DNA of 64,000 nucleotides from an uncultured Gammaproteobacteria bacterium (lineage in GTDB: Bacteria; Pseudomonadota; Gammaproteobacteria; GCA-002705445; GCA-002716945): positions 1 to 64,000 of the forward strand of contig CACOMO010000004.1 in assembly GCA_902628335.1 (NCBI GenBank), in the 5' to 3' direction. The translations under genes were made by a program, and so were the position numbers. How positions within the stretch are numbered: the stretch's first letter is position 1; each line of letters starts with the position of its first letter. Under the pieces are notes generated by a model that was not told the DNA's origin, ran no database searches, and was given only the letters and a program-made list of their open reading frames with translations. Below, piece after piece: positions 1 to 64,000 of the stretch.

Positions 1-85
1 GAGAAGCAGTTTCCACGTCATTTTGAACTTGTTGTTCCACCGCGCTAAGGTTATCATTAGTAGTGTTTAGATTTTCAGTTTCCAT
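1..85 (-). CDS. 5' end of an unidentified protein (cut by window edge)
   Basis: A leftward reading frame begins with ATG at 85 and stays open to the window edge, giving 28 residues that start METENLNTTNDNL. The visible part is acidic and rich in Asn, Gln and Thr, with no signal peptide or recognisable motif. It is divergent from the protease gene that starts at 167, so the 81 bases between them probably carry promoters for both. I do not recognise the family; acidic low-complexity N-termini are common in several chaperone and regulatory proteins. The frame call itself is only moderately sure because so little is visible. Confidence 0.45.
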   Translation of the reverse strand, partial: METENLNTTNDNLSAVEQQVQNDVETAS

Positions 86-166
86 GCAAATATAATTATT
101 TATTAATATATCTATATTAGACAAAACTAATAAGATAATAAAGCATTAAACTTCAAAATTTGTGAT

Positions 167-1366
167 ATGAAAGTTTTTTTTAAAATATCATTGTTTCTGG
201 TTGCACTATTTATGTTAGGCAGTAATAGCTATGTTTCTCATAAATCAATGGTATTTGCCTCGGATGAGGTGCCTGTCGAGGATATTGAGCAGTTTGTCGA
301 CATATTCAAACGTATTAAAGAACAATATGTAGATGAGGTGAATGATGATGAACTTTTTAAAAACGCTATAGAAGGCATGGTAAATGGCCTAGACCCTCAC
401 TCTGATTTCTTAAGTAAAGATGACTTTAATGAACTGAAAATAGGTACTACTGGAAGATTTGGTGGTCTCGGCATAGAGATTACACAAGAGGATAGTTACA
501 TTAAAGTAATATCGCCAATCGATGACACTCCTGCTATGAGATCCGGGATCCTCGCTGGTGATATGATCATAAAAGTTGATGATAAAGATCTAAAAGATGT
601 TCCAATTAATGATGCAGTAAAATTGATGAGAGGTAAGCCTGGAACAAGTGTAGAAATAACAATTTTGAGAAAAAAGGTGAATAAACCAATAGTGCTCTCA
701 ATACAGAGAGAAATTATTATCAGCAAAGGCATAAAGACAAAAATATTTAAAAACAATATAGGATATATAAGGTTATCCAACTTTCAATCAAATTCCACAA
801 GTGATCTGCAAACAGCTTTTTATAAGCTCAATAAACAGTCAAACAACAACATGAAAGGGTTAATAGTTGATTTGAGGAATAATCCTGGAGGCGTTTTAGG
901 TGCAGCTGTCGGAATAAGTGACTTATTTTTACAGAGTGGGAAAATTGTAGAGACAAAAGGCCGGTCGTCAAATTCCGAATTAAGGTATGAGGCAACAGCG
1001 AGAGATATATCAAATGGAATGTCTTTAATAATTCTTATAAATGAAGGATCAGCCTCGGCATCTGAAATTGTGGCTGGTGCGCTACAAGATAATGATAGGG
1101 CAACTATCCTTGGCACTAAGTCGTATGGAAAAGCATCTGTTCAAACAATACAAGAACTCTCAGATGGTTCAGCTCTGAAGTTGACAACTGCGAAATATTA
1201 TACGCCACTTGGAAAGGATATACATGAAAATGGTATAATGCCTGATGTTGTCATAGAACTATCAGATGATGATAAAGTGAGCTTGCCTGAGCCATATGAT
1301 AAAGATAAACAACTATTCGAAGCCATTAAGATTCTATCTGAGAATAAAGTTACTGCAGTAAATTAA
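167..1366 (+). CDS. ctpA: S41 family carboxyl-terminal processing protease (CtpA/Prc type)
   Basis: A periplasmic serine protease of 399 residues that trims or degrades envelope proteins from their C-termini. An uncleaved-looking or cleavable hydrophobic signal covers residues 1-30. A PDZ domain follows (about 90-175, beginning at the GGLGIEI segment), then the S41 catalytic domain. The GSASASE motif holds the probable nucleophile Ser297, and the downstream SYGK holds the general base Lys322; the 25-residue Ser-Lys spacing fits the Ser-Lys dyad of this family. Length is normal for CtpA. The next gene starts 19 bases on, so the two may be cotranscribed. Family assignment is firm; substrate is unknown. 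Confidence 0.93.
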   Translation: MKVFFKISLFLVALFMLGSNSYVSHKSMVFASDEVPVEDIEQFVDIFKRIKEQYVDEVNDDELFKNAIEGMVNGLDPHSDFLSKDDFNELKIGTTGRFGGLGIEITQEDSYIKVISPIDDTPAMRSGILAGDMIIKVDDKDLKDVPINDAVKLMRGKPGTSVEITILRKKVNKPIVLSIQREIIISKGIKTKIFKNNIGYIRLSNFQSNSTSDLQTAFYKLNKQSNNNMKGLIVDLRNNPGGVLGAAVGISDLFLQSGKIVETKGRSSNSELRYEATARDISNGMSLIILINEGSASASEIVAGALQDNDRATILGTKSYGKASVQTIQELSDGSALKLTTAKYYTPLGKDIHENGIMPDVVIELSDDDKVSLPEPYDKDKQLFEAIKILSENKVTAVN

Positions 1367-1385
1367 AAGTAATTAGAAAAGGATT

Positions 1386-2372
1386 ATGAGATACCTAGTA
1401 CTGATATTTCTTTTAAGTGGATGTGCAATTCTAAGAACAGATCCATGTGATTCATACAAGGTTTCATCATCTCTTGAGACGACACGAAATCAAACGATCT
1501 GTTTTAAAACTATAGATAGCTATGATCTAAACTATTCGGGAAAAAGAAACATAAAAATTTATGGTAAATTATTTTTTCCAAATAAAAAGTCAAAAAAATA
1601 TAATGCGGTAATTCTCTCACATGGTTCAGGTGGGCTAAGGAGATATCATAAAAAATATGTGGATCTACTTATTTCTAATGGTTATGTAGTGTTCCAACTA
1701 GATCATTACATGGGTAGAGGGATTAAATACGACAAAACGTTCTCTAAAGTGTCTGGTATAACTTTCATGAACGATGCATATTATGCTCTAAATTTATTAA
1801 GAACGCATCCAGATATAAAAAAAATTGCATATGTGGGTTGGTCTCAGGGAGGTGTTGGGCCAATTTTATCTCATTTTGATGATATTACTATTAGACTTAC
1901 TAAAAATAACTTTGATGCATCTATTGCAATATATCCTTACTGTGGATTTACTCTAAACAAAGATGCAGCAACTTCCACACCACTGTTGATGATTACAGGT
2001 AAGAGTGATGATTTAACTCCAGAACAATCATGTAAAAACATCCATGATAAATTTAAAAGAGATGGAAAGAAAATTGAGTTTATATCAATCCCTGAAGCAA
2101 GACATGGATTTGATAATCCTTTTCTTTTTTTCGGTATTACTTTTGATAATCTACCAAGTCTTAATATTATCAGTGATAAATGTACTCTCACTATTTCGGA
2201 GGAAGGTAAGATTATAAATCTACTTGGTGAAATTATTGATGGTCCTATCGAATCTGAGAAGCTTTTACTAGCATGCTCTACACCAGGAGTGAAAGTAAAA
2301 TACAGTAGTACCGCCACGGATATTACAACAGAAGCTATAGTATCCTTTTTGAAGAGAAGATTTGCTAATTAA
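1386..2372 (+). CDS. Lipoprotein alpha/beta hydrolase, dienelactone hydrolase-like
   Basis: 328 residues beginning with a short lipoprotein signal whose lipobox is LLSGC, so the mature protein should be membrane anchored through Cys13. The rest is an alpha/beta hydrolase of the dienelactone hydrolase type: an oxyanion-side HGSGG segment near residue 79, the nucleophile elbow GWSQGG with Ser153, a candidate Asp in the GKSDD segment, and a candidate His in ARHGF. The catalytic triad therefore looks complete. It follows the CtpA gene closely and ends 4 bases before the converging ferritin-like gene. The substrate cannot be told from sequence; an esterase or related hydrolase acting in the periplasm is the reasonable inference. 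Confidence 0.8.
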   Translation: MRYLVLIFLLSGCAILRTDPCDSYKVSSSLETTRNQTICFKTIDSYDLNYSGKRNIKIYGKLFFPNKKSKKYNAVILSHGSGGLRRYHKKYVDLLISNGYVVFQLDHYMGRGIKYDKTFSKVSGITFMNDAYYALNLLRTHPDIKKIAYVGWSQGGVGPILSHFDDITIRLTKNNFDASIAIYPYCGFTLNKDAATSTPLLMITGKSDDLTPEQSCKNIHDKFKRDGKKIEFISIPEARHGFDNPFLFFGITFDNLPSLNIISDKCTLTISEEGKIINLLGEIIDGPIESEKLLLACSTPGVKVKYSSTATDITTEAIVSFLKRRFAN

Positions 2373-2376
2373 ATGC

Positions 2377-2814
2377 TTAGTGACTGAAGTCTTTCAACAT
2401 TTTTTGTATTTCAATGCTGTGCATTTCTTCAGCTTTTATCATCTCACGAGCATACTCCTCAATGTAGATACTATCGCCATCTACAACTTCACATAGTTCT
2501 TTATATAGTCCTATTGCAGTTTTCTCGTGAGCGCCACTCTCGTTTAGTAAATCTACAGATGAGTGCTTATTAGACTCCTCGATAAATGATATCTCAAGTG
2601 TTGGGTGACCACCCAACCCAGTGACTAACTCACCAGCTTGTTGAGCATGAAGTAATGATTCTGAAGCTTGATCTTTAAAGAACTGGGTCAAACTTAATCT
2701 ATCTCTCCCTGTGACCATTAGAGCATAGTGAGTGTATCTAACTACACCAGAAAGTTCGTATTGAATTATTTTATTTAACACTTTTATAACTTGATCTGTA
2801 TTTAGATTTTCCAT
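2377..2814 (-). CDS. Ferritin-like / bacterioferritin-type di-iron protein
   Basis: 145 residues, all predicted helical, with the spaced Glu and His residues of a four-helix ferritin-like di-iron fold: YELSG near the start, HAQQAGEL in the middle, AHEKTA and the C-terminal KAEEMHSIEIQ. This resembles the bacterioferritin/Dps-like group that stores iron or oxidises Fe(II), but it lacks the usual longer bacterioferritin C-terminus. The start at 2814 is preferred over the in-frame ATG at 2826 because GGAG sits 6 bases before it. It is divergent from mtaP. Iron storage or peroxide protection is inferred from the family. Confidence 0.8.
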   Translation of the reverse strand: MENLNTDQVIKVLNKIIQYELSGVVRYTHYALMVTGRDRLSLTQFFKDQASESLLHAQQAGELVTGLGGHPTLEISFIEESNKHSSVDLLNESGAHEKTAIGLYKELCEVVDGDSIYIEEYAREMIKAEEMHSIEIQKMLKDFSH

Positions 2815-2981
2815 TTGATTCTCCATTCACATTTAGACGAAGTATATACTTAAAAAAATAATATTCAAATTAAAAAAAACAAAAATTTTGGATAATTTAT
2901 TGAACAATAATCATTAGTAAATGCTTTTGATTATTATTTAGATCTTCAAATAATCTGTTACGATTATTTGGTTCACTGTAT

Positions 2982-2987
2982 TACAAT
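2982..2987 (+). promoter_or_regulatory. -10 element for mtaP (leaderless candidate)
   Basis: TACAAT lies exactly 6 bases before the mtaP ATG at 2994. Transcription would start at or within a base or two of the start codon. No convincing -35 or Shine-Dalgarno sequence accompanies it. The same geometry recurs at dnaN, the DUF971 gene, lptM and parB. Confidence 0.5.
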
Positions 2988-2993
2988 AAGCTT

Positions 2994-3866
2994 ATGTCTA
3001 TACTTGCTATAATCGGTGGAAGTGGTCTATATGACTTAAAAGATCTCGGTAATTCAAAACAGTTGGAGATGAAAACTGTATGGGGACAACCATCTGATAA
3101 AATCTTAGAGGTTGCCATTGATAATAAGACTACATATTTTTTACCAAGACACGGGAAAGGACACAATATAAATCCTACAAATATAAACTACAGAGCTAAT
3201 ATTGATGCGCTAAAACAACTTGGTGTAACTGACGTGGTATCCATATCTGCTGTGGGCTCATTGAAAAACGAGATAAGACCAGGGTCTTTTGTACTCATCA
3301 ATCAATATATTGACAAAACGTTTAAACGTCCCAATACGTTCTTTGACAAAGATCTTATTGCACATGTATCTCTAGCGAAACCTAACTCCACAAGTCTTGA
3401 GAAGTCCTGTTCTGATATATTAGTCAAAAAAAATTATGAGTATCATAAGAACATAACCTATGTAGCTATTGAAGGACCACAGCTTTCTACAATTGCAGAG
3501 TCACAATTGAATCATAACCATGGTTTTGATGTTGTTGGTATGACAAATATGCCGGAGGCTAGATTAGCTCGAGAAGCCGAGATGCGCTATCAATCAATCG
3601 GTATGGTTACAGATTATGATGCCTTTAACATCACAGATGATTTCGTAGATGTAAATAAAATACTACAAGTAATGAGGGAAATGACAGGAAAAGCAGAAAT
3701 CATAATTCAAGATTTGATACATTCCTTTGATACGTATGCAAGAAACGATGATCCGATTCTTACGTGCTTGGATCAAAGTATCGTAAGTGATTTAAATAAA
3801 GTTTCAGATAATACAATGCAAGATTTGAAATTTATCTTGCACCGTTATGTGACAAAGAGAAACTAA
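2994..3866 (+). CDS. mtaP: 5'-methylthioadenosine phosphorylase
   Basis: 290 residues of the purine nucleoside phosphorylase PNP/MTAP family. It cleaves 5'-methylthioadenosine with phosphate to adenine and methylthioribose 1-phosphate, salvaging the by-product of polyamine and homoserine-lactone synthesis. Visible signatures are the N-terminal GGSGLYDL phosphate-site loop, PRHGKGH near residue 52, the AVGSL segment, and GMTNMPEA near residue 183, where the Met and the acidic residues contact the nucleoside. Length matches the family. No Shine-Dalgarno is visible; a -10-like hexamer just upstream suggests a leaderless mRNA. Its 3' end overlaps the converging gene by 4 bases. Confidence 0.92.
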   Translation: MSILAIIGGSGLYDLKDLGNSKQLEMKTVWGQPSDKILEVAIDNKTTYFLPRHGKGHNINPTNINYRANIDALKQLGVTDVVSISAVGSLKNEIRPGSFVLINQYIDKTFKRPNTFFDKDLIAHVSLAKPNSTSLEKSCSDILVKKNYEYHKNITYVAIEGPQLSTIAESQLNHNHGFDVVGMTNMPEARLAREAEMRYQSIGMVTDYDAFNITDDFVDVNKILQVMREMTGKAEIIIQDLIHSFDTYARNDDPILTCLDQSIVSDLNKVSDNTMQDLKFILHRYVTKRN

Positions 3867-4276
3867 TTCATATCAGCATTTAACGAATTCATAAGTACTT
3901 TATGGACATCACCATCATAGAACTTACAGTTTGCAGAAAAAATTTTTTGATTAGTTGGAATGCTATAGATCATGGTATTAAGATCTATGAATGTATTATA
4001 ATTCCCACAATTATTGTTACTATTTCTCTCAGATATAATTATTTCTTTATTAACAATCATGTAGCAATGTTTTGTTGTTTTTAGGTATTCTTGCCTGAGG
4101 TCATTATCCCAAAGTATGTTGTATCTTGTTAATTCTTTATTTGACTGAAAGTAGAATCCGCCCTTAATAGGAAAACTAGCTGTGCTACAAATTAGTGACT
4201 TATTTAGAAAGTCATCGCTTCCGTATAAATTTGAAACCATAAAAAGAATTATCAGAATTAACATCTTCGTTCTCAT
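3863..4276 (-). CDS. Secreted hypothetical protein
   Basis: 137 residues that begin with a clear signal peptide (basic MRTKM, then an 11-residue hydrophobic stretch, probable cleavage near NLYGSDD). The mature part has four cysteines (CSTASF, KHCYM, NNCGN, ANCKF), which could form two disulfides in the periplasm. I recognise no family. A GGAG about 9 bases before the ATG at 4276 supports this start. It converges on mtaP with a 4-base overlap and is divergent from the SDR gene. No function is proposed. Confidence 0.65.
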   Translation of the reverse strand: MRTKMLILIILFMVSNLYGSDDFLNKSLICSTASFPIKGGFYFQSNKELTRYNILWDNDLRQEYLKTTKHCYMIVNKEIIISERNSNNNCGNYNTFIDLNTMIYSIPTNQKIFSANCKFYDGDVHKVLMNSLNADMN

Positions 4277-4378
4277 TAATTTTACTCCACTTATCAGACC
4301 ATCAAAATATTGATTTGCATTAAATATAATTTTAGATGTTTTTAAAAACTATATATACTAGTAAAGAATATTATTTTT

Positions 4379-5110
4379 ATGGAATATATACTTATCATTG
4401 GTGCTAAGAGTGAGCTGGCTAAAAGTATTGCAGATATTTATGCCTCAAAAGGATATAGCCTTTATTTGAGTGGGAGAGACATTCATTCACTATCGAAATT
4501 CTCAGATACTTTGACTAGCAATTATGATGTTAACGTAAAACTAATTAATTTAGATTTAAATTCGTATGATACTCATGAAGCATTTGTGAAAGAACTTGAG
4601 GTACTCCCAGTTGGTATAGTTTCTGCAACTGGATATTATCCCAACCAATTGAAAGCACAAATTGACAATGATGATATGCTAAATAGTATAACTTCGAATT
4701 TTACTGGCCCTGTATCTTTAATCAATTATCTTGTTGAAGAGATGAAAAGGATTAAAAAGGGGTTTATTATAGGAATAAGCTCAGTCTCAGGAGAACGTGG
4801 CAGAAAGAAAAACTACATCTATGGAAGTGCTAAAAGTGGATTTACAACATTTCTTAGTGGACTTAGAAACGAATTGTTCGATTATAATATTCATGTCATG
4901 ACAGTGATCTTAGGTTTCATTAGAGATGGAAGTGAAACAAATAGTATAAAAAAAATGTTAAGCGCAAAACCAAGAGAGATTGCTGAGTTGATTGTAAGTA
5001 ATCAGATAAAGTGCAGAAATATCGTATACCTCAAATGGTACTGGCGGTATATTATGTTCATAATAAAAAATATACCTGAATTTATTTTTAAACGTATAGA
5101 TATAAAATGA
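4379..5110 (+). CDS. SDR family oxidoreductase
   Basis: 243 residues of the classical short-chain dehydrogenase/reductase fold. The NAD(P) site is at the N-terminus (IIGAKSELAK, a variant of TGxxxGxG), the catalytic serine lies in ISSVSG, and the catalytic YxxxK is YGSAK near residue 151. The C-terminal third is basic with a hydrophobic segment (YIMFIIKNIPEFIF) that could touch the membrane. It overlaps the following HAD gene by four bases (ATGA), so the two are probably coupled. An SDR next to a HAD-IB phosphatase occurs in lipid-linked sugar pathways, but substrate is not shown here. A TATTAT box lies 4 bases before the ATG. Confidence 0.83.
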   Translation: MEYILIIGAKSELAKSIADIYASKGYSLYLSGRDIHSLSKFSDTLTSNYDVNVKLINLDLNSYDTHEAFVKELEVLPVGIVSATGYYPNQLKAQIDNDDMLNSITSNFTGPVSLINYLVEEMKRIKKGFIIGISSVSGERGRKKNYIYGSAKSGFTTFLSGLRNELFDYNIHVMTVILGFIRDGSETNSIKKMLSAKPREIAELIVSNQIKCRNIVYLKWYWRYIMFIIKNIPEFIFKRIDIK

Positions 5111-5697
5111 AACTAGCATTATTTGATTTTGATGGGACTATCTCTAATGATGATTCATTCAGAGGATTCATTATCTACTATTGTGGCTATGGGAAGTTTA
5201 TTCTTGGTTCTCTACTATTGTCTCCTATTTATTTACTGTATAACCTAGGCATTATAAAAAATAACTTTATGAAAGAGAGTGCAATCTCATTCTATTTTAG
5301 AAATGAAAATATAGCTGATTTGTGGAACAAAGGAAAACAATATGGAAATAATATAATTGATAGAATGATTAGAGACAAAGCAAAAGAAAAGATAAAATGG
5401 CATCAAAGCAAAGGTGATAAGATTATAGTGGTAAGTGCATCGGCAAATATTTGGCTGGAATCATGGTGCAAAAAAAATAACATAGAACTTATTGCAACTG
5501 AACTTGAAACGATAGACGGTAGAGTTACAGGTAAATTGATCAATGGTAACTGCTTTGGGAATGAAAAAGTAGTAAGAGTAAAAAAACTAGTAAACATAAA
5601 CGACTATGAAGAAATTTATGCATACGGAGATAGTAGAGGAGATAGAGAATTACTTGATTTCGCAGATAAATCTTTTTACAAACCTTTCAGGGATTAA
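5107..5697 (+). CDS. HAD-IB family phosphatase (SerB-like)
   Basis: 196 residues of the haloacid dehalogenase superfamily, subfamily IB. Motif I is FDFDGT, with nucleophile Asp7 and acid/base Asp9; motif II is VSAS near residue 112; motif III is the Lys in GNEKVVR; motif IV is GDSRGDREL near residue 171. A hydrophobic stretch around residues 25-50 (KFILGSLLLSPIYLLYNLG) is typical of membrane-associated HAD-IB proteins whose substrates may be lipid phosphates. It starts inside the stop codon of the SDR gene (ATGA). Hydrolysis of a phosphomonoester is sure; substrate is unknown. The 3' end overlaps the converging gene by 11 bases. Confidence 0.83.
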   Translation: MKLALFDFDGTISNDDSFRGFIIYYCGYGKFILGSLLLSPIYLLYNLGIIKNNFMKESAISFYFRNENIADLWNKGKQYGNNIIDRMIRDKAKEKIKWHQSKGDKIIVVSASANIWLESWCKKNNIELIATELETIDGRVTGKLINGNCFGNEKVVRVKKLVNINDYEEIYAYGDSRGDRELLDFADKSFYKPFRD

Positions 5698-6073
5698 AAT
5701 TTTCCCAATTATTATTATTTTTAAATTCCTCTAATTTACTATCCCACTCCTTGAATGTTGCAAAGTCCTTCTCTGTGGTAGGATCCTTTTTTGGTTCCTT
5801 ACCTATTCTAAAAAATGCAGCACTTCTATTTTTACAAATTTCAGTATACTGATTCTGCTTAAAGGTATCCAAGGAAAGATAGAACTCCTCACACTGTTCT
5901 AAAATTTTCTTACCAATCTTTGTTTTACTTTTTTCCGTAAGTCTACGGTACGATCCTGTTAGCTCTTTAATTTCACTGAGAGACAAGCTAGTTCCAAATT
6001 TTTCATTGAAATTTCTCTCCTTACGAAGTTGTAAATCCCAATCTATTACTCTTTTTTTGACTATATCAATCAT
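5687..6073 (-). CDS. Hypothetical protein, charged and helical
   Basis: 128 residues, highly charged, without signal peptide or membrane segment, probably mostly alpha-helical. It contains many Lys and Glu residues and a C-terminal KEWDSKLEEFKNN segment. I do not recognise a family. It starts at the stop codon of the HIT gene (ATGA overlap of 4 bases), so translation is probably coupled to that gene. Its end overlaps the HAD gene by 11 bases. Being held in a coupled two-gene unit argues that it is real; function is unknown. Confidence 0.6.
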   Translation of the reverse strand: MIDIVKKRVIDWDLQLRKERNFNEKFGTSLSLSEIKELTGSYRRLTEKSKTKIGKKILEQCEEFYLSLDTFKQNQYTEICKNRSAAFFRIGKEPKKDPTTEKDFATFKEWDSKLEEFKNNNNWENFNP

Positions 6074-6474
6074 TTTCGTCTCACATATTTCTGTTTTTCT
6101 GGTATGACGCCTCTCACGCCACCTTGTGGATTATCCATGTCGCCTTGCCTTCTTGGAATTAAATGCACATGTAGGTGAGAAATACTTTGGCCTGCATCTT
6201 TACCATCATTTATCCCAATATTAAAAGCAGATACAGTTTGATCTAATTTTTTAATTGCGCTCTCCTGCTCTTTTAATGTATGTAAAAAGTCTTTTACTTC
6301 ATCACTAGTTAAATGAAAAAATGAAGGTGCACATCTTTTAAGTATTATAAGCGTATGATACCTCGTCACAGGATAAGAATCTCGTGTTACAAAGAAATGT
6401 TCAGACTGATAAACTATTTCATCCTTGTAGTCAGGCCCCTGAACTCTACAAAACAAACAATCTTTTTGCGACAT
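6070..6474 (-). CDS. HIT family nucleotide-binding protein
   Basis: 134 residues of the histidine triad superfamily. The catalytic triad motif is SHLHVHLIP near residue 100, and the N-terminal CLFC pair (residues 7-10) is the usual first half of a zinc site in Fhit/HINT-like members. Members hydrolyse AMP-linked or dinucleoside polyphosphate substrates. Length is normal. It is divergent from proteorhodopsin, leaving about 217 bases upstream, and is followed by a coupled unknown gene. The exact substrate is not evident. Confidence 0.88.
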   Translation of the reverse strand: MSQKDCLFCRVQGPDYKDEIVYQSEHFFVTRDSYPVTRYHTLIILKRCAPSFFHLTSDEVKDFLHTLKEQESAIKKLDQTVSAFNIGINDGKDAGQSISHLHVHLIPRRQGDMDNPQGGVRGVIPEKQKYVRRK

Positions 6475-6628
6475 AATATTTAGAACTATTCTAGTATTTT
6501 TGTCTTTTAAATGTAAGCTTTTTAAATTGCTTTATCTGCTCATAAATTGATTGCATTACTACATCTTTTTTTGTAAGGTTAGAATGGTTATAGCTCTTAT
6601 TTATATACAAGGAATGAGGAATTTAGTA

Positions 6629-6634
6629 TATAAT
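6629..6634 (+). promoter_or_regulatory. Probable -10 element of the proteorhodopsin promoter
   Basis: A TATAAT hexamer lies 57 bases before the proteorhodopsin ATG in the 217-base gap after the HIT gene. A weak -35 candidate (TATACA at 6604-6609) sits 19 bases further up, which is slightly too far. The leader would be about 50 bases long, unlike several short or absent leaders elsewhere in this window. The rest of the 6475-6691 gap shows nothing else I can name. Confidence 0.5.
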
Positions 6635-6691
6635 TGAGGCTCTAAAGGAGTGGAAACACACATAAATATTAGGAAATTGAGGAGTTTTAAT

Positions 6692-7450
6692 ATGAAAAAA
6701 TTATTTTCCTTATTCATGCCAACTGCAGTATTAGTACTTGCTCCATCACTAGCTTTTGCTGGTGATTTACAAGCTAATGACCTTGTAGGTGTGACATTTT
6801 GGATTATCTCTATTGCAATGGTAGCAGCTACTGTATTCTTCCTTATGGAGAGAAGTAGAGTGTCTGGCAAATGGCAAACATCTTTGTCAATTATGTCACT
6901 AGTAACACTTATCGCTGCTGTGCATTATTTTTATATGAGGGAAGTCTGGGTTGATACCGGTGCTTCTCCAACAGTATTCAGATATATTGACTGGGTATTA
7001 ACTGTACCGCTACAAATGATTGAATTCTATTTAATACTTGCAGCAGTAACAGCAGTAAGCGCAGGTGTCTTCTGGAGACTACTAGTCGGTACACTTGTCA
7101 TGCTTATCGCAGGATACGCAGGTGAAGCTGGTATAATCAGCCCAGTACTTGGATTCATTGTAGGTATGGCTGGTTGGTTTTATATTTTATATGAAATCTT
7201 TATGGGTGAAGCTGGCACTGTAAGTGCATCAGTCAGCGCCGCAGCACAATCGGCATTCTCAGCATGTAGAATGGTAGTTCTTGTCGGATGGGCAATCTAC
7301 CCTGCTGGTTATCTATTCGGCTACTTAATGGGTGGAGTAGATCCTGCAAGTCTTAACCTAATCTATAACTTAGCAGACTTCGTGAACAAGATCGCATTTG
7401 GTGTGTTCATCTGGTCAGCTGCCGTTTCAGATTCAGCACAAACTGCATAA
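6692..7450 (+). CDS. Proteorhodopsin, blue-absorbing type proton pump
   Basis: 252 residues: cleavable signal (about 1-23, ending AFAG) and seven membrane helices. Retinal is bound through the Schiff-base lysine K233 in helix G (NKIAFG). The carboxylates of an outward proton pump are present: D100 (acceptor, D97 in the green reference protein) and E111 (donor, E108), plus H78 (H75). The spectral tuning position holds Q108, matching Gln105 of blue-absorbing forms rather than Leu of green forms. The start at 6692 is chosen because GAGGAG lies 7 bases before it; an upstream in-frame ATG at 6650 has none and would spoil the signal peptide. It heads the retinal operon. Confidence 0.96.
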   Translation: MKKLFSLFMPTAVLVLAPSLAFAGDLQANDLVGVTFWIISIAMVAATVFFLMERSRVSGKWQTSLSIMSLVTLIAAVHYFYMREVWVDTGASPTVFRYIDWVLTVPLQMIEFYLILAAVTAVSAGVFWRLLVGTLVMLIAGYAGEAGIISPVLGFIVGMAGWFYILYEIFMGEAGTVSASVSAAAQSAFSACRMVVLVGWAIYPAGYLFGYLMGGVDPASLNLIYNLADFVNKIAFGVFIWSAAVSDSAQTA

Positions 7451-7461
7451 TTTGAACAATT

Positions 7462-7493
7462 ACATGGGGCTCTATCTAGAGTCCCATGTTTTT
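7462..7493 (+). terminator. Hairpin terminator between proteorhodopsin and crtI
   Basis: An 11-base-pair stem (ACATGGGGCTC pairing with GAGTCCCATGT, one G-T wobble) closes a 6-base loop and runs into TTTTT. It lies 11 bases after the proteorhodopsin stop and ends 8 bases before crtI. No promoter is obvious between it and crtI, so it probably acts as a partial terminator that makes far more opsin mRNA than carotenoid-enzyme mRNA. Confidence 0.85.
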
Positions 7494-7501
7494 AATTTCC
7501 A

Positions 7502-8977
7502 ATGAAAAAAGCAATAGTAATAGGCTCAGGCTTCGGAGGCCTGGCAATAGCTTGCAGACTTCGCAAAAAAAATTTTGATGTAACAATACTCGAGAAACAG
7601 TCAAATTTTGGTGGGAGAGCAAGAGCATTAGAGCATAATGGGTTTATCTATGATGCTGGTCCTACTGTTATTACTGCTCCGTACCTTATAGAAGAATTAT
7701 TTACTATGCATAACAAAAACTGGAGTGATTATTATGAATTACTTCGAGTGAAGCCGTATTACAGATTTATTTTCTCTGATCATACATATTTTGACTATGG
7801 AGACAACTTAAGGGAAATGATTAGACAGATAGAAGAAAAATATTCAAGAACAGATGCTAAAGGATATATCAAGCTGCTCAAATTATCCAAGAGAATATTT
7901 AAAACAGCATACGAAGAGTTGTCGGACAAACCATTTAAAACACTTCAGAGCATGCTCCCATATCTACCTGAATTGTTGAGAATAAAATTTTATAAATCAG
8001 TGTATGCTTCAGTCGAATCGCATATTGATAATGAGAATCTTGTGAAGGCACTTAGTATGCACCCACTCCTTATAGGAGGGAATCCCTATACGACGACATC
8101 AATTTACTTGCTTATACAATATCTAGAATGGAAATGGGGAGTTTATTACGCAAAAGGTGGAACGAGATCTATTGTTGCTGGCTTAGAGCAGCTTTTAAAT
8201 GAGATCGGCGTTAACTGTATCAAAAATATTGAGGTTGAGTCTATATCATCTAGGAATAATTCTGTTACAGAAGTTCATACAAGCGAGGGAAATTATGACG
8301 CCGATTTAGTGGTTAGTAATGCTGACCCAACTACATTTTATAAGACTGTGATTAAACGAAATCCTAAAAAGTTATCAAATAAACCAGCTGTTTTAAAGCA
8401 TTCAATGAGCTTATTTGTATTATATTTTTCGACGAAAAAAATTTACGAAAATGTTCAGCATCATACGATAATATTTAACAAAAGGCACAAATCATTATTG
8501 ACAGATATCTTTAATAAGAAAAATCCTATAGATGACCCAAGCCTTTATCTTCACAGACCACTTAAAACAGATCCATCAGGTCAGCAGCAAAACTCTGATT
8601 CTTTTTATGTTTTAGCGCCAGTAGCAAACAATCAAAGCAAGATTGATTGGAATAAAGTAGGAGAAAAATTTAGTAAAGTTGTTTTTGATATGCTTGATGA
8701 ATATATATTACCAGATGTAAAAGAAAATCTTGTTGATCATTTTTTTGTTACACCTGATTACTTTGAAAAAGAACTTAATACTTATGCTGGGAGTGGGTTC
8801 GGAATTCAACCGATTTTTAGACAATCAGCATATTTTAGATACTCAAATAAGTCTAAAGAATATGATAATCTATATTTTGTAGGCGCGAGTACTCATCCAG
8901 GAGCTGGAGTACCTGGTGTGATATCCACAGCAAAAGCAACAGAAAAACTTATACTGGAAGACTATGACATCAACTGA
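7502..8977 (+). CDS. crtI: Phytoene desaturase
   Basis: 491 residues of the CrtI-type FAD oxidoreductases, converting phytoene to lycopene by four desaturations at the membrane. The N-terminal Rossmann motif is VIGSGFGGLAIACRL followed by ILEKQ and GGRA. The C-terminal family signature GASTHPGAGVPGV is intact near residue 460. Length is normal. It begins 8 bases after the terminator behind proteorhodopsin and overlaps crtB by 14 bases, so crtI-crtB-crtY-blh form one coupled unit. No good Shine-Dalgarno precedes the ATG. Confidence 0.95.
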   Translation: MKKAIVIGSGFGGLAIACRLRKKNFDVTILEKQSNFGGRARALEHNGFIYDAGPTVITAPYLIEELFTMHNKNWSDYYELLRVKPYYRFIFSDHTYFDYGDNLREMIRQIEEKYSRTDAKGYIKLLKLSKRIFKTAYEELSDKPFKTLQSMLPYLPELLRIKFYKSVYASVESHIDNENLVKALSMHPLLIGGNPYTTTSIYLLIQYLEWKWGVYYAKGGTRSIVAGLEQLLNEIGVNCIKNIEVESISSRNNSVTEVHTSEGNYDADLVVSNADPTTFYKTVIKRNPKKLSNKPAVLKHSMSLFVLYFSTKKIYENVQHHTIIFNKRHKSLLTDIFNKKNPIDDPSLYLHRPLKTDPSGQQQNSDSFYVLAPVANNQSKIDWNKVGEKFSKVVFDMLDEYILPDVKENLVDHFFVTPDYFEKELNTYAGSGFGIQPIFRQSAYFRYSNKSKEYDNLYFVGASTHPGAGVPGVISTAKATEKLILEDYDIN

Positions 8978-9797
8978 AAATTATGCAATCCTCAAAGAAA
9001 ACAGCAAAACTTTTTATTTAGCATCCTCATTTCTGCCGGCAAGAGTAAGATATAAAGTTCTAAATGTTTACGCATTTTGTAGAAAGTATGATGATAGCGC
9101 AGACAGCGATATAAAAATCCATAATCCTGATATAGATAAAATTATCTCAGATCTTAATATAAGTAATGAAATTATAAATCAACTTAAAATAGGTATAGAC
9201 TCGGATAGGAATTTCAAAAGACTAAAAAAAATTGATGATTTGATAGTATACTCATATAGGGTGGCTGGTTGTGTTGGATTGATGATGTGTGAGTTGCTAG
9301 ATATTAAGAATTCTAACGATAAATACTATGCGATAGATCTTGGAATAGCTATGCAAATCACAAATATTTGCAGAGATGTATTTGAGGATTTAAATATGGA
9401 TAGGATATATCTACCGGAAGAAATGATAACAAATATTGAAGTAAATACGGAAGATGAAAAAGATGAGCTATTCACTATAATTACAAATTTAATAGAAATA
9501 TCAGAGCAATACTATAATAGCGCCTTACATGGAATAAAAAAAATCCCTTTCGGATCCAGATTCTCTATACTAATATCGTTGAGATTATACCAAGCGATTG
9601 GTAGGAAAATACTAAAGAATCGCAAAAATTACTTTATTAAAAAAATACACACCACTAAATTCGAGAAATTCATTATTCTCCTGAAATGCTTAGTAGAATT
9701 TACAGTTTCACACACATTTGATAAGAAAAAACAAACACATGATCAGGAGCTACATTTGGCTCTCTCTAATTTACCATTTACAAATGGAAAAGTATGA
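8964..9797 (+). CDS. crtB: Phytoene synthase
   Basis: 277 residues of the squalene/phytoene synthase family, which condenses two geranylgeranyl diphosphates to phytoene. The first aspartate-rich region is the DDSADSD segment after AFCRKYDD (about residue 43), and the second is RDVFED inside AMQITNICRDVFED near residue 140, which bind the diphosphate through Mg. The typical VAGCVGLM segment is present. It overlaps crtI at the 5' end and crtY at the 3' end by 14 bases each. GGPP must come from a prenyltransferase encoded elsewhere, since no crtE is in this window. Confidence 0.94.
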   Translation: MTSTENYAILKENSKTFYLASSFLPARVRYKVLNVYAFCRKYDDSADSDIKIHNPDIDKIISDLNISNEIINQLKIGIDSDRNFKRLKKIDDLIVYSYRVAGCVGLMMCELLDIKNSNDKYYAIDLGIAMQITNICRDVFEDLNMDRIYLPEEMITNIEVNTEDEKDELFTIITNLIEISEQYYNSALHGIKKIPFGSRFSILISLRLYQAIGRKILKNRKNYFIKKIHTTKFEKFIILLKCLVEFTVSHTFDKKKQTHDQELHLALSNLPFTNGKV

Positions 9798-10893
9798 TAT
9801 TGCAATTATTGGCGCAGGCTGTGCAGGCTTGAGCCTAGCCTATAAGCTTATTGATTCTGGATTAACTGTATGTGTACTTGAAAAATTCTCTAGAACAGAA
9901 CGGATCAGGAAGACTTGGTCATATTGGAAGAATGACTCACATCCTTTTGATAAACTGGAATCGAACTCTTATAATAGTTTAGAAGTAAGACACAAAGATA
10001 CTACTCAACTAGATTGTAGCAAATATAATTATGTATCAATTGATTCAAAAGACTTTGATGATTTTATTATACCTCAACTAGATGAGTCTGCTAACATTGA
10101 ACTAGTATTTAGTAGTGATATAAAGAAAATTAATAAAGTGAATACGCATTATAATGTTGAAGTAGACAGTAAAAATATATCAGTACAACATATCTTTGAC
10201 AGCCGTAACGAGAGCATTAACGCAAGTCTATATCAAGTCTTTCATGGATATTTTATAAAATTAAATAACTATAAAACGGTGACACCGAAACTTATGGATT
10301 TTACAGATTCCAAAGATTTTCATTTCTTCTATGTATTACCTAAAGATGATGGGTCAATTCTTGTTGAATCTACATATTTCTCTCCAAAAATATATGATAA
10401 AAATGAAATGACCGATGCTATTAAAGCGTATATAAAAGATAACATATCTGATGATTACGAAATAATTAGAACAGAATATGGTGTAATACCTATGACTTCA
10501 ATTGAACCAAAAGTATATAATGAGATAAATAGAATTGGTATAAGTGCTGGAGCTACAAGGTCATCTACTGGGTACACATTTATGAATATTCAAAGACACA
10601 CAGATTATATAGCGAACCATCTAAAGAAAATTCCAACAAACAACCCGTTGAGAACTATAAGATGGAAGATACTCAGAAAAATGGATCATGTGCTGCTAAA
10701 AATTATATATAATAAACCGAGCATCAGTAAAGATATAATGTTCAACTTGTTTAAGAATAATAATTCGAACTCTGTGATTAGATTTCTATCCGATACACCC
10801 TCTATTACCGATATTCTGAAGATTATATTTAATATGCCGAAATTGATTTTTATAAATTATGCAATCAGAACAATCTTTAGTAAAAAAATTTGA
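9784..10893 (+). CDS. crtY: Lycopene beta-cyclase
   Basis: 369 residues of the CrtY family, FAD-containing, cyclising both ends of lycopene to give beta-carotene. The nucleotide-binding motif is YDIAIIGAGCAGLS right at the start, followed by VLEK; TWSYW near residue 45 is the family's aromatic segment; GATRSSTGYTF near residue 260 is the C-terminal substrate/FAD region. The ATG at 9784 is chosen because it puts the Rossmann motif at residue 4; a longer frame open from 9718 lies inside crtB and adds non-homologous residues. It overlaps blh by 35 bases. Confidence 0.93.
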   Translation: MEKYDIAIIGAGCAGLSLAYKLIDSGLTVCVLEKFSRTERIRKTWSYWKNDSHPFDKLESNSYNSLEVRHKDTTQLDCSKYNYVSIDSKDFDDFIIPQLDESANIELVFSSDIKKINKVNTHYNVEVDSKNISVQHIFDSRNESINASLYQVFHGYFIKLNNYKTVTPKLMDFTDSKDFHFFYVLPKDDGSILVESTYFSPKIYDKNEMTDAIKAYIKDNISDDYEIIRTEYGVIPMTSIEPKVYNEINRIGISAGATRSSTGYTFMNIQRHTDYIANHLKKIPTNNPLRTIRWKILRKMDHVLLKIIYNKPSISKDIMFNLFKNNNSNSVIRFLSDTPSITDILKIIFNMPKLIFINYAIRTIFSKKI

Positions 10894-11758
10894 AAATATA
10901 CAATTAGTTTTGTTAATTAACTTATGTATATTAAGCATTATTATATTCTTCCTATATCCTGCTGTTTTCAATTATTATTTCCAGTACTACTCTCTTATAA
11001 CACTTGTTGCCATAGTTGGCCTCCCACATGGATTTTTTGACTATTCGATTGCAAAGAAATTATTCAGCTCTATAACTAGCTGGCTTCTATTATTTACAGT
11101 TGGTTATGTAACTATCTCTCTTGTTTACTTTATTGCTTGGAACTACATACCGCTAGTCTCTCTAATTCTCTTTTTGATACTCGCAATGTATCACTTTGGT
11201 ATGGAAGAATTAGCACACAAAAAATATTCAGAAATGTCGATTACTGATATTTTAATCCTTGGATCTATACCAGTTGTCTTCCCTGTGATATTTCACACTA
11301 ATGAAGTCTTTATCATATTTGAACAGATAATAAGTCAAGAACTTAATGTGATTGAGATCAATAAGGGTCTTTCATTATTCTACTTTTTTCTTGTCATATT
11401 TAAGTTCTATTCAAATGGCTTTGTAAGGTTCCTACCCTATCTATTTTTAATCCCATCATACATCCTACTGCCACCATTAATTTCATTTATTCTATATTTC
11501 TGTTTTCATCACTCCCTAAAACACTATATTGTGTCTATTTATGAGGAGAAGCTAGTACCCGAGATTTTCTCAATGAAATCGTTTCTTGTAACAATTGTTA
11601 TTGCATCAATTATTTTTACTGCTTTTGTTGTTGGCATGCTAGTTAATTATAGTAGTTATACAATTGATATAATAATTGTAAAATACACATTTATTCTTCT
11701 AGCATGCCTCACTCTCCCACACTTGCTGCTAAATATTTTTTACGAAACTAAAAAATAA
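10859..11758 (+). CDS. blh: Beta-carotene 15,15'-dioxygenase, Brp/Blh family
   Basis: 299 residues with about eight membrane helices. It cleaves beta-carotene centrally to two retinals, giving the proteorhodopsin chromophore. The conserved iron-ligand histidine segments are visible: GLPHGFFDY near residue 58, MYHFGMEE near residue 117, and FHHSLKHY near residue 220. The start lies 35 bases inside the end of crtY, so it is the last member of the coupled cluster. Its presence shows that this cell can make its own retinal, provided that GGPP is available. The gene abuts the converging peroxiredoxin gene with no spacer. Confidence 0.94.
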   Translation: MQSEQSLVKKFENIQLVLLINLCILSIIIFFLYPAVFNYYFQYYSLITLVAIVGLPHGFFDYSIAKKLFSSITSWLLLFTVGYVTISLVYFIAWNYIPLVSLILFLILAMYHFGMEELAHKKYSEMSITDILILGSIPVVFPVIFHTNEVFIIFEQIISQELNVIEINKGLSLFYFFLVIFKFYSNGFVRFLPYLFLIPSYILLPPLISFILYFCFHHSLKHYIVSIYEEKLVPEIFSMKSFLVTIVIASIIFTAFVVGMLVNYSSYTIDIIIVKYTFILLACLTLPHLLLNIFYETKK

Positions 11759-12301
11759 TTAAGCTTGTAGATATGATAATAAATTTTCAGGCGAGGTCTC
11801 ACCATAGGGGTCTTCACCAAAATTGTCTGATTTTCCTGGCTCTTCAAATATTTTTTCAACTTTACAATCATTGATAATTGCAGCGTATCTCCAACTTCTC
11901 TGACCAAAACCAAGATTATCTTTAGCTACATTCATTCCCATCGCTGTAGTAAATTCTGCATTGCCATCAGGTATAGTCTTGATATTTCTAATCTTGCAAT
12001 CAACTGCCCAAGCGTTCATTACAAATGCATCATTAACTGAGACTACATAAATTTCATCTATGCCCTGTTCTTTGAAAACCTCAAATTTCTCATCAAAACC
12101 AGGTAGTTGATATGTTGAACATGTTGGCGTAAAAGCCCCTGGGAGTGAGAATATAATCACTCTTTTGTTTGCAAAAAGCTCAGTGCTTGAGCGTGTAACA
12201 AATTCGCCTCCGACAGGGCAGGTACCTTTCTCAGGTCTCGTGTCACCCTCTCTGAATTGAAAATTAATATTCGGTATTGTATCACCTACTTGTATCGTCA
12301 T
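11759..12301 (-). CDS. Peroxiredoxin, Prx5 group
   Basis: 180 residues of the thiol peroxidase superfamily. The PGAFTPTCS motif carries the peroxidatic Cys61, typical of the Prx5 group, which reduces H2O2 and organic peroxides with glutathione, glutaredoxin or thioredoxin. Arg in the RSWRYAA segment completes the active site. The start at 12301 is chosen because a perfect AGGAGG (12308-12313) lies 6 bases before it; the in-frame ATG at 12307 would touch that sequence. There is no fused glutaredoxin domain. A peroxide scavenger beside a light-driven carotenoid/retinal cluster makes sense, but linkage is only positional. Confidence 0.93.
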   Translation of the reverse strand: MTIQVGDTIPNINFQFREGDTRPEKGTCPVGGEFVTRSSTELFANKRVIIFSLPGAFTPTCSTYQLPGFDEKFEVFKEQGIDEIYVVSVNDAFVMNAWAVDCKIRNIKTIPDGNAEFTTAMGMNVAKDNLGFGQRSWRYAAIINDCKVEKIFEEPGKSDNFGEDPYGETSPENLLSYLQA

Positions 12302-12371
12302 TTTCATCCTCCTTCCTTAGACAAATATTAATTTAGAATTATTCTAAGTCAGAGTATGCATAAAATCAACA

Positions 12372-12578
12372 CTACTTATAATATTTTCTGCGCGTCGAAA
12401 AATCTCTCACTCGTTGGCGCCATATCTTGTATGATCGGGGTGATATGTTGTCTTTCATTATTCTCTTTATTTGATCAGCATTGATCCCATATTCTGCTTC
12501 AATGGTCTTAAAGGGTACATCATCAGACAAAGCCATTTCTATGATTTCGCTAATTTGAGACTCAGACAGACCTTTCAT
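12372..12578 (-). CDS. TIGR03643 / DUF2805 family protein
   Basis: 68 basic residues starting MKGLSESQISEII, with a helix-turn-helix-like core (PFKTIEAEYGINADQIKRIM) and the family ending SYKIWRQRVRDFSTRRKYY. It matches the small TIGR03643 family of unknown function often found beside photolyase or DNA-repair genes. The start at 12578 gives the usual family length; the frame is open to an ATG at 12620, which would overlap the SRAP gene by 35 bases. A nucleic-acid-binding role is inferred only from the fold pattern. Confidence 0.8.
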   Translation of the reverse strand: MKGLSESQISEIIEMALSDDVPFKTIEAEYGINADQIKRIMKDNISPRSYKIWRQRVRDFSTRRKYYK

Positions 12579-12585
12579 AACAGTA

Positions 12586-13167
12586 TCACTGTATTGGTGT
12601 TTTACACTCGATGGAATCATTTCTGGGTGAGTTTACAAAGGTGGACACCTTATGAATACGAATATCACCGGAACATCTATCTTTGATAAATTGGTCTCCC
12701 GAGAGCCAATCAGAGATTTGGTTCTCTAAGAGCAGATAAGGCTGTCGTGGGTGGATATTTTTAAGTTCCTTAACTGCAGCCTTAGTTACGATCGCACAAC
12801 CAGAATCGTTGTAAACACCTGCCATAAAAAATATCTCCCCATCCAGATGATGATAATATGGCTGGTTTTTATTCTCTCTTCGTTTCCAGTCAAAGAATCT
12901 CTTCCACTCGTACCATCCATCAACTATAAAAACACAACGAGAAGTATCTCTAAATGATGGTTTTTCATGTAATGTCTCATATCTAGCATTAATCAGGTTC
13001 ATAGGTTTTTTCGCCCATGGTGGTGAGAGATTCCATGGTAACATTAAAGGTCCAGATGCAAGTACATGAACATCTGTTCCTGGTGAAATATTAAATCTAG
13101 CTGGAATATCAATGTCAAATTTTGATTTGACACTTTCTTTGTTACTTAATGAAAACCTACCACACAT
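12586..13167 (-). CDS. yedK: SOS response-associated peptidase (SRAP/HMCES family)
   Basis: 193 residues of the SRAP family, which covalently traps abasic sites in single-stranded DNA through the N-terminal cysteine. After removal of Met, Cys2 of MCGRFSLS becomes the reactive residue. Other conserved positions are seen: the Asn and Glu of NARYET near residue 60, the Glu of GWYEW, and the His of IHPRQP near residue 139. Length is typical. It lies directly upstream of the TIGR03643 gene, suggesting a small DNA-damage unit. The family call is firm. Confidence 0.93.
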   Translation of the reverse strand: MCGRFSLSNKESVKSKFDIDIPARFNISPGTDVHVLASGPLMLPWNLSPPWAKKPMNLINARYETLHEKPSFRDTSRCVFIVDGWYEWKRFFDWKRRENKNQPYYHHLDGEIFFMAGVYNDSGCAIVTKAAVKELKNIHPRQPYLLLENQISDWLSGDQFIKDRCSGDIRIHKVSTFVNSPRNDSIECKTPIQ

Positions 13168-13193
13168 GAATATACCCTTTGATACATATTGTA

Positions 13194-13802
13194 CTACAAA
13201 CTTCTGGCTAGATTACGGACTCTTAACATATGATTATTAAATTCCTCCTTACTCATATTTGGTAAAACTGAGTAAAAACGAAGATATTTAGTTTTTAAGC
13301 CACCGAGCTTAAAAACAGATTTCTTTATTCTCCTGTATGGTATGTTATCAAAGATTGAGAAATTAAAGTAAGAAAACATAGGGCCGCCATATGTGATTGA
13401 TACAATACCAAGTTTACCTTTCATGGCCCCAGCTACAGGATAGCCGTAGTTTTTAAAATACTTACTTTCTGGAAACATTGATTTGTAAGAAAAGAACCAT
13501 TTTGGATGAAGAACCCAATCTATCCAGTTCTCGAGTATTGCGTTCATCCTTAAATTATGACAAGAACCAATAAGAAACATTACATCAGATTTTTCTAGAC
13601 GTTTTCGATAATCTAAAACAATTTTTGGTGGTGGATTGAAGTTAGAGTTATAAAATGGAAGCTGGTCTTCTTCTTTAAATAAATTTACTAAATCGACTTG
13701 ATGACCATTTTTTTCAACTTCATTGATAAAATTATCTCTTATAGCTGCATTGAAGGAGCCAGTAATATTATGATGACCAAACACTATGAAAATCCTTTTC
13801 AT
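13194..13802 (-). CDS. Flavodoxin-fold NAD(P)H oxidoreductase (quinone reductase/KefF-like)
   Basis: 202 residues of the Flavodoxin_2 family: FMN-binding N-terminal strand-loop (IFIVFGHHNITGSFNAA), the LVNLFKEED segment, HPKWFFSYKSMFP near residue 100 and the YGGPMFSYF segment that closes over the flavin. Relatives are two-electron quinone reductases and the KefF regulator of potassium efflux. No kef gene is nearby. It sits between the SRAP and SixA genes on the same strand. Quinone reduction is the family inference; partner and substrate are not shown. Confidence 0.8.
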   Translation of the reverse strand: MKRIFIVFGHHNITGSFNAAIRDNFINEVEKNGHQVDLVNLFKEEDQLPFYNSNFNPPPKIVLDYRKRLEKSDVMFLIGSCHNLRMNAILENWIDWVLHPKWFFSYKSMFPESKYFKNYGYPVAGAMKGKLGIVSITYGGPMFSYFNFSIFDNIPYRRIKKSVFKLGGLKTKYLRFYSVLPNMSKEEFNNHMLRVRNLARSL

Positions 13803-13826
13803 AACTTAATAGTATTATAAAGATAA

Positions 13827-14324
13827 TTATAGTAAATCAATTACTTCTTTATTTTTTGGTCTAACGATAAATATAGGACTGATAGGATAAATATCTTCTT
13901 TATTTGTAGTAAAATTTGAGAACACGCATGGTGGAAAATTACTCACATTCAGACCAGCAAAATCAGATATCAATGTCGATATACCAGGATTGTGCCCGAC
14001 AACTAAAATAGATTGAACGTTATATCTCTTGATTACTTCAAGTATTGTTTTCTTTGAGGCGTTATATAGCTCATCCAGATAATTTATATCATGAAACGAA
14101 TCTGTAGAATGGCCTTTGATAATTGTCAGTGTCTCTCTCGTTCTATCGGAAGTGGAACACAGTGTAAGATCGAAGCGTATTTTATTATCACGTATATACT
14201 TTGCTAATATAGAGGCATCCTCCTTGCCTGTATCTGATAAAGGTCTACTATGGTCATCAATGAGTGGGTTCATTGGTGATTCTGCATGACGTAAAAGATA
14301 AATATTCAACGATTTAGACTCCAA
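13827..14324 (-). CDS. sixA: Histidine phosphatase, SixA type
   Basis: 165 residues of the histidine phosphatase superfamily. The catalytic RHAES motif is near residue 12, the second Arg in CSTSDRTRET, and the second His in VVGHNPG near residue 120. The short length without a lid domain matches SixA, which dephosphorylates phosphohistidine proteins. The apparent start is TTG at 14324; the next ATG lies after the RHG motif and cannot be used. The C-terminal segment (ISPIFIVRP) is normal. Cellular target is not evident. Confidence 0.82.
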   Translation of the reverse strand: MESKSLNIYLLRHAESPMNPLIDDHSRPLSDTGKEDASILAKYIRDNKIRFDLTLCSTSDRTRETLTIIKGHSTDSFHDINYLDELYNASKKTILEVIKRYNVQSILVVGHNPGISTLISDFAGLNVSNFPPCVFSNFTTNKEDIYPISPIFIVRPKNKEVIDLL

Positions 14325-14419
14325 TTTTAATTATTCTTCTGTTTAAAGTATTACATGGGTATAGACATATTTCATTATTAGGTATAGATTGAGAATAGAC
14401 TAATTAAAAAGAGGCTGTT

Positions 14420-14566
14420 ATGACAGAACAGATGGATGCAGTTGAGACTTGTTGTAAATACACTTGCTGTGCAGATGGTTGTTGTAGTGATGGTTGCAAA
14501 ACTGGGGAGTGTAGCAGTACCTGTTGCAGTGATGGTTGTTGTGACGACTCCGATAATTGTTGTTAA
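14420..14566 (+). CDS. Small cysteine-rich peptide, metallothionein-like
   Basis: A 48-residue frame with 14 cysteines, 12 of them in six CC pairs, plus single Cys at 26 and 31. Cys make up 29 percent of the protein; the rest is mostly Asp, Ser, Gly, Thr and there is almost no hydrophobic residue. CCADGC and CCSDGC units recur about every 5-14 residues. There is no signal peptide. GAGG lies 5 bases before the ATG, so it should be translated well. It stands alone on the plus strand between two leftward genes (sixA, glmS). Zinc or copper binding as a metallothionein is the natural inference; I do not recognise a named family. Confidence 0.75.
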   Translation: MTEQMDAVETCCKYTCCADGCCSDGCKTGECSSTCCSDGCCDDSDNCC

Positions 14567-14590
14567 TACATACTTCCTCAAATAAATCTA

Positions 14591-16417
14591 TTACTCCACC
14601 GTGACTGATTTAGCTAAATTCCTTGGCTGATCAATGTTTGTTTTTTTCTCAATTGCAACATAGTATGAGAGTAATTGCATTGGTATTACATAGACTAAAG
14701 GAGATACAAAATGCCCGCATGATGGCATATTAATCACGTTAGTTTTATCTGTCTTTGAGCTAGATAGTTTTTTGTTTGTGAATATATACACTAAACCTTG
14801 TCTTGCCCTAACTTCTGCAAGATTTGATAATACTTGATTGACCAAATTATTATCCGGCATTAATCCAATTACAGGGAGGTTTTTGTCTACTAAGGCTAGT
14901 GGACCATGTTTTAGCTCGCCTGCCGCATAACCCTCTGCATGAATATAGGTGATCTCTTTTAATTTCAGTGCTGCCTCTAGGGCAATTGGATAGGAGACGC
15001 CTCTTCCTAGAAATAGAGTGTGTTTTTTGTTTTTAAAATTCTTGGCTATTTTTTTTATCTCTTTTTCAAGTAAAAATGTTTTTTTAATTATTGCTGGTAG
15101 TGCCTTCACTTGCTTGAGAATAGTTTTCTCGATCGTTTTATTCTTGGATGTCCTTGAGAGTACCATTGTCATAAATAAAAGTGCAATGAGTTGTGAGGTA
15201 AAAGCTTTAGTTGATGCAACGCTAATTTCAGGACCTGCATGTGTAAGATATACGAGATCAGATAGGCGTGTAATTGAGCTCTCTGGTACATTACAAATTG
15301 ATAATATCGAACAATAGTTTCTATTCTTTGCCTTTTTAAGCGAATAGATCGTATCTGCAGTCTCACCAGATTGACTTATAGCAACAAACAATGTACCAGG
15401 CGGTACATTAACTGTTCTATATCTATACTCACTAGCTATCTCAGCAGTACAAACAATATCAGTAATCTCTTCGATCCAATACTTAGCAATCAAAGCAGCA
15501 TTGTAACTAGTCCCACATGCAACAAAGTGAATATGTTTTGTTTTTAATAAAAGTTTATCTGAATTCGGGCCAAATATATTAGGTAACAAACCTTTTTTTC
15601 CAATTTGGTGTTTAATTGCATTACTTATAATTTCTTGCTGCTCATAAATTTCTTTTTGCATGAAATGTTTATAACCGTTTTTATTTATTTCAGAAGTTTG
15701 TTTTTTTGCTTTTGTTTGTTTTCTAGATATTTTTCTACCTGTGAAATTGTAAATTTTATAATCAGTACTATTTAATTCCACAATCTCATTATCTTGTAGA
15801 GGTACATAAGTGTCAGTAGTTTCAGACAACGCGTGAATGTCTGAGGATATAAAATTACTTCCTTTCTTTGTTCCTATTAGAAGAGGGCTTCCATTGCAAG
15901 CTGCGAGTAGATGATCAGGCCATCTTTCACAGATTGCAGCTATGGCAAATGACCCATTGAGTTTCTTAGCTACTCGCTTCATTGCTTCGACACCATCCGA
16001 TGATCTCTCAGCATAGTATGAAAATAAGTGTGCAATAACTTCAGAGTCAGTATCAGATGTAAATTTATAGTTCTTCTTCTTCAGATATACCTTGAGCTCA
16101 TCTGAATTCTCGATTATACCGTTATGAACAATAGATACTTTGGATGAATTATGAGGATGAGAATTTTTGAGTATAGGTTGCCCATGGGTAGCCCATCTCG
16201 TGTGTGCAATCCCACAGAAACCTGATGATCGTGATGAATTAAGAATTCTTTTTAAATTCTTTACTTTACCAACACACCTGACCCTTTTTATTTTTTGACG
16301 ACCTGTAATAATAGAAATGCCTGCTGAATCATAGCCCCTATATTCAAGCTTAGAAAGACCGCTTATGAGCGAACCTTGTATTTCTGATTTGGATACTGCA
16401 CCAAATATGCCACACAT
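14591..16417 (-). CDS. glmS: Glutamine-fructose-6-phosphate aminotransferase
   Basis: 608 residues. The N-terminal glutaminase domain begins MCGIFGAV with nucleophile Cys2, and two SIS sugar isomerase domains follow (GTSYNAA near residue 300 and GRGVSYPIA near 470), ending with the conserved KSVTVE tail. It makes glucosamine 6-phosphate, first step of UDP-GlcNAc synthesis for peptidoglycan and lipid A. It starts in the glmU stop codon (TAATG), so both are translationally coupled and belong to one pathway. No glmS ribozyme is seen, as expected for this group. Confidence 0.97.
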   Translation of the reverse strand: MCGIFGAVSKSEIQGSLISGLSKLEYRGYDSAGISIITGRQKIKRVRCVGKVKNLKRILNSSRSSGFCGIAHTRWATHGQPILKNSHPHNSSKVSIVHNGIIENSDELKVYLKKKNYKFTSDTDSEVIAHLFSYYAERSSDGVEAMKRVAKKLNGSFAIAAICERWPDHLLAACNGSPLLIGTKKGSNFISSDIHALSETTDTYVPLQDNEIVELNSTDYKIYNFTGRKISRKQTKAKKQTSEINKNGYKHFMQKEIYEQQEIISNAIKHQIGKKGLLPNIFGPNSDKLLLKTKHIHFVACGTSYNAALIAKYWIEEITDIVCTAEIASEYRYRTVNVPPGTLFVAISQSGETADTIYSLKKAKNRNYCSILSICNVPESSITRLSDLVYLTHAGPEISVASTKAFTSQLIALLFMTMVLSRTSKNKTIEKTILKQVKALPAIIKKTFLLEKEIKKIAKNFKNKKHTLFLGRGVSYPIALEAALKLKEITYIHAEGYAAGELKHGPLALVDKNLPVIGLMPDNNLVNQVLSNLAEVRARQGLVYIFTNKKLSSSKTDKTNVINMPSCGHFVSPLVYVIPMQLLSYYVAIEKKTNIDQPRNLAKSVTVE

Positions 16418-17787
16418 TATTTTTTACCTTTAATTTGTCTTGTTCTCCATTTAGGAATAGAAACTTGTTTACTTCGTGCGATAGTAAGACTACCACCACC
16501 AGGTGTATCCTTAGTTACAGTAGATCCTGCAGCAATATATGAGCCTTTGGCAACTTTGACAGGTGCGACTAGCCTTGTCCCAGAGCCTATGAAAGAATTA
16601 CTCTCTATGGATGTCTTGTGTTTCTTATCTCCATCATAATTACACGTAATAGTTCCTGCGCCTATGTTGATATCTGATCCAAGAGTAGCATCACCTATAT
16701 AACTCAGATGATTTATCTTCGTCCTATTACCAATGGTAGAATTTTTTATTTCTACAAAATTACCAACATGAACCTCGGATTTAAGTGATGTGCCAGGTCT
16801 GATTCTTGCATATGGACCTACTATGCACTCGTTACCAATAGATGATCCAAAGATGATCGTATTAGGCTTAATATGAACGTTATCACCAATTTTACATCGA
16901 TTGAAATAACAATTATGTCCAATTTTTGTATTCTCGCCAATGGTTACAGTATCTTCGAACACACAGTTTATGTCGATCTCTACATTTTTCTTCACTTTAA
17001 GGTCTCCCCTAATATCAGTCTTTGAAGGATCCCTAACAAGAGTACCAGTCTCCAGCAATCTCTCCGCTTTTCTGAGCAAATATTTTTTTTCTAGATTGAC
17101 AAGATCTACCTTTGAATTTACACCCGCTACCTCTAAGTCATCACTAAATTTGAATGTATTTATTTTATATTTTTTATTGATTAGTATTTTAATTATATCT
17201 GTAAGATAAAATTCTTTTTTTGCATTATTATTTTTAATCTCGGTGATAAATTGACTCAATACATTATTGTGTATTGATATAACACCAGTATTCACCTCTC
17301 TTATTGATCTTTGTTCAATAGTAGAATCTCTTTCCTCTACAATTTCAGAGATTTTATTACCTTGTCTAATGATTCTTCCATAGCCCTTTGGTATATCAAG
17401 TTCGACTGTTCCTACACAAGCATCAGCGTTACTAATTTTTTTTATCATGCTCTTAATAGATTGAGTAGTTATAAAAGGTGCATCGCCACATAAAATTAGA
17501 ACTTTTCTATTTTTGGATGAAATTATTTTACTACCTGCTTCTGCAGCACCAGCTGTTCCGTTTGATTTTTTTTGAAATGTAATATTTACTTTATGTTCTT
17601 TAAGAAGCTGGACAAGATCTTTAGATTCTCTATTAACTACACAGATGATCTCACTACACTTAGCTTGTCTGACTGCTTCAACTATATGGGTAATTATTGG
17701 CTTTCCAGCGATATCAAATAGTAGTTTTGATTTATTTGCCTTCATCCTTGTGCTTTTCCCAGCACCAAGAATAATTGTGGAGAACAT
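16417..17787 (-). CDS. glmU: Bifunctional GlcNAc-1-P uridyltransferase / GlcN-1-P acetyltransferase
   Basis: 456 residues. The N-terminal uridyltransferase domain shows LGAGKSTRM and a CGDAPF segment; the C-terminal half is a left-handed beta-helix of hexapeptide repeats with acetyltransferase residues, including the NYDGDKKHKT segment and the final glycine-rich loop. It makes UDP-GlcNAc from GlcN-1-P. It lies 12 bases after atpC on the same strand and is coupled to glmS by TAATG, the order found in enterobacteria and pseudomonads. Confidence 0.96.
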   Translation of the reverse strand: MFSTIILGAGKSTRMKANKSKLLFDIAGKPIITHIVEAVRQAKCSEIICVVNRESKDLVQLLKEHKVNITFQKKSNGTAGAAEAGSKIISSKNRKVLILCGDAPFITTQSIKSMIKKISNADACVGTVELDIPKGYGRIIRQGNKISEIVEERDSTIEQRSIREVNTGVISIHNNVLSQFITEIKNNNAKKEFYLTDIIKILINKKYKINTFKFSDDLEVAGVNSKVDLVNLEKKYLLRKAERLLETGTLVRDPSKTDIRGDLKVKKNVEIDINCVFEDTVTIGENTKIGHNCYFNRCKIGDNVHIKPNTIIFGSSIGNECIVGPYARIRPGTSLKSEVHVGNFVEIKNSTIGNRTKINHLSYIGDATLGSDINIGAGTITCNYDGDKKHKTSIESNSFIGSGTRLVAPVKVAKGSYIAAGSTVTKDTPGGGSLTIARSKQVSIPKWRTRQIKGKK

Positions 17788-17799
17788 ACAGCGACCTCT

Positions 17800-18224
17800 T
17801 TATTTTTTTGCTTTACTCTTTAGTTTTTTAATTAATCTTAATTGCGCGGCTGCTTGTAGTAATTCTGACTTCGCTTTAGCAGTGTCTACATCACTGCTAC
17901 TATTTTTCATTGCTTCTTGTGCTAAACGCTCTGCTTCCATAGCTCTTTCTTCGTCTAAATCTTCACCTCTTAAAGCAGTATCTGACAATATAGTTACCTC
18001 ATTTGGTTGTACTTCCAATATACCACCACTTACGAAAAAGGTCTCTACTTCATCCTTGCTTATTTGGGCTCTAACGTCACCAGGTCTCAGCTTGGTTATC
18101 AAAGGTGTATGTTTGGGTGTTATACCGACTTCACCCATCTCTGCTGGCGCATATACCATTTCTACCTCTTTAGAGAAAAGCTCTTGTTCTGCGCTCACAA
18201 TATCTAACTTAATCTTTCCTTCCA

Positions 18225-18225
<1 letters not shown>
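17800..18225 (-). CDS. atpC: ATP synthase epsilon subunit
   Basis: 141 residues: an N-terminal beta-sandwich (IKLDIVSAEQELFS, and GEVGITPKHTPLIT near residue 32) and a C-terminal helical hairpin that regulates rotation of F1. Length matches gammaproteobacterial epsilon subunits. Its ATG overlaps the atpD stop by one base (TAATG). It ends the atp operon before glmU. Confidence 0.96.
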
Positions 18226-20481
<2,256 letters not shown>

Positions 20482-20482
<1 letters not shown>

Positions 20483-22023
20483 TAATAAACTCCGGAATCT
20501 CTAAACTCATCTAAGACGGTCTTCATACTAGCAGCAACATCATCATTGTAATCAAGCTTACTATTGATCTCCGTCATCAAATCTGAATGCTTCGTATTAG
20601 CATGTTCATGTAAAGCTTTCTCGTAGGGAATAATCTTAGCGATATCTACCTCATCCAGATAACCCTCATTAGCAGCAAACAGAGATAATGCCATATCTGC
20701 AACTGATAAAGGTGAATACTGTGATTGCTTCATAAGTTCGGTGACCCTCTTTCCTCTCTCTAGCTGTTTTCTTGTTGCCTCATCCAAGTCTGAAGCAAAT
20801 TGAGAGAAAGCTGCAAGTTCACGATATTGTGCTAGGGCTAATCTGACTCCCCCACCTAATTTTTTAATAATTTTAGTTTGTGCTGCACCTCCTACTCGTG
20901 ATACCGATAACCCAGCATTAATAGCAGGTCTGATACCAGCATTAAACAAATCTGTCTCTAAAAAGATTTGTCCATCTGTGATCGATATAACATTTGTTGG
21001 AACAAATGCAGAGACGTCACCAGCTTGTGTCTCGATAATAGGCAAAGCTGTTAATGATCCTGTCTTATCTTTAACTTTACCTTTAGTTAAATCATTTACT
21101 GCTTGTTCATTAATCCTGGCTGATCTCTCCAGCAACCTAGAGTGTAAATAGAATACGTCACCAGGGTATGCTTCTCTACCTGGAGGCCTTTTTAATAGTA
21201 AAGATACTTGTCTGTAAGCCCAAGCCTGTTTGGTTAAATCATCGTAAACAATTAAAGCGTCCTCGCCAATATCTCTAAAATACTCACCCATAGCACATCC
21301 TGAATACGGAGCTATGTATTGCATGGCAGCAGAATCAGCAGCAGAAGCAGCGACTACAACCGTGTGCTTAAGAGCGTTATGCTCTTCTAGCTTCCTCACC
21401 ACAGCAGCAATAGAAGAAGCCTTCTGGCCTATAGCCACATAGATACACTTAACGCCAGTATCTTTCTGATTGATTATTGCATCCACAGCTACAGCTGTTT
21501 TTCCTGTCTGCCTGTCTCCAATAATTAATTCTCTTTGCCCTCGACCAATAGGAACCATTGAATCAATTGACTTTAGTCCCGTTTGAACTGGTTGGTCGAC
21601 AGACTTTCTCTCGATTACCCCAGGAGCAATTTTTTCAATTGGCGATGTAAGATCAGACTTTATGGGACCAGCATTGTCTATAGGTTCGCCTAGAGAATTG
21701 ACCACTCTTCCGAGCAATGCGTCTCCAACAGGTACTTCAAGTATTTTTCCTGTACATTTTACTGTATCACCTTCAGAAATTGATTTGTAATCACCAAGAA
21801 TCACCGCACCAACAGAGTCACGCTCTAGATTGAGCGCTAAACCATAAATATTATTTGGAAATTCTAGCATCTCACCTTGAAGAGCTTCAGTTATTCCATA
21901 GATACGTGCAATACCGTCAGTAAGTGAAACTACTGTTCCCTCGTTATGAGATTGAGCATCGATATCTAACTTCTTGATTTTATCTTTTATAATGTCACTT
22001 ATTTCTGTTGGATTAATTGTCAT
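20482..22023 (-). CDS. atpA: ATP synthase alpha subunit
   Basis: 513 residues, the non-catalytic nucleotide-binding subunit of F1. The P-loop is GDRQTGKTA near residue 169, and [20 protein letters not shown] near residue 281 gives the family signature in two parts, as does [13 protein letters not shown] near 365, which holds the arginine finger. Length is the gammaproteobacterial standard. It follows atpH after 8 bases and is coupled to atpG. Confidence 0.98.
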
Positions 22024-22031
22024 TTTTTCAC

Positions 22032-22568
22032 CTATCTTTCTTTAATTTGTTCACGCATAGCATTTATCCTAAATTTGATACTGTGATCAATTACTTGATT
22101 GTTAACATGTATTTTTATTCCTGCTATTAGAGATTTATTCACAGATTCTTCAATCATGATTTTTTTACTATGTTCTTTCTGAAGTTTTTTACTCAATTTA
22201 TCTTTCTGTTCACCTGAGAGTGGGTATGCTGTCTCCACAGTTGCTATAAGGATCTCGTCGTCTGCCAAGACCATCTCATGAAAGAGCTCAGCTATACTAT
22301 CTATATAATAAATTTTTTTATTTTCGAGAAGTATTTCTAGGAATGTTGTAAAATCTTTACTTGTTTTACTCACCATCTCTTTAAGAAAACTAATTTTATC
22401 TCTTTCACTAACCGATGGGCTAGCTAATATTGCTTTTACTTTAGCATCTTTTATTGTTGCGGATAAGATAGCAAGATTTTTCAGCCAGGCTTTTACAGCA
22501 TTTGTCTCCGATGCTATTTTGTGGGCCGCTTCAGCGTATGGTCTTGCGAAAGTAACACTATCAGTCAC
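22032..22568 (-). CDS. atpH: ATP synthase delta subunit
   Basis: 178 residues of the OSCP/delta family, joining the top of F1 to the peripheral stalk. The N-terminal [13 protein letters not shown] and the C-terminal [22 protein letters not shown] segments are typical. Its ATG lies 8 bases inside atpF, so the two are coupled. Normal length; family call firm. Confidence 0.95.
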
Positions 22569-23031
22569 TGTTAATCACCTCATCAATAATTTTGTTATGC
22601 TTCTTCTTGTCTATCTCGCTCTCTAAAACACGCTCCGCACATACTAATGAAAGCTCAGCCACATCTGCTTTAAGTTTTTCTCTCGCTGCATTGATTTCTT
22701 GCTCAAGTTGCTGTGCTGAGGATTTTGCAATTTTGGCAGCCTCATCTTTGGCTGTATTTCTTGCTTCTTCTACTATTAATTTAGATTTCTGCTCAGCATC
22801 ACCAATAATGGTTGAAGCTTTTGTTTTTGCTTCATCGATTCTAGTCGTAAATTCAATCTTAGCTTGTTCTATCTTCTGTTGACCCTGTTCTGCTGCAGCT
22901 AAGCCTTCAGCTATCTTATTACTACGATCCTCCATAGCTTTCGTGAGTGGTTCCCAAAGATAAGCTTTAATAAACCAAACGAAAACAATGAATGTTAGCA
23001 TTTGGCCAAATAATGTTGCTGTAACGTTCAT
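22561..23031 (-). CDS. atpF: ATP synthase b subunit
   Basis: 156 residues: one N-terminal membrane helix (TLFGQMLTFIVFVWFIKAY) followed by a long charged alpha-helical coiled coil of about 120 residues, the peripheral stalk. The AMEDRSNKIAEGLAAAE segment after the membrane anchor is family standard. Length equals that of E. coli b. It starts MNVTATLFGQ and overlaps atpH by 8 bases. Confidence 0.96.
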   Translation of the reverse strand: MNVTATLFGQMLTFIVFVWFIKAYLWEPLTKAMEDRSNKIAEGLAAAEQGQQKIEQAKIEFTTRIDEAKTKASTIIGDAEQKSKLIVEEARNTAKDEAAKIAKSSAQQLEQEINAAREKLKADVAELSLVCAERVLESEIDKKKHNKIIDEVINSD

Positions 23032-23052
23032 TTGAATTCCTCTTATTCTAGG

Positions 23053-23349
23053 TTATGCCCCTAACGCTGCTTTTGCTGCACCAATAAACGGGTTAGCAAA
23101 GACAAAGAACATTGCAAAAGCTAAGACTATGAATGGAAATGATTCCATTAGTCCTGCTGTAATAAACATTTGTATTCTAAGAGCTGGCAACATCTCTGGT
23201 TGTCTTGCTATGCCCTCTATATATTTCATACAAATTAAACCCCAACCTAGTGCTGAGCCTAAACCTGCTGCTGCCAACATAATTGAAACACCCAAACTAG
23301 TCGATGAATAAATTTGTGTGATCATGTCTGGTGATAGTGTTGTTTCCAT
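23053..23349 (-). CDS. atpE: ATP synthase c subunit
   Basis: 98 residues, a helical hairpin of the membrane rotor ring. The polar loop is ARQPEM at residues 48-53. The ion-binding carboxylate in helix 2 is Glu69, followed by Ser70 (AGLMESFPF), where E. coli and Pseudomonas have Asp-Ala. The helix-1 Gln found in Na+-type rings is replaced by Trp36, so a proton ring is still the better guess. The N-terminal extension before the first helix is about 15 residues longer than in E. coli. Confidence 0.95.
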   Translation of the reverse strand: METTLSPDMITQIYSSTSLGVSIMLAAAGLGSALGWGLICMKYIEGIARQPEMLPALRIQMFITAGLMESFPFIVLAFAMFFVFANPFIGAAKAALGA

Positions 23350-23365
23350 TTTTTACCTCTTATTG

Positions 23366-24506
<1,141 letters not shown>

Positions 24507-24551
24507 TTTTGATCTTCACCTGGAGCAAACCACTTACCTATGGCTTATGGT

Positions 24552-24580
24552 AGTATAGATTAGTATTCGCGTCAGTTCAA
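24552..24580 (-). promoter_or_regulatory. Promoter of the atp operon
   Basis: Read leftward, TTGAAC (24575-24580) and TATACT (24552-24557) are separated by exactly 17 bases, five of six matches to each sigma-70 hexamer. The atpI start codon is 45 bases downstream. This is the best-formed -35/-10 pair I found in the window and lies in the 92-base gap between parB and atpI. Confidence 0.7.
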
Positions 24581-24598
24581 TTGAATAGGTAGATAGAT

Positions 24599-25468
24599 CT
24601 ATCTTATTTTCTTGATTATGCCTTCCAGCTCTTCCAGGCTTGAGTATTTGATTTCTAATTTTCCTTGGCCATTAGGCTGATGCGTAATTTTGACATTAGC
24701 ACACAGCTTCTCTGATAACTCTTGCTCAAGAATAATCGTATCTTGTGATTTATCAGATAGCTTAGCCGATGAAACGCTATTATTTTTCTTCTTTATTAAA
24801 GACTCTAGTGCCCTCACTGACAAACCTTTTGAGATCACTGTCTTGATCATAGAGATTTGGGAGGCAGACTTAAGCGTAATCACTGCTCTTGCATGCCCCA
24901 TATCAATTTTTCCTTCAAGAAGCTTAGTTTTAACAAAGTCAGATAAGTCATTTAGGCGAATTAGGTTAGTTACATGTGATCTAGACTTACCTGTATATTT
25001 GGAGATATCATCATGTGTCATTGAATAATCTTTTTGTAATTTTATGAAAGCATCAGATTCCTCTATGGCATTTAGTTGTTCTCTTTGAATATTCTCTACA
25101 ATAGCGATTAGCGCTGAGTCTTTATCTGAGGCTTTTATAACGATAGCTTTGATGAAGTCAAGCTTGAGAGACTGCATTGCTCTCCATCGTCTCTCTCCAG
25201 CAATTAACTCATATCCTGTATCAATTTGTCTTACCAAGATCGGTGTAAATTGTCCTAATTCACGAATGCTATCAGCCATAGATTGTAGTTCATCGTCGAA
25301 AAAAACTTTTCTTGGTTGATTGATATTTCTAGATATTTTGTCTATAGGAATTTGTTGAACATTTTGGTCGTTAGTCTTATGCTGTGAATCTGACTCCACG
25401 ACATTTATTCTTGGCTTGTCACTCAGTAAAGCCTCTAAACCTGAGCCTAGAGCTTTTCTTTTACTCAT
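24599..25468 (-). CDS. parB: Chromosome partitioning protein ParB
   Basis: 289 residues. The N-terminal CTP-binding/clamp domain contains AGERRWRAMQ near residue 95; the central helix-turn-helix (DISKYTGKSRSHVTNLIRL) reads parS; the C-terminal part dimerises. The N-terminus KRKALGSGLEALL is characteristic of chromosomal ParB. It follows parA by 41 bases and may also have its own promoter: TATATT lies 6 bases before its ATG. Its likely targets are the two perfect parS palindromes found inside recF, about 11 kb away. Confidence 0.96.
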   Translation of the reverse strand: MSKRKALGSGLEALLSDKPRINVVESDSQHKTNDQNVQQIPIDKISRNINQPRKVFFDDELQSMADSIRELGQFTPILVRQIDTGYELIAGERRWRAMQSLKLDFIKAIVIKASDKDSALIAIVENIQREQLNAIEESDAFIKLQKDYSMTHDDISKYTGKSRSHVTNLIRLNDLSDFVKTKLLEGKIDMGHARAVITLKSASQISMIKTVISKGLSVRALESLIKKKNNSVSSAKLSDKSQDTIILEQELSEKLCANVKITHQPNGQGKLEIKYSSLEELEGIIKKIR

Positions 25469-25509
25469 ACTTATAATATATCTCAGACGATAGCCTATGT
25501 ATAGTAGGT

Positions 25510-26274
25510 CTATTTCTCTAATTTTATTAATTCGCCAGCTAGTGATAAATAAGATAACGCTCCTTTGGAATTTGGATCATAGAAAATGACTGGCATACCA
25601 TGACTAGGTGATTCTGCTAGAGTTATGTTTCTGGGTATTTTTGTCTTAAATAATTTATCTTTAAAATATTTAACTAACTGTTCGCTGACATCATTAGACA
25701 GATTATTCCTTGCGTCAAACATTGTACGTATAATCCCCTTAATTTTGATTCTGTCGTTTGATGATTTTTTAATCATATCTATTGTGCTTACAAGTTCACT
25801 TAATCCTTGTAACGCGAAGAATTCGCATTGAACAGGTATAATTATCCCAGAACTACCTGTTAAAGCATTAACAGTCAGAATATTAAGAGATGGTGGGCAG
25901 TCAATAATCAAATAATCATATTTAGATGCTATATCCAAGACGACATTCCTGAGAGTGAACTCCTTATCATTTGATGATAATAATAAGACCTCAGCTTCTG
26001 TTAATTGAGGAGTAGAAGGTAGAATATCAAAATTGAAATCATCTAAATGGTGAACCACATCTTCAAAATTACACCTGTTTAACAGTAAATCATTTACAGT
26101 AAGGCTTCCCTCTCTTAAATTAGTTCCACATCCTTTTGTTGCATTAGATTGAGGATCAAGATCTATGAGGAGAACTCTCCGCCTAGCCTTAGCTAAAGCA
26201 GCAGACAAATTTATACATGTTGTTGTTTTGCCTACACCGCCTTTCTGATTTACTATTGAGAGAATTTCAGCCAT
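25510..26274 (-). CDS. parA: Chromosome partitioning ATPase ParA
   Basis: 254 residues of the ParA/Soj family. The deviant Walker A motif KGGVGKTT is at residues 11-18, switch I/Walker B are LIDLDPQSNAT and LIIDCPPS. Length and motifs fit chromosomal ParA, which drives ParB-parS segregation by ATP-dependent DNA binding. Its ATG overlaps the rsmG stop (TAATG), so it belongs to the mnmE-mnmG-rsmG-parA-parB order shared by most gammaproteobacteria with an ancestral origin region. Confidence 0.97.
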   Translation of the reverse strand: MAEILSIVNQKGGVGKTTTCINLSAALAKARRRVLLIDLDPQSNATKGCGTNLREGSLTVNDLLLNRCNFEDVVHHLDDFNFDILPSTPQLTEAEVLLLSSNDKEFTLRNVVLDIASKYDYLIIDCPPSLNILTVNALTGSSGIIIPVQCEFFALQGLSELVSTIDMIKKSSNDRIKIKGIIRTMFDARNNLSNDVSEQLVKYFKDKLFKTKIPRNITLAESPSHGMPVIFYDPNSKGALSYLSLAGELIKLEK

Positions 26275-26936
26275 TAAATCATTTCCAAAATATATTTACT
26301 CTCATCAAAAAATGGACTACTTAATTTTTTAACCTTCACCGAAACATCACCATAATTAGGCAAATGAAGTTTTTGTGGCATCTCCAATGCCAATGATCCC
26401 GTCAAGACTAAAACTGCATAATTACCGCTAACTCTAGATTTAATTAATTTGTAAAGATAACTCATTTTTTTTTCCATAGGTAAATTGGATATTTTTTTGT
26501 TACTAAAGTTTTTCAGAATCACTGATTTTGGAGCATTAGACAAAGAGAGCTCGCTTACGTCTTCTTGCCTTATAGAGATATTGTCTAGGTTTAGAGCTAA
26601 CTTGACATGCTCTAAGAATCTAATCGGATATTTACGCCTATCTACCAGTACAAATTGATCATCTGGTCTTAGTATAGATAGTATGATTCCTGGGATCCCA
26701 GCACCAGTACCAATGTCTACATGTTCTCCTTTTTGTAAATAATTAGAAAATTCCATAGAATCAAAGTAATCTCTTTTAAGAAAATAAAATGGGTCTCTGG
26801 TTGCAATAAGATTTTTATTTTCATGCCAGTCAAACAGTAGACTTATGAATTTGAGACTTTTCTGTATTTTCTTGTCGTCTAAATGTGAAGCTTGGCGACT
26901 CAAAATCTCAGTTGCTCTCTTGATAAATTCTAGCAT
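26274..26936 (-). CDS. rsmG: 16S rRNA (guanine527-N7) methyltransferase
   Basis: About 220 residues of the GidB/RsmG family, an S-adenosylmethionine-dependent methyltransferase acting on 16S rRNA. The SAM-binding loop is DIGTGAGIPGIIL near residue 78, with VDRRKYPIRFL as the next strand. The ATG at 26936 gives a normal N-terminus (MLEFIKRATEIL); the frame also has an ATG at 26963 which would add nine residues. It lies between mnmG and parA, as usual. Confidence 0.93.
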   Translation of the reverse strand: MLEFIKRATEILSRQASHLDDKKIQKSLKFISLLFDWHENKNLIATRDPFYFLKRDYFDSMEFSNYLQKGEHVDIGTGAGIPGIILSILRPDDQFVLVDRRKYPIRFLEHVKLALNLDNISIRQEDVSELSLSNAPKSVILKNFSNKKISNLPMEKKMSYLYKLIKSRVSGNYAVLVLTGSLALEMPQKLHLPNYGDVSVKVKKLSSPFFDESKYILEMI

Positions 26937-26981
26937 GATATAACCATACAATGATTGTAGCATATTGATTTGCTTTGCAAA

Positions 26982-28856
26982 TTAAGCTGCGTATTTTTTA
27001 AGAAAGATTCTGAGAATAGATATAGTTGCAGGCGTGATTCCTGGTATTCTAGATGCTTGCCCTAAGTTTGTTGGTCTTACAAGGTCAAGTTTTTCCACAG
27101 CCTCTGATGAAAGCCCGCCGATTACTTTGTACTTTATACTTTCTGGTATAAGAATCTGATGTGTTTTCGAAATCTTCTCAATTTCATCATCTTGTATTTT
27201 TAAATAGCCGCTATATTTCTCTCTTATAGCTACAAGATTTCCCACGAGCAAATTCGGCTTGTGTTTGAATTCATCAAGATTAGTAATATCTGTATATCTG
27301 ATTGTTCCCATTTTCAGCAAATCTCTTAGACTTATTGTGTTCTTTATGCTGACGTTGAAGTTCTTTTCTAACAAACTGATAGACGGTGAAGTTGGAGGGA
27401 TTTTTGACTCCGACAATTCTTGAATCTCTGCGACAATACTCTTGATTTTTAATTCACAACTTTTTAATCTCACGGATGAGACAAAACCGTGGTCAAATCC
27501 TTTTTGTGTCAAGCGCTCGTCTGCATTATCTTCCCTAAGTCTTAGTCTGTGTTCTGCTCTACTGGTGAACATTCTGTACGGCTCAGAAACACCTTGTGTA
27601 ACTAAATCATCTATCATTACTCCAATATACGACTCTTCTCTGTTCAAGATAAATGGATCCCCACCGATAGCGTGTTTTGCAGCATTAACTCCAGCAATTA
27701 ATCCTTGAGATGCTGCCTCCTCATAACCTGTAGTTCCATTAATTTGCCCTGCAAAAAATAAATTATTATAACTTTTCGTTGCTAAAGTATTATCGAGACA
27801 TCTCGGGTCAAAGTAACTGTACTCAACCGCATACCCAGGCTGCGATATTTTACAGTTCTCTAAGCCGCTAATTGTCCTAAGAAACTTATATTGGATATCC
27901 TCGGGTAATGAGGTAGAGATGCCATTAGGGTAAATTAGTTTATGAGCAGTTGACTCCGGCTCGAGGAAAATCTGATGACTCTGTTTATCTGAAAATTTAT
28001 CTATTTTATCTTCAATTGAGGGACAGTAACGTGGTCCTACACTCTCAATCGCACCAGAGAAAATTGGCGATAACTCTTTTGCTTCTTCGATAATTTCGTG
28101 TGTGATTTTATTTGTGTGTGTTATAAAACATGGGATTTCGCCAATGCTCTTTGGAGTAGAGCCATAGTGATCATATTTGAATGACATGCAAGGTTTGTCC
28201 AGATCACTATATTGGGCTTCTAAGTTTTCAAAATTGATTGAATTCTTCACAATTCTTGGTGGGGTTCCAGTTTTTAGTCTACCAATAGGAAAGCCATTGT
28301 TTTTAAAAAAAGACTCTAACTGACATGCAGACTTATCTCCAACTCTGCCAGCTCTAAAAGATTTCTCTCCGACATGTATCAAACCGCCTAGAAAAGTTCC
28401 TGCTGTAAGAACTACAGACTTGCAAAATATCTCGATATCACTAGCTAACTTTATACCTCTAATTTGATCTTTGTCAGTAACAAGTGAAATAACTTCTCCT
28501 TCCACAATTTCTAAGTTAGGACAATTTATTAGCTCTAATTGCATATGCTGTTTATAATTAATCCTACAAGTTTGAAGTCTTGTTGCTTGAACGGCTGGCC
28601 CTTTTCTTAGATTTAACTTTCTTCTTTGTAGCGCGGAGTTATCTGCAACTTTACAAATTAAACCATCTAAAGCATCTACCTCTCTAGCTAGATGAGATTT
28701 GCCAATACCTCCCACGGCAGGATTACAGCTAAGCTGGCCAATGCCCGACTTAGATAAAGTAACAAGTAGCGTTCTTGAGCCTGAACGAGCAGATGCATGT
28801 GCAGCCTCACAACCTGCATGTCCCCCACCTATAACTACTACGTCAAAATTTTTCAT
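26982..28856 (-). CDS. mnmG: tRNA uridine-34 5-carboxymethylaminomethyl modification enzyme MnmG
   Basis: 624 residues, FAD-dependent. It works with MnmE to add the carboxymethylaminomethyl group to wobble U34 of some tRNAs. The FAD motif VIGGGHAGCEAA is at the N-terminus; the family signatures GPRYCPSIEDK near residue 270 and GQINGTTGYEEAA near 370 are intact. Its ATG is directly next to the mnmE stop codon with no gap. Length typical. Confidence 0.97.
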   Translation of the reverse strand: MKNFDVVVIGGGHAGCEAAHASARSGSRTLLVTLSKSGIGQLSCNPAVGGIGKSHLAREVDALDGLICKVADNSALQRRKLNLRKGPAVQATRLQTCRINYKQHMQLELINCPNLEIVEGEVISLVTDKDQIRGIKLASDIEIFCKSVVLTAGTFLGGLIHVGEKSFRAGRVGDKSACQLESFFKNNGFPIGRLKTGTPPRIVKNSINFENLEAQYSDLDKPCMSFKYDHYGSTPKSIGEIPCFITHTNKITHEIIEEAKELSPIFSGAIESVGPRYCPSIEDKIDKFSDKQSHQIFLEPESTAHKLIYPNGISTSLPEDIQYKFLRTISGLENCKISQPGYAVEYSYFDPRCLDNTLATKSYNNLFFAGQINGTTGYEEAASQGLIAGVNAAKHAIGGDPFILNREESYIGVMIDDLVTQGVSEPYRMFTSRAEHRLRLREDNADERLTQKGFDHGFVSSVRLKSCELKIKSIVAEIQELSESKIPPTSPSISLLEKNFNVSIKNTISLRDLLKMGTIRYTDITNLDEFKHKPNLLVGNLVAIREKYSGYLKIQDDEIEKISKTHQILIPESIKYKVIGGLSSEAVEKLDLVRPTNLGQASRIPGITPATISILRIFLKKYAA

Positions 28857-30197
28857 CTATTTTCCTATACAAAAATTAGAAAATATTTCATCTAAAAGCT
28901 CTTCATCAACATCGCCACCGAGTATATTCTGCAGATGCAAATGAGATCTTCTTAGCTCCTCCGCAATCAAATCTAACTGTTGATTATCATTATATTTAGA
29001 TGCATTGTAAAGATTTTTCAAGCAAGCTTTTAGCGATTCAACATGTCTTTCCCTTGCCAGAGTCGCACCTTTTTCATGATCTGAATTCCTAATAGACATT
29101 AATTCCCCCTTTAAGAGTTCTACTCCTAATTCAGTGTCAGCAGACAAATTGAAATACTTGTAACCTTTATAAGTTCCTGTTTCAGCGACTTTTCCTGTTT
29201 TATCGATCTTATTGATTATAATCCAACACTCATTTTTATTTGATGTGAGAAATTTCATGTCAATTTCGTCTATGCCCACTTCATCATCAACGACATATAA
29301 AATAAGGTCTGAGAAATTTGAAGATTTAATAGATAAATCTATCCCTTTAGATTCAATGTCATCTTTTGTCTTCCTCAAACCAGCAGTGTCAAATAAAGTA
29401 ACGACATTGTCGCCTAAACTCAAATCATTTTTGACTATGTCACGAGTAGTGCCAGGTATTGCTGAAACAATCGATGCTTGCTCACCAAGTAAACAGTTTG
29501 ATAGGGTAGATTTTCCAACATTTGGTTTTCCTAGTATGCTTATTTTAGTTTGGTCATTCAATTTCAGTCCATGCTTTGCAGTTTTAATTACGTACTCAAC
29601 TTTTTTGGTTAGACTGTCTAACTCATTCTTATACTTTTTTGAGGATTCATCAGGTATCTCATCCTCAGGAAAATTTATACTCGACTCTAGTAAAGTTCTC
29701 ATATACAAAATCTTATCTCCTATCTCGGTAAGAGTATTAGAAAATTTTCCTTGTAAGGACCTCTGAGCTGCTAGAGATGCATCATAATTAGATGAATTTA
29801 TCAAATCTATTACAGCCTCAGCTTGAACAAGATCAAGTTTGTTATTTAAGTAGGCTCTTTCGGTAAATTCACCTGGTTTAGCTAACCTACAATATTCGTG
29901 ACAAAGGATGTCTTGAAATTTTTTAAGCAAGATTGGATTGCCATGCATTTGTATTTCTAGCATGTCTTCTCCAGTGTATGATGAGGGCGCAACATAGCGT
30001 ATGACTATTGCGTCATCTATAACATTATTATTTCCGTCTTTAATTTTCACGTACTTTGCATAGCGTGGCTCAACTTTACCAAAAAAATGTTTCGAAATTA
30101 TATCTGTTTTAGGTCCTGATACTCTTATAATGCCAACAGCCGCATTACCATTAGCAGTAGAAATCGCAACAATAGTGTCTGTATTTTTCATTGTCAA
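28857..30197 (-). CDS. mnmE: tRNA modification GTPase MnmE
   Basis: 446 residues: N-terminal tetrahydrofolate-binding domain, helical domain, and an inserted G domain with GKPNVGKST (P-loop), DTAGLR (G3) and NKID (G4). The last four residues are CIGK, the invariant C-terminus that carries the catalytic cysteine. It is the partner of MnmG. Its start overlaps the yidC stop by 4 bases; a second ATG two codons later (30191) would remove the overlap. Confidence 0.97.
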   Translation of the reverse strand: MTMKNTDTIVAISTANGNAAVGIIRVSGPKTDIISKHFFGKVEPRYAKYVKIKDGNNNVIDDAIVIRYVAPSSYTGEDMLEIQMHGNPILLKKFQDILCHEYCRLAKPGEFTERAYLNNKLDLVQAEAVIDLINSSNYDASLAAQRSLQGKFSNTLTEIGDKILYMRTLLESSINFPEDEIPDESSKKYKNELDSLTKKVEYVIKTAKHGLKLNDQTKISILGKPNVGKSTLSNCLLGEQASIVSAIPGTTRDIVKNDLSLGDNVVTLFDTAGLRKTKDDIESKGIDLSIKSSNFSDLILYVVDDEVGIDEIDMKFLTSNKNECWIIINKIDKTGKVAETGTYKGYKYFNLSADTELGVELLKGELMSIRNSDHEKGATLARERHVESLKACLKNLYNASKYNDNQQLDLIAEELRRSHLHLQNILGGDVDEELLDEIFSNFCIGK

Positions 30198-31807
30198 ACA
30201 GATAATCTTTTATTGATTACATACTGTTGTGCAATGGATAGTATATTATTAACTAACCAATACAATACTAGACCGGATGGAAATGTGGCAAAGAGCGCTG
30301 TGAATATGAATGGTAGTGCTAGAAAGATTTTCTGTTGCATTGCATCAGTTGGTGGGGGATTTAATTTTTGTTGTATATACATTGACACCCCCATAAGGAT
30401 TGGTAGGACATAATATGGATCTTTGCTAGAAAGATCACCAATCCATCCAATAAAAGGTGCATGTCTCATTTCCACACTCTCTATAATCACCCAGTATAAA
30501 GCGATGAAAACCGGAATTTGAACCAGTATGGGTAAACAACCCCCCAGTGGATTAACCTTTTCTTGTTTGTAAACCTTCATTAACTCTTCGCTAAATTTTT
30601 GACGGTTGTCTGCGTATCTCTCTTTCAATGCCGTCATTCTTGGAGCAAGCTTCTTCATTTTAGCCATGGACTTGTAACTTGTTTCCGATAGTTTAAAAAA
30701 TAAGAGTTTTATCAGAACAGTTAACATTATCAAAGCTAACCCCCAATTGTTTAAGAATAAATTTAGCTTCTCAAGAACCCAGAATAAAGGTGCTGCCAAA
30801 AAAGTTAATACACCATAATCAACCGTTAAATCAAGGCCTTCAGACACAGTGCTTATTTCAGATACGGTCTTAGGTCCGATGTATAATTCTGATGAAAAAA
30901 TTTTAGAAGAATCTCTCTGAATGGTTAAATAATTTGATACAGTACCGACCAGATAACTCTGTCCAACTTCGCTAGAAGAGAGATTCCTGGTATATATTGT
31001 CTGAACTGAATCTTTAGCTGATATCCATGCTGTAAAAAAATAGTGCTCGAGCATACTGATCCAAGAGGATTTAGTTTTTACTTTGAAGTTTTCATCGGCA
31101 ATATCATCAAATGATATTTTGCTGAATTTATTTTCCGTATCGTAGTATGCCGCCCCTGTGTAAGTGTACAGCATGACATTAGAAGTCAAATCCTCTCCTC
31201 TTTGTATGGTGTTGTAGTATCTTGCTCTAATGGGATTTTGGGTTTTATTATAAACTTCATTCTCAACACTGATAAGGTGCGAATTTTTAAAGAAAGTATA
31301 TTTTTTAGTGATTTTGTATTGCTCATTATCTGAAGTAAGTGTAATGCTATAAGGATAAGCGTCTGCTACATAAGTCTGTTTATCAGAAGAATATTTCGTT
31401 GGTGATTTAAGATTAATGAATTGAATGTCGGAACTAGCAGTGTAGCCCAAGTTGCTTGAATCTAGAAGTACGACATTTTCGTCACCACCAAAAGACTCTT
31501 TGAAATTATTCAGTTCTGCTCTGACAATACTGCCATCTTGTAATGATATTTTAATTTTTAAGTTGTCAGATACTATATCTACTGTTTTTCCAAAAATGCC
31601 TTTCTTTGCTTCTGTAACCAAGTTATCAGATTTAAATTGATTGCTATCCGTAATTTCTGTAGCACTATCAGTAGAAGGCGGTGATTTGACTGACTCTTCA
31701 ACAAGATCATTCTCTAAAGTGACTGCCTGCTTATTTAATGAGTATGCGTCATACAGCAGAATTGTCACGAAGAAAAACGCACTGTACAAAAAAAGTCTAC
31801 TATTCAT
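30194..31807 (-). CDS. yidC: Membrane protein insertase YidC
   Basis: 537 residues of the gammaproteobacterial long form: one N-terminal membrane helix, a large periplasmic beta-sandwich domain (about residues 60-330), and the five-helix insertase core starting at FLAAPLFWVLEKLN. The hydrophilic-groove arginine region and the MKKLAPRM coiled-coil hairpin near residue 385 are present. It inserts and folds inner-membrane proteins, including Fo subunit c, whose gene lies nearby. It overlaps yidD by 4 bases and mnmE by 4 bases. Confidence 0.97.
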   Translation of the reverse strand: MNSRLFLYSAFFFVTILLYDAYSLNKQAVTLENDLVEESVKSPPSTDSATEITDSNQFKSDNLVTEAKKGIFGKTVDIVSDNLKIKISLQDGSIVRAELNNFKESFGGDENVVLLDSSNLGYTASSDIQFINLKSPTKYSSDKQTYVADAYPYSITLTSDNEQYKITKKYTFFKNSHLISVENEVYNKTQNPIRARYYNTIQRGEDLTSNVMLYTYTGAAYYDTENKFSKISFDDIADENFKVKTKSSWISMLEHYFFTAWISAKDSVQTIYTRNLSSSEVGQSYLVGTVSNYLTIQRDSSKIFSSELYIGPKTVSEISTVSEGLDLTVDYGVLTFLAAPLFWVLEKLNLFLNNWGLALIMLTVLIKLLFFKLSETSYKSMAKMKKLAPRMTALKERYADNRQKFSEELMKVYKQEKVNPLGGCLPILVQIPVFIALYWVIIESVEMRHAPFIGWIGDLSSKDPYYVLPILMGVSMYIQQKLNPPPTDAMQQKIFLALPFIFTALFATFPSGLVLYWLVNNILSIAQQYVINKRLSV

Positions 31808-32046
31808 TTTCTTTTATCAGGAACAGGATCATACCCGCTCGTTCCTCCTGGGCGGCATCTCAGCAATCTTCTTAAAGATAAGACTGCCCCTCTGAATGGC
31901 CCAAACTTTTTAATTGCTTCTCGCGAATACGAAGAACAAGTGGGGTAATGTCTGCATGAAGGTCCCATGATTGGCGAGATGGTACAAGAATACAGCCAAA
32001 TAGCAGCTAGAAAAACTTGTTCGATGATTTTAGTGATTGTTTCCAT
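31804..32046 (-). CDS. yidD: Membrane protein insertion efficiency factor YidD
   Basis: 80 residues with an amphipathic N-terminal helix and the family core GPSCRHYPTCSSYSREAI containing conserved cysteines, then RLLRCRPG and GYDPVP at the end. It aids YidC-dependent insertion. The gene starts 40 bases inside rnpA in another frame, which is a common arrangement for these two genes, and overlaps yidC by 4 bases. Confidence 0.95.
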   Translation of the reverse strand: METITKIIEQVFLAAIWLYSCTISPIMGPSCRHYPTCSSYSREAIKKFGPFRGAVLSLRRLLRCRPGGTSGYDPVPDKRK

Positions 32047-32351
32047 TCTTGCATAAGAATATCACTTATTTCCTTTTTCTCTGAATAGATTTTTTTTGAA
32101 ATTATAACAATTATGTCCTTTGAATACATGTCTGCAATCTGACGAAATTCCACAAAAAAACGTCTTTTTACCATATTTCTAACCACTGCAAGGTGAATAG
32201 CGCTCTTGAGAATCTTGACCCCCAACCTAGCATGTCCGAGACAATTTTTTGTCACGAACACATTCATATGAGATGTAACGATGTCTGGTCTACGTTTACA
32301 AGCCGATAAGAGTCTACTTGTAAGCCGAATTGAATAAGATGATTTAGGCAA
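32007..32351 (-). CDS. rnpA: Ribonuclease P protein component
   Basis: 114 residues. It supports the catalytic RNA of RNase P in removing tRNA 5' leaders. The conserved RNR-type segment is present as AVVRNMVKRRFFVEFRQI (normally RNRIKR), and the N-terminal VTKNCLGHARLGV strand is typical of the family. The start follows rpmH by only 3 bases, so the two are translated from the same message. Confidence 0.92.
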   Translation of the reverse strand: MPKSSYSIRLTSRLLSACKRRPDIVTSHMNVFVTKNCLGHARLGVKILKSAIHLAVVRNMVKRRFFVEFRQIADMYSKDIIVIISKKIYSEKKEISDILMQEWKQSLKSSNKFF

Positions 32352-32354
32352 AGA

Positions 32355-32489
32355 TTATGCGCAGAGCACGGCTCTTCTTTTAGAACGACGCGCACTCAAT
32401 ATAGCGCGACCTGCAGATGTGCTCATTCGAGCACGAAAACCATGCTTTCTTTTACGTTTGAGGTTACTTGGTTGAAATGTTCTTTTCAT
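32355..32489 (-). CDS. rpmH: 50S ribosomal protein L34
   Basis: 44 residues starting [18 protein letters not shown], with the rest [13 protein letters not shown]; this is an almost textbook L34 and one of the most reliable small genes in the window. It is short and very basic. It lies divergently opposite dnaA, as in pseudomonads, and heads the leftward series rpmH-rnpA-yidD-yidC-mnmE-mnmG. Confidence 0.98.
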
Positions 32490-32506
32490 AAATATTAAGC
32501 TCAATG

Positions 32507-32538
32507 AGTATACTGCTAATTATAAATTTCTTTGTCAA
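32507..32538 (-). promoter_or_regulatory. Candidate rpmH promoter
   Basis: Read leftward, a perfect TTGACA (32533-32538) is followed by TATACT (32507-32512) with a 20-base spacer, longer than the usual 17. The rpmH ATG is 18 bases beyond. It lies in the AT-rich 133-base gap between rpmH and dnaA, which holds no DnaA box that I can see. Confidence 0.45.
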
Positions 32539-32590
32539 TATATTATTTAATTATTTTTATGAGATAATAATTAGTACTTTTATAAGTCGA

Positions 32591-32596
32591 TATAAT
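32591..32596 (+). promoter_or_regulatory. Candidate -10 element of dnaA
   Basis: TATAAT lies 26 bases before the dnaA ATG, in a very AT-rich segment. No clear -35 hexamer is seen at 16-18 bases upstream. A second weak hexamer (TATTCT at 32605-32610) is nearer to the start codon. Confidence 0.4.
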
Positions 32597-32622
32597 AAAA
32601 ATAGTATTCTAACAAGCAAAAG

Positions 32623-33930
32623 ATGAATGATATAACGCTTTGGACGCAATGCTTGGCTGCATTTAATGACGTCCTATCAGAAAAACAGATGAAAACCTGG
32701 CTCTTACCACTTGAAGTAGAGCAAGTGAGCAATACTCTAAAAGTTGTCGCGCCAAATAAGTTTATAAAAGATCAAGTACAAAATGAATACTTGAGATTAA
32801 TAAAAGAGACGGTATTTGACAAAAGTAAGAATGAGATTTCAGAAGTTTTATTATCTTTGCCAGAGAGGAAAATTGAGAGGACTTCTTATGACAATAAAAC
32901 AAAATCCCGCGTTAAGAGCTACCTAAATTCTGAACTAAGCTTTGACAATTTTGTTGAGGGAAAATCAAATCAACTAGCCAAAGCAGCATGTGCATCTGTT
33001 GTAAATGAATTAGGCCAATACAACCCTTTGTATATTTATGGTGGCGTGGGACTTGGAAAAACTCATCTTTTGCATTCAATAGGTAACCAGATATTAAAAA
33101 AACATCCAGATAAAAATGTTGTTTACCTTCACTCAGAAAAATTTGTCCAATCAATGGTTACAGCATTAAGGAGAAATAAGATAGAGCAATTTAAAGAGCA
33201 CTACAGATCAGTAGATGCGCTATTATTAGATGACATACAATTTTTTGCGAATAAAGAAAGGTCTCAAGAGGAGTTTTTTCACACATTCAATTCACTTTTT
33301 GAATATAAGAAACAGGTTGTACTTACGTCTGATAAATACCCAAAAGAGATATCAGGGCTTGAAGAGAGACTTAAATCAAGACTTGTTTGGGGCATGAATG
33401 TAATGATTGATCCGCCAGACCTAGAAACTAGAATGGCGATTTTACATAAGAAAGCAGAGCTAGTTGGAGAGACGATTAATGATGAAGTGGCGTATTTCCT
33501 CGCGAAGAATGTTTACTCTAATGTTAGAGAGCTCGAGGGTAGTTTAAGGAGACTAATAGCGACGTCTGGGTTTAAAAAAGAACCAATAACAATAGAATTC
33601 GCTAAAGAAACTCTAAAAGACTTAATATCACTGCACGACAGACTTATAACGATTGAGAACATACAAAAATCAGTCGCTAGCTACTACAAGATCAGGGTAG
33701 CAGATATATTATCGGCAAAAAGGGACAAGAGTGTCACGCTCCCAAGACACATAGCAATGGCTATATCTAAAGATATAACGAGTCATAGTCTGCCGAGCAT
33801 CGGAGATGCGTTTGGCGGCCGAGATCACACCACGGTCCTTCATGCTTGTAAGAAGATCAAGGAACTAAGAAAAAAATCTTCATCCGTCGATCAAGATTAC
33901 CAAAACATTGTCCATACCCTTCATAATTAG
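32623..33930 (+). CDS. dnaA: Chromosomal replication initiator protein DnaA
   Basis: 435 residues. Domain I at the N-terminus, a short linker, then the AAA+ domain with Walker A GGVGLGKTH near residue 140 and Walker B LLLDDIQF near 200, then domain IV with the DnaA signature GGRDHTTVLHACKKI near residue 400 that reads DnaA boxes. Slightly shorter than the E. coli protein because the linker domain II is short. It opens the rightward series dnaA-dnaN-recF-gyrB. Confidence 0.98.
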   Translation: MNDITLWTQCLAAFNDVLSEKQMKTWLLPLEVEQVSNTLKVVAPNKFIKDQVQNEYLRLIKETVFDKSKNEISEVLLSLPERKIERTSYDNKTKSRVKSYLNSELSFDNFVEGKSNQLAKAACASVVNELGQYNPLYIYGGVGLGKTHLLHSIGNQILKKHPDKNVVYLHSEKFVQSMVTALRRNKIEQFKEHYRSVDALLLDDIQFFANKERSQEEFFHTFNSLFEYKKQVVLTSDKYPKEISGLEERLKSRLVWGMNVMIDPPDLETRMAILHKKAELVGETINDEVAYFLAKNVYSNVRELEGSLRRLIATSGFKKEPITIEFAKETLKDLISLHDRLITIENIQKSVASYYKIRVADILSAKRDKSVTLPRHIAMAISKDITSHSLPSIGDAFGGRDHTTVLHACKKIKELRKKSSSVDQDYQNIVHTLHN

Positions 33931-33940
33931 TTGAATAAAC

Positions 33941-33949
33941 TGTTGATAA
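33941..33949 (-). promoter_or_regulatory. DnaA-box-like 9-mer, left copy
   Basis: TGTTGATAA on the plus strand, i.e. TTATCAACA on the minus strand. It differs from the canonical TTATCCACA at one position. It is the mirror partner of the site at 33965. Confidence 0.55.
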
Positions 33950-33964
33950 CTTTTGCCTTCAAAC

Positions 33965-33973
33965 TTATCAACA
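33965..33973 (+). promoter_or_regulatory. DnaA-box-like 9-mer, right copy
   Basis: TTATCAACA, identical in sequence to the left copy but inverted, 15 bases away. It lies between the dnaA stop and the A/T-only stretch before dnaN, and points toward that stretch. Confidence 0.55.
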
Positions 33974-34091
33974 AAACAGTCACAGCTTTAAAACAACAAA
34001 CAAGCCGTAAAAAAAAGGGTAAAAGAACAGCCAAACGGTTCAACACCTATCCGATAGAAGAAAATTTAGAAATATAATAATAAAAATAATA

Positions 34092-34097
34092 TATAAT
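34092..34097 (+). promoter_or_regulatory. -10 element of dnaN (leaderless candidate)
   Basis: TATAAT ends 6 bases before the dnaN ATG. The surrounding 18 bases are nearly identical to those before the DUF971 gene at 48809. There is no Shine-Dalgarno sequence, so a leaderless mRNA is likely. Confidence 0.55.
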
Positions 34098-34103
34098 TTA
34101 TAT

Positions 34104-35210
34104 ATGATTATTAATTTACCTACGCAGACACTCGCAGAACCAATGAAGAATATAGCCAGTGTGTCTGATCCTAAGCAAACACTACCAATATTAGGCAATA
34201 CTTTGTTTCGGATTAAAGATAAAAAATTAAGTTTGCTGTCTAGTGATTTAGAGGTCGAAGTTTGCTATGAATGCGAGGTAGACATTGATGGAGAGATTTC
34301 ATCTACGATACCGTCAAGGAAGTTTTCAGATATACTCAAGTCACTAGAGTCTGAGGATACTTCACTAGAGTTTAAAGATAATTCTGTAGTCATAAAGGGC
34401 GGGAAGAGTAGGTTTAAAGTTGCAACGCTTCCAGCAACAGATTTTCCGATATCTAATCCAGGAGACACAGAAGAAATAAAAATTAATGCGAGCAAGTTTA
34501 CAGAATTGGTTAATAAAACGAGTTTTTCTATGGGGTATCAAGACGCTCGTCACTTTCTTAATGGTTTGTATTTAGAAATTTCTGATAACAAATTGGTGGC
34601 TGTGGCAACAGACGGACACAGGCTAGCTTTATCTGAAACAGAAGTTGGAGACATAGATAGTATTAACTCTTGCATAATCCCACGAAAATGTATATCAGAA
34701 CTAAAACGTATTTTATCTACAGATAGCGACAATAACAGTCATATAATATCATTTGGCATAAATTCGAAGAATTTAACGGTTAAAACTAATGATTATTTTA
34801 TCAAAAGCAAGCTTATTGAGGGCACATACCCCGACTACAAAAAAGTCTTTCCAGAAAATCTACCAAATGTTCTGAAACTTGATAAAAGCAGCTTTAAGTC
34901 AGCACTGCACCGCATGTCAATTCTCTCCAGTGAACAATATAAAGGTGTTAAATTATCGTTGAGCGCTACATCCCTAGATCTCACCACCACTAACCCGCAG
35001 CAAGAGAAAGGAGAGGACAACATTGACTGTACATATAGCGGAGAACCAATGGAGGTAGGCTTCAATCTAGCTTACTTGTTAGAGGTAATAGATGTTATAG
35101 ACACTGAGAATGTTCAGCTTCGTTTTGATTCGCAGGATACAGGGTGTCTTCTAACGTCTGATGAGAGTTCCCCATCTAGTAAATACATAATAATGCCAAT
35201 GCGAGTGTAA
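34104..35210 (+). CDS. dnaN: DNA polymerase III beta subunit (sliding clamp)
   Basis: 368 residues, three repeated clamp domains; dimerises into the ring that tethers polymerase III and other proteins to DNA. The N-terminal PTQTLAEPMKNIASV and the central TDGHRLALSE segment near residue 170 are family standard, and the C-terminus ends in the conserved YIIMPMRV. Length is normal. recF starts one base after the stop codon. Confidence 0.98.
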   Translation: MIINLPTQTLAEPMKNIASVSDPKQTLPILGNTLFRIKDKKLSLLSSDLEVEVCYECEVDIDGEISSTIPSRKFSDILKSLESEDTSLEFKDNSVVIKGGKSRFKVATLPATDFPISNPGDTEEIKINASKFTELVNKTSFSMGYQDARHFLNGLYLEISDNKLVAVATDGHRLALSETEVGDIDSINSCIIPRKCISELKRILSTDSDNNSHIISFGINSKNLTVKTNDYFIKSKLIEGTYPDYKKVFPENLPNVLKLDKSSFKSALHRMSILSSEQYKGVKLSLSATSLDLTTTNPQQEKGEDNIDCTYSGEPMEVGFNLAYLLEVIDVIDTENVQLRFDSQDTGCLLTSDESSPSSKYIIMPMRV

Positions 35211-35211
35211 C

Positions 35212-39517
<4,306 letters not shown>

Positions 39518-39569
39518 GTTCATATAGCTTGTTATCAATTACTTTGCTATTATCAAACTTGTAGATCAT

Positions 39570-40193
39570 ATGAAAAGCGTAATGTTTTATAATTCTAAAG
39601 GTGGGTCTGGAAAGTCTACATTAGCGACTAATCTAGCAGCCTATTATGCTCAGACCGGGTCAACAGTTCATTTAGTTGACCTAGATCCTCAAGAATCCAG
39701 TATGCAATGGGTAAACGCAAGGCCGCTATCAAAGCCAAAAATATTTGGAACAAAAAAATTTAATAAATTACAAAAAAAGAGAAAAGATTCAGTTGTAATC
39801 TACGACCTACCAGCTTCTCTCTATGGGGCGAGGCTAGAGAATTACATCAAGAAAGCAGACATTATAGTCGTTCCTGTTATGCCGTCACCAATTGATATGA
39901 GGGCAGCAAAAGAATTTATCTCTTCTTTACGAACTATGGGACCGGTAGTAAGAAAAAGAGTAAAGATTGGACTTGTAGCTAATAGGTGCAGAGCAAACAC
40001 CAATATCTTCCTGGAGCTTGATGAATATCTTGTAAAAGAGAGAGGCATCAAATACATTACAGCTTTTAGAGATAACACAAATTACATCAAGGCTGCTCAA
40101 TCAGGACTCGGGATTTTTGAAATGGGAGAGTCACTAACAGCCCAAGATAGAGAGGAATGGAAGCCACTCATAAGGTGGATCAACTCAAAGTGA
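39570..40193 (+). CDS. ParA-like ATPase without a ParB partner
   Basis: 207 residues of the ParA/MinD family. The deviant Walker A motif is SKGGSGKST near residues 9-17, Walker A' LVDLDPQESS follows, and VVIYDLPASL replaces the usual D-x-P-P/S Walker B. It is shorter than chromosomal ParA and lacks its N-terminal extension. No parB-like gene adjoins; similar orphans position chemoreceptors, carboxysomes or other cargo, or are plasmid-derived. An extended -10 (TGCTATTAT, 39545-39553) lies 16 bases upstream of the start. It overlaps the converging gene by 9 bases. Confidence 0.85.
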   Translation: MKSVMFYNSKGGSGKSTLATNLAAYYAQTGSTVHLVDLDPQESSMQWVNARPLSKPKIFGTKKFNKLQKKRKDSVVIYDLPASLYGARLENYIKKADIIVVPVMPSPIDMRAAKEFISSLRTMGPVVRKRVKIGLVANRCRANTNIFLELDEYLVKERGIKYITAFRDNTNYIKAAQSGLGIFEMGESLTAQDREEWKPLIRWINSK

Positions 40194-41051
40194 AGCTTTG
40201 ACACCTATTTTTATATTTTTATATTTAATCTGATTTGGGAAGAATCTTTCCATTTTTGATATATCTAATATTCTTGATTCTCTCAAAAAGCTCAGCCTTT
40301 TTTCAGAGAAGCACTTCTTTGCCTCATGCATAGTAATTTGGGGTGGTAATTGTAAATTAAGAACATTGCAAATCTCTTTGTAGAACTTTGTTACAGTTAT
40401 TGGATTTCCATCACTCACATTGAATATCTCATTTTTAATTTCTGAGATAAGACATTCCCATGAAATACGTGCTAGGTCCTCCACATGGATCAAGTTAGTT
40501 TTTTTTGATTCACTATCTAGCAATATGGGCTCCCCATTTTTGATTCTACTTATGGGGAGCCTATCACGTCCGTATATACCAGGGACACGTAGTATGATGA
40601 AATCATTAAACGTTCGTGAAGAGTATTCTTGAATCATCTTTTCAGCAGATAGTCTCCTTTTAGCTCTTTCTGTAATGGGATTAAGTCGGGCAGTCTCGTC
40701 TACTAATTTATCCTTATGATCTCCATATACACCACTCGTGCTTATATATGTGATTTTATAAATTTTTCTGCCACTTAATTTGTGCAAGAAACTTTGTAAC
40801 CTTATGTCACTATCCCTATCTTGTCTTGGTGGAGCCATATAAATTATTGAACTGTTATCAGTGATTTCATCCAAATGATAGTCATCTTTATCAAAATCTT
40901 TTTTAATGTACATAATATCAATAGATTTTTTTATTGTGCGAGAATATTCAATTATTGTTTTATAGTTATAATTGCCTGCTAGTTTGATTATGTTTTTACC
41001 TAAATAACCACTACCAGCTAAAACTATATTGATTTCTTTGCTAGTTTTCAT
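40185..41051 (-). CDS. NAD-dependent epimerase/dehydratase family protein (YeeZ-like)
   Basis: 288 residues of the extended SDR superfamily. The nucleotide site is LAGSGYLGKN near residue 10, the atypical catalytic segment is STSGVYGDH near residue 104, and RVPGIYGRDRLP near 153 is the usual family loop; YeeZ-like members carry a Tyr in SGVYG. Function of YeeZ-type proteins is not settled; carbohydrate or nucleotide-sugar substrates are possible. The start overlaps hemD by 4 bases, so it belongs to the hemC-hemD unit. Confidence 0.83.
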   Translation of the reverse strand: MKTSKEINIVLAGSGYLGKNIIKLAGNYNYKTIIEYSRTIKKSIDIMYIKKDFDKDDYHLDEITDNSSIIYMAPPRQDRDSDIRLQSFLHKLSGRKIYKITYISTSGVYGDHKDKLVDETARLNPITERAKRRLSAEKMIQEYSSRTFNDFIILRVPGIYGRDRLPISRIKNGEPILLDSESKKTNLIHVEDLARISWECLISEIKNEIFNVSDGNPITVTKFYKEICNVLNLQLPPQITMHEAKKCFSEKRLSFLRESRILDISKMERFFPNQIKYKNIKIGVKASL

Positions 41052-41758
41052 GTACTTTTAATTATGTTTAATATTTCTTTCTTATATTGTGATGACTTTA
41101 AAACATAGATTTTTCTAAAAACTTTAATCTTCTCATTTATAAATCTATCATTCGGTACAATCAGAATTGAATCCATAGTCTTAATTATCTCAAAATGATT
41201 ATCACACAAGGAATTTAGAGCATCTTTGCTCATGCTTATCACAATATTTGTGCATCCACTCTTAAAATCATTAGACTTGATAATATTTTTATTTACTATT
41301 CTTTTATAAGTAATAATTTCATTAACTATGTTCTTTTTCTGAAGCTCATTTTTTATAGTGCTAAGCCCACCTTCTCCTTTAAAAATTACTACTTTTTTAT
41401 CTACCATATTTTTTAGTTCATATTCTTCTATTAGATCTTTGCTTGAATAGTTCTTCTTAGGATATTTGCAACTAACTTTAATAGACGTTTCCACAGATTT
41501 TGCTGTAAAGACTCCTACTGCATAATAGTCTTTATTTTTATTAAATAAGTTATGATGATCTTTGACTTGAATTGCCGCATTTTTACTTTGAAAAATGCAT
41601 ATATTACTCTCTCCTATCTGATTCAATGACTCCGTTGACAAGCTCAATAATTCTATATCAACTATTGGCTTGTGTTTAAACTCATGGCCTAACTTCAGAA
41701 CAATCTCTCTAATCGAATTTAGGTCATCAAAATTGGACGTGCAAATAACATTAATCAT
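41048..41758 (-). CDS. hemD: Uroporphyrinogen-III synthase
   Basis: 236 residues of the fast-evolving HemD family, which cyclises hydroxymethylbilane to uroporphyrinogen III. Sequence signatures are weak, but FQSKNAAIQV, the VGVFTAKSV segment near residue 80 and the SMSKDALNSL segment near 180 fit the two-domain fold. Its start overlaps hemC by 4 bases, and hemC-hemD is a standard pair. Position is a large part of the evidence. Confidence 0.85.
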   Translation of the reverse strand: MINVICTSNFDDLNSIREIVLKLGHEFKHKPIVDIELLSLSTESLNQIGESNICIFQSKNAAIQVKDHHNLFNKNKDYYAVGVFTAKSVETSIKVSCKYPKKNYSSKDLIEEYELKNMVDKKVVIFKGEGGLSTIKNELQKKNIVNEIITYKRIVNKNIIKSNDFKSGCTNIVISMSKDALNSLCDNHFEIIKTMDSILIVPNDRFINEKIKVFRKIYVLKSSQYKKEILNIIKST

Positions 41759-42669
41759 GATTTAACCAATTTTTTCGCTCCTTGATTAATGAAGATTTTG
41801 CCAAATATCTGTCCAGCTTCCTCGGAGTTCTCTAATTCACACTCGTATTTTGATTTAATAAATGATCTTCCTTTGCTATCTGAAACATATCCCTTTAAAA
41901 TTAATTTTCTTTTATCAATCTTACTAATAATTCCTATCGGTGAATTACAATCTCCGGAGATCGTTCTAACAAATTCTCTCTCCTGAGTCACGCATATATT
42001 AAGCTCATGATTTCCAAGTTTAGAGAACAATTTTTTTATCTTTCTATTTTTTTTTAAGTACTCTACACACAAAGCGCCCTGGCCCGCAGAAGGTATAAAA
42101 TAGTTTTCGGATATGTATTGTGTAATCATTTTTCCTAGATTTAGCCTGTGTATTCCAGCTGCTGCTAGTATAAGTGCATCGCACTTACCTTCTTCTAGTT
42201 TTCTAAGTCTTGTACCAATATTCCCACGTACTTCTATTATTTTAAAATTTGGCGAAATTGCTCGTAAAAGTGCCATTCTTCTCGGGCTAGATGTCCCAAT
42301 TTTGGCATTTCTGGGCATATCTATCAGGCTCGCATACTTATTTGATATCATTATGTCTTGAGGACATTCTCTGTCTAGGACTGGCATAATATCAAATCTA
42401 GGATCTAAGGCTGCAGGCACGTCTTTAAGTGAGTGCACCGCGATGTCTACTTTCTCCTTAAGTAAACTATTTTCTAGTTCTTTTATAAATAATCCTTTGC
42501 CACCATTTGTTTTAAAAGCATCTTTACTTATTGTGTCCCCAGATGTTGTTGTTGGAACTAATTTAATATCGCATCCGTTTGTCCGTTTCCTCAACATATC
42601 TACAACAAGATTACATTGCGCTAATGCCAAAGGGCTTTTTCTCGTCGCAATCCTAATAGTATCTTGCAT
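41755..42669 (-). CDS. hemC: Porphobilinogen deaminase (hydroxymethylbilane synthase)
   Basis: 304 residues. It polymerises four porphobilinogens to hydroxymethylbilane. Motifs are IATRKSPLALAQ, KDVPAALDPRF with the catalytic Asp region near residue 85, GTSSPRRMALL near 130, and SGDCNSPIGI near 245 with the Cys that holds the dipyrromethane cofactor. Length is typical. It is divergent from argH across a 71-base gap. Confidence 0.96.
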   Translation of the reverse strand: MQDTIRIATRKSPLALAQCNLVVDMLRKRTNGCDIKLVPTTTSGDTISKDAFKTNGGKGLFIKELENSLLKEKVDIAVHSLKDVPAALDPRFDIMPVLDRECPQDIMISNKYASLIDMPRNAKIGTSSPRRMALLRAISPNFKIIEVRGNIGTRLRKLEEGKCDALILAAAGIHRLNLGKMITQYISENYFIPSAGQGALCVEYLKKNRKIKKLFSKLGNHELNICVTQEREFVRTISGDCNSPIGIISKIDKRKLILKGYVSDSKGRSFIKSKYECELENSEEAGQIFGKIFINQGAKKLVKS

Positions 42670-42740
42670 ATTTGTTATTTCCTGAATTGATGTATAGTAT
42701 ACTTGTTATTAAACAATAAATCATTGAGATAAGAATAGCT

Positions 42741-44135
42741 ATGAAAAATAAAACATGGTCAGGAAGATTCAAAAAACAGATCAATGAAGATGTATTGGAT
42801 TTTAGTCAAAGCTTGACTGTAGATATTGTTCTGTACGAAGCTGATATTTTGGTTACAGAGGCCCATGTAGAAATGTTATACGAATGTGGTCATATCAGCC
42901 TTAAAGAGATGAGAAAAATTAGAGCAGGGCTCAAAAAATTGAGGTCTCTAGCTAACAATGGTGAATTACCTTGGTCTGTTGAGTTTGAAGATGTTCATAT
43001 GAATATTGAAAATGCGCTCGTGGACCTGATCGGTGAAGTGGGCAAGAAAATACATCTTGGGAGATCACGTAATGATCTTGTAGCTACTGACATGAGAATA
43101 TATTTGAGAGAATTACTTGATGTAACTTCAGCTGAAATTAGAGAATTCCGTAAAACAATCACTAATTTAGCTGTAAAATATCACGCTAATATTTTTCCTG
43201 GATACACACATTTACAAATAGCTCAACCAGTAACTTTTGGCCATCATTTGTTAGCTTGGCAAGAAATGATGGCAAGGGATGAACAAAGATTAAATAATGT
43301 TAAGTCCATGATAAATGTTATGCCACTCGGCTCTGCTGCACTATCTGGCACATCCCTAAAGTTAGATAGATCCATGGTAGCAAAAAAGCTCGGTTTTGAT
43401 GGTGTTACGAAAAACTCTATGGATGCTGTTAGTGATAGAGATTACATAGTAGATTTTGCTCATGCAAATGCCATGACAATGATGCATTTATCGAGAATCT
43501 CAGAAGAGCTGATATTATGGATGAATCCTCAGTTTAATCTCATAGAAATCGACGAAAGTTTTTGTACAGGATCATCTATAATGCCTCAAAAGAAAAATCC
43601 AGATGTACTTGAACTTGTTAGAGGTAAATCAGGTGCTGTGTATGGAAATCTAATGAGTTTGTTTGTTCTATTAAAAGGTCTCCCATTAACATACAATCGT
43701 GATCTACAAGAAGATAAGAATATTATCTTTGAATCAATTGACACAACTATATCGTCAATTGATATAATAAATAAACTCATGCAAACGCTCAAGCTTAACA
43801 AGGAAAACGCGCATTATCTTGCTGAAACCTCTTTTTCTACAGCTACTGATCTTGCAGAATATCTATCAGCAAAGGGTGTTGCTTTTAGGGATTCACACCA
43901 TATAGTTGGTAGTGTAGTGAAATACTGCGAAAGCAAAAACATGTCGATGAAGCAACTTACAATTCAAGAATTTAATACATTCTCTAAACTAATTGATAAC
44001 GACGTCTACAAATACATTTCTGTGGAGCACTCAGTATCAGCAAGGAAAAATATCGGATCTACTTCTCCTAAAAACGTTTTGAAGAATGCTAAGCAAGTTT
44101 TATCGACACTTCACAAGAATAAAACAAAAAAGTAA
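42741..44135 (+). CDS. argH: Argininosuccinate lyase
   Basis: 464 residues. It splits argininosuccinate into arginine and fumarate, last step of arginine synthesis. The family signature SSIMPQKKNPD is near residue 280, and the N-terminus WSGRFKKQINEDV is standard. The divergent hemC-argH arrangement is conserved in pseudomonads. Its TAA stop shares a base with the next ATG (TAATG). Confidence 0.97.
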   Translation: MKNKTWSGRFKKQINEDVLDFSQSLTVDIVLYEADILVTEAHVEMLYECGHISLKEMRKIRAGLKKLRSLANNGELPWSVEFEDVHMNIENALVDLIGEVGKKIHLGRSRNDLVATDMRIYLRELLDVTSAEIREFRKTITNLAVKYHANIFPGYTHLQIAQPVTFGHHLLAWQEMMARDEQRLNNVKSMINVMPLGSAALSGTSLKLDRSMVAKKLGFDGVTKNSMDAVSDRDYIVDFAHANAMTMMHLSRISEELILWMNPQFNLIEIDESFCTGSSIMPQKKNPDVLELVRGKSGAVYGNLMSLFVLLKGLPLTYNRDLQEDKNIIFESIDTTISSIDIINKLMQTLKLNKENAHYLAETSFSTATDLAEYLSAKGVAFRDSHHIVGSVVKYCESKNMSMKQLTIQEFNTFSKLIDNDVYKYISVEHSVSARKNIGSTSPKNVLKNAKQVLSTLHKNKTKK

Positions 44136-44482
44136 TGAGAGTGCTGATCATATCGTTAGTGATTTCGTTTTTTTCTACTTTAGTATATTCATCGCAGCCA
44201 ACGACTAAAGAATTCATGGCTAATATTGAATCACCTAAGTATGATGAATATTTATATGGGCTTGAGTCTGGTCTAGACTGGGCTAATGAGCTTACTTATA
44301 GAGAACATAAATTGGAAATATTTTGCAAGCCAAACGATCTTGAGGTGTCAGCATCATTATTGAAAGATTTTATTAAGAAAGAGATAGCTGATAATGCCTC
44401 ATTTTATAAAAAATACGAGAATGAGCCACTGGTAGGCCTAGCATTCCGTAACTCTTATATAGATAATTTCTCTTGTCAGTAG
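44135..44482 (+). CDS. Secreted Rap1a/Tai-like small protein
   Basis: 115 residues with a clean signal peptide (cleavage near VYSSQ). The mature part has only two cysteines, in IFCKPNDL and at the C-terminal NFSCQ. The pattern Cys-x-Pro, a helix with LLKDFIKKE, then LVGLAFRNSY and a final Cys recalls the Rap1a/Tai domain (small periplasmic helical proteins, some of them immunity proteins to T6SS amidases). That match is by eye only. It is coupled to argH by TAATG. No T6SS genes are seen here, so an immunity role is not supported. Confidence 0.6.
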   Translation: MRVLIISLVISFFSTLVYSSQPTTKEFMANIESPKYDEYLYGLESGLDWANELTYREHKLEIFCKPNDLEVSASLLKDFIKKEIADNASFYKKYENEPLVGLAFRNSYIDNFSCQ

Positions 44483-44553
44483 GAAAAATTGATAGATAGA
44501 TAAATTTTTTTCATTATAATATTACTGATAATTAGTAAAAAAGGAGAATTAAT

Positions 44554-44916
44554 ATGGCAGATCATCCAGTGCCACAAGGTGATGATATTATATTACCAGA
44601 TGGAACAGTAGTAGGAACTTGGAATGGAGATGATGTAAGAGATCTTCAAAAAGAAGTTCAACGCATAATGAAGGAGCAAAAAGACAGCGGTGCTGACAGA
44701 AATAATCTTTTAATAAGGTTTGGTATCCCTCACATGGATCAGACTCCTGATCATCTCAAAACGTTTATTGCTTACGCATTATGGGGTGTTGATAAGAAAG
44801 GAATGTGTTTGACACATCGTAGAGCAGATCATTTTGAATCCGTGGAAAAAATTAATGAAAAGTATGGCAGTGAAACTGCTATAGCAGCTGCTAATAGGTA
44901 CAAAGAACCCAAGTAA
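44554..44916 (+). CDS. Conserved-looking hypothetical protein, well translated
   Basis: 120 residues, soluble, hydrophilic, with no signal peptide. It contains LPDGTVVGTWNGDDVRDL near the start and HMDQTPDHLKTFIAYALWGV near residue 68; I do not know the family. The Shine-Dalgarno AGGAG lies 7 bases before the ATG, a TATAAT is at 44515-44520, and a perfect hairpin follows the stop codon. That combination of promoter, strong ribosome site and hairpin marks a well-expressed single gene. A single Cys is in GMCLTHRR. Confidence 0.7.
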   Translation: MADHPVPQGDDIILPDGTVVGTWNGDDVRDLQKEVQRIMKEQKDSGADRNNLLIRFGIPHMDQTPDHLKTFIAYALWGVDKKGMCLTHRRADHFESVEKINEKYGSETAIAAANRYKEPK

Positions 44917-44922
44917 TATTGT

Positions 44923-44943
44923 GAGTCTAGTTGAACTAGACTC
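44923..44943. terminator. Hairpin between converging genes
   Basis: A perfect 8-base-pair stem (GAGTCTAG/CTAGACTC) with a 5-base loop sits between the stop codons of the 120-residue protein and the esterase. Neither strand has a proper T run after it, so it would be a weak intrinsic terminator or an mRNA 3'-end protecting structure working in both directions. Confidence 0.6.
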
Positions 44944-45578
44944 TATATTAGTTTACTAATCCAATCAGTCATTTCTGCAGTGACTTCTTTAGTAATTGTG
45001 TGTCCGAAATCGCCTTCATACTTACAGATATGATTACATCTTGATTCAAGAAAATAGACGGTTTTTTCATAGGTTTCGAAAGAAATAACATTATCACTTT
45101 TACCATGCGCGATAAATATTTTGTTTGCTTCAACTTTTTTCTCGCTGTATCTTTCTACATTAGGCATATAACCTGATAGAGCTATGCAAGCTGTGACTTT
45201 AGTTCTCTCCTCGAACTGGTAGCTTAGTGAGAGTGCAGCACCTTGAGAGAACCCACCTATGATTATTTTTTCATCATCGCAATATTCTTCTATCAGGGAG
45301 TCCACTATCTTATGTGCACCCACCAGTCCAGCATAATCCTCAGTAATTGACTTATCATTCTCCACTATTGGCAGAGGATACCATGATCTCTTTCCGTCTC
45401 TTTCTGGTGCATTTGGTATTACAATGAATAAGCTATCATCCAACAATAGATTTAACATCTTCATCGATGGTTCAAAAGACCAATTGTTTGCTCCGTAACC
45501 ATGAAACCAAAAAAGTATAACAGATGAAGTGGACTTATCACCGATTGTTATAACATTTTCATTATTTAATTGTTTCAT
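44943..45578 (-). CDS. Carboxylesterase/phospholipase family hydrolase
   Basis: 211 residues of the alpha/beta hydrolase family 2 (EstB-like). The oxyanion segment is WFHGYGANNW near residue 22, the nucleophile elbow GGFSQGAALS carries Ser near 112, the Asp lies in HGKSDNVI and the His in DFGHTI. The start at 45578 (MKQLNNENV) is chosen to give the usual N-terminus; the frame is open to 45653, into the divergent lptM gene. Cleavage of short acyl esters is inferred from the family. Confidence 0.87.
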   Translation of the reverse strand: MKQLNNENVITIGDKSTSSVILFWFHGYGANNWSFEPSMKMLNLLLDDSLFIVIPNAPERDGKRSWYPLPIVENDKSITEDYAGLVGAHKIVDSLIEEYCDDEKIIIGGFSQGAALSLSYQFEERTKVTACIALSGYMPNVERYSEKKVEANKIFIAHGKSDNVISFETYEKTVYFLESRCNHICKYEGDFGHTITKEVTAEMTDWISKLI

Positions 45579-45604
45579 TGCTAGCAGACAATAATTTTTA
45601 AGCT

Positions 45605-45610
45605 TATAAT
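45605..45610 (+). promoter_or_regulatory. -10 element of lptM-lysA (leaderless candidate)
   Basis: TATAAT ends 7 bases before the first ATG of lptM (45618), so transcription should start at or next to it. No Shine-Dalgarno is present. It is the probable promoter for lptM, lysA, dapF and xerC. Confidence 0.5.
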
Positions 45611-45617
45611 GTAACAT

Positions 45618-45776
45618 ATGTATACAATAATGACCCATTTTTTTAGAAGACATACTCTATTATTCCTTATTGTATTTTTCACGAGTATTTTGTCAGCATG
45701 CGGCAACAAAGGTCCGCTAACAGTTCCAGATGCACTTAATAAAGAAATTATGACGGATGTTTCATTAGATAATTAA
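45618..45776 (+). CDS. lptM: LPS assembly lipoprotein LptM (YifL)
   Basis: 52 residues: a signal peptide with lipobox LSAC, then CGNKGPLTVPDA, the CGxKGPL hallmark of LptM/YifL. It is a small outer-membrane lipoprotein which helps the LptD-LptE translocon to form its correct disulfides. The 5' neighbour is divergent, and lysA follows after 4 bases; lptM-(lysA)-dapF-xerC order is conserved in gammaproteobacteria. The start could also be the ATG at 45630; the -10 box spacing favours 45618. Confidence 0.88.
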   Translation: MYTIMTHFFRRHTLLFLIVFFTSILSACGNKGPLTVPDALNKEIMTDVSLDN

Positions 45777-45780
45777 CACG

Positions 45781-47025
45781 ATGACACTTAAATATGTAAA
45801 CGAGTCTCTAACTTTTGATAATATTGATATTCAGGAATTAGACCAAACAATACAAACACCATATTATCTTTATTCAAAAAATACGATCGACAAAAATGTA
45901 GACGAATATATTAGTGAACTAAAAAACATAAATTCATTAATATGTTATTCTGTGAAAGCTAACTCTAATTTATCAATTCTGTCTTTATTTGCAAAAAAAA
46001 ATTTAGGTTTTGACATAGTTTCTGGAGGAGAGCTACACAGAGTAATTAGAGCTGGAGGTGACTCATCTAAAGTTGTTTTTTCTGGTGTAGGCAAGACTGA
46101 TGAAGAAATAGAATTTGCATTAAAAAATAACATATATTGTTTTAATGTCGAATCACAAGGCGAGCTAAGCAGGATAGATGCGATAGCATCACTACTTGGC
46201 GTCAAGGCAAATATTTCTCTTAGAGTAAATCCTGAAATTGATGCGAATACTCATCCATACATAACAACTGGGCTTTCAGAAAATAAATTCGGTATCAGCC
46301 AAAATGATGTTCTTAGTGTATTTAAGATGATTAGTAACTTCAAGTCTCTAAATATATGTGGTATCGATTATCACATTGGTTCACAGATAGTGGATCTAGA
46401 CCCATTCATTGATTCAGCAAATAAAGTTTTATTACTTATCAATGAGCTTGAAAAAGAACAAATAGACCTATTACATGTTGATCTGGGTGGTGGTTTAGGG
46501 ATTGGTTACAATAATGAATTACCAATTAGCAGAGGAGAGTATGTTCGATCAGTATCCGAAGTCTTTAAAGATAAAAACCTTAAGCTCATTTTTGAGCCAG
46601 GGAGATCACTCATTGGTGATGCTGGAATCTTAGTGACAAAAGTTATTGAGAAAAAAAATAATAACGGGAAAAAATTCATTATAGTAGATGCTGGGATGAA
46701 TGATCTTATTAGACCACCTCTCTATAAAGCATTTCATAAAATATCTTCAGTAAAAGAACACAACACATCTAAAGATTTGTTTGATATTGTTGGCCCTGTT
46801 TGTGAAACTGCTGATTTCTTTGGAAAAGATAGACGTATATCGGCAAATATAGGTGACTTAATTGTAATTGAAGATGCAGGCGCATATGGCTTTGTCTTGT
46901 CTTCGAATTATAACTCTAGACCCAGGGCCCCGGAGTATTTGATCTCTGATAAAGATGTCGCTTGTATCCGCGGAAGAGAAGAATATAAAGATATAATTGG
47001 GGACGAAGAAGAATATCTTAAGTAG
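45781..47025 (+). CDS. lysA: Diaminopimelate decarboxylase
   Basis: 414 residues, PLP-dependent fold III. The cofactor lysine is Lys59 in CYSVKAN; the HIGSQ segment near residue 198 and the glycine-rich DLGGGLGIGY near 235 bind PLP phosphate; GPVCETADFFGKD near 338 provides the catalytic Cys region. It makes lysine from meso-DAP. dapF follows 4 bases on, giving two consecutive steps of the same pathway. Confidence 0.97.
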   Translation: MTLKYVNESLTFDNIDIQELDQTIQTPYYLYSKNTIDKNVDEYISELKNINSLICYSVKANSNLSILSLFAKKNLGFDIVSGGELHRVIRAGGDSSKVVFSGVGKTDEEIEFALKNNIYCFNVESQGELSRIDAIASLLGVKANISLRVNPEIDANTHPYITTGLSENKFGISQNDVLSVFKMISNFKSLNICGIDYHIGSQIVDLDPFIDSANKVLLLINELEKEQIDLLHVDLGGGLGIGYNNELPISRGEYVRSVSEVFKDKNLKLIFEPGRSLIGDAGILVTKVIEKKNNNGKKFIIVDAGMNDLIRPPLYKAFHKISSVKEHNTSKDLFDIVGPVCETADFFGKDRRISANIGDLIVIEDAGAYGFVLSSNYNSRPRAPEYLISDKDVACIRGREEYKDIIGDEEEYLK

Positions 47026-47029
47026 GAAT

Positions 47030-47869
47030 ATGTTAATAAATTTTACTAAAATGAATAGTCAAGGCAATAATTTTATGCTTGTTGATTTAGTAAAGGAGAA
47101 ATTAATTTTATCAGAGGATGACATACATAAAATTATACAGAAATCTGAAGATAATTTTGACCAGTTGCTTTTGATTAACTTTAAGTTTAATTCAAACAGT
47201 ATATATTGTCAGATCTATAATAGTGATGGTTCAAAGGCATATCAGTGTGGGAATGGATTACGAGCAATCATGTTGTATCTAAATGAAAAATATAATTACT
47301 CAAAAATAGTCGTTGATATTGAAAATGTTAAATATTCTGTAACTATTAATGATCAAAAAGAAATAACTGCATCAATGGGAGAGTCACGATCATTTAGATT
47401 GATAGATAACAATGTGCATTACCAAAATTCTCTCGAGAGACAAAATATACTCATTGACTCTATTAAGAAGTCTGTTGGGTTCTATCTGATTGACCTTGGC
47501 AACAAACATTGTGTTATCGTTGATCAATTTGATAATTATGAAAAATCAATAATCACGAACTTTTTTGACAACTACTATTCGAATCTTCTTAATTTAGAGT
47601 TCGTCGATAATCCTAAAGATCTATTTGATTTCAATTGTGGTCATTTTACCATTAATGTATACGAAGCTGGAGCTGGCTGGACAAAATCATGTGGAAGTGG
47701 TGCAACCGCAGTAGCATCATTATTTTATGAAATTCACGGAGCCCAAGTATGCGATAAATTAATCTTCATCAAACAGAAGGGTGGAGAACTCACTGTTAAA
47801 AAAAAGAATAAGAATCTTTTGCTTATAGGTCCGAGTACAATTGAGTTCGAGGGAAAACTTAATGTCTAA
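47030..47869 (+). CDS. dapF: Diaminopimelate epimerase
   Basis: 279 residues, PLP-independent. The two catalytic cysteines are in QCGNGLRA near residue 74 and SCGSGATA near 222. It converts LL-DAP to meso-DAP for peptidoglycan and lysine. The ATG at 47030 is chosen because AGGA precedes it and the protein then begins MLINFTKMNSQGNNF, as DapF should; the frame is open from 46997 inside lysA. Usual basic GAGE-T motif is AGAGWTKS here. Confidence 0.94.
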   Translation: MLINFTKMNSQGNNFMLVDLVKEKLILSEDDIHKIIQKSEDNFDQLLLINFKFNSNSIYCQIYNSDGSKAYQCGNGLRAIMLYLNEKYNYSKIVVDIENVKYSVTINDQKEITASMGESRSFRLIDNNVHYQNSLERQNILIDSIKKSVGFYLIDLGNKHCVIVDQFDNYEKSIITNFFDNYYSNLLNLEFVDNPKDLFDFNCGHFTINVYEAGAGWTKSCGSGATAVASLFYEIHGAQVCDKLIFIKQKGGELTVKKKNKNLLLIGPSTIEFEGKLNV

Positions 47870-48755
47870 CAATTTGAAGCAACTAATCGACAAATTTCAT
47901 GATTATATAAAGTACGAAAAACAATATAGTAAACACACTACAAAGAACTATTTGATAGATTTAAAACAATTTGAAGTGCATTTTGAGACTAATGATCTAT
48001 CTACAATCACCACAACCAGCTTACAAGAATATATATCATCACTACGTAAGTTAGGCTTAGATCCATCAACCATTGCAAGAAAGAAATCATCAATATCCTC
48101 ATTATTTAATTTTTTTTGTAAGAAGAAGATTATTGATACGAATCCTTGTAAAAAAATTATATCGCCTAAAAGAAAAAGTAAACTCCCGACTGTGATGTCA
48201 ATAACAGAAATAAATCAATTATGTGATATAAAAGAAAAATCATTTCAGGCTATTAGAGATAAGGCAATAATTGAATTAATGTATAGCTCAGCGCTAAGAC
48301 TAAGTGAAACTTCATCTTTGAACTTGTCATCTATTGACTTCAAAAGTAAATTATTAGTGGTGGAGGGTAAAGGGAGTAGGAATAGATACCTACCGGTCGG
48401 TGATTGTGCTCTATCGGCAGTCACAAAATGGATTAAAACCAGAGAGAATATAGCAGTAAAGAATGAAATTGCTCTATTCTTAAACAAGTACGGGAAACGA
48501 ATATCAAATCGCTCAATCCAGCAACGAATTACTTTTTGGTGTAAAAAGAAGTCCCTAAATTACGTCATTAACCCACACGTTTTGAGACACACTTGTGCTA
48601 CGCACTTATTAGAATCATCAGGTGACATTAGAGCAGTGCAGGAATTTCTAGGTCATCAAGATATTAGCACTACACAAATTTATACTAGTGTTAACTTTGA
48701 TTATGTAAAAAAAGTTTATGATAAAACTCATCCTAGAGCCAAATCTTCAAATTAA
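47862..48755 (+). CDS. xerC: Tyrosine recombinase XerC
   Basis: 297 residues. The core-binding domain (about 1-100) precedes the catalytic domain with Arg in ALRLSE, the HVLRHTCATHLL motif near 238, GHQDI near 263, and the nucleophile Tyr in QIYTSVNF near 273. It resolves chromosome dimers at dif together with XerD. The start at 47862 overlaps dapF by 8 bases and has GAGGG 8 bases upstream. The dapF-xerC adjacency is conserved. Confidence 0.95.
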   Translation: MSNNLKQLIDKFHDYIKYEKQYSKHTTKNYLIDLKQFEVHFETNDLSTITTTSLQEYISSLRKLGLDPSTIARKKSSISSLFNFFCKKKIIDTNPCKKIISPKRKSKLPTVMSITEINQLCDIKEKSFQAIRDKAIIELMYSSALRLSETSSLNLSSIDFKSKLLVVEGKGSRNRYLPVGDCALSAVTKWIKTRENIAVKNEIALFLNKYGKRISNRSIQQRITFWCKKKSLNYVINPHVLRHTCATHLLESSGDIRAVQEFLGHQDISTTQIYTSVNFDYVKKVYDKTHPRAKSSN

Positions 48756-48796
48756 GTTACAAAATTCTTAATCTATCAAATCAATATTAGATAATA

Positions 48797-48802
48797 TATA
48801 AT
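48797..48802 (+). promoter_or_regulatory. -10 element of the DUF971-ridA-recG unit (leaderless candidate)
   Basis: TATAAT ends 6 bases before the ATG at 48809. The flanking sequence AATATATAATTTAT is the same as that before dnaN. No Shine-Dalgarno sequence is present. Confidence 0.55.
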
Positions 48803-48808
48803 TTATGT

Positions 48809-49165
48809 ATGATTAAACCATTAGAAATAAGATATATCAAAAAAAATAATATTTTATCACTAGCTTTTGAGGATGGGTTAAAGGAGAATTTGACAATTGA
48901 GTATCTTAGATGCTTTTCTCCATCTGCTGAGGTAAAGGGCCATGGGCCAGGTCAAGAGGTACTTCAGAAAGGCAAAGAGCATGTGATGCTAGATAAGATC
49001 GAACCCATTGGAAACTATGCTGTAAAACTTATTTTTGATGATGGTCATAATACAGGTCTCTACACATGGGAATATCTTCATGAGTTATGTGAAAACTATC
49101 AAATTTATTGGCATGATTACCTCGAAAAACTCAAAGAATCCGGTTATACAAGAAAGAAACCATGA
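48809..49165 (+). CDS. DUF971 domain protein
   Basis: 118 residues of the DUF971 family (also the N-terminal domain of gamma-butyrobetaine hydroxylase). The family pattern LEIRYIKKNNILSLAFEDG, the EYLRCFSPSAEV segment and the C-terminal DDGHNTGLYTWEYLHEL are clear. The fold is small and may bind zinc or act with iron-sulfur proteins; the role is not settled. Its stop overlaps ridA (ATGA), starting a unit ridA-recG-ubiC. Confidence 0.9.
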   Translation: MIKPLEIRYIKKNNILSLAFEDGLKENLTIEYLRCFSPSAEVKGHGPGQEVLQKGKEHVMLDKIEPIGNYAVKLIFDDGHNTGLYTWEYLHELCENYQIYWHDYLEKLKESGYTRKKP

Positions 49166-49551
49166 CAAAAAAAGAGCAAATTATTACTGAAAGAGCACCT
49201 CAAGCAATAGGAGCTTATTCGCAAGCAATAAGATGTGGTAATTTAATTTTTATTTCAGGACAAATTCCTCTTGTGCCCGAAACAATGAAGTTAATCTCTC
49301 AAGACTTTGATCTACAAGTAAACCAAGTGCTAATAAATTTAATGTCGATCGCAAACGAAGCAGGTTGTGACTCAACAAACTTTGTAAAGATAACTGTCTT
49401 TCTCAAGAACCTAGAGAATTTTTCTTCTGTTAATAGAGCAATGGAAAGTGTGTTCGTGAAACCGTATCCAGCAAGAGCAGCTGTTGAAGTAAGTAAGTTA
49501 CCACTAGATGTAGAGGTAGAAATGGATGCGATTTTGGTAGCTGGTTCATGA
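49162..49551 (+). CDS. ridA: RidA family enamine/imine deaminase
   Basis: 129 residues of the YjgF/YER057c/UK114 family. It hydrolyses reactive 2-aminoacrylate and other enamines that damage PLP enzymes. The substrate-binding arginine is in YPARAAVEV near residue 105, and QIPLVPET, GCDSTNFVKITVFL and VEMDAIL are standard family segments. It overlaps the DUF971 gene by 4 bases and precedes recG by 3 bases, so it is part of a coupled unit. Confidence 0.95.
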   Translation: MTKKEQIITERAPQAIGAYSQAIRCGNLIFISGQIPLVPETMKLISQDFDLQVNQVLINLMSIANEAGCDSTNFVKITVFLKNLENFSSVNRAMESVFVKPYPARAAVEVSKLPLDVEVEMDAILVAGS

Positions 49552-49554
49552 CAG

Positions 49555-51627
49555 ATGCCAAAGCAAACGCAGTTAGAGGATAATTCACTAGAAACTTTAC
49601 CTGGCGTTGGTAAAGTCACAAAAACAAAATTGCACAATCTTGGAATAAATAGGATCACTGACCTTTTATTATACCTACCAAATCAGTTAGTTGATAAAAC
49701 AAATATTTCAAATATCAATAAGATAAAGAATGGAGAAAAATGCTTATTCATTGGTGTAATTGATAGAATATTTTACACTAAAGGCTTTCAAAAAAACTTG
49801 ATCTTATCAATTTTGACCCAGTCAAAGAATATACAGGTCAAATTTATTCACAAGACAATAATTTTCAGACATTTAAAAGTTGGTGACAAAGTAAGAATAT
49901 TTGGAATTGTCCATACGAAATCTAATAAATATATTATGATCCACCCTGAGCTTGAACTTATTGATGATGAGGATAATCTTGAAAAAATAATTCCTTACTA
50001 CAATACACGTCGTCAAATATCACAAAATAAAATTAGAAAACTAATTAGATATGTTCTAGATTATCTACGTTTAAAAAATTCTGATGATATATTTGATATT
50101 GATACACTTAAATTATTTGATATGCCAAATCATCTTGATGCACTTGAAAATTGTCATTTCCCCTCTGCTAGCTCTTACGATGACGCATTGACTATATTCG
50201 AACAATCGAGGAAAAGATTTGTTTTGGAAGAAATAATTTCTAGAAATTTGAGAATTGCTGAGATAAATAAGAAATCTAGAAACAAACTGTCACATAAATT
50301 TAATTTTGACAAAAAAGACATAGAAAAATATATAAACTCCTTCCCTTTCGAATTAACCAAGTCTCAATACCACGCTGTTGATCTTGTATGTAATGACCTG
50401 TTACGGGATTATGCTTCATCTAGATTAATTCAAGGAGATGTTGGGTGTGGCAAAACAGTTGTAAGTGTAATCGGTGTTTATGCAACATATATGTCTAACT
50501 TACAGACTGCCTTTCTAGCACCAACAGAGCTACTTGTTGATCAGCATTATCATTACATCCAAAATTTATTTTCTGGAAAAAATATAAAAATAGCTTATCT
50601 AAAGAGCAGTATGTCAACAAAACTAAGAGATAAAACAATTAAATGTCTTAAGAGCGGGGATATTGATATAGTCATTGGTACACATTCGTTATTAAATTCG
50701 TCAGTCACATTTAAAAATTTAGGTCTATGCATCATTGACGAACAGCATAAATTCGGTATCAACCAGCGTTCTTCTCTTGTAAAAAACAGAGACTCTTCTG
50801 GTTTGCATCCACACGTAATCTACATGTCTGCTACACCGATACCCAGATCATTAGCATTGGTCCTATATCAGGGTTTGGATTACACGACTATTAAAGACAT
50901 GCCAAAGGGGCGGAAAGATGTCATTACAGAGCGAGTAGATTCAGATCAACGAACAATAATGTATTCTAAGATTAATGACCGCCTTCAAAGTGGAGAGCAA
51001 ATCTTTTGGGTATGTCCCGCAATAAATACAGGTGAATCCTCAGAACTAGAATCCGTTTATAGTACATATGATGTAATATCTAAAGTTTTTAAAGATTACA
51101 CTATCTCTGTTCTCCATGGTCAATTAGATGATGAAGTAGAGGCTGATACGATCAAAAAGTTTAGGGATGGGAAAATTGATATTTTAGTATGCACAACTGT
51201 GATTGAAGTTGGGGTAGATATTCCAAACGCAACATGTATTGTTATTGAAGACTCAGATAGATTTGGCTTATCACAATTACATCAACTTAGAGGAAGGGTA
51301 GGAAGATCCACACGTCAAGGGTTTTGTTTTATAACATGTAAATCTAAACTAAACGAAAATGCTGAGATGAGATTAAACTCATTATCTCTACATTCTAATG
51401 GTTTCAAAATTGCAGAAGAAGATTTGTCAATTAGAGGATCCGGTGATTTTTTTGGAAACAGGCAATCTGGACATTTAAATAATTTTAAATTAGCAACTTT
51501 ACAAGATTTTATTACAAACGTTGATATAATTAAAAATCTACAACTTAGAATATCTAATTTATCAGATATTACTAGAACTCAGTTGTTGAAACGTTGGCGT
51601 AATGAAGAAGAAAATTTAAAATTGTAA
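49555..51627 (+). CDS. recG: ATP-dependent DNA helicase RecG
   Basis: 690 residues: the N-terminal wedge/OB domain (LPGVGKVTKTKLHNLGI; about 60-150), then helicase motifs I GDVGCGKT near residue 297, II DEQHKFG near 396, III MSATPIPRSLA, and VI QLRGRVGRS near 580. It reverses stalled forks and branch-migrates junctions. Length is typical, the start is 3 bases after ridA, and ubiC starts one base after its stop codon. Confidence 0.97.
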   Translation: MPKQTQLEDNSLETLPGVGKVTKTKLHNLGINRITDLLLYLPNQLVDKTNISNINKIKNGEKCLFIGVIDRIFYTKGFQKNLILSILTQSKNIQVKFIHKTIIFRHLKVGDKVRIFGIVHTKSNKYIMIHPELELIDDEDNLEKIIPYYNTRRQISQNKIRKLIRYVLDYLRLKNSDDIFDIDTLKLFDMPNHLDALENCHFPSASSYDDALTIFEQSRKRFVLEEIISRNLRIAEINKKSRNKLSHKFNFDKKDIEKYINSFPFELTKSQYHAVDLVCNDLLRDYASSRLIQGDVGCGKTVVSVIGVYATYMSNLQTAFLAPTELLVDQHYHYIQNLFSGKNIKIAYLKSSMSTKLRDKTIKCLKSGDIDIVIGTHSLLNSSVTFKNLGLCIIDEQHKFGINQRSSLVKNRDSSGLHPHVIYMSATPIPRSLALVLYQGLDYTTIKDMPKGRKDVITERVDSDQRTIMYSKINDRLQSGEQIFWVCPAINTGESSELESVYSTYDVISKVFKDYTISVLHGQLDDEVEADTIKKFRDGKIDILVCTTVIEVGVDIPNATCIVIEDSDRFGLSQLHQLRGRVGRSTRQGFCFITCKSKLNENAEMRLNSLSLHSNGFKIAEEDLSIRGSGDFFGNRQSGHLNNFKLATLQDFITNVDIIKNLQLRISNLSDITRTQLLKRWRNEEENLKL

Positions 51628-51628
51628 A

Positions 51629-52156
51629 ATGAAATATATATATCTAGGTAATTGGAAAAGAGAAAAAAAGCTATATTCTCTAAATTATTCTACAAGACTT
51701 GCTGTCATCGATAACGAATCTTTGACAAAAAGATTATCCAGAGAAAAAGATAATAACTTCAGGATAAAAGTACAAGATCAACGTCTCGAGTACTCAAAGA
51801 GTATAAACGAATTTATTGATTGTGTTCAAGCTAGAAGCATAGGTGTTTATCGAAGTGTAAGATTAGAATCAAAAGGTTTCAAAAATGTCTACGCTAAGTC
51901 ATTCTTACCTGTTAAATCACTTAAAGGTAAAGAAAGGTATATAAGAATACTAGGCTCAAGATCGTTGGGATCATATTTTTTAAATACAAAAAGATTTAGA
52001 AAAGTCAAAATATCATACTCTATTAAGAGTGACTATGTCCATAGGTTAATTGCCTACAAGAATAGGTCAGGATTTATTTACGTAGACGAGATATTTCCTA
52101 TCAATTTCACAAACAAGAGTATAAATTTATTTCAAGCTAGAAGAAAAAGAAGATAG
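51629..52156 (+). CDS. ubiC: Chorismate lyase (UbiC-like)
   Basis: 175 residues, divergent but with the UbiC pattern: DNESLTKRL near the N-terminus, the Arg in VYRSVRLES near residue 75, GSRSLGSYFL near 108 (product-site loop) and FIYVDEIFP near 155 with the catalytic Glu. It makes 4-hydroxybenzoate and pyruvate from chorismate, first committed step of ubiquinone. No ubiA is adjacent. The protein is unusually basic. Its 3' end runs 30 bases under the HAD gene on the other strand. Confidence 0.8.
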   Translation: MKYIYLGNWKREKKLYSLNYSTRLAVIDNESLTKRLSREKDNNFRIKVQDQRLEYSKSINEFIDCVQARSIGVYRSVRLESKGFKNVYAKSFLPVKSLKGKERYIRILGSRSLGSYFLNTKRFRKVKISYSIKSDYVHRLIAYKNRSGFIYVDEIFPINFTNKSINLFQARRKRR

Positions 52157-52771
52157 ATCATTAAAGCACGGCATATCTTTATAATTCAAAGAATCTCCTA
52201 TTAGTATTGATCTAAGTCCTGCGTGATATGCAGATTTAACATTATCTATTGTATCTTCAATCAATATAGATTTGTTATAATCTATGCCTAATTTATTCCT
52301 TAATATAAACCAAAATGGAATCTCTTCTTTAACATGTCTTAATTCATGAGAGCAAATTAACATCTTAAAATAATTCATCAACGGGAATTTTTGCATTTTT
52401 ATATTAAGAGTTTTTCTGTGTGCATTAGTTACTAAATATAAATTCTTATCGTTGTGATATTTATCCAAAAACTCAACTGCTCCTTTTTTGAGTTTTATTC
52501 TATTTATCATATCATCAGAGAGTTTCTCTTTCTCCACGTCTAGGCCAAGCATGTTAGACCAATAATCTAAATCGTACCAATCTTTATTACCTTTTTTAAA
52601 GTTGAACAGTGTATGTGTAATTTTAATCGCTTGGTCAGTGTCGATTGATTTTAATTCAGCATATTTTAGGGGAATATGCTTTTGCCAGAAATAGTTATCA
52701 TACTCCGTGTCAAGCAGTACACCATCCATATCTATAAGTATGTTTTCAAGTCCTTTAAAATCCATCATATA
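52127..52771 (-). CDS. yrfG: HAD nucleotidase, GMP/IMP type (YrfG-like)
   Basis: 214 residues of HAD subfamily I. Motif I is LIDMDGVLLDTEYDNYFW, the long version typical of YrfG; motif II is LVTNAHR near residue 115; motif IV is LIEDTIDNVKSA near 176. It hydrolyses GMP and IMP. The ATG at 52771 (MMDFKGL) gives the usual 12 residues before the nucleophile; the frame is open to 52801. It is divergent from nudE, another nucleotide hydrolase, as in many gammaproteobacteria. Confidence 0.88.
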   Translation of the reverse strand, partial: YMMDFKGLENILIDMDGVLLDTEYDNYFWQKHIPLKYAELKSIDTDQAIKITHTLFNFKKGNKDWYDLDYWSNMLGLDVEKEKLSDDMINRIKLKKGAVEFLDKYHNDKNLYLVTNAHRKTLNIKMQKFPLMNYFKMLICSHELRHVKEEIPFWFILRNKLGIDYNKSILIEDTIDNVKSAYHAGLRSILIGDSLNYKDMPCFNDLSSFSSSLK

Positions 52772-52810
52772 TACTGTATCATCATTTATACAATTAGACA
52801 TCCACTACAA

Positions 52811-53347
52811 ATGCCAAAAATAAAAAATAGAAAGATAATATCACGGACAGATCTCTTCAGAATTGATAAATTTAATATAAAATTTGACAACAATCAAGTT
52901 CGAGATTATGAGGTCATCTGTGGAACTGGCCAAGGTGCGGTCATGATTATACCTGTATTAGATGACGAGATTATTTTTATAAGAGAGTATGCAGCAGCGA
53001 TTGATGATTATTCATTATCATTACCTAAAGGTAAAATTGATGAGGGTGAAACTGTAATTGAGGCTGCAAATAGAGAACTTCAAGAAGAAATTGGATACAA
53101 GTCATCTGATATCAAATTTTTATACCTTTTAGATCTTGCCCCAGGTTATGTGAATCATAAAACAAATATTGTAATTGCCAGATCGTTATCAGAATCAAAG
53201 CTCATTGGAGATGAGCCCGAACCATTGGATGTAATTAGATGTAAAATAAATAACTTAAGTAGTTTTTTGTCAAGCGAAAAAAATATAGATTCAAGAGTTT
53301 TATCTTCTATTTATATTTTAAAGGAATTTACTGATGATTTTGGATAA
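52811..53347 (+). CDS. nudE: ADP compounds hydrolase NudE
   Basis: 178 residues with a complete Nudix box from GKIDEGETV to RELQEEIG near residues 76-98. NudE hydrolyses ADP-ribose, NADH and Ap3A. The N-terminus and the AAAIDDYSLSLPKGK segment fit the family. The ATG at 52811 is chosen; the frame is open further upstream but across a divergent promoter region. It overlaps cysQ by 14 bases, and the nudE-cysQ pair is conserved in gammaproteobacteria. Confidence 0.92.
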   Translation: MPKIKNRKIISRTDLFRIDKFNIKFDNNQVRDYEVICGTGQGAVMIIPVLDDEIIFIREYAAAIDDYSLSLPKGKIDEGETVIEAANRELQEEIGYKSSDIKFLYLLDLAPGYVNHKTNIVIARSLSESKLIGDEPEPLDVIRCKINNLSSFLSSEKNIDSRVLSSIYILKEFTDDFG

Positions 53348-54140
53348 TTCTTTTTTTATAGACAATATTGAAAGTATAAAAAAAATATGTATTGAAGCAG
53401 GCTCTACTCAGATAATGTATCAAGATAAATTTTTGGAAGTTCAATCGAAAACTGACAAAACACCCCTTACTAAAGTGGATCTAATGTCACATGTAATAAT
53501 AGTTAAGGGTCTCAGCGCACTTGATGCAAATATTCCAGTAGTTTCAGAGGAAGGTTTTGAAAAAAATATTATTTTTGATGACTTCTGGATTGTAGACCCA
53601 CTTGATGGCACGAGGAATTATATAAATAAGGGAGATAACTATTGCGTTAACATTGCTTTCATCAGTGGTAATTTCCCAGTATTTGGTGCAATTTATATTC
53701 CTTCAACAAAAGAGTTTTTTTATGCTATCCATGGAGAAGGTGCTCATTACGTATTAAATGGTAAGTCACGAAAGTTAAATGTAACCAATTCTTTGAATAA
53801 TACAGTTTTCACAAGTTCAGAAATGAACCCAAGGAAACTAGAGACGTTAGCTGGACTTATCAAAAACATTGAAATAATAAAAATATCAAGTGCCATAAAG
53901 TTTGGTTACATAGCTAAAGGTTTAGGTAATTTTTACCCAAGATTCGGGCCAACATATGAATGGGATACTGCCGCGGGTCAGTGTATTGTCGAAGAATCAG
54001 GTGGTAGAGTCGTGGATCGTAATTTATCCAGATTATCTTACAATAAAAATAAGCAATATCTCAACAAAGAATTTTTTGCTTTCACAGGAGACCAACATTT
54101 TTGGGAAGAAGTGATCACTCGTCTGCTCCAGGTTTCGTAA
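53334..54140 (+). CDS. cysQ: 3'(2'),5'-bisphosphate nucleotidase CysQ
   Basis: 268 residues of the inositol monophosphatase superfamily. Metal-binding Glu is in VVSEEGF near 62, the WIVDPLDGTRNY motif near 83, and EWDTAAGQCIVEESGG near 206 gives the second Asp. CysQ removes PAP formed in sulfate assimilation. It overlaps nudE by 14 bases. Its last 26 bases lie under the small leftward gene. Confidence 0.92.
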   Translation: MILDNSFFIDNIESIKKICIEAGSTQIMYQDKFLEVQSKTDKTPLTKVDLMSHVIIVKGLSALDANIPVVSEEGFEKNIIFDDFWIVDPLDGTRNYINKGDNYCVNIAFISGNFPVFGAIYIPSTKEFFYAIHGEGAHYVLNGKSRKLNVTNSLNNTVFTSSEMNPRKLETLAGLIKNIEIIKISSAIKFGYIAKGLGNFYPRFGPTYEWDTAAGQCIVEESGGRVVDRNLSRLSYNKNKQYLNKEFFAFTGDQHFWEEVITRLLQVS

Positions 54141-54264
54141 TTGAGTCATAATAAGCCTGCTTATTTAACTTTTTGAGGATACTATATTTTCCAAATTTCC
54201 CTCTATTCCATGTGGTAAGCTTTGCTTCATACGATTTAACTTTTTTTCTTGATTTAACCGTCAT
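54115..54264 (-). CDS. Small basic protein (49 residues), unknown
   Basis: A leftward frame in the cysQ-ccmC gap: MTVKSRKKVKSYEAKLTT, then WNRGKFGKYSILKK, ending DSITKPGADE. Lys and Arg make up about a third of it and it is hydrophilic throughout. The WNRGKFGKY part faintly recalls small ribosome-associated proteins such as bTHX, but I would not claim it. TATAAT boxes lie 2 and about 20 bases upstream; no Shine-Dalgarno. Reasons to believe it: natural AT-rich codons and a gap otherwise unexplained. It overlaps cysQ by 26 bases. Confidence 0.45.
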   Translation of the reverse strand: MTVKSRKKVKSYEAKLTTWNRGKFGKYSILKKLNKQAYYDSITKPGADE

Positions 54265-54284
54265 ATATTATAAATCTTTTGTGT

Positions 54285-54290
54285 TATTAT
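54285..54290 (+). promoter_or_regulatory. Extended -10 element upstream of ccmC
   Basis: TGTTATTAT (54282-54290) is an extended -10, 17 bases before the ccmC ATG. No -35 hexamer is evident. The opposite strand of the same region carries TATAAT boxes for the small leftward ORF, so this is a crowded divergent promoter. Confidence 0.45.
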
Positions 54291-54307
54291 AGTTAAAAAT
54301 TGTCGCT

Positions 54308-55033
54308 ATGATAAGAAAATTACTAGAAAATATATCACCGAAAAAATTCTACTTGTTTTCAAGTTTTATTATTCCCTGGACATTGATTATTTCAATAGGA
54401 TTGATCAGTTATGGGCTTTACCACGGTTTATTCATCGCACCAGCAGATTATCAACAAGGTGAGGCATTCAGAATTATGTATGTACACGTTCCAAGTGCTT
54501 GGTTATCACTGTTCGCTTATTCTGTTCTTTTTTTTTCTGCAGTCATATCTTTAATTTGGAGAATAAAAATTTTTGAGATAATAGCTATCTCCTCTGCTAA
54601 AATTGGAGCTCTTTTTACATTTCTTGCTCTTGTAACTGGTGCAGTTTGGGGAAAGCCTATGTGGGGCACTTGGTGGGTCTGGGATGCGAGACTCACTTCT
54701 GAATTGATTCTTTTCTTCATCTACATATCAATAATTTTCTTATACAATTCATTTGATGACTTCAGAAAAGGCGCAAAAGCTGCAAATATTCTTGCAATTA
54801 TAGGTTTTGTTAATATACCTATTATCCATTTTTCAGTAGAATGGTGGAACACCCTTCATCAGGGTCCTTCTGTCATGAAATTTAGCTCACCTTCTATAGC
54901 ATATGAAATGTTGTACCCTTTAATATTTACTAGTCTGGGTTTTACATTTTACTTCATCACTGCGCTATTACTATCAGCAAGAAACACTCTCATTAAACGA
55001 GAGCATAAAAGCTCTTGGGTCCAATCAATCTAG
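54308..55033 (+). CDS. ccmC: Heme exporter/handling protein CcmC
   Basis: 241 residues, six membrane helices. The tryptophan-rich periplasmic WWD domain is present as WGTWWVWDARLTSEL near residue 120, flanked by the heme-ligand histidines in VHVPSAW (near 60) and HFSVEWWNTLHQ (near 180). It loads heme on CcmE in system I cytochrome c maturation. Unusually it faces ccmB tail to tail (9-base overlap) rather than following it. Confidence 0.95.
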   Translation: MIRKLLENISPKKFYLFSSFIIPWTLIISIGLISYGLYHGLFIAPADYQQGEAFRIMYVHVPSAWLSLFAYSVLFFSAVISLIWRIKIFEIIAISSAKIGALFTFLALVTGAVWGKPMWGTWWVWDARLTSELILFFIYISIIFLYNSFDDFRKGAKAANILAIIGFVNIPIIHFSVEWWNTLHQGPSVMKFSSPSIAYEMLYPLIFTSLGFTFYFITALLLSARNTLIKREHKSSWVQSI

Positions 55034-55693
55034 GCTTAGTCTCAATGATTTTAGGCATGCAGTTGGAGTAATAAGAAGAAATAACAGAAAAATAATACTC
55101 AAGAAAATAATCTCTGATGCAAAATTCATTTGTAAGAAAGAGTTATTTACGGCACTTGTGCCGAATATTAAAATTGGGACATATAATGGTAGAACTATAA
55201 TAGCTAATAGTAATTTTCCTCGTTTTAGTGAAAGTGTTAATGCTGCTGCTACAGACCCTATTAAGCTCATTGTTGGTGTTCCGATTAGCAGACTCAAGAA
55301 CAGTATAAGTGTCGTTTGATAGTCAATACCTAATAGAAGTGAAATAAATGGAGATATAATGACTACAGGCAGCGTAGTCAATAGCCAGTGACTAAAAACT
55401 TTAGCAACAATAACTGATTCATGAAAACTATTTGCTGAGATTAAATAATCAAGTGTTCCATCCTCATAATCTTCTCTAAAGATTGACTCTAAATTAAGAA
55501 CAGAAACAAGCAAGCAAGAAAGCCAAATCATTAAAGGTGTTAGCTCAATTATTAAATTTCTTGAAATATAACTAATTGAAATATTGAAAAATAAAATAAT
55601 AATTAACAGGTACATTATTGGCATTAACGCCTCATAACCAGACCTACTAGCTATCTTAAATTCCTTGATTAAAATTTTATTGAATTCTTCCAT
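55025..55693 (-). CDS. ccmB: Heme exporter protein CcmB
   Basis: 222 residues with six membrane helices, the permease of the CcmABCD complex that releases holo-CcmE. The REDYEDGTLDYLI segment near residue 72 and the FSHWLLTTLPVVI and LLIGTPTMSLIGSVAAAL segments are characteristic of CcmB. It overlaps ccmA by 17 bases. It converges on ccmC. Confidence 0.95.
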   Translation of the reverse strand: MEEFNKILIKEFKIASRSGYEALMPIMYLLIIILFFNISISYISRNLIIELTPLMIWLSCLLVSVLNLESIFREDYEDGTLDYLISANSFHESVIVAKVFSHWLLTTLPVVIISPFISLLLGIDYQTTLILFLSLLIGTPTMSLIGSVAAALTLSLKRGKLLLAIIVLPLYVPILIFGTSAVNNSFLQMNFASEIIFLSIIFLLFLLITPTACLKSLRLSLD

Positions 55694-56279
55694 CTTTTAA
55701 AAGAAAATTTTCCACATTTATGTGATCATATCTAAGAGTATCGTGACTGGTGATAATAATAGTTTTATTTTGTTGAATTGCTTCCACAAATGTTTTGTTT
55801 AGAATTATCTTTGCCTCTTCATCAAGAGCACTAAAAGGCTCATCTAGAATCCATACATCACTATCTAAAAGCAGAGTTCTCATTAGTGAAACTTTTTTTT
55901 GCAGACCATGAGAAAGATGCTTAACTAAAGTATCCTTGAATTTTGACATTTTGTACATCTCCAAAACTTCGTCTAGACCCCTTTTTTTATCTGTATTGTT
56001 ATTTTGTAAATCTAGTGCAAGGTTTTCGCTAACCGTCAAGTTTGTCTTTAAGCCATACTTGTGACCAACGTAAACTTGATTATTTGAATAGTTGACAACT
56101 TCGCCACTATCTATTTCAGATATTCCCGTTATCACCTTTAATAACGATGTCTTACCAGAGCCATTCGCCCCATAGATATTTAGAAAAGACTTCTCATTTA
56201 TATCTAGTGAAATATTATCAAGAATATTCCTATCATTTTTTTGGATTGTAAGATTTATTATTCTTATCACTACACTCAT
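55677..56279 (-). CDS. ccmA: Heme exporter ATP-binding protein CcmA
   Basis: 200 residues of the ABC ATPase family. Walker A is GANGSGKTS near residue 34, the signature LSHGLQKKVSL near 118 and Walker B VWILDEPFSALDEE near 141. It powers release of holo-CcmE from CcmC. The start at 56279 (MSVVIRIINL) lies just after the rraA stop; the frame also has an ATG at 56294. Unlike most ccm operons, no ccmD-H gene is in this window. Confidence 0.93.
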   Translation of the reverse strand: MSVVIRIINLTIQKNDRNILDNISLDINEKSFLNIYGANGSGKTSLLKVITGISEIDSGEVVNYSNNQVYVGHKYGLKTNLTVSENLALDLQNNNTDKKRGLDEVLEMYKMSKFKDTLVKHLSHGLQKKVSLMRTLLLDSDVWILDEPFSALDEEAKIILNKTFVEAIQQNKTIIITSHDTLRYDHINVENFLLKDGRIQ

Positions 56280-56280
56280 T

Positions 56281-56760
56281 TTAAACAATTTCATTTTTAC
56301 GGATTATTATCCCGTCTTGATCTGAATAAGCATAGTAACCCTCTTTAAAAAGAACATTTGCAAATTTTAGATCTTTTCCAAATTCACCAATATTTTTTTT
56401 CTCACTTTTTAATGGCATAGTATCAAGTGCTTTAATACCAATATTGATTGTCGATATAATTTCGGAGTCTCTTATGCAACCATGTATGATAAAACCTGAC
56501 CATCCATTATCACTGGCTTTCTGTGCTAGATTATCACCAAGTAATGCACATTTTTTTGACCCATTGCCATCAATTACCATTATGTCACCATTTACTTCTT
56601 CATCAATGAGTTTTTTCACATATGAATTGTCTTCTATCGCATTGACTGTTCTTATTTTTCCTTTAAACTTAGCTTTTTTACCATAAGACTTAAAAATATT
56701 CTCACAAATTTGAATGTCTCGATACTGATCGCAAATATCTGCTGTGTAGAAATCACTCAT
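56281..56760 (-). CDS. rraA: Regulator of ribonuclease E activity A (RraA)
   Basis: 159 residues. RraA binds RNase E and slows mRNA decay; the fold is a ring trimer. The GDNLAQKASDNGWSGFIIHG segment (two overlapping halves) and IRDSEII near residue 97 are the family core, and FADICDQY-type start is TADICDQYRD here. It overlaps ampG by 4 bases and precedes ccmA, which is not the usual neighbourhood. Confidence 0.93.
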   Translation of the reverse strand: MSDFYTADICDQYRDIQICENIFKSYGKKAKFKGKIRTVNAIEDNSYVKKLIDEEVNGDIMVIDGNGSKKCALLGDNLAQKASDNGWSGFIIHGCIRDSEIISTINIGIKALDTMPLKSEKKNIGEFGKDLKFANVLFKEGYYAYSDQDGIIIRKNEIV

Positions 56761-58139
56761 AGCTTTATTTCTCTTTTTAGTTTTCTAAGTATCATTAAAG
56801 CAGGAATCGCAATTAATGAACAGAAAACAAAGTATAATTCCCAGTCAAAAAATTCTACAAGATACCCCGAGAAACCTGAAAAGAGTGTTCTAGGCAGTGA
56901 CATCAATGCAGTCATTAGAGCAAATTGTGTTGCTGTGAATTGTTTGTTTGTCATATTCGCTATAAAAGCAAGGTATGCTGTATAACCCATTCCAGCTGCT
57001 AGGTTTTCCAATGATATTACAGTCATCAGGATATAGATATTATCTCCAACAATTGCAAGAAATGAGAAGCCTAGTGTGGCAATCGCTTGAAACACACCAA
57101 ACATAATTAATGACTGATAAAGGCCTATCTTCAGAGCTATCAAGCCTCCTGCGAACGCACCTATTAGAGTAGCAAATAGTCCAAAGATTTTAACAATAGT
57201 TCCGATCTCAGTTTTAGAAAAACCAATATCTAAATAAAAGTTAGTGCTGAGAGAATGCGCCATAGTGTCACCAATTTTGTATAAAAGTATGAAAAGTAAT
57301 ATCAGAATAGGAGTAAGAAAAATATTCTTTAGAACATTACGTCTTGTTATCTTTGATCGTTTATATCCATAATTGGTTGTATCACTGAATATATTCTTGG
57401 AGTTATGCGTAATTGCTAATCCATCTCTTACATGTTTTAGTCTGTCCGTTGCGATATTATTTATAGATGTATACCTGTCGAAAAATTCTATGAATGGTTT
57501 TACCACTGTTTCTAAAAAATTAGATGGACTGAAGCTACTCTTAGGCTCATCTGCGACAATAGTTATTAGCACACCATAAAGCATCACAAGAGACATGAAA
57601 GCATAAACCATTTGATATGACATATAATCAGCTAATATTAAACCACCGGCACCAGCTGCTAGTGCACCAATTCTATATCCAAGCACATACGCAGACGCAC
57701 CTAATGTCTGTTCTTCATCTGATAAAGATTCCCTTCTGTATGCGTCTATTACAATATCTTGAGAAGCAGATGAAAATGCTACAAGAACTGCTAAAATTGC
57801 AACATTTGTTGCATTCATAGTTGGGTCTGTCATTCCTAATCCAATGATTGTAATAATTAACAGTATTTGTGTTATTAGCATCCAGCTACGCCTTCTTCCA
57901 AAAGTTGATAAAGTTATACCATCAAATATTGGAGCCCAAAGAAATTTTAGTGAATACGGTAATCCAACCAGAGCAAACAGTCCTATTGTTGATTTTGATA
58001 TTCCTTCATCTGTTAACCATGCTTGTAAAAGAGTGATAGTTAATAATAAAGGTATACCTGAAACAAAACCCATAGACAATGTTATGAATATTTTTTTTTG
58101 AAAGTATGGATTAACTATTTCTATGAGATTCTTGAACAT
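56757..58139 (-). CDS. ampG: AmpG-type muropeptide permease (MFS)
   Basis: 460 residues, about twelve to fourteen membrane helices. The N-terminal GFVSGIPLLLTITLLQAWL and GLPYSLKFLWAPIFD are the AmpG signature; SQDIVIDAYRRE near residue 130 is also conserved. It imports GlcNAc-anhydroMurNAc peptides for peptidoglycan recycling. A large cytosolic loop lies near 210-265. It follows the crc-like gene by 3 bases and overlaps rraA by 4. Confidence 0.92.
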   Translation of the reverse strand: MFKNLIEIVNPYFQKKIFITLSMGFVSGIPLLLTITLLQAWLTDEGISKSTIGLFALVGLPYSLKFLWAPIFDGITLSTFGRRRSWMLITQILLIITIIGLGMTDPTMNATNVAILAVLVAFSSASQDIVIDAYRRESLSDEEQTLGASAYVLGYRIGALAAGAGGLILADYMSYQMVYAFMSLVMLYGVLITIVADEPKSSFSPSNFLETVVKPFIEFFDRYTSINNIATDRLKHVRDGLAITHNSKNIFSDTTNYGYKRSKITRRNVLKNIFLTPILILLFILLYKIGDTMAHSLSTNFYLDIGFSKTEIGTIVKIFGLFATLIGAFAGGLIALKIGLYQSLIMFGVFQAIATLGFSFLAIVGDNIYILMTVISLENLAAGMGYTAYLAFIANMTNKQFTATQFALMTALMSLPRTLFSGFSGYLVEFFDWELYFVFCSLIAIPALMILRKLKREIKL

Positions 58140-58142
58140 GTT

Positions 58143-58910
58143 TTATAACTCATAATTTACTATAAGAGGGGCGTGATCAGAAAATCTCTCTTTTCTATAT
58201 ATCCGCGCATTTTTGATTTTTTCTTTATTCCCAGGTGAGAGCACTTGATAGTCTATCCTCCATCCAACATTGTTATCCCAGGCTCTTCCTCTGTTTGACC
58301 ACCAGGTGTAATTATCAGCTTTTTTATTTACAACTCTAAATGTATCTATATAACCAAGGCCATTAAATATTTTATCAAGCCATGCTCTTTCTTTAGGCAG
58401 ACATCCAGAATTTTTTTGGTTAGACTTCCAATTCTTTATATCAATTTCTTTATGCACAATGTTCCAATCGCCACAGATTATACTGGGCTTAGCTCTTGAT
58501 CTAATTTTCTTTAAATATTTTTCAAATACATTCATAAAAACATATTTTTGTTTCTGTCGTTCATCCCCAGACGATCCTGATGGGAAGTATACACTAGATA
58601 CATAACAATTATCATATTCTACCTCAACAAACCTACCCTCTCTATCAAATTTATCAGAGCCTATTTTATTTATTACATTTAAAACCTTATTCCTAGAATA
58701 AATAGCTACGCCACTATATCCTTTTTTTTCAGCTACCGACATGTATCTATCGTATCCATCAAGGGAATATTTTCTATCTTGGATTTGATTGTCTTGAGCT
58801 CTCACCTCTTGTAAACAAATACAGTCAGATTTTTGTTTCTTTAACCATGCAAACAAACCCTTTTTTTCGCTTGCTCGTATTCCGCATGCATTAAGTGTTA
58901 AAACTCTCAT
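58143..58910 (-). CDS. ExoIII-family protein of the Crc clade, nuclease residues intact
   Basis: 255 residues of the exonuclease III family but distinct from XthA: segments FPSGSSGDE, KNWKSNQKN, KERAWLDKIFNGLGY and GWRIDYQVLSPG follow pseudomonad Crc (catabolite repression control) throughout, and it adjoins pyrE as crc does in Pseudomonas. In contrast to Crc, the catalytic residues remain: Glu in CLQEVR, Asp-Asn in GDWNIVH, and SDHAPL at the C-terminus. It may therefore be an active abasic-site nuclease, an RNA-binding regulator, or both. Divergent from pyrE, coupled to ampG. Confidence 0.88.
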   Translation of the reverse strand: MRVLTLNACGIRASEKKGLFAWLKKQKSDCICLQEVRAQDNQIQDRKYSLDGYDRYMSVAEKKGYSGVAIYSRNKVLNVINKIGSDKFDREGRFVEVEYDNCYVSSVYFPSGSSGDERQKQKYVFMNVFEKYLKKIRSRAKPSIICGDWNIVHKEIDIKNWKSNQKNSGCLPKERAWLDKIFNGLGYIDTFRVVNKKADNYTWWSNRGRAWDNNVGWRIDYQVLSPGNKEKIKNARIYRKERFSDHAPLIVNYEL

Positions 58911-58959
58911 TTGTTTATATTCATCCTATGGTAATATAGTAATATTACTAAATTTGAGT

Positions 58960-59598
58960 ATGAATGACCTTAAAAATAATTTTATTGAATTTGCTATTAA
59001 CGAGAAAATACTTAGATTTGGCGACTTTACACTAAAATCTGGAAGAAAAAGCCCTTACTATTTTAATACAGGACTTTGTAACACAGGATCTAAAATCAGA
59101 AACTTGGCTGATTTTTATGCAAATTACATTTATCAGAACGAGCTAAATTTCGATTTTATATTTGGGCCTGCGTATAAAGGAATTACACTAGCATCCTCTA
59201 TATCATTACAGTTGAGTAATGTCTTCTCTCTGGATAAACCCTTTTCTTCTAATCGTAAAGAGGAAAAAAAACATGGTGATACTGGAACTCTAATTGGAAG
59301 TTCTTTGTCAGGCAAGGGTCTTATAGTTGACGACGTTATTTCTTCAGGTTCATCTATTGTAGAATCAATCAATATTATCAAACAAAATAATGCAAAGCCA
59401 ATTAGCGTTTTAGTAGCACTCGATAGGATGGAACTTGGAAAATTAAGAAGAGCCACTATTGAGATTGAGGGAGAGAACAACATTAGGGTTCACTCTATAA
59501 TCAATATAGATGATATTTTGTTTTATCTTAAAGATAATGAAAAAGATAATAATAATTTTCACCGAATGCAAAAATATCTTGATAAATTTAAAAGATAA
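58960..59598 (+). CDS. pyrE: Orotate phosphoribosyltransferase
   Basis: 212 residues. It joins orotate and PRPP to OMP in pyrimidine synthesis. The family segments are FTLKSGRKSPYYFN near residue 24, FGPAYKGI near 70, the KEEKKHGDTG flexible loop near 107, and the PRPP motif LIVDDVISSGSS near 124. The start ATG at 58960 is preferred to a TTG two codons earlier. It is divergent from the crc-like gene and runs into the TauE gene with no spacer. Confidence 0.95.
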   Translation: MNDLKNNFIEFAINEKILRFGDFTLKSGRKSPYYFNTGLCNTGSKIRNLADFYANYIYQNELNFDFIFGPAYKGITLASSISLQLSNVFSLDKPFSSNRKEEKKHGDTGTLIGSSLSGKGLIVDDVISSGSSIVESINIIKQNNAKPISVLVALDRMELGKLRRATIEIEGENNIRVHSIINIDDILFYLKDNEKDNNNFHRMQKYLDKFKR

Positions 59599-60348
59599 CT
59601 AGAGAATCAAACTTACTCCAACAATAATTGTAACTAGTTGGTATATGATTTTTATGGTTTTGTTATCCTTGCTCAGCGAAAATTTAGCACCTAGATAACC
59701 ACCAAGAAGAGAACCTAGTATTAAAGGAATTAAGATACTTGTATTAATTTGCGTGAAAAGTCCAAGAGCTATTGCGCCAAACAAATTATAGAAAAAACCA
59801 ACGATTATTAGTGTATAGGCTATCGCCATCTTATAGTCCATCCCATAGAAAATTATGAGAAATACTGTAAATATCAAACCTGTACCTGCTGATAATGATC
59901 CGTTTAGTATCGCAATAAATGTTATGGTAATACTCGCAATTATTTTACGAAAAATAGACTGTCTTATTTCAGCTTTTTGTTCACCAAAGCTTTTTGAAAA
60001 AAACGAATATAGCGCGATCATTATGATCAAGGCACCTAATAAAACTCTTGCGACAGAATCGTTAACTACTGAAATTATACTGGCTCCCGCTACGACTCCT
60101 GGTAAACCATAAATTAAACATTCTATTATGAATTGTCTCTTAAAGTGTATTTTTCTGAAGTACTTTAAAGTAGCACCTACTCCTAACGCTACTGTGGCAA
60201 CTTTATGAGATGCCAATGCTGAGATAAAGGGCATTTCGTAAAGAAGTAAAATAGCTGGTAGTTGTATAACACCTGCGCCACCACCTGAGAAAGCAGAAAA
60301 AATATTGGAAATTAAGGAAACGATAAACAGTAGAACGTGATCTAACAA
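59599..60348 (-). CDS. Sulfite exporter TauE/SafE family protein
   Basis: 249 residues, seven or eight membrane helices, of the TauE/SafE/YfcA family. Duplicated glycine-rich segments, ISNIFSAFSGGGAGVIQLP at the start and ILNGSLSAGTGLIF in the middle, are the family mark. Members carry sulfite, sulfoacetate or other small organic anions; the substrate here is unknown. It lies one base after argB on the same strand. Confidence 0.87.
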   Translation of the reverse strand: MLDHVLLFIVSLISNIFSAFSGGGAGVIQLPAILLLYEMPFISALASHKVATVALGVGATLKYFRKIHFKRQFIIECLIYGLPGVVAGASIISVVNDSVARVLLGALIIMIALYSFFSKSFGEQKAEIRQSIFRKIIASITITFIAILNGSLSAGTGLIFTVFLIIFYGMDYKMAIAYTLIIVGFFYNLFGAIALGLFTQINTSILIPLILGSLLGGYLGAKFSLSKDNKTIKIIYQLVTIIVGVSLIL

Positions 60349-60349
60349 T

Positions 60350-61252
60350 TTATTTCCTTCTTATCATTGTACCTATACCTTCGTCTGTGAATAATTCTAG
60401 CAACACTGAGTGATCAAATGTTCCATTAATAATCTGGACATGCTCTACTCCTGATGATACTGCTTCTAATGCCGAATTAACTTTTGGCAACATTCCTTTT
60501 GATATTATACCTTTTGATATGAGAGATCTAACACCTTCTGCATTTATTGATTGTATGAGTTTATCGTCAGCATCTAGTATACCTTTAGTATCAGTTAGTA
60601 TTAAATATTTACTAGCTTGTAATATATGCGCTATCTTACCGGCTACAATGTCCGCATTAATATTGTAAGTCTTTCCATCATCGCCTATTCCTATGGGCGC
60701 AATGACTGGTATAAAAGAGGACCCGTCAAGTAATTTGACTACTTCCGGATCAATGCTTTGGACTGTTCCTGTATTTTTAAAATCAATTTTTTCAAACTCA
60801 CCCTTTCCAATTACTTTTTTTGCTCTAATTAAACCACCATCCTTTCCAGAGAGACCTACTGCTTTGCCGCCAAGTGCCGTAATAGTTTTAACAAGATCTT
60901 TGTTAACTAGTCCGCCCAGAACCATTTCTATGATATGAATAGACTCAGGATCGGTTATTCTCATGCCATCTGCAAAATCCGATTTTATGCCTACTTTTTT
61001 CAAATAATCAGTAATTTGTGGTCCACCACCATGAATTACCACTGGATGCATACCAACTTGTTTCAATAAGATGACATCCCGGGCAAAATTTTGTTTGAGT
61101 TTTTCATCTATCATGGCATTACCGCCAAGCTTGATGACAATTGTACTTCCGGATAATTGTTGTATATAAGGTAGGGCTTCTACTAATATTTTAGCAGTAC
61201 TTGGCGTAAGTTTTTGCTCACCTCTTATAATGACATCTTCTAACTGTTTCAT
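60350..61252 (-). CDS. argB: Acetylglutamate kinase
   Basis: 300 residues. Second step of arginine synthesis. The amino-acid kinase motifs are IVIKLGGNAM near residue 38, VIHGGGPQI near 73, and NINADIVAGKIA near 197. The N-terminal helix (about 20 residues longer than in E. coli) is typical of arginine-sensitive enzymes, so feedback inhibition is possible. It follows algC by 2 bases, as in Pseudomonas (algC-argB-pyrE). Confidence 0.96.
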   Translation of the reverse strand: MKQLEDVIIRGEQKLTPSTAKILVEALPYIQQLSGSTIVIKLGGNAMIDEKLKQNFARDVILLKQVGMHPVVIHGGGPQITDYLKKVGIKSDFADGMRITDPESIHIIEMVLGGLVNKDLVKTITALGGKAVGLSGKDGGLIRAKKVIGKGEFEKIDFKNTGTVQSIDPEVVKLLDGSSFIPVIAPIGIGDDGKTYNINADIVAGKIAHILQASKYLILTDTKGILDADDKLIQSINAEGVRSLISKGIISKGMLPKVNSALEAVSSGVEHVQIINGTFDHSVLLELFTDEGIGTMIRRK

Positions 61253-61254
61253 AA

Positions 61255-62631
61255 TTAAAACGGTATCTCCAAATCTCTGTCTACCTTAAGCATAGCATCT
61301 CTAAACTTTGATTGAATCCTATTCATTGAATTTTTGTCATCGGCTTCAAATCTAAGTACTAAGCATGATGTGGTATTTGAACATCTTATTAAGCCCCAGC
61401 CATCATCATATATTACTTTGAGTCCATCAATGTCAACTTTCCGACAATCATTAAACTCTGCCAATTTTACAAAGTTATTCATAAAAGTAAAATGATTATT
61501 TCCTTTAAATTCAATAGCTATTTCTGGCGTAGTAATAGACTTAGGTAAATTATCAAAAACCTGATTATAATTGTTTTCGTCTGACAATATTTCCATAACT
61601 CTTAAGAAAGCATATATTCCATCATCAAAACCAAACCATTTATCATTGAAAAAAATGTGCCCACTCATCTCGCCACCTAAAATCGCATTATTCTCAGCCA
61701 TACTTTTTTTTATAAACGAGTGACCAGTTCGACTAACTATCGGTTCACCGCCATTTTTGAGAATATTATCTTTTAGATGTTTGGAGCATTTTACATCAAA
61801 TACTATTTTTCCTTTTTGTGACTTAAGAATATACTGACTAAAAATTATCATTAACTGATCAGGCCAAATTATTTCACCGTCACTCTTAACTAGTATCATT
61901 CTGTCTCCATCACCATCGAATGCTATACCTATATCTCCTCCGCTAGTACGAAGTTCATTCTTAATTTGTTCTAAGTTCTCAGGATTTGAAGGATCAGGTG
62001 AATGATTAGGAAAATCTCCATTCACAGCTTCGTTGATGATCTTATAATTTATATTAAACGACTTACATATATCATTCACCAAAGGGCCAGTTATTCCGTT
62101 GCTACAATCTATGACTACTTTAATGTTTGTTTTTATTTTTATATTTTCCTTCAGATGTTCTATGTAACTAGCAGCGATAGTTTTGTCTTGAAAATAAGAA
62201 CCTTTTTCATTTCTTTTAATAAAATTCTGGCTCTGAATGAGGTCGTAAAGTTCACTTATATACTCTCCGTAGATGGTTAGTCCATCTATGACCATCTTTA
62301 TACCATTATAATTCTTAGGATTATGACTACCTGTAATCATCAAGCCATTTTTTATTTCTAATTCACAAAGTGAAAAATTCATCAGAGGAGTTGGGAGTTC
62401 ACCTATATCAATTATTTCAATACCACATTTTACAAGACTATCGATAAGTGATTCAGTAAGCTCTTTACTAGACACTCTTCCATCTCTGCAAATAACAACT
62501 GGATCACTGTTCTTTGAGGATATTTTTGTGCCTAACGCCAATCCAATCTGATTAAAAACAAATGAATTTATCTCTTCCGGATATTTGCCTCGAATATCAT
62601 AAGCTCGAAATATATCTCTTAAGACAGACAA
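61255..62631 (-). CDS. algC: Phosphomannomutase/phosphoglucomutase
   Basis: 458 residues of the alpha-D-phosphohexomutase family. FRAYDIRG near residue 8, the active-site serine loop TGSHNPKNYNG near 98, the metal loop DGDGDRM near 235, the sugar loop GGEMSGH near 315 and the phosphate loop are all present. It supplies mannose- and glucose-1-phosphate for LPS and exopolysaccharide. The start is uncertain: TTG at 62631, just after the dut stop, fits family length; a GTG at 62667 would overlap dut by 35 bases. Confidence 0.92.
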   Translation of the reverse strand: MSVLRDIFRAYDIRGKYPEEINSFVFNQIGLALGTKISSKNSDPVVICRDGRVSSKELTESLIDSLVKCGIEIIDIGELPTPLMNFSLCELEIKNGLMITGSHNPKNYNGIKMVIDGLTIYGEYISELYDLIQSQNFIKRNEKGSYFQDKTIAASYIEHLKENIKIKTNIKVVIDCSNGITGPLVNDICKSFNINYKIINEAVNGDFPNHSPDPSNPENLEQIKNELRTSGGDIGIAFDGDGDRMILVKSDGEIIWPDQLMIIFSQYILKSQKGKIVFDVKCSKHLKDNILKNGGEPIVSRTGHSFIKKSMAENNAILGGEMSGHIFFNDKWFGFDDGIYAFLRVMEILSDENNYNQVFDNLPKSITTPEIAIEFKGNNHFTFMNNFVKLAEFNDCRKVDIDGLKVIYDDGWGLIRCSNTTSCLVLRFEADDKNSMNRIQSKFRDAMLKVDRDLEIPF

Positions 62632-62632
62632 T

Positions 62633-63082
62633 CTATTTTTTCCCTGAGGAGCCAAAACCTCCCTCACCTCTTACAGTTTTTTTGAATTCCTCTACAATTT
62701 CAAGTTCAGGTTGACTGACATTTATAAAAACTAATTGAGCAATTCTATCATATGGTTCAATTGTGTATGTAATTTCAGAACGATTCCAGCATGAAACCAT
62801 CAACTCACCCTGATAATCTGAATCAATAAGTCCTAGCAGATTGCCCAGCACTATTCCATGTTTGTGCCCCAGTCCTGATCTAGGCAGAATAATTCCAGCG
62901 TGTTTAGAGTCTTTAATGAATATAGAAATACCAGTTTTTATTAGTTCAGTTTTGCCTGCATAGATTGATAGTGGATCTTTTAACGAAGCCCTCAGATCAA
63001 TTCCAGCAGATCCTTTCGTAGCATATTTGGGCAACTCAGGTAAGTTCTTATCAGTGACTTTAATACTAATTCTATCAAGCAT
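62633..63082 (-). CDS. dut: dUTP diphosphatase
   Basis: 149 residues, homotrimeric dUTPase. The five motifs are visible: GSAGIDLRA near residue 24, [10 protein letters not shown] near 67, [10 protein letters not shown] near 83, RIAQLVF near 109, and the C-terminal GEGGFGSSG. It prevents uracil incorporation and supplies dUMP for dTMP. It overlaps coaBC by 8 bases; the coaBC-dut-algC-argB order is the pseudomonad one. Confidence 0.96.
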
Positions 63083-64000
63083 TTTTTTTTGATCTTTTTC
63101 TTATTACAAAATATTCTTTATGAATCTTTTTTAAAATTCTATATGCTATATCAATTTTTCTTGAAGAATCTATTTCTTCTACGTTCGTATCTTTAGAGAT
63201 AATAGTAACTTTGTTAAAGTCTGATCCAAAGCCAAGATTTTTCTCATAATTAGCTATATTGGCTATAATCATATCTATTTTTTTTGACTGTAATTTTTCT
63301 GTTGCATTTTCCAGAAGATTTTCTGTTTCTGCTGCGAAACCAACCGTGAATATATCTGGATATTGTTGAGCAACCGACTGCAATATATCACTGCCTCTCT
63401 CAAATTCTATAGTAAGTCGATCAGAAGATTTCTTATATTTAGACTTCGAGTATTTGACAGGGCGATAGTCTGAAATTGCTGCAGTAGAAATAAATATTTC
63501 CGCGTTAGCTATCTCTTGATTAACAATTGCCCTCATATCATCTGATGTCTCAACATAAGTTGTCTCAATGCCTTCTAATTTATTTAGAGAAGTTGGCCCT
63601 GAGATAAGATTTACTTCTGCACCTAGTTGTTTTGCAACAAGTGCAATTGCATATCCCATTTTACCAGAACTATAATTACTTATAAATCTAACAGGGTCTA
63701 GAGGCTCTCTCGTCGGTCCAGCTGTAATAAGAAACTTAATACCAGATAAAATCTTCTGTGCTTGAAAATTTTCTAGTTGTTCAATAATGTGTTCTGTTGA
63801 ACACATTCTTCCATAACCTGTGTCTCCACAAGCATGTTTTCCGTAATCGGGTCCGATAATGTTGATGTTATTTTGTTCTAATTTTTCTACGCTCGATTGT
63901 GTAATCTTATTTGTCCACATTTCTGGATTCATAGCTGGAACGATAAATAATTTTTTGTTGTACGCAAGGCAAACAGTAGTCAATAAATCATCTCCAACAC
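63075..64000 (-). CDS. coaBC: Bifunctional phosphopantothenoylcysteine decarboxylase/synthetase (5' end beyond window)
   Basis: About 308 C-terminal residues are in the window; the frame runs off the edge upstream ([12 protein letters not shown] continues the CoaC domain). Seen are the CoaC motif PAMNPEMW, the GDTGYGRM segment with the catalytic Cys region (ACGDTGYG), and the CoaB domain [25 protein letters not shown] and SAAISDYRP. It makes 4'-phosphopantetheine from phosphopantothenate and Cys for CoA. It overlaps dut by 8 bases. Confidence 0.95.

Follow-up and report, generated by a model that had tools for sequence, protein, structure and literature searches.

We found that the short open reading frame (ORF) at positions 14420-14566 of the window, the whole 64,000-nucleotide stretch of DNA from an uncultured gammaproteobacterium analysed here, is a real and conserved gene, and that its product, a 48-residue peptide, is probably metallothionein-like and cytosolic, representing a sequence family that is new, as judged from its sequence. 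The peptide family is undescribed in the libraries and papers that we searched. The coordinates of the gene, its parts and its neighbours are collected in Table 1.

Table 1. Features of the peptide locus in the window
Feature	Coordinates	Strand	Remarks
ORF of the 14-Cys, 48-residue peptide, stop codon included	14420..14566	+	Conserved frame and strong purifying selection, 54 aligned members
Shine-Dalgarno GAGG, 5 nt before ATG	14411..14414	+	From the sequence; most members have a purine-rich site preceding the start
Upstream region shared within the genus, from -60 to the ATG	14360..14419	+	L001-L004 match begins at -60, flanks differ
Seven pentad units, Cys at unit position 1 (C11, C16, C21, C26, C31, C36, C41)	14450..14554	+	Each Cys found in 51-54 of 54 members; direct repeats at 15-nt spacing in the DNA
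C-terminal NCC	14555..14563	+	C47 and C48 kept by 53 and 50 of the 54 members, respectively
SixA-like histidine phosphatase, divergent, upstream neighbour (context only)	13827..14324	-	Passes Pfam His_Phos_1
glmS, convergent, 24 bp downstream of the peptide ORF (context only)	14591..16417	-	Gene content on the 3' side varies within the family

The translation of the ORF is MTEQMDAVETCCKYTCCADGCCSDGCKTGECSSTCCSDGCCDDSDNCC, with Cys at positions 11, 12, 16, 17, 21, 22, 26, 31, 35, 36, 40, 41, 47 and 48, that is, six CC pairs along with C26 and C31. The initial annotation had described 14 cysteines at these same places in 48 residues, preceded by a GAGG Shine-Dalgarno sequence, and the translation and the upstream sequence agree with it on each of these points. 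Cysteine makes up 29% of the peptide, which further includes 10 acidic and 2 basic residues, a single aromatic residue (Tyr) and no His, a composition within the range of metallothioneins, which are short, consist of about 15-35% Cys and contain few or no aromatic residues. Given the six-frame Cys frequency of the window (3.1%), the probability of finding at least 14 Cys in 48 residues is 1.3e-10 per position. In 60 Markov-simulated windows, the maximum was 9 Cys per 48 open residues, and the second most Cys-rich open stretch of the window itself contains 7 Cys in 30 residues.

The reading frame is under strong purifying selection. In a codon alignment of 54 members with the window copy as the reference, the synonymous difference between this copy and most of the other members is 0.55-1.1 of sites, compared with a nonsynonymous difference of 0.07-0.20, which rises to 0.28-0.32 for the three most divergent members. 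A closer copy (L011) differs from that in the window by 9 synonymous and 2 nonsynonymous changes, and, across the alignment, TGT and TGC replace each other as Cys codons (494 and 251 occurrences, respectively) with no Cys being lost. Loss of the frame in close relatives, or lack of purifying selection, had been named at the outset as the outcomes that would overturn the initial reading; the frame is kept in relatives, and the codon alignment reveals the selection. An antisense ORF was rejected as the true gene because selection acts on the Cys frame, and a cluster of ORFs recurring near the peptide copies proved to be, in part, an antisense artefact of the peptide gene. An RNA element at this locus was rejected as well, given the protein-type substitution pattern and no Rfam match of note.

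The periodicity first noticed in this peptide, CC followed by three residues, takes a fuller form in the alignment, namely, a seven-unit pentad repeat with a Cys at every fifth residue. A second Cys occupies position 2 in units 1-3 and position 5 in units 5-6. These partner cysteines, together with those of the C-terminus (12, 17, 22, 35, 40, 47 and 48), are kept in 50-54 of the 54 members; the three members that lack C11 are all gapped at that position. The six CC pairs are conserved in nearly all of the 54 members and represent one of the types of Cys clusters (CC, CxC, CxxC) that mark metallothioneins, although CxC is absent from every member examined. His is missing altogether in 44 of the 54. 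Three members (L034, L040, L077) lack exactly one five-residue unit, a loss easier to reconcile with a modular scaffold than with an active site, and the divergent copies L043, L049 and L050 retain units 1-3 and 5-6, with unit 4 shortened. At one locus (L024), an additional paralogue of reduced length lies at a distance of 1.5 kb. As a separate observation, the gene copies at L080, L083 and L051 are degenerate or truncated, showing signs of decay. AlphaFold2, run without metal, yielded no confident fold for the peptide (pLDDT 57, pTM 0.27), as would be expected for an apo-metallothionein, although such a low-confidence model is not specific to one.

No family match was identified in Pfam, NCBIfam, PHROGs or PDB. 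Among the 28 members searched, none matched a Pfam or NCBIfam metallothionein profile at E <= 10, and weak matches to Keratin and Conotoxin were rejected as reflecting composition. A full-text literature search retrieved no paper naming metallothionein together with SAR116, the order that contributes many of the copies described below.

Composition, the invariant spacing of the cysteines, modularity, the lack of an obvious signal peptide and the lack of partner genes together lead us to read the product as a metal-thiolate protein. The N-terminus, MTEQMDAVET, is polar and, by inspection, without a hydrophobic stretch, which suggests a cytosolic location. In the reducing cytosol, the 14 thiols of the seven pentads would wrap several soft or borderline metal ions; the pentads, which offer C or CC per five residues with small or acidic spacers (ADG, SDG, TGE), would form one or more metal-thiolate clusters. 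The protein would then buffer, sequester or store metal, with Zn(II)/Cd(II) as the most likely ions and Cu(I) as a possible one, and the benefit to small-genome marine bacteria may lie in detoxification or storage. The metallothionein-like composition recognized in the initial annotation is borne out by the Cys content and the conserved CC pairs, and so is its remark that the peptide is unlike the BmtA type, given that there is no metallothionein profile match, no CxC and no His in the window peptide. We count against the metallothionein reading the lack of homology to any known metallothionein and the absence from all members of CxC, which is typical of many of these proteins.

The alternative that fares best after this reading is a thiol, redox or sulfur reserve, in which free cysteines would scavenge oxidants or store Cys, with metal binding being incidental. 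Such a role would suit a very Cys-rich peptide without partner genes, but a pure store has no need for the invariant Cys spacing and the pentad register kept across the 54 members, and we consider it unlikely.

A further alternative, a ribosomally synthesized and post-translationally modified peptide (RiPP) precursor, was taken seriously because NCBIfam holds a “Cys-every-fifth RiPP peptide”, CefA (NF038108), which, going by the family name, shares with the pentads a Cys at every fifth residue. The best-scoring member, the divergent L049, reached 7.8 bits against CefA (E = 3), below the cut-off of 30, and the other 27 of the 28 aligned members had no CefA match. There is no conserved leader; the pattern is the reverse, with an N-terminus of about 10 residues that varies among members and a conserved Cys part. 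No neighbouring family recurs beside the gene, and within the gammaproteobacterial family of the window genome, a SPASM protein was detected in four non-carriers but in none of the four carriers of the peptide (G000, G002, G003, G010). In a search of these incomplete genomes for SPASM-type maturases, these were also missing from most of the other carriers, and none was recurrently adjacent to the gene. The initial suggestion of a precursor of a modified peptide is accordingly disfavoured, and we regard this possibility as very improbable.

Besides CefA, the closest known systems are metallothioneins. The Cys layout of mycobacterial MymT differs from that of the window peptide, and no family match connects the two, the likeness being that of a Cys-rich bacterial peptide. 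MymT is a Cu(I) metallothionein involved in copper detoxification (PMC7387436). SmtA and PflQ2 MT bind 3-4 Zn/Cd ions, PflQ2 MT through 9 Cys together with His (PMC7387436). The window peptide resembles SmtA, BmtA and PsdMT of cyanobacteria and Pseudomonas in being small, Cys-rich and expected to form metal-thiolate clusters, but contains 14 Cys rather than 9, in CC pairs only, with no CxC, no His and no detectable match to the Pfam or NCBIfam metallothioneins. A precedent is provided by the Tetrahymena subfamily 7a metallothioneins, which are modular, consist mostly of CC and CCC clusters in repeating C2X6 units and are tentatively assigned to Cd/Zn (PMC1808422). This is a resemblance of design (modular, CC-rich, short repeats), not one shown to be homology: the Tetrahymena proteins are eukaryotic and much larger, with up to 54 Cys and CXCCK ends, in contrast to the five-residue units, 48 residues and lack of CxC in the window peptide. 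By analogy with these CC-rich proteins, a preference for Zn/Cd might be tentatively proposed.

In its own genome, the gene stands alone, as originally described, with no co-directional neighbour, but the synteny with glmS persists only in some of the relatives. The upstream gene initially called sixA does encode a histidine phosphatase, although its score against the NCBIfam sixA profile, 54.8 bits, is below the cut-off of 74.5, so that “sixA-like” is the appropriate name. The peptide gene lies directly 3' of glmS in G000, G003 and G010, with other genes in between in G002; in relatives without the peptide, this site is occupied by different genes, among them ORFs resembling DNA methyltransferases. 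More generally, the atp-glmU-glmS run ends, 3' of glmS (window position 14591; L114-L130), in a spot that varies within this family, with DNA methyltransferase-like ORFs, transporters and other genes taking each other's place. In part of a second alphaproteobacterial order, the peptide is encoded no more than a few genes from glmS (L025, L029, L030, L036), and, at six other loci, near guaA (L017, L018, L020, L023, L032, L048). There is no recurrent partner gene: no Pfam family is represented more than three times in the set of 120 distinct neighbour proteins, those that do repeat being TPR and methyltransferases, and no metal-transport or metal-regulator gene recurs. Likewise, no recognised metal-responsive operator was found at the peptide gene, and both absences speak against the metallothionein reading. 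An ABM-type monooxygenase near L015, L016, L022, L034, L040 and L050 was rejected as a linked gene, being confined to SAR116 records. Separately, we observed a secreted-looking tandem-repeat protein (FDDPFTSxINEGAIGSG) 1-2 kb from the peptide in an alphaproteobacterial and a gammaproteobacterial genome (L029:7397-7867, L039:6873-7097).

In one SAR116 subclade (L042, L044-L048), two small CxxC...CxxC proteins, with no Pfam family above the cut-off, flank the peptide, one upstream that begins MSYFCSKC and carries the shared promoter, and a convergent one downstream that begins MRVRTKDCFKC. The upstream protein is encoded co-directionally just before the peptide and, in L044-L048, follows the promoter-like module that precedes the peptide itself elsewhere. 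It could be the partner of the peptide, were the latter a zinc-finger-like small regulator or a metallochaperone; however, most lineages, the window included, have no such partner next to the peptide, and 14 Cys far exceed the needs of a finger, making this role, too, highly unlikely.

Elsewhere in the window, at 6650-11758, a proteorhodopsin gene (RYIDWVLTVPLQ) is followed by crtI, crtB, crtY and a gene resembling blh, which together make up a full retinal/rhodopsin cluster, with the names assigned by sequence inspection. The Gln at the tuning position of the proteorhodopsin suggests the blue-light type.

At least 58 distinct copies of the peptide gene were identified, in its own gammaproteobacterial family, the SAR116 order, another alphaproteobacterial order and a small number of further lineages. 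Scanning about 85,000 species detected at least 38 loci, mostly titled SAR116 or Alphaproteobacteria, the others coming from TMED41 Betaproteobacteria, Gammaproteobacteria and one Magnetovibrio. Carriers account for 4 of the 25 genomes in its own family; the window genome has one copy, and G003, a metagenome-assembled genome (MAG) with 6% contamination, has two, on two contigs. By order, profile searches recovered the gene as follows: SAR116, 29 of 136 genomes; the second alphaproteobacterial order (genomes of about 1-1.4 Mb), 17 of 32; that of Magnetovibrio, 1 of 199; and that of TMED41, one strong carrier in 200. A phylum-wide sample of 398 genomes yielded the window genome and one weak match only. 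By these counts, the gene is uncommon as a whole, with most carriers falling into a few lineages. Record titles and lineages suggest that the carriers, mostly genomes from single cells and metagenomes, are marine, and, judging from the record names, many appear to be single-cell genomes; some of the rare carriers could represent misbinned MAG contigs. No copy was found in IMG/VR, INPHARED or PLSDB, the viral, phage and plasmid collections, and a phage or plasmid gene was rejected on that ground.

Upstream of the window copy, there is a weak sigma-70-like site, TAGACA (14362), a 17-nt spacer and TAGATT (ending at 14390), a match not above chance. Across genomic contexts, DNA similarity is mostly limited to the region from about -75 through the stop codon, and a promoter-like module, TTTTTAA-TGATACTTATTGCATTTATAGATTATRAT, is common to SAR116 and the second alphaproteobacterial order, well above shuffles (z 5-7). 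From the context-limited similarity and the shared module, it would seem that promoter and gene move together. A promoter common to the gammaproteobacterial lineage was rejected as chance, there being one strong pair (L001-L020) among many tested. The location at variable genome spots, 3' of glmS and near guaA, along with the patchy distribution, is probably due to horizontal movement or frequent loss. In the gene tree, one betaproteobacterial pair groups with a copy from SAR116, but a topology with a single clade for each group is not rejected by AU tests (p = 0.086 for SAR116); with so short a gene tree and this AU result, individual transfers are not proven. We consider it an even bet that a bacterial metallothionein family not described previously, with CC-pentad repeats and no CxC, spread horizontally as a promoter-plus-gene unit at variable spots in small-genome marine lineages, where it would provide intracellular metal buffering. 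The lineages involved in such spread would be SAR116, another alphaproteobacterial order, the gammaproteobacterial family of the window genome and a TMED41-type betaproteobacterium.

Metal handling in small-genome ocean heterotrophs is poorly known, and the patchy presence of the gene among relatives allows carriers to be compared naturally with non-carriers. A conserved 48-residue CC-pentad protein, simple to produce and assay, would add a new design to the bacterial metallothioneins.
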